Assembly: GCA_903861015.1 (NCBI GenBank)
Contig: CAIOSL010000043.1
Location: 1-17,074 of the forward strand
Source: an uncultured bacterium
GTDB taxonomy: Bacteria; Patescibacteriota; Saccharimonadia; Saccharimonadales; Saccharimonadaceae
DNA: 17,074 nucleotides
Reading direction: 5' to 3'
Numbering within the stretch: position 1 is the stretch's first letter; every line of letters starts with the position of its first letter. Shown in pieces: positions 1-17,074 of this stretch. The notes under the pieces are model-generated. The model saw only the letters and a program-made list of their open reading frames with translations, was not told the DNA's origin and did no database searches. The position numbers and the translations under genes are program-made.

Positions 1-55
1 AAAAAGGCCGAGTTTATAAGATAAATAAAACATAAAAACCTACATTGATTGCAGT

Positions 56-84
56 TTGATTTATTAGTTTTTTTGGCTTATGAT
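56..84 (+). promoter_or_regulatory. Putative sigma70-type promoter for the first operon
   Basis: A TTGATT -35 box (56-61), a 17-base spacer and a TATGAT -10 box (79-84) are visible, matching the consensus at four and five of six positions. The predicted transcript start is near 91. An ATG at 80 that opens the same reading frame lies inside this -10 box, so it is unlikely to be the start codon of the first gene. The surrounding sequence (1-79) is AT-rich and shows no gene. Confidence 0.5.
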
Positions 85-124
85 TATAGGTGATATTCGT
101 CGCCAACGAATAGGGGTAGAACTC

Positions 125-340
125 GTGATCAATAAAGACATAATTCAAACCATTCGCGACAAAGAAATGGACCGCAAAGACTTCTTGAAATACAGCGGTC
201 TGTTTTTGCTTAGTATCGTTGGTTTAAAGACGATCATATCCCTGTTGACCCAGATGGACACCAGCAAACCCGTCACACTTCAACAACCAAAAGTCGAGGC
301 ATCGGGTCGCGGTTTTGGTGGTGGCAAGTACGGAGCCTAG
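125..340 (+). CDS. Small membrane-anchored protein with Tat-like RKDFLK signal motif
   Basis: I know of no named family for this 71-aa protein. I chose the GTG at 125 because AGGGG (112-116) sits eight bases upstream, while the ATG at 80 falls inside the predicted -10 box. An ATG at 167 (starting MDRKDFLK) is a second option and would put the signal at the very N-terminus. Residues 17-22 read RKDFLK, close to the twin-arginine consensus (RRxFLK) but with Arg-Lys. A hydrophobic stretch of about 17 residues follows (24-40), then a short polar segment and a Gly-rich tail ending GRGFGGGKYGA. This looks like a Tat signal or an N-terminal anchor with a small exposed tail. It is first in a tight run of genes: the next start is 3 bases after its stop, and that gene's ribosome site lies in this gene's last codons, so translation is probably coupled. 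Tat dependence is inference. Confidence 0.7.
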   Translation: MINKDIIQTIRDKEMDRKDFLKYSGLFLLSIVGLKTIISLLTQMDTSKPVTLQQPKVEASGRGFGGGKYGA

Positions 341-343
341 CCG

Positions 344-1042
344 ATGACGCAACAACGCTTACCGGTTGTTAACGGCGATGATGGCGCTTGGGGGGATATA
401 TTAAACCAGTTTTTGGCTAAAGAGCACTACGATACTGGCGTGGATAACGCGACCAATGGTGGTCATAAAAAAATAACGATTCGGCCGGGTACGACAGCGT
501 CTGGTACGGCACCGCTCAAATTTACATCTGGTGCGCTGATGGCGGCGCCAGAGGCCGGTGCGGTCGAGTTTTTGACCGACAAATTATATTTTACCCAAAG
601 TACCGGCAACGTTCGTAATACGATCGCTACGTACGACGATAGTTCGGGTGCTGCTGGTGATATTTATTATCGCAGTACGGCCGGGGTATTTACGCGCTTG
701 CCAATTGGTGACTCTAACCAGGTGTTGACGGCCTCGGGCAGTGGTTTGCCGGTTTGGGCAGTGCCGCCATCACGCAGCCGCTTGCTGATCGACCTGATGT
801 TTAACGATGCCTACGCCACGTCATATACCGAGTTGACAAATGATGTCTATGGCAACCCGTCCGAGGTGGGCGTTTGGGAAAATAGTTCCAAAGCAGTTAA
901 GTTGTTTACTAAAAACATTTATTATACCGGCGAAAATATTTCGGAAGTGGTCGTGACCAATAACTTAACCGGCGAAACTCTGACCACTTACATCTCGTAC
1001 TCTGGTGATGACATAACCCTAACCAAGGTCTATACTAGTTAG
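344..1042 (+). CDS. Phage-tail-type structural/adhesin protein, 232 aa
   Basis: GGAG at 332-335 lies eight bases before the ATG. The N-terminus (residues about 5-28) carries the pattern LPVVNGDDGAWGDILNQFL. This resembles the 'P-x-x-GGD-x-x-WG-x-x-LN-x-F' opening of many tail-fibre and tail-collar proteins. Residues about 45-95 (GTAPLKFTSG, PEAGAVEF, then LYFT) match a linker common in phage and metagenomic tail proteins, as I remember it. The C-terminal 80 residues are beta-rich and end in a paired-strand segment (ISEVVVTNNLTGETLTTYIS). There is no signal peptide and no membrane segment. It is the second gene of the operon, between the small anchor protein and a 47-aa protein. A tail-fibre tip, chaperone-like adaptor or trimeric adhesin are all possible. 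The tail-like assignment is by motif memory only. Confidence 0.75.
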   Translation: MTQQRLPVVNGDDGAWGDILNQFLAKEHYDTGVDNATNGGHKKITIRPGTTASGTAPLKFTSGALMAAPEAGAVEFLTDKLYFTQSTGNVRNTIATYDDSSGAAGDIYYRSTAGVFTRLPIGDSNQVLTASGSGLPVWAVPPSRSRLLIDLMFNDAYATSYTELTNDVYGNPSEVGVWENSSKAVKLFTKNIYYTGENISEVVVTNNLTGETLTTYISYSGDDITLTKVYTS

Positions 1043-1046
1043 TATT

Positions 1047-1190
1047 ATGCTGCAGTTTGTATCTGAAAAACCCAAAGACGGCAAAACCTATACACTGTAT
1101 CTGGATGTATCACGCTTGAAGTATGTCTTGGATATCGACGGCACCAAAAGTGACATCACCAAAGAAGAGTGGTTAAAGTTATGGCAATAA
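1047..1190 (+). CDS. Small charged protein, 47 aa, unknown function
   Basis: This short frame runs from ATG at 1047 to TAA at 1190, filling almost all of the gap between two long genes. It starts 4 bases after the upstream stop and ends 26 bases before the next start. The product begins MLQFVSEKPKDGKTYTLYLD and ends KEEWLKLWQ. It has a predicted strand-rich first half (TYTLYLD, KYVLDID), a mixed-charge middle and a Trp-containing amphipathic end. It has no signal or membrane segment. I do not recognise a family. The tight spacing and same strand argue that it is real, perhaps a small tail accessory or assembly factor. No strong ribosome site is visible, so coupling to the upstream gene is likely. 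Confidence 0.6.
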   Translation: MLQFVSEKPKDGKTYTLYLDVSRLKYVLDIDGTKSDITKEEWLKLWQ

Positions 1191-1216
1191 AACATATCAT
1201 AATCAGGGTATAACCA

Positions 1217-3799
1217 ATGTCATTCAGCTCTACCGGCAGCACAATTACGCAGACTGGTACCGATACTAGCTTGTCGGGTCTGACTGGTGTGTCCGGTATC
1301 AATGTCACCGACTATGGCCACTACAAACGTTACGAATTAAACGGTGGTGTTGATCTGATTATTAACGGCACGCTGACGATTGCTGGTGGCTCGCTGGGTG
1401 CTATTGGCGAACAGCTGATGATTCAGCCGTCGGGTTATGCCAAAAACACCATCAAAGTTAACGGCACGTTGACTATTGGTATTGATCAAGACCCGGTCTT
1501 GCAGCCAGACAATTACTTTGTGCCGGCCATTTGGCAGTCGGGGATATTTATTGGTGGGTCTAACGAAAGCACCGGCACGACCAACGATGGCGCTGGTACT
1601 TCGCCAACGATGTCGACCGTTTGGGTGGCCTCGGGGGCGACTTTTCGGATGTATGGCCAAAGCATGTTACTGACCGGTGCGTTCGCTAGCAGCGCCTCGG
1701 CCACCGAGCTAACGATTGTTGATTCGACGCTGCGCAACAGCTTTATGCAGCTTAATACGATTACGACGTTTGACGGCGTCAAATACCAAAAGATGAACAC
1801 CTCTGGCACGACTGACGGCGGTGGTATTGAATTAATTGCGCCATCTGGTGTGACAATCAACAACATGGCGATGCGGGGCACCAGCACAACTGCCTCGATG
1901 TTCAACTTTAATGCGGTTACGCCAATCAGTGCCGTCTATTCGGTTTATGGCGTGCCGTCACTGCCGATTGGTAATTTGGTCGGCAGCGGGCGCACGGATA
2001 CCTTTGATAATGCCCCTCTAATTAACTTCTATAACTGCGAGGATGGATCGGGCGGCAGCAACAGTTACGAGCTAACGGTCGATGCGCCGCGTTATGGTAT
2101 GGCTAATATCTATCAACAGATTGCTTATACCGTCAAAACCAGTGCCGGCGTAGCGATTCAGTACGCCTTAATACGACTGACTGGCAAGTACGGCTCGACG
2201 GTTTATACGGCCACAACCGATTCGGCTGGGTCAAGCGGTGTGATGAATATCTTGCTGGCCTATATGTACCGCAACGACAATACCGGCGCCAAGACATATT
2301 ATTGTAATAGTAACAACAGCAATGATGACTTTACACACCGAATTTATTCGTATTCTCACAACATTGGTTTGATGCCTAATATTGTTTTGAAAGGACTTAA
2401 TCCGGTAGCTTACCCATGGACGTTGTACGCTGACGCCGGTGTCAGTCGAACCGTTTCGGCCGCCGCCGCTTTGACGTCGATTGCTACCCTAAGTGACCTA
2501 TATGATGTCGCTAAATACTGGAAGATACAATCGGCCAACGCCGACTACCCGACCATCGATTCGCTTTTGGCGCTCAAAGATGGTGAGATTGTCGATTTGG
2601 GGGCGCAAAATATTGTTATTGACCCCAGTGCTTCGTCGGCCTTGTCGGTCAATAAATCCACCAATACGATTACGATCAAATCAACCGTCTTGGCGGTTGA
2701 CAGCAAGTTTAACACCCTCAAAACCAGCGGTACAATTAGCTTTCTAGGTGGGTCATCGTCGCCGTCCAAGATGAAGGGGACACTGATTTTGGCAACACCT
2801 GGTGTTATCGGCATTACGCTCGACAACATAACCCTCAATTTTGCAACGGCTGGCAATTACGACTTACGTACCTCGACTATTACTGGTACGCTGTCGCTGG
2901 TCAACAGCAGTGGTGGCGCGGTCACGGTCGACCTGGTACCGGGCCGAACTTTTGCCAATATTGGTCCAAGTATTACGGTAACATCGTCCATTGCCGTGAC
3001 GGTGACGGTTAATAATATTATTGCCGGCAGCCGTATTCAGGTTTACGATACATCTAACAACGTCGAACTTTGGAACGAAATCGTGCCGACGACGACATTC
3101 TCCAAGACCTATTCATACCTTAATAACATCGATGCTCGGGTTAGGTTGATGTATATTAACGGGGCAACCACGGCCTATAAGTGGTACAAGGCGACGGGCC
3201 TTGTCACGGCCTCGGGCTTTTCGATGAATGCCGCCCAGGAATTTAACAAGGTTTATACCGACAACAGCGTCGACGGGTCGACGGTGACCGAATGTTCGAT
3301 CAGTACCGATGGATTGGATATTTATATCGATGACCCCGACAATATCACGACGGGCCAGCGGATCTACAACTGGTACCAATATTATTTGTTTACGGCGACC
3401 GGTCTGGCGACTACTGACAGCCTGATAACCGCTATCGACTCGACCCACTTTATTTTTGACAATTCGATGCATATCAAAAACCTCGACACCGTTAACCCAC
3501 TCAATATTACTGGCGCCAACTTGACCCCGGTTAGCGGGCCAGCGACTAACGTTTTTGACCTGTCCAATGGGGCGTCAATGGCGGTTAATTACGAGCGCGT
3601 CGAGGGCTTTACCTTTGCCGGCGGTACAGGGTTATCGGTCGAGGAGCATAACTGGCTCAGCGACGCCAATACCAAGATTAATACTATGGCGCACGATGTT
3701 TGGGATATCCAAACAACCAACCTGACAACATCAGGCTCGATCGGCGAACACTTCCGCAAGAAGGTTTTGACGTCGAACAAATACATCCAATTGCGTTAA
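1217..3799 (+). CDS. Large beta-rich tail-fibre-like protein with shared C-terminal module, 860 aa
   Basis: The ATG at 1217 is preceded by AGGG (about 1206-1209). The protein is almost entirely Ser/Thr/Gly/Asn-rich beta sequence. Residues about 40-260 read like a right-handed beta-solenoid (GVDLIINGTLTIAGG, then IKVNGTLTIG). A middle region about 300-350 looks like an Ig/CNA-type fold (VKTSAGVAIQYALIRLTG). Residues about 415-480 (SIATLSDLYDVAKYW) match a module repeated in the giant protein downstream. Residues 527-860 are the C-terminal module shared with that protein. It contains IYNWYQYYLFTATG, an EEHNWL motif and a VWD..TTNLTTSGSIGEH motif. The last resembles the 'VWDE...H...GT.GE' ends of siphophage tail proteins. 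No signal peptide or membrane helix is seen, so any route out of the cell would have to be non-Sec (phage-like particle, lysis or an unknown exporter). A role as receptor-binding fibre or adhesin is inference. Confidence 0.8.
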   Translation: MSFSSTGSTITQTGTDTSLSGLTGVSGINVTDYGHYKRYELNGGVDLIINGTLTIAGGSLGAIGEQLMIQPSGYAKNTIKVNGTLTIGIDQDPVLQPDNYFVPAIWQSGIFIGGSNESTGTTNDGAGTSPTMSTVWVASGATFRMYGQSMLLTGAFASSASATELTIVDSTLRNSFMQLNTITTFDGVKYQKMNTSGTTDGGGIELIAPSGVTINNMAMRGTSTTASMFNFNAVTPISAVYSVYGVPSLPIGNLVGSGRTDTFDNAPLINFYNCEDGSGGSNSYELTVDAPRYGMANIYQQIAYTVKTSAGVAIQYALIRLTGKYGSTVYTATTDSAGSSGVMNILLAYMYRNDNTGAKTYYCNSNNSNDDFTHRIYSYSHNIGLMPNIVLKGLNPVAYPWTLYADAGVSRTVSAAAALTSIATLSDLYDVAKYWKIQSANADYPTIDSLLALKDGEIVDLGAQNIVIDPSASSALSVNKSTNTITIKSTVLAVDSKFNTLKTSGTISFLGGSSSPSKMKGTLILATPGVIGITLDNITLNFATAGNYDLRTSTITGTLSLVNSSGGAVTVDLVPGRTFANIGPSITVTSSIAVTVTVNNIIAGSRIQVYDTSNNVELWNEIVPTTTFSKTYSYLNNIDARVRLMYINGATTAYKWYKATGLVTASGFSMNAAQEFNKVYTDNSVDGSTVTECSISTDGLDIYIDDPDNITTGQRIYNWYQYYLFTATGLATTDSLITAIDSTHFIFDNSMHIKNLDTVNPLNITGANLTPVSGPATNVFDLSNGASMAVNYERVEGFTFAGGTGLSVEEHNWLSDANTKINTMAHDVWDIQTTNLTTSGSIGEHFRKKVLTSNKYIQLR
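2795..3799 (+). repeat. C-terminal module copy A (334 codons plus stop)
   Basis: This is the first of two copies of a module that ends both large proteins; the other copy is at 11157-12161. Both are exactly 1005 bases counting the stop codon and align with no gap at protein level. By manual count about three quarters of the last 189 residues are identical, including long invariant runs such as RIYNWYQYYLFTATG, IDSTHFIFDNS and KNLDTVNPLNITGAN. The DNA has drifted further than the protein, mostly at third positions, which suggests an old duplication kept by selection. Confidence 0.9.
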
Positions 3800-3819
3800 A
3801 GTTAAATACGGTTTTTAGA

Positions 3820-3849
3820 GTGACACAAGATTATTATTTGTGTTAAAAT
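3820..3849 (+). promoter_or_regulatory. Putative promoter for the giant gene
   Basis: GTGACA (3820-3825, five of six to the -35 consensus), an 18-base spacer and TAAAAT (3844-3849) with an upstream TG (3841-3842, extended -10 form) are visible in the 121-base gap between the two large genes. The predicted start near 3856 leaves a leader of about 65 bases. No close ribosome site precedes the ATG at 3921. An inverted repeat lies inside the spacer (listed separately). Confidence 0.45.
3823..3843. promoter_or_regulatory. Inverted repeat overlapping the promoter (possible operator)
   Basis: ACACAA (3823-3828) and TTGTGT (3838-3843) form a six-base dyad with a nine-base AT-rich centre, placed exactly between and over the -35 and -10 boxes. 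No T-run follows, so it does not look like a terminator. A repressor site is possible but unproven; a six-base dyad in AT-rich DNA can occur by chance. Confidence 0.3.
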
Positions 3850-3920
3850 TAGATCACTATGGTGGCATGCAAAGGGTAGCAAGATAACAAACTAGATAAG
3901 AAGCAGTCTGACAGTTATTT

Positions 3921-6900
3921 ATGGCAACACAAACAATCAGTACAAACGTCAATGTCGATGAAATAGGCTACTCTTTTATTGGCACGATTTCGGCATCGGC
4001 GTCGTGCTATCAGTCTGAATACGGCTATAACACCTACAATGCACGTACTATGTCAGCAACCCTAAGCTGGACCGGCGTGGCATGTGGTGATGGACACGCA
4101 GTTTTTATAGCCAGCGGTTCGCAGGTTAATAACGTAATGCATGACGGCAAGGTTAACCCGGTCGCCAATGGTAATTTAATGCCGACTGCATCCAGCTGGA
4201 CCGACATTGCTTATGGTGGTGGTACTTATGTAGCGGTCGCTACGGTTAGCGCAATCGCTTCGACGATGAGCTTAACGCGCGGCGAACTGTGGACCAACCA
4301 GGCTTTGCCGGTATCGACAACCTGGGCTTCGATCGCTGCGGGAGTGCCGTCGGGTACCGGTGTTTGGACATTTGTGGCGGTTACGTCATCGACCGCTAAC
4401 TTTGCTTACTCAACCAATCGCGGCGTCAGCTGGACGGGCGGTACTCTGCCGTCGTCGGGCAGCTGGAAGGTTAGGTTCGGTAACGGCCGGTTTTTGGCAA
4501 TACGCAACGGTAACGCCACGGCACTGTACAGTACCGATGGTATTAACTGGAATACCTCAACCTTGCCGTCGGCCGCCAGCTGGACCGACCTGGCCTACAA
4601 TAATAGTATCTGGGTGGCCGTGGCTAACACTAACGCCTCGGCCTATTCAACGGACAACGGCGCCAGTTGGACGGCCTCGACAATGCCAGCTTCGGGTTCG
4701 TGGAAGATTGCTGCCGGCAAGACGATCGAGGGTTACCAGATGTTTGTGGCGATTGCCTCCAGTACCACCAGTGGTGCCTATTCGACCAACGGCTATACTT
4801 GGTATACGTTTGCGGCGCCTAACGGGGCGATTTTGCGTTTGGTTTGGCTGCCATTATCATGGTCGTCACTAGATGCCTTGATTATTAACAATAACGCGAC
4901 AGTGACGGTCAATACCAACCAGGTCAAGTCGTGGAGCGCGATCACGATCAACTCGGGCACGCTCAATATAGTCAACTCATCGACATCGACGGCTAATCGC
5001 TTTTTGATGGGAGGCAACTACAGTACTAGCCAGCGGTCGATCACAACCTTTGGTTTGGGCACGGTTAATATGGCCGGGGCTCGTATTCAGATTGGTACCG
5101 GTACTGGTGTGGCCGGACAGACTTTTACAGTACCATATACCGACTACGTGGCTTCTATCTGGGTCGAGACTGGCAATGGTACTAATACCTACGAACAATG
5201 GCTGAATGTCACCAAGGCTTATGGTCTGCATCCACCGATTTGGCGCAGGGACGGTTTGTATAACGTGGCATCGGGCAAACATGGCAATTATTTTGTTCAG
5301 GGTGCTAATGCGGTATCGACCTATGGCGGCTTTACGATATCTGGCGGTGTGACATATGGCACCAAGTTTGTCTACGTAACATCAACCGCCGGTGTCTTGC
5401 CGGGCGCATCAATCTCGGGCACTGGTATCGTCTGGAACTCGGTCGTCGAACAAGTAGTTAGTTCGACAGTATTACGATTGCATACTCCAACCACAGTCTC
5501 GGCTGGTCCAAACACCTATACAGTCTTTAACCCGATGGCCGCCCAGATGAACTCGACGCTGACTGTTGGCGATGGTACGCACGGCAATGTGGTGCCCAGT
5601 GGCGCCAGGGTGTGGATACCAAATATTATGATGACCGATGTCTTGCCGTGTATGGCGACATACAGCAGTACTATATCGTATTACGGCGGTATTACACTGA
5701 CTAACGCTGGCAAGTTCTATGCCGATACTTGTTTGTTTGACTTGATTTACGGCAACTTTAACCAGGCAACACTGGTGTCGCTAAATTACGTAGGTGTGGT
5801 TTATATGTTCCAGATAGCCAAGGTAACGTCGCTGTCGATTACTAACTTTGGTATATCGAACAGTCCCGCTAGGCATTGGTACCCGGCCAACTCAATTGGG
5901 TGGAATTTCGTCTATTTTTCAAGTCAGTCCTATGAATATATATACTTAACCTATTGCCCTAATGCGCGTTTGGATAATATTCACATTGTAAATTACGGTG
6001 GATCAGGGCTGATTGGGTCGGCTAACGCTAGCGATACTGTCGCCGGTATGGTAACTTTTGCAAACGGTTGTGATGGTGCGATCTGTACTAACTTACGTCA
6101 AACGACACTTGCCGCCCGTGGTGGTGGCCCAGCCGTAGCGGCTCACTTTTCGTCTAACATATTATTTAATAATATCGAAAGTTATGGTAACGGTGGACAG
6201 TTGGGGGCGATTTCTTACGGATCGAACATTACGGTCTCGAACGTCAAGTTTAAACCCGGTTATTTAAACGAGTATATGGGCGCTAATTACTCAAACTCGT
6301 ATTTGAATCGTATTCTGCGGGATGCTTCAAATAATATATTGACTACGGGTAAGTACTATATCAAAGTCCGTAACTTTTATGACTACGGTAGTTTCTATTG
6401 GGTCTCGGGACATTACCTGGATATGCCAGTGGTGTTGTTCCAGGTTTGGTCCGATGCGCAGCGCGGAAGAATGGTGTACGGCGGCGCGTATCCCAACGGT
6501 GTTGTGAATACGGTCGTTATATCTTTTCTTAACTTGGCTCCAATCGCATCGCAGACACCAGCTATAGAAATATACCGCTCAACAACGACTGGCTTTTCGA
6601 CGCGTGATGTCACAACGCTTTTGACTAGACAGAACTACAACGTTAACGCCTACGCTGATAACGGCGCCGGTTCGCTAACGGCGCCGATTAACGGCACAAC
6701 TTATTATTATGTGGTGCGAAAGTACTTTGGTGGCTTTAGCTTGGCAAGCTGTACGGTCAGCTCGGGCACACCCAACCTAACAACTACCTCTAACCTTAAC
6801 GCCTTTAGCACGGTTGGTAACGTTAGGGGTGACGTGGGAACCAACGTTTTGTATTTTGCGGGCCTTTATGACTATTCGGGTGGTTTCGGTGCACTGACAC

Positions 6901-9900
6901 CAGGCATGCCGGTAACGGCAACCGGTATCCCGGGCGGCACAACTATAACCAGCATATCGGATGACGGAATGACGTGCGTTATATCCAACTACCTAACAGC
7001 CAACTTGCTGGGGGTAAACGTATCCTACGGCTTTACCGCCGGCATGGTGGTTTACCATGCCAACCTGCCACCCGATACGCGCATATTAACAATTAACTCT
7101 AACACCAGCGCCACTTTAACTAAAAACGCTACATCCTTGATTTCGGCGGCTACGGTCGTTTTGCTGAGCGGTTTTTATGAAACACCAGAATTTGAAGCGA
7201 CGCCGTATACTCTCAACGCTAGTACTAACCTGTTGTTGCAGTCATATACTTTAGATAACGCCTCGTGGACCAAAACCAATGCCTATGTGACGCCTAATAT
7301 GCGCTACACAACTTCAAACGATAGCCTTATCGCTATAAGTGGTTCGACATCATACGCTACGGCGGATCGTATTTATATTCCCGCAGCCTCGGGGACTTTA
7401 TCTCAGACGGTTGCTACTTCGATTGGCCTAAGCTACACTTTCACTATATGGATAGTGCAGGAGGTATCGGTATTCCAGCCTGATAACAACGTAACTGGCC
7501 AGATTCAACTAGGCACGGCTACTCAGACATTTACAGGCTCGTCTAATGCGCAGAAGATCTCGGTAGCTTTTACCGCCACGGCCACTACAACAACGGCGAC
7601 CATACAGGTTAACTCAAACAGTGCGATTTATACTGTAACCAATACCACCGTTACTACCAACTACATAACGGTTAACTCTACTACAGGCCTTATACCTGGT
7701 CAGATGGTAACTTTTAGCGGTACTACATTCGGAAATATTATAGGTGCAGGTACCGTCTACTACGTCAAACAAATCATTAGCTTAACTCAGTTTACGATTT
7801 CGGCGTCATATGTAGTGGATATGACTGCTGCGGCCGTCTTTGCCTTAACGACAGCCTCTGGAACAATGACATGTGTGATTGTTTATTACTTGTGTGTCGG
7901 TAATGCTCAAGTGGAGTTAACCTCTACTGCTTATGGTTTGCCGATCGCTACAACCACCACGACGTATACGTTCACACCAATAAATGTCACCAGCGCTGTG
8001 TCGTTTGTAAAGGATCAGTATACCGGCACTCAGATTGGCTTCAACAACCCGTCGACCACTAACATAACTAGGTATTGGGAATTGTTTTTGGGTACGACAT
8101 CTGGCTTTACGCCATCAGAGAGCAACATGATTATGACTAACTATGGCACTAACGCCAATGCCTTGTATGCTTATTCGGGCACTAATATGGTTTATGATAC
8201 CGTTACCCAAGATCAGCCATGGGGTATGGGTGGTTATGGCTTGTCGGTCTTGTATGCGGCATCGTCGGCCCAGGTATTGTTTCGCAACATAACCATACCG
8301 ATTAACGGGCGTAAGTTTAGTATTCTAGACTGTTCGTCGGCTGCGCCAATCGTCACCATGGCCAACTGTCAATTCGATTATTACCAAAACTATATCAGCT
8401 CACTCTACCCAATTGTTACGGCCAACTCGACCAAATCTTTGACCATCAAGAACACACGCAGTAATCTGTATGATATACCGCACTCAATTACTACATTACA
8501 GACTGCGATTAGGGGATTGTTTGGCGGAAAATCCACATCTACAAACAATACATACGACCCACGCTGGACATTGGGCAGCTCTCAGGATGGCGACCAGGCT
8601 AGCTATACAGCCATGTACGACGACAACTTCCACGAATTATACACCGGTACGACGACTGGTATTATGCGGCTTAACTTTACCGAGTCGTTGCTGGCGTCCA
8701 AACCCTATACTGTCGTGTCAGGCAACCCAAGGTTTGACGATACCGGCAAGTTGTATTTTTACAACCCTGGTGATTCGATTGAATTCATTTGGGATCACAA
8801 AATATTGGGCGTGTCGGGCTTTCAAAATGCCATGCCGCGCATGAACGGTGTTGATTTGGGGCCAGATCGCACAACTAACTTCTGTTTGGTGACAGAATAC
8901 GCTGTTGATACCGGTTCGGGCTATGGGTCTTACAAGACATTGACCAAGGCCAACCTAATAACCGAGACAGTTTCGGCCTCGACGGGCTTTAAGTTTAAAA
9001 TACGTTTTACGGCCTATGCTGGTATGAAGATCACCACGCAGACTTCATTATTTGTGCTGAACGAAACTATTAACGGTTTGACGTCTGGTGCCACGGCGCG
9101 CGTTATTGCCATCGAGAATAATAACCTCAGTTCGAACAGTAGCTCGATTAACGTCGATACGATATCGGGCGTATTTGCGCCGGGCGAAACGATTAGGTCC
9201 AGCGTTACGACACGCGGTACCAACAGTGCTACCAACGGTTTTGCCCTCTATCCATCATTTACGTCATATATCAACGCCCTAGAGATCTATACCAACGTCG
9301 ATCAGACGGTCATGTACCCGGTTTTCTCGGCCACCTTTACGATCACCCAGCTAGTATATGGCAGTTATATCGGTATTTTGAACGATGGTAGCGCCCTTGT
9401 ATCTTACGGTACATCGACCTTAACTTATGCCTATACATACGACTATTACGCCACCTATACCTATTCGTACGTTGTGCGCAAACCAGGTTACGGCGAAGTT
9501 CGCAGTACTTGGCTGACATTGTCGACCGATCAGTCGACTTTAGCTATTCAAACGTTATTCCGTAACGTATTGGATGCCAGCGGCTATACCGGCATAGCAA
9601 TTAACGGTGTTGCCAAGACGATAACCGTAACGTCCAGCCATAGCCTGCTAGAGCTGTACGACTACGCCCAGTGGTGGTCCTGCCAGATGACCAACATGAC
9701 CTACGATGTGCCGATGACAATATCGGTCGACCAAAAGAATATTTATTTGACAACTGGTTGGACGTTGATCGTCAGTGGTGCCGGGGTAATTGTATCTGAT
9801 ACCACCCGGTCCTTAGCCGGTACGATCTCGACCGTTAGTGGCGGCTTGTACTTGGATATTACCGGCGCCGTTTGGACGGCCAGCGGCAATACGTATTATG

Positions 9901-12161
9901 CGTCGTTGTTTACGCATATTATTAACGACGGCACCAACCCGTTGGTTGGTGTGGCGGTAGCGTATTTTGACAGCGCCAAGGTCAATCGTACGTATAACAC
10001 ATCACTAGCTAGCGTCTCGGCTCTGATAACCAATTCGTCGGGCCAGGTGACTGGTTATGCGGTCTACAAAATTAACTCGACAACCTATACTGGGCACTTT
10101 GTCCGCGCCCGAACCTACGGCTTCTTGACCGGTACCGGATCGCGAACAGTCAACGGTGCCCAGATCAATGACTCGATTACAGTGTCAGTGGACAGTTTCG
10201 TTTCAGATTCGTCATCTACTGTCAGTACGTTTACGGGTATTGCTATGGATTACAGCCTAAAAACGATAACTGTTACATCGTCACACACGCTGTTTCATCT
10301 GTACGAATTTATTCGCTACTCTGACGCCCTGACCGCCAACTTTAGCCAACCCGACACGGTTTCGACGATCAACGGTATTGACTATTTGTTGACTGCCAAC
10401 TGGTCGCTGCAGGTCAGCGGCACGTCGGTAGCATTGTCGGATACAACCAAGAGTGTTGTCTTCCAGGGGACTGGTGTGCTGACCATATCGAGCGGTGGAT
10501 TGTACGACGACAAGAACGGTGCAGTCTGGAATGTTAGTGGTACGTATTATTACGGCAAGCATATTTATCGTAACGTCAAGGCAATTACCGGCGGCGCCAA
10601 TATACAGTATGCGATCGTAGCCTGTTTTGATAGTGGTGGCGTTGACCGAACATACAGCACGTCGCTGATCAACAGCGCTTTGTCGACCGATGGTAGTGGT
10701 AACGCCGAAGGCTTCTTTGTTTACAAGGTTGGGTCGAGTACCCTTATCGTCAACGAATATATCGGTAAGTATGGCTACCAGTGGTCAACCATACCTGTTT
10801 CGCCAACCGGCGCCCCAACTGGTACTGCGGTGGCCTACGAAGTTATCCGAATGGTTACAGATCAATATGCGGTCTTGTCGCAGTCGGCGGCGCTGGCGCT
10901 GCCAGGTATCGTCACCGACCACACTGCCAAAACGCTAGACATGGGCAGCCGTACTTATTCCGAGGTCCAAGACAACCTGCGGGCGCGCCAGGCCAGCACT
11001 GCCAATATCGAGACGGGCCTCAAGGGTTACGTGTCGTACTATTTGGCTGGGACCATCCTTGGTTATGACGGCACATTCTATCAGGCAAAGAGCGATTGGG
11101 AGTATTGGGGCGGTGTTGGTGGCGGTATCTTTAAGGGTGGCGAATATCGTTTGAGCACACCAGGCGTGATCAATATGGTATTTGATAGCGTAACTCTAGA
11201 CTTCGCAACGGCCGGCACCTACGATTTGCGTGGATCAACCATCACCGGTACCTTGACGCTGGTTAATACCAGTGGTGGCAGCGTAACGGTCAAGTTGGTG
11301 CCGGGTCGATCATACACCAACCTGGGGCCAAACATTACGGTTACGTCCTCGTTATCTGTCAGCGTGGTTGTTAATAATATAATCGCCGGCAGTCGTATTC
11401 AAATCTACGACACCTCCAACAGTGTCGAGTTGTGGAACGAGATTGTAACCGGCACGTCATTTACTGGCCCATATGCTTACACTACAAACGTTAATATCCG
11501 CATCCGTATAATGTATGTTAACGGTGCGTCGGTGGCCTACAAATGGTACAAAGCGACTGGTACTATTACGGCAGTCGGCTTTATGATGAACGCCGGCCAA
11601 GAGGCCAACACGGTCTATACCGATAACTATGTCGATGGGTCACTGGTGACAGAATGTTCGATCGGCGTTGATGGTATCAGTGTCTATGTTGACGATCCCG
11701 ATAATATTACGTCGGCGCAGCGTATCTATAACTGGTATCAGTACTATCTGTTTACGGCGACCGGTATCGCAACCGGCGACAACTTGATCGTGGCGATCGA
11801 CTCGACTCACTTTATCTTTGATAACTCGGTCAAGATCAAAAACCTCGATACTGTCAATCCACTCAACATTACCGGTGCCAACATTACACCAGTAACTGGT
11901 GTAGCAACCAATGTCTTTGACTTGTCGAACGGTGCGTCGATTGCGGTTAACTACGAGCGTGTCGAGGGCTTTAACTACGCTGGTGGGTCGGGCCTGTCAG
12001 TCGACGAACATAACTGGCTAAGCGCGGTTAATACCAACGTTATCAATATGCCAACCGATGTTTGGGATGTGGCCAAGGCTGATCTGCTGACGACTGGATC
12101 GATCGGTGAGCATACCCGCAAGCGAATCTTGACAGTTAATAATTACCTAGGCCTGAAGTAG
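3921..12161 (+). CDS. Giant mosaic tail-fibre-like adhesin, 2746 aa
   Basis: One uninterrupted frame of 8.2 kb. From the N-terminus:
- residues about 45-310: Asp-box propeller repeats (S-T-x-x-G-x-x-W at 164, 204, 243 and 288);
- about 310-640: beta-solenoid-like;
- about 879-938: FN3-like (IEIYRSTTTGFS, YYYVVRKYFGG);
- 1103-1345: carbohydrate-binding-like module typical of tail proteins, opening NLLLQSYTLDNASWTK and closing GNAQVELTSTAYGLPIATTTT;
- about 1237-1318: a domain nested in it (TTNYITVNSTTGLIPGQMVTFSG);
- 1890-2314: two tandem copies of an about 210-aa module;
- 2413-2746: C-terminal module shared with the 860-aa protein.
The protein has no signal peptide, no sortase motif and no membrane helix, which fits a phage-type fibre better than a classical wall-anchored adhesin. 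It has its own promoter and a strong terminator. Carbohydrate binding or host/partner-cell recognition is inferred from the domain types. I see no clear catalytic motif, and the propeller could be merely structural. Confidence 0.85.
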   Translation: MATQTISTNVNVDEIGYSFIGTISASASCYQSEYGYNTYNARTMSATLSWTGVACGDGHAVFIASGSQVNNVMHDGKVNPVANGNLMPTASSWTDIAYGGGTYVAVATVSAIASTMSLTRGELWTNQALPVSTTWASIAAGVPSGTGVWTFVAVTSSTANFAYSTNRGVSWTGGTLPSSGSWKVRFGNGRFLAIRNGNATALYSTDGINWNTSTLPSAASWTDLAYNNSIWVAVANTNASAYSTDNGASWTASTMPASGSWKIAAGKTIEGYQMFVAIASSTTSGAYSTNGYTWYTFAAPNGAILRLVWLPLSWSSLDALIINNNATVTVNTNQVKSWSAITINSGTLNIVNSSTSTANRFLMGGNYSTSQRSITTFGLGTVNMAGARIQIGTGTGVAGQTFTVPYTDYVASIWVETGNGTNTYEQWLNVTKAYGLHPPIWRRDGLYNVASGKHGNYFVQGANAVSTYGGFTISGGVTYGTKFVYVTSTAGVLPGASISGTGIVWNSVVEQVVSSTVLRLHTPTTVSAGPNTYTVFNPMAAQMNSTLTVGDGTHGNVVPSGARVWIPNIMMTDVLPCMATYSSTISYYGGITLTNAGKFYADTCLFDLIYGNFNQATLVSLNYVGVVYMFQIAKVTSLSITNFGISNSPARHWYPANSIGWNFVYFSSQSYEYIYLTYCPNARLDNIHIVNYGGSGLIGSANASDTVAGMVTFANGCDGAICTNLRQTTLAARGGGPAVAAHFSSNILFNNIESYGNGGQLGAISYGSNITVSNVKFKPGYLNEYMGANYSNSYLNRILRDASNNILTTGKYYIKVRNFYDYGSFYWVSGHYLDMPVVLFQVWSDAQRGRMVYGGAYPNGVVNTVVISFLNLAPIASQTPAIEIYRSTTTGFSTRDVTTLLTRQNYNVNAYADNGAGSLTAPINGTTYYYVVRKYFGGFSLASCTVSSGTPNLTTTSNLNAFSTVGNVRGDVGTNVLYFAGLYDYSGGFGALTPGMPVTATGIPGGTTITSISDDGMTCVISNYLTANLLGVNVSYGFTAGMVVYHANLPPDTRILTINSNTSATLTKNATSLISAATVVLLSGFYETPEFEATPYTLNASTNLLLQSYTLDNASWTKTNAYVTPNMRYTTSNDSLIAISGSTSYATADRIYIPAASGTLSQTVATSIGLSYTFTIWIVQEVSVFQPDNNVTGQIQLGTATQTFTGSSNAQKISVAFTATATTTTATIQVNSNSAIYTVTNTTVTTNYITVNSTTGLIPGQMVTFSGTTFGNIIGAGTVYYVKQIISLTQFTISASYVVDMTAAAVFALTTASGTMTCVIVYYLCVGNAQVELTSTAYGLPIATTTTTYTFTPINVTSAVSFVKDQYTGTQIGFNNPSTTNITRYWELFLGTTSGFTPSESNMIMTNYGTNANALYAYSGTNMVYDTVTQDQPWGMGGYGLSVLYAASSAQVLFRNITIPINGRKFSILDCSSAAPIVTMANCQFDYYQNYISSLYPIVTANSTKSLTIKNTRSNLYDIPHSITTLQTAIRGLFGGKSTSTNNTYDPRWTLGSSQDGDQASYTAMYDDNFHELYTGTTTGIMRLNFTESLLASKPYTVVSGNPRFDDTGKLYFYNPGDSIEFIWDHKILGVSGFQNAMPRMNGVDLGPDRTTNFCLVTEYAVDTGSGYGSYKTLTKANLITETVSASTGFKFKIRFTAYAGMKITTQTSLFVLNETINGLTSGATARVIAIENNNLSSNSSSINVDTISGVFAPGETIRSSVTTRGTNSATNGFALYPSFTSYINALEIYTNVDQTVMYPVFSATFTITQLVYGSYIGILNDGSALVSYGTSTLTYAYTYDYYATYTYSYVVRKPGYGEVRSTWLTLSTDQSTLAIQTLFRNVLDASGYTGIAINGVAKTITVTSSHSLLELYDYAQWWSCQMTNMTYDVPMTISVDQKNIYLTTGWTLIVSGAGVIVSDTTRSLAGTISTVSGGLYLDITGAVWTASGNTYYASLFTHIINDGTNPLVGVAVAYFDSAKVNRTYNTSLASVSALITNSSGQVTGYAVYKINSTTYTGHFVRARTYGFLTGTGSRTVNGAQINDSITVSVDSFVSDSSSTVSTFTGIAMDYSLKTITVTSSHTLFHLYEFIRYSDALTANFSQPDTVSTINGIDYLLTANWSLQVSGTSVALSDTTKSVVFQGTGVLTISSGGLYDDKNGAVWNVSGTYYYGKHIYRNVKAITGGANIQYAIVACFDSGGVDRTYSTSLINSALSTDGSGNAEGFFVYKVGSSTLIVNEYIGKYGYQWSTIPVSPTGAPTGTAVAYEVIRMVTDQYAVLSQSAALALPGIVTDHTAKTLDMGSRTYSEVQDNLRARQASTANIETGLKGYVSYYLAGTILGYDGTFYQAKSDWEYWGGVGGGIFKGGEYRLSTPGVINMVFDSVTLDFATAGTYDLRGSTITGTLTLVNTSGGSVTVKLVPGRSYTNLGPNITVTSSLSVSVVVNNIIAGSRIQIYDTSNSVELWNEIVTGTSFTGPYAYTTNVNIRIRIMYVNGASVAYKWYKATGTITAVGFMMNAGQEANTVYTDNYVDGSLVTECSIGVDGISVYVDDPDNITSAQRIYNWYQYYLFTATGIATGDNLIVAIDSTHFIFDNSVKIKNLDTVNPLNITGANITPVTGVATNVFDLSNGASIAVNYERVEGFNYAGGSGLSVDEHNWLSAVNTNVINMPTDVWDVAKADLLTTGSIGEHTRKRILTVNNYLGLK
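4410..4802 (+). other. Asp-box (BNR) propeller region inside the giant gene
   Basis: Four repeats of about 40-45 residues each carry an Asp-box-type turn followed by Trp: STNRGVSW (residue 164), STDGINW (204), STDNGASW (243) and STNGYTW (288). Less regular upstream blades (SWTDIAYGGGTYVAVA and TWASIAAG, then FVAV) suggest the propeller starts near residue 45. Asp-boxes are known from sialidases and other propellers, but they are structural rather than catalytic. No sialidase Arg triad or FRIP motif was recognised, so binding is more likely than cleavage. Confidence 0.7.
9588..10859 (+). repeat. Two tandem about 210-aa modules inside the giant gene
   Basis: Copy 1 spans 9588-10232 (residues 1890-2104) and copy 2 spans about 10233-10859 (from residue 2105). 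Both open TGIA followed by KTITVTSSH and an LYEF/LYDY segment. Both continue with a W-x-L-x-VSG strand, an SDTT(R/K)S turn, SGGLY, GAVW, then a second half with YFDS/CFDS, DRTY/NRTY, TSL and VYK. They are clearly homologous but well diverged. A related single copy lies in the 860-aa protein (residues about 415-480, LSDLYDVAKYW). The module is unnamed to me; similar sequence occurs in tail proteins as far as I recall. Confidence 0.75.
11157..12161 (+). repeat. C-terminal module copy B (334 codons plus stop)
   Basis: This is the second copy of the module ending both large proteins; its partner is at 2795-3799 and is of identical length. Variable positions cluster near the very end (the segment around SAVNTNVINMPTDVWD and the last 13 residues), while the core is nearly invariant. 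This pattern would suit a conserved trimerisation or attachment end carrying different N-terminal heads. Confidence 0.9.
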
Positions 12162-12180
12162 CCTTTGTAATTGGCAAAAA

Positions 12181-12213
12181 TAAAAACACCGCGATTTAAA
12201 CGCGGTGTTTTTA
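12181..12213. terminator. Bidirectional intrinsic terminator between the giant gene and tatA
   Basis: A perfect 13-base-pair stem (12181-12193 with 12201-12213) has a seven-base loop. It has a CACCGCG/CGCGGTG core flanked by an A-run on the left and a T-run on the right, so it can end transcription in both directions. It lies 19 bases after the giant gene's stop and 12 bases beyond the tatA stop, exactly where two convergent genes need it. Confidence 0.92.
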
Positions 12214-12225
12214 GTGAAATCAAGA

Positions 12226-12390
12226 TTATTTTTTCGTGTCTTTGTCGTCGTTGATGTCGCCGCTAAAACCCTTGCGGATCTCTTTGCCGGCTTGGCCGAT
12301 GCCGCGTGCTAGTTCTGGCAACTTTTTGCCACCAACCATCAGCACCAAAACAACCGCCACGATTAGTAAGATTATCTCAGTTTTACCCAT
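12226..12390 (-). CDS. tatA: Twin-arginine translocase subunit TatA, 54 aa
   Basis: The protein begins MGKTEIILLIVAVVLVLMVG (one short membrane helix). A hinge and amphipathic helix follow (GGKKLPELARGIGQAGKEIR), then an acidic/basic end (DINDDKDTKK). The KKLPELARGIG block is the hallmark of the TatA/TatE family, which oligomerises in the membrane to let folded Tat substrates pass. The usual Phe-Gly before the helix is Val-Gly here. Glu at position 5 places a charge at the N-terminal membrane edge, as in some TatA/TatB proteins. At 54 aa it is shorter than most TatA (often 60-90). It is transcribed alone from the minus strand with its own promoter, and no tatC is in view. Its neighbourhood of exported proteins is mostly Sec-type, apart from the Tat-like motif in the gene at 125-340. 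A leader of about 28 bases contains a purine-rich stretch before the ATG. Confidence 0.9.
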   Translation of the reverse strand: MGKTEIILLIVAVVLVLMVGGKKLPELARGIGQAGKEIRKGFSGDINDDKDTKK

Positions 12391-12424
12391 TAACCACTCA
12401 CTTTCTATATATAGTACTGGTTTA

Positions 12425-12452
12425 ATTATAGCATTATCGGGGCTTCAGGCAA
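12425..12452 (-). promoter_or_regulatory. Promoter for tatA (extended -10)
   Basis: Reading the minus strand, TTGCCT (12452-12447), a 16-base spacer and TATAAT (12430-12425) preceded by TGC form an extended -10 promoter with a partial -35. The predicted start near 12418 gives a leader of about 28 bases to the ATG at 12390. Confidence 0.65.
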
Positions 12453-12472
12453 GCGGCTGGTTCGGCACCCAG

Positions 12473-12481
12473 TGATATAAT
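12473..12481 (+). promoter_or_regulatory. Extended -10 promoter next to the start codon
   Basis: TGATATAAT (TG-N-TATAAT) ends only 11 bases before the ATG at 12493. Transcription should begin about 12487-12489, giving a leader of just a few bases and no room for a ribosome site. No convincing -35 box is present, which is usual for extended -10 promoters. Confidence 0.65.
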
Positions 12482-12492
12482 GATAATTAACT

Positions 12493-13386
12493 ATGGTTGG
12501 TAACAAAACGGCGTCACTGGTAATTATTGGTTTAGGCCTAGTGCTAGCGATCGGGCTGGCTCGGCCCAGTCTTGTTGCCGCCGCTGATACCCCGGCGGTT
12601 ATGCAAAAAGGCTTAACGATATCGCCACTGCGCAGCGACCTAGAGATCGAGCCAGGCACTGCTCTAAGTGGTACATTGCTGGTGACCAACTCGTCCGATC
12701 AACCAATTGCGGCCAGTATGTCCAGCGAAGAATTTGGCGTGACTAATCAACAATATGATTATACCTTTACGGCCGATTCGGACGTTGCCAAATGGGTCAG
12801 TTTTAGCATTCCGTCATTTAACTTGGCGGCTGGCGAAACCAAGCAGGTTGACTATACCGTAGGCGTGCCGATATTATCCGAACCTGGTGGTCGTTATATC
12901 AGTTTGTTTGTCGGCAGCGACGACCTGTCGGCGCCTGGTGCTACTTCGGTGCGCCGCGTTGCATCGCTGCTGTATATTACGGTCCTAGGCAATGTCAGTC
13001 GAGCAGGCAAGCTATTGTCACTGTCATCGCCGTGGGCGATTAACAATGCCACATCCTGGAGTGCTACGATTCAAAACAATGGCACGACACATTTTCGCAG
13101 TCGTTATAGAGTCGACTTAAAATATATGATTGGTGATAACGTGTTGTCTAGTACTAGCGGCGAAGCATTGATATTGCCATCAACTGTCCGGTCGATATCT
13201 GACGATTTGCCTATGCCATACTTCCCGGGTGTCTACAAGATAATTTATACGATTGGTCTGGGCGACACGCCATCAGTAACCGAGACTAGATATTTTGTCT
13301 ATGTGCCGCCACTGGCAACGATAGTAATTTTGGTTGCATTACTGGCTTACGCTTATTGGTCTTTTTACAGGCCCAAACCTATCTAG
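12493..13386 (+). CDS. DUF916/WxLIP-like membrane-anchored surface protein, 297 aa
   Basis: A signal peptide (residues 1-31, likely cut at VAAA-DTP) leads into an extracellular beta-sandwich region. It opens KGLTISPLRSDLEIEPGTALSGTLLVTNSS, the pattern of DUF916-type domains in which wall-complex proteins bind partners. WVSF (101-104), then EPGGRY (130-135), match WVAP and EPGGHY at nearly the same positions in the 362-aa protein at 15009-16097, so the two are paralogues. A second beta domain (about 170-270) ends at a single membrane helix (about 272-291) and a short basic tail (FYRPKPI). This is the CscA/WxLIP topology: outside the cell, tethered by its C-terminus. The start is set by an extended -10 promoter 11 bases upstream. 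The stop overlaps that of the convergent gene by four bases. The domain name comes from memory of the family pattern and is moderately sure. Confidence 0.75.
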   Translation: MVGNKTASLVIIGLGLVLAIGLARPSLVAAADTPAVMQKGLTISPLRSDLEIEPGTALSGTLLVTNSSDQPIAASMSSEEFGVTNQQYDYTFTADSDVAKWVSFSIPSFNLAAGETKQVDYTVGVPILSEPGGRYISLFVGSDDLSAPGATSVRRVASLLYITVLGNVSRAGKLLSLSSPWAINNATSWSATIQNNGTTHFRSRYRVDLKYMIGDNVLSSTSGEALILPSTVRSISDDLPMPYFPGVYKIIYTIGLGDTPSVTETRYFVYVPPLATIVILVALLAYAYWSFYRPKPI

Positions 13387-13394
13387 TCGGTTTG
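13374..13394. repeat. Inverted repeat spanning the two overlapping stop codons
   Basis: CAAACC (13374-13379) and GGTTTG (13389-13394) are arranged around the CTAG where the plus and minus genes both stop. The six-base stem with a nine-base loop is weak and lacks a T-run, so it is at best a poor bidirectional terminator. It may simply reflect coding constraints. Confidence 0.3.
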
Positions 13395-13919
13395 CGGGAC
13401 GGCTGTATAGACGACATTGCCCACAAACAGGCCGGCGCCTTTTGCCAGGTTCATTTTGAGCGAGTAAGTGACTGTCGTATTGTCGCCGGTTGGAACGGGG
13501 GTGGTGACAGAATGAATCAAAACGTCGCTGAGGGTGATGCCGACAAAGTTGGCCGATCCGTCCAAATTATATCCCCAGGTATTAGTTGCTAGTGGCGCCG
13601 GGGTCGAGTTGGACGATGCTGGCAGCAGAGTGCCTTGGTTTTGCATAGCCGAGTTATTGATGGCCCGGATGTATAGTTTGTACCCTTTGACATCGGTCGA
13701 GGTGACAGTGATGGTATTGTTGGCAGACTGCTGAACGCCAGACAGGGTTGGGGTGATTGGGATCGTAACGTCACCACTGGTAGCAATCGACAGCGAAGTC
13801 TCGTTGCCGTAGGGGATATTAGCGTTATAAATACCTTTGCCATAAGGCTGAGCATAGCTGGTCGAAGGAATTAGCAAAGATATTGCTAATGTTAAAATAA
13901 TAACTATTTTGTTTTTCAT
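13383..13919 (-). CDS. Secreted WxL-like surface protein, 178 aa
   Basis: The ATG at 13919 gives a clean signal peptide (MKNKIVIILTLAISLLIPST, likely cut at SYA-QPYG). An upstream ATG at 13997 would add 26 residues across the promoter and was rejected. The mature protein is one beta-rich domain: a conserved turn TITVTSTDVKGYKLYI (about residues 66-81), then WGYNLDG, and a closing strand pair YSLKMNLAKGAG, then VGNVVYTAV. The same order (T-x-T-V, GY, FGLNL, closing YIANVDSLAPPGTYTTVITY) appears in the C-terminal half of the protein at 13984-15006, so both share a fold. In Gram-positive bacteria such WxL-type domains bind the wall and partner with DUF916 proteins, which flank this gene on both sides. 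No literal WxL motif pair is obvious, so 'WxL-like' is a fold-level guess. Confidence 0.72.
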   Translation of the reverse strand: MKNKIVIILTLAISLLIPSTSYAQPYGKGIYNANIPYGNETSLSIATSGDVTIPITPTLSGVQQSANNTITVTSTDVKGYKLYIRAINNSAMQNQGTLLPASSNSTPAPLATNTWGYNLDGSANFVGITLSDVLIHSVTTPVPTGDNTTVTYSLKMNLAKGAGLFVGNVVYTAVPQTD

Positions 13920-13928
13920 TCTTATGTT

Positions 13929-13937
13929 ATTATAGCA
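13929..13937 (-). promoter_or_regulatory. Extended -10 promoter for the minus-strand secreted gene
   Basis: On the minus strand TGCTATAAT (13937-13929) ends nine bases before the ATG at 13919. The predicted transcript start lies about 2-4 bases from the start codon, so the mRNA would be essentially leaderless. The same TGC-TATAAT word drives tatA. Confidence 0.65.
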
Positions 13938-13956
13938 CCATATCAAGCATACGTTT

Positions 13957-13965
13957 TGGTATAGC
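13957..13965 (+). promoter_or_regulatory. Weak extended -10 candidate for the plus-strand operon
   Basis: TGGTATAGC (TG-N-TATAxx) lies 18 bases before the ATG at 13984, in the 64-base divergent gap. The hexamer matches the consensus at only four positions and there is no -35 box. It would serve the three-gene run starting at 13984. AGGG at 13968-13971 may act as a distant ribosome site. Confidence 0.3.
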
Positions 13966-13983
13966 ATAGGGTAGAAAATCAAT

Positions 13984-15006
13984 ATGACAATAACCAAAAT
14001 TAGATCGTCGTTGGCACGGGCCTTGCACGTCGTTTTTGCTGTTGTATTATTGATAACCTATTATCCAAACGTAGCTTCGGCAGCTCAGATTACCGCCCGC
14101 AAAGTTGTCATCGGCAGCTCGGTGGCTTCGGCCAGCACCACGTATGCCTTTACTTTTACGGTACCATCCGCCACGATCATCAAATCGGTCAGTATGACTG
14201 CGTGTACGACAGCCAGCAACGCCTGTACTACCCCAACTGGCTTTTCATCTGGCACATCTACGCTTTCGGTTCAGCCAGTTAACCTGGGTGATGCAACCGG
14301 TTGGACGGTTGACACGTCTGATGCTGGTGCACTCCGGATAACCAAATCCGGCAATACGACTTTGCCTTCGGGTGCCCAAACCGTTACTTTTGGCAGCGTG
14401 ACTAATCCTTCGGCTACAAATGCAACTTTCTTTTTGCGAATTGCTACCTATTCCGACGCCGCCTGGTCGGTACCAATCGATAACGGTGTTGTCGCAGCCT
14501 CGACCGCTGGTCAAGTTACTGTTACAGCAGTCGTCGACGAAGCTTTGATCTTTACTCTGGCCGATACAGCGGTTAACCTGGGGACACTGACTACCAGTAC
14601 GACAGGCTCGGGCACATCGACAATGACCGTTGCTACCAACGCCCTTTCTGGCTACACAGTTACCTACAGTGGCGGCACACTAGAATCAGCCGGCAACACC
14701 ATACCAGCTATCTCTTCGCCAACCGCCTCGACTCCGAACAGCCGTCAGTTTGGTCTTAACCTGCGCGCCAATACTACACCTGCGGTCGGCACCAACGTAA
14801 CTGGTGCGGGTACTGGTACTCCGGCCACCAACTATAATACCGTTGATCAATTTATGTTTAATACTGCTGGCGATGTGATCGCCACCGCCACCGGCCCAAC
14901 CAACAGCAACGTTTATACCACCAGTTATATCGCAAACGTCGACAGCTTGGCACCTCCGGGTACCTATACGACAGTTATAACCTACGTAGCAACTGCTAAC
15001 TTTTAA
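13984..15006 (+). CDS. Secreted two-domain WxL-like surface protein, 340 aa
   Basis: A signal peptide (basic start, hydrophobic core about 15-27, likely cut near ASA-AQ at 33-34) precedes two beta domains. The first (about 35-175) has a paired-cysteine loop (TACTTASNACTTP, Cys 74 and Cys 81, possibly a disulfide). Its features TTYAFTFTV, then AQTVTFGSVTNPS and TFFLRIATYSD, recall secreted proteins common in Patescibacteria, as far as I remember. The second (about 183-340) begins VDEALIFTLAD and ends PPGTYTTVITYVATANF, and is the WxL-like fold shared with the protein at 13383-13919. Neither a membrane anchor nor a sortase motif is present, so it must be held by a partner. The DUF916-like gene starting two bases after its stop is the natural candidate, and the tight TAA-CT-ATG spacing implies co-transcription and coupled translation. 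Function as an envelope or adhesin subunit is inference. Confidence 0.75.
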   Translation: MTITKIRSSLARALHVVFAVVLLITYYPNVASAAQITARKVVIGSSVASASTTYAFTFTVPSATIIKSVSMTACTTASNACTTPTGFSSGTSTLSVQPVNLGDATGWTVDTSDAGALRITKSGNTTLPSGAQTVTFGSVTNPSATNATFFLRIATYSDAAWSVPIDNGVVAASTAGQVTVTAVVDEALIFTLADTAVNLGTLTTSTTGSGTSTMTVATNALSGYTVTYSGGTLESAGNTIPAISSPTASTPNSRQFGLNLRANTTPAVGTNVTGAGTGTPATNYNTVDQFMFNTAGDVIATATGPTNSNVYTTSYIANVDSLAPPGTYTTVITYVATANF

Positions 15007-15008
15007 CT

Positions 15009-16097
15009 ATGGAATCTCGCAAGCTACCCCGAATCTTATTGGGCCTAGCTGTTTTTGTGCTTGTCGGCCTTAGCCCTGTGACGGTTCATGCCGTCGACAG
15101 CAGCAGCGAAAAAGGCATTGGTATCAGCCCGTCGCTGGTCGAACTAAACGCCACCCGCGGCAATGTATACGAGGTCACCCTAAAAATTACCAACGTTACT
15201 CCAACCGATTTGGTTTACGAATCATCGACCAATGACTTTACATCGGCTGACGAATCCGGATCGCCACACGTAGTCTTAAACAGTACCACTCCCAGCAGCG
15301 CCTCGATAATCAAATGGGTGGCACCAATCCCAAAGTTTACATTAAAATCACACCAAGAAAAGGTGATTACGGCGCAAATTATCGTCCCAGCCAATGCCGA
15401 ACCAGGCGGTCATTATGGCGTGATTCGGTTTTCGGGGCAACCACCCGAGCTTAAAACCAGTGGTGTTGGCCTGTCATTCAGTGCCGGACTGCTGCTGCTG
15501 ATTAGGGTTGACGGCAATATAGCCGAAAAAGCCAGCTTGGTGTCGCTGTTTAGTGCAGCTGGCGCTAATGAATCATGGTTTTTTGAGAGCTCACCAATTA
15601 ATTTGGTGACCAGAATCCAAAATCAGGGTAACGTTCACGTCAAGCCAACCGGTAGTATCGAAGTTCGCGATATGTTTGGTAACTTGGTGGCGACGTTGCC
15701 GGTAAATGCCGACAAAAATAATATCTTGCCTGACAGTATTCGGCGGTTCGAGTCCAAACTAGACGGAATCTGGATGATGGGGCGCTATACGGCCACGGTT
15801 ATGCTGGGTTATGGTACTAACGGCCAGGTCATTAGCGGCACGACATCGTTTTGGGTGGTACCGTATCGATTAATCCTGGCGATTCTGGCGGTTATTGGCC
15901 TGATAGTGTTTATTCTAAATCGCATCGCTAAAGTGTATAATAAACGTGTAGTTGAGCGCGTAAAACGCGAGATCGAATTAGCTAACAAACAACAACAAGA
16001 AGAAAGAGCAATTCATGAGCTCACCCCAGAAATCAAAGCAGTTGAAACCAAACCAATCGAAGTCAAAAAAGATCACAAAAAGATCAAAATCCAGTAG
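15009..16097 (+). CDS. DUF916/WxLIP-like membrane protein with long charged tail, 362 aa
   Basis: A signal peptide (1-28, cut at VHA-VDS) precedes a domain that opens GIGISPSLVELNATRGNVYEV and carries WVAP (103-106) and EPGGHYGVIRFSG (131-143). It is paralogous to the protein at 12493-13386. A second beta domain (about 195-280) includes ILPDSIRRF and GRYTATVMLGYG, which resemble the DUF3324 half of WxLIP proteins. One membrane helix (about 286-304) follows. Unlike its paralogue, it then has a cytoplasmic tail of nearly 60 residues (305-362) rich in Lys, Arg, Glu and Gln. The tail looks helical or coiled-coil (RVVERVKREIELANKQQQEE) and ends in a lysine-rich stretch. The last 83 bases overlap the start of the next gene in another frame. 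There is no ribosome site; it probably relies on coupling to the gene two bases upstream. It likely anchors the secreted WxL-like protein and links it to something inside the cell. Confidence 0.78.
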   Translation: MESRKLPRILLGLAVFVLVGLSPVTVHAVDSSSEKGIGISPSLVELNATRGNVYEVTLKITNVTPTDLVYESSTNDFTSADESGSPHVVLNSTTPSSASIIKWVAPIPKFTLKSHQEKVITAQIIVPANAEPGGHYGVIRFSGQPPELKTSGVGLSFSAGLLLLIRVDGNIAEKASLVSLFSAAGANESWFFESSPINLVTRIQNQGNVHVKPTGSIEVRDMFGNLVATLPVNADKNNILPDSIRRFESKLDGIWMMGRYTATVMLGYGTNGQVISGTTSFWVVPYRLILAILAVIGLIVFILNRIAKVYNKRVVERVKREIELANKQQQEERAIHELTPEIKAVETKPIEVKKDHKKIKIQ

Positions 16098-17074
16098 TCT
16101 TCGACATGCGGTAACGACTGTTCACGGCAAGCAGTCGCGCTTGCGACATTTGCGATTGGTTAATCACCAACACACCGGACGTCTGATCCATATTCGACAC
16201 ACTTCGCACTTATCTTTGATTGTTATTTTGGTTATAGTCGGGTTATTTTTGCTGCTTTCTAGTGGTCTGATAGCGCGCGCTACTTCGGCCAGCGGTCAGG
16301 TCTATGTTGGGGCGGTTGTTGCCGGCCCGGCGCCGACTGTCGGTGCTGTAATTACCAGCCCGGTTGATGGTCAACGAATAACCAACCAGAACAAGGTTGA
16401 TATTGGCGGTACTTGTGCTGTCGATAGCTTTGTGGTTGTTAGTGATAACGGATCAGCCATTGGTTCGACGGCCTGTACGGATGCCGGAGTATTCAAATTG
16501 ACAGCCCAACTGTGGGTTGGATCAAATAGTATCAAAGCTTTAAATTACGACAACCTTAATCAACCTGGTCCTGATACGCCGGCGGTTAATTTGACTGTTG
16601 TCAGTGGGGCTGGTAGCGAAATTGCTTCCAGCGAGGCGACCGTGCCCTTTGTGCCACTTAATCCATCAATTATCGCTGGGCTGGGCACAACAATTCAAGA
16701 TTGTAGCGATTACCAAACAGCCGGCTTGACAACTGGCGGCAATCCGCATATCGCCATCACTTGCGTACCACGCATTATCATACCGAACTCCAAACAGTCG
16801 CTAGGTATTATGGTTTGGGGCGGGACTCCACCTTATGCCATCAGCAGCGATTGGGGTAATAGCTCGAATACTTTGTTAAGCGTTGCCTCGTCGACCTATA
16901 AGGTATTGGATTTTAATTACGCCACGGCCGGCAAATACCAATTGACGGTTAGCCTGACCGATTCGACCGGCAAAGTCGCCACGGTTCAATCGGCTGTCCA
17001 AGCCAGCGGTCAGATAGCCAAGGCAGCTGGCAGCACAACTGACAACAGCTTGAATACTTCGTGGTTTTTTGAAC
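16015..17074 (+). CDS. Membrane-anchored Ig/PKD-like surface protein (5' part, runs off the window)
   Basis: The frame is open from ATG at 16015 to the window end (353 codons, no stop). The first about 63 residues are strongly basic (Lys/Ser then Arg/His), followed by one membrane helix (about 66-86, LSLIVILVIVGLFLLLSSGL) and an extracellular part. This is an N-in, C-out topology. Residues about 108-195 look like a bacterial Ig domain (ITSPVDGQRITNQNKVDIGG, then GVFKLTAQLWVGSNSIKA). Residues about 255-330 look like a PKD-type domain (GTPPYAISSDWG, then ATAGKYQLTVSLTDSTGK). Cysteines at 134, 153, 230 and 250 may form disulfides. The ATG lies within the previous gene, making an 83-base overlap; AAGAAAGAG just before it is a weak ribosome site. 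TTG codons near 16141 would avoid the overlap but still keep the helix, so the true start is uncertain. Confidence 0.72.
   Translation, partial: MSSPQKSKQLKPNQSKSKKITKRSKSSSLRHAVTTVHGKQSRLRHLRLVNHQHTGRLIHIRHTSHLSLIVILVIVGLFLLLSSGLIARATSASGQVYVGAVVAGPAPTVGAVITSPVDGQRITNQNKVDIGGTCAVDSFVVVSDNGSAIGSTACTDAGVFKLTAQLWVGSNSIKALNYDNLNQPGPDTPAVNLTVVSGAGSEIASSEATVPFVPLNPSIIAGLGTTIQDCSDYQTAGLTTGGNPHIAITCVPRIIIPNSKQSLGIMVWGGTPPYAISSDWGNSSNTLLSVASSTYKVLDFNYATAGKYQLTVSLTDSTGKVATVQSAVQASGQIAKAAGSTTDNSLNTSWFFE

Follow-up and report, generated by a model that had tools for sequence, protein, structure and literature searches.

A candidate fibre-display locus headed by a small Tat-signal-like protein in Saccharimonadia

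Results

The window analysed here, a stretch of 17,074 bases, is the entire contig G000:C43; the draft genome to which it belongs comprises 728 kb on 97 contigs. As given in the preliminary description, four packed genes and a giant gene are found, all on the plus strand: a leader gene encoding 71 amino acids (125–340, with a GTG start at 125 and its stop at 340), the gene of a 232-aa protein (344–1042), a 47-aa ORF with no assigned role (1047–1190), and the genes of two fibre-like proteins of 860 aa (1217–3799) and 2746 aa (3921–12161). The tail-type motifs named in that description are present in the translations, and the three fibre-like proteins indeed lack a signal-like N-terminus: the most hydrophobic stretch of 13 residues among their first 60 scores 0.22, 1.38 and 1.13, compared with 2.30 for the leader and 2.71–3.25 for four secreted neighbours by the same measure. 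For the five genes from the leader to the 2746-aa protein, no Pfam or PHROGs match was obtained up to an E value of 0.1. Rfam gave no match at the gathering threshold.

The giant gene converges with a tatA gene on the minus strand (12226–12390), and a near-palindromic hairpin with T runs on both sides (12181–12213) lies between them. The tatA gene had been taken for a housekeeping gene; it is genuine (PF02416, E value 1.6e-8, 34.1 bits, cut-off 21), but it is a second copy, the other one being located beside tatC on contig G000:C23 of the same genome and 75% identical to it over 53 residues. Likewise, G023 carries two tatA genes (contig G023:C9), of which one adjoins tatC and the other follows the fibre genes. 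The remainder of the window is occupied by a cassette of secreted proteins: C1 (12493–13386, plus strand), which has a signal-like N-terminus (hydropathy 2.90) and is conserved in relatives; C2 (13383–13919, minus strand), the start of which was set by likeness to relatives; a Pam-type pilin (13984–15006, plus strand; NF058581, 159.4 bits, cut-off 55); C4 (15009–16097, plus strand), a conserved secreted or transmembrane protein with weak matches to fn3_5 and WxLIP_PGBD, both below the cut-off; and a PamR-like protein (16015–17073, plus strand), which is partial, being cut by the contig end, and the first listed start of which overlaps C4, so that its start is provisional. Of the Pam models, only that of the pilin C-terminal domain exceeds its cut-off; PamR (NF058578, 145.6 bits, cut-off 300) and PamT (107.8, cut-off 240) do not.

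The leader is a single-TM protein with a Tat-signal-like N-terminus, in which the motif DRKDFLK is found (170–190, plus strand), and a C-terminal YG tail, FGGGKYG (314–334, plus strand), that follows the motif [FY]G.[GS].[FY]G. Relatives of the leader were found in 16 of 28 genus genomes, counting that of the window, and in 78 of 294 genomes of the class. In the genus, the core consists of E-M-D-R, then K/R-x-F-L-K-Y, a hydrophobic stretch and a tail like GFGSGKYGA. Among 97 distinct leader-like proteins of the fetched loci, R-[K/R]-x-F is present in 86, with K at the second position in 75 and R in 11 (the pattern itself demanded the first R), and the triplet before x-F is D/S/T-R-K in 74. A single lysine replacement in the twin-arginine pair can be tolerated. 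The motif of Tat substrates, that is, an SRRxFLK-type sequence before a moderately hydrophobic stretch, is present in the leader as a variant, because the second position is mostly K; SRRxFLK is the consensus given in a passage of PMC13323110. The cut-off of the curated Tat signal model TIGR01409 was not exceeded in any of the 28 genus genomes, that of the window included. Of 92 short leaders, 84 carry a YG-type tail by a looser pattern; among the eight that miss it, one is cut by the end of its stretch. The leader is matched over nearly its whole length by NF038009, which carries the NCBIfam name TatB_1, twin-arginine translocation system-associated protein, with scores of 45.8 bits in the window and 31.0 bits in G003 that do not reach the cut-off of 100.

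Three genomes, G213, G114 and G249, also contain five longer ORFs that begin with an N-terminus homologous to that of the leader (for example, MTRREFL...SHAATTP), four of them 333–420 aa long and one cut at a contig end. In this position the N-termini resemble signal peptides. Secreted-looking fusions of this kind are seen in L103 (3197–4438), L104 (2986–4245), L105 (5813–7075, minus strand) and L106 (3332–4333), and the three fusion proteins that were scanned had no Pfam match.

In the 232-aa protein, residues 1–45 (344–478) form the domain that begins with WG-x-x-LN, hereafter the WG domain, and the remainder is fibre-like; relatives of this protein are present in 15 of the 28 genus genomes, its own included. 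The WG motif starts within the first seven residues, counted from the furthest start codon, in 60 of 63 distinct proteins matched by the pattern in the fetched loci. Directly behind a leader-like frame are 27 of these 63, and the others stand apart. Conversely, in 22 of 29 leader loci, which come from a named collection with many of the same genomes as the genus set, a WG protein is encoded by the first ORF that begins no more than 400 nt away and is 90 aa or longer. Two leader-WG pairs follow tatC in G487, and G173, a class genome of about 1.2 Mb, has 20 WG-domain matches on at least seven contigs. The cargo behind the WG domain is diverse: among 42 scanned WG proteins, there are matches to a pectate-lyase-like family (7), beta-helix (4), collagen (3), CBM5/12 (3) and GDSL lipase (2), and several of the same 42 match tail-fibre or tail-spike families of PHROGs. 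The structural model of the 232-aa protein contains a helix at residues 15–27 and is beta-rich thereafter; because it is of low confidence (mean pLDDT 67.4, pTM 0.39) and gave no match in BFVD or PDB at E values up to 0.001, no fold is claimed. A PDB chain that was matched by WG profile A3 at an E value of 0.029 is regarded as a chance hit, and no match to the WG domain was found in plasmids. In L087 (NZ_PCOY01000038.1, a contig bearing the actinobacterial label Microbacterium sp. MYb62), a leader and a WG frame also occur together with a YG protein that contains LPPNTG, which might be explained by epibiont contamination or by transfer.

The 860-aa and 2746-aa proteins have neither a WG domain nor a signal peptide. 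Their last 336 residues constitute a shared C-terminal domain (2789–3796 and 11151–12158, plus strand) with 71% identity between the two. The C-terminal part has a relative in Curvibacter phage PCA1, a hypothetical protein adjoining an annotated tail fiber protein, and parts of the shared domain have relatives in three IMG/VR contigs. Pieces of the two proteins had no relative in the bacterial loci fetched at that stage, Curvibacter phage being the only source of matches, and the 860-aa protein had no PDB match by sequence. By analogy with phage tails, in which fibre parts bind one another, both proteins may bind the WG protein.

The preliminary description had suggested either the fibre end of a prophage or tailocin lying upstream or a domesticated set of fibres with a small membrane-anchored protein at its head, and had pointed out that no phage genes are in view. 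The latter is true of the window and uninformative about the upstream side, because the window is a complete contig; relatives were therefore used instead. The same setting was found in G023, G014, G025 and G005, with the order housekeeping-type genes, tatC-tatA on the other strand, leader, WG gene, variable fibre-like genes and secreted cassette. In these four relatives the locus is bordered by tilS-ftsH-murJ-lepA-tatC-tatA on one side and by a Pam-pilus-type cassette on the other. The products TilS, FtsH, MurJ and LepA of G014 are over the NCBIfam cut-off, and TatC is just under it and over the cut-off of PF00902. In G023, G025 and G005, whose listings extend beyond the cassette, it is followed by genes that we take from their motifs to be hrcA/grpE/ackA/dnaK-like. 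The ORF lists of the flanks, which extend about 12–14 kb upstream and were judged by eye apart from the five G014 genes assigned by NCBIfam, contain no head, portal, terminase, tube, sheath or baseplate gene. The prophage or tailocin suggestion was thus not borne out, the leader being preceded by housekeeping-type genes in the four relatives, and the reading as a domesticated set fits the gene order. The fibre genes vary between genomes behind the leader and the WG protein. In G016 and G003, leader, WG protein and cassette occupy another site, separated from tatC by about 46 and 50 kb, respectively. In viral contigs, 155 stretches matched the leader pattern and none was confirmed, and the family of the window's own WG protein has no member there. 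A WG frame in G012:C62 (10835–11053) stops after RLPLVNG and is not followed by a pilus cassette; it perhaps represents a decaying locus.

TatC, the leader and the WG domain were found to occur together at several taxonomic levels. In the genus, TatC is present in 17 of the 28 genomes, and 15 have both TatC and the leader. In the class, TatC is over the cut-off in 81 of 294 genomes and the WG domain is present in 80, besides the 78 with a leader. Leader and TatC are both present in 78 genomes, the leader alone in none, TatC alone in 3 and neither in 213; the corresponding numbers are 77, 3 (WG only), 4 (TatC only) and 210 for WG and TatC, and 76, 4 (WG only), 2 (leader only) and 212 for WG and leader. 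The phi values of these pairs, uncorrected for relatedness, are 0.94–0.97, versus 0.28 for the control, Pam pilin and TatC; the pilin is over the cut-off in 106 of the 294 genomes, with both present in 47, pilin only in 59, TatC only in 34 and neither in 154. TatC without a leader was found in G024, in which the contig ends at tatC, in G019, in which a tatC frame with an odd start lies beside a sequence that by eye resembles a PamR remnant, and in G096, in which nothing accounts for it. WG without TatC was found in G163, G265 and G300, the WG gene of G265 encoding only 99 aa. In the phylum (211 genomes), TatC is over the cut-off in 17 genomes and WG is present in 10, all ten of which have TatC and the leader; two of the ten belong to classes outside Saccharimonadia. 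The remaining 7 genomes have TatC and neither leader nor WG, and thus Tat does not need the leader or the WG domain, but these accompany Tat. Weak leader matches in G357, G381 and G420 (E value about 1e-4, long frames, no TatC or WG) were left out of the ten, and TatC matches under the cut-off, seen in the class genomes G232, G044 and G052 and in G383 of the phylum sample, were not counted. All genome counts are uncorrected for relatedness, and the class and phylum samples overlap in genomes.

At the level of loci, TatC lies inside the fetched stretch in 19 of the 29 leader loci. Sixty further class stretches, chosen for a leader, for a fusion or fusion-like frame (five) or, in one instance, for TatC with no leader, comprise 46 with leader and TatC, 13 with a leader or fusion and no TatC, and 1 with TatC only. 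In several distant lineages, tatA, tatC and the leader are on one strand, with WG next in L085, L088, L090 (Levybacteria) and L092. According to a passage of PMC9166423, Saccharimonadia and two further classes were already known to have TatA and TatC. A statement in PMC6031116 calls one Saccharibacterium the only one with a complete Tat system, compared with the 81 class genomes with TatC counted here.

The WG domain was also found in viral contigs, at 10 loci, on 13 IMG/VR contigs after a second scan, and in six Streptomyces phage records, two of which (LuckySocke and BRock) were fetched. Neither leader nor TatC nor TatA is present in L196–L207. After merging of duplicates (L203 with L202, the re-finds L208–L217, and L219 with L196), 12 distinct viral loci remain. 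In 6 of these, a YG motif lies no further than 100 nt from the WG gene, versus a mean of 0.01 and a maximum of 1 in 500 residue shuffles; one of the six, L218, was detected in a scan that postdates the proposal of the pairing. The remaining six have no YG motif within 2.5 kb of the WG gene, and five other phage loci have no YG neighbour. In L205, a YG motif is found 3.7 kb upstream, beyond the counted range. In L202, L204 and L218, the upstream gene ends in a YG peptide (for example, YGRGTYGSSNYGEG), and in L200, L206 and L207 the peptide is near the start of the downstream gene. The YG protein of L207 is a minor tail protein (phrog_538, 8.5e-63); those of L202, L206 and L200 have no PHROG match, and that of L204 matches only families of unassigned function. 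A tape-measure gene is located upstream of WG in L207, and a tape-measure-like gene directly before it in L200. The tail of the leader has the same YG motif in the same place, just before WG. In L196 and L197 (LuckySocke and BRock), the WG proteins are encoded amid tRNA genes, with no annotated tail gene in the stretch and no YG neighbour.

The fetched Patescibacteria stretches, which overlap in part and total 1.83 Mb, contain the YG motif in 110 distinct proteins, classified by script as 70 leaders, 17 Sec-like proteins and 23 others. By eye, the same 110 comprise 71 leaders, 26 proteins with a signal-like stretch immediately before the motif, 7 small proteins with the motif close to the N-terminus and 6 others (e.g., DnaJ); the seven small proteins have no clear signal, and several contain a sortase-like PNTG stretch. 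In the window, the mature N-terminus of C2, PYGKGIYNANIPYG, is YG-like and fails the exact pattern, and relatives elsewhere match it directly after the signal peptide. YG peptides at or near the mature N-terminus of secreted or small proteins were also seen in L109, L117, L129, L136, L143, L157 and L161.

Discussion

The explanation that we favour is a joint one. The leader is probably a Tat-targeted membrane anchor, as predicted from its sequence, and its C-terminal YG peptide, once exported, would serve as a docking site. The 232-aa protein encoded next to it would be a domesticated phage-type fibre, the WG domain of which would dock on that peptide like a fibre on a phage tail tip, where the WG domain is proposed to hold the fibre on a YG peptide. 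The gene order, the near-perfect co-occurrence, the lack of signal-like N-termini, the phage-type cargo and the WG/YG neighbourhood in half of the viral loci are observed, whereas docking, Tat export, hitchhiking, the position at the surface and a role in host contact are inferred. Tat moves folded proteins and can carry partners that lack a signal, and passages of PMC4273604 describe HybO/HybC and PaoABC of E. coli as examples; WG fibres, being signal-less, would thus be folded in the cytoplasm before docking on the leader and crossing the membrane with it through TatAC. A YG peptide on a Tat-targeted anchor could in this way allow folded fibres to exit through Tat and be displayed, which we consider a reasonably likely outcome. 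The fibres would then stand on the surface, perhaps after transfer to YG-tagged secreted proteins like those encoded in the adjoining cassette, and might bind or trim glycans of the partner cell. More tentatively, and with somewhat less than even likelihood, the WG domain could be a portable N-terminal tag for export and docking: the YG peptide of a Tat-signal mini-protein would capture any folded protein bearing the tag and bring it to the cell surface. A joint of phage tail tips would then have become a route for protein display, used by up to 20 proteins per genome in the class, present also in two genomes of other classes of the phylum, and possibly passing fibres to secreted YG-tagged surface proteins. 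The locus as a whole would probably be a chromosomal fibre-display locus rather than a prophage. Several observations speak against this explanation: most leaders have K in place of the second arginine of the pair, TIGR01409 stays below its cut-off, the homologous NCBIfam family is named TatB_1 and so may denote a translocase part, and the leader does not always adjoin tatC. In addition, the 860-aa and 2746-aa proteins have neither WG domain nor signal peptide, the 2746-aa protein would be a very large load for Tat, WG proteins occur in some viruses without a leader or Tat, half of the 12 viral loci lack a nearby YG peptide, and three class genomes have WG and no TatC.

The leader might instead be a TatB-like part of the translocase, with WG proteins as ordinary cargo of lineages that retained Tat and a YG tail that serves Tat assembly. 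The family name of NF038009 and the presence of TatC in all 78 leader genomes of the class sample are in line with this, but we consider it unlikely, as leader copies head WG genes away from tatC (L110), two consecutive leader-WG pairs are present in G487, homologous N-termini are found on bigger, secreted-looking proteins, the YG tail is shared with the viral WG neighbours of L196–L207, which are devoid of TatA, TatC and leader, and seven phylum genomes have TatC and no leader. A still less probable alternative is that Tat only inserts the leader into the membrane, and that WG fibres dock on secreted YG surface proteins after lysis or release by another route. The YG motif behind a signal-like stretch, seen by eye in 26 proteins near the loci, would suit such a route; however, the WG domain should then be common in genomes lacking TatC, and it is present in only 3 of the 213 such genomes of the class.

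Co-occurrence could also arise from shared descent or from co-transfer of one island, and not from function. The genes are often neighbours and are patchily present inside the genus, as would be expected of an island, whereas many WG copies (as many as 20 in one genome) are located on different contigs or at a distance from the tat genes and nevertheless track TatC, and the same set is found in two genomes of other classes, which makes this explanation highly improbable. Least credible of all is the fibre end of a prophage or tailocin: the cargo and the C-terminal domains are of phage type and the upstream side of the window lies off the contig, but housekeeping-type genes precede the leader in four relatives, the position behind tatC-tatA is recurrent, and no leader was confirmed in the viral contigs scanned. 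Display of domesticated fibres by way of a Tat-targeted leader remains our preferred explanation.

For the choice and grip of host cells by epibiotic Patescibacteria, the locus provides a testable candidate set, composed of a small Tat system that is almost always accompanied by one small carrier in this class, the proposed WG/YG pair and changing phage-type fibres, the latter being candidate determinants of host range. Among open-licence PMC papers, none was found that connects fibres in Patescibacteria with Tat, with this leader or with the WG domain. If the proposed docking is true, it would represent a new adaptor logic for Tat, a short display tag of possible practical use, and a joint of the phage virion that is reused by a cell.

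Comparison with known systems

The cassette behind the fibre genes resembles the Pam pilus of CPR bacteria (NF058578/79/81) in that it contains a Pam pilin and a PamR-like protein; unlike the genes considered here, Pam pilins are also present in 59 class genomes without TatC. The type IV pili of Nanosynbacter lyticus are a surface structure that binds the host, and further close-range adhesins are expected in Saccharibacteria, as stated in a passage of PMC12206443; they are a different kind of filament, and the passage draws no link to fibres or Tat. The family NF038009 (TatB_1) matches nearly the whole leader, but at 45.8 bits against a cut-off of 100, and its name points to Tat and not to fibres. 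In addition, the topology of the leader is signal-anchor-like, unlike that of TatB.

The tail tip of siphophages offers a parallel for the gene pair itself, since in L207 the WG gene adjoins the gene of a YG-bearing minor tail protein; in contrast, the YG peptide of the locus is on a membrane anchor, and no virion genes were seen. With hitchhiker export by Tat, as described in the source cited above, the proposed mechanism would share the principle that a partner bearing a signal takes folded, signal-less ones through the translocase. In the described cases, however, the carrier is an enzyme subunit, whereas the carrier proposed here is a 71-aa anchor that ends in a short peptide tail; its load would consist of phage-type fibres, often several per genome.
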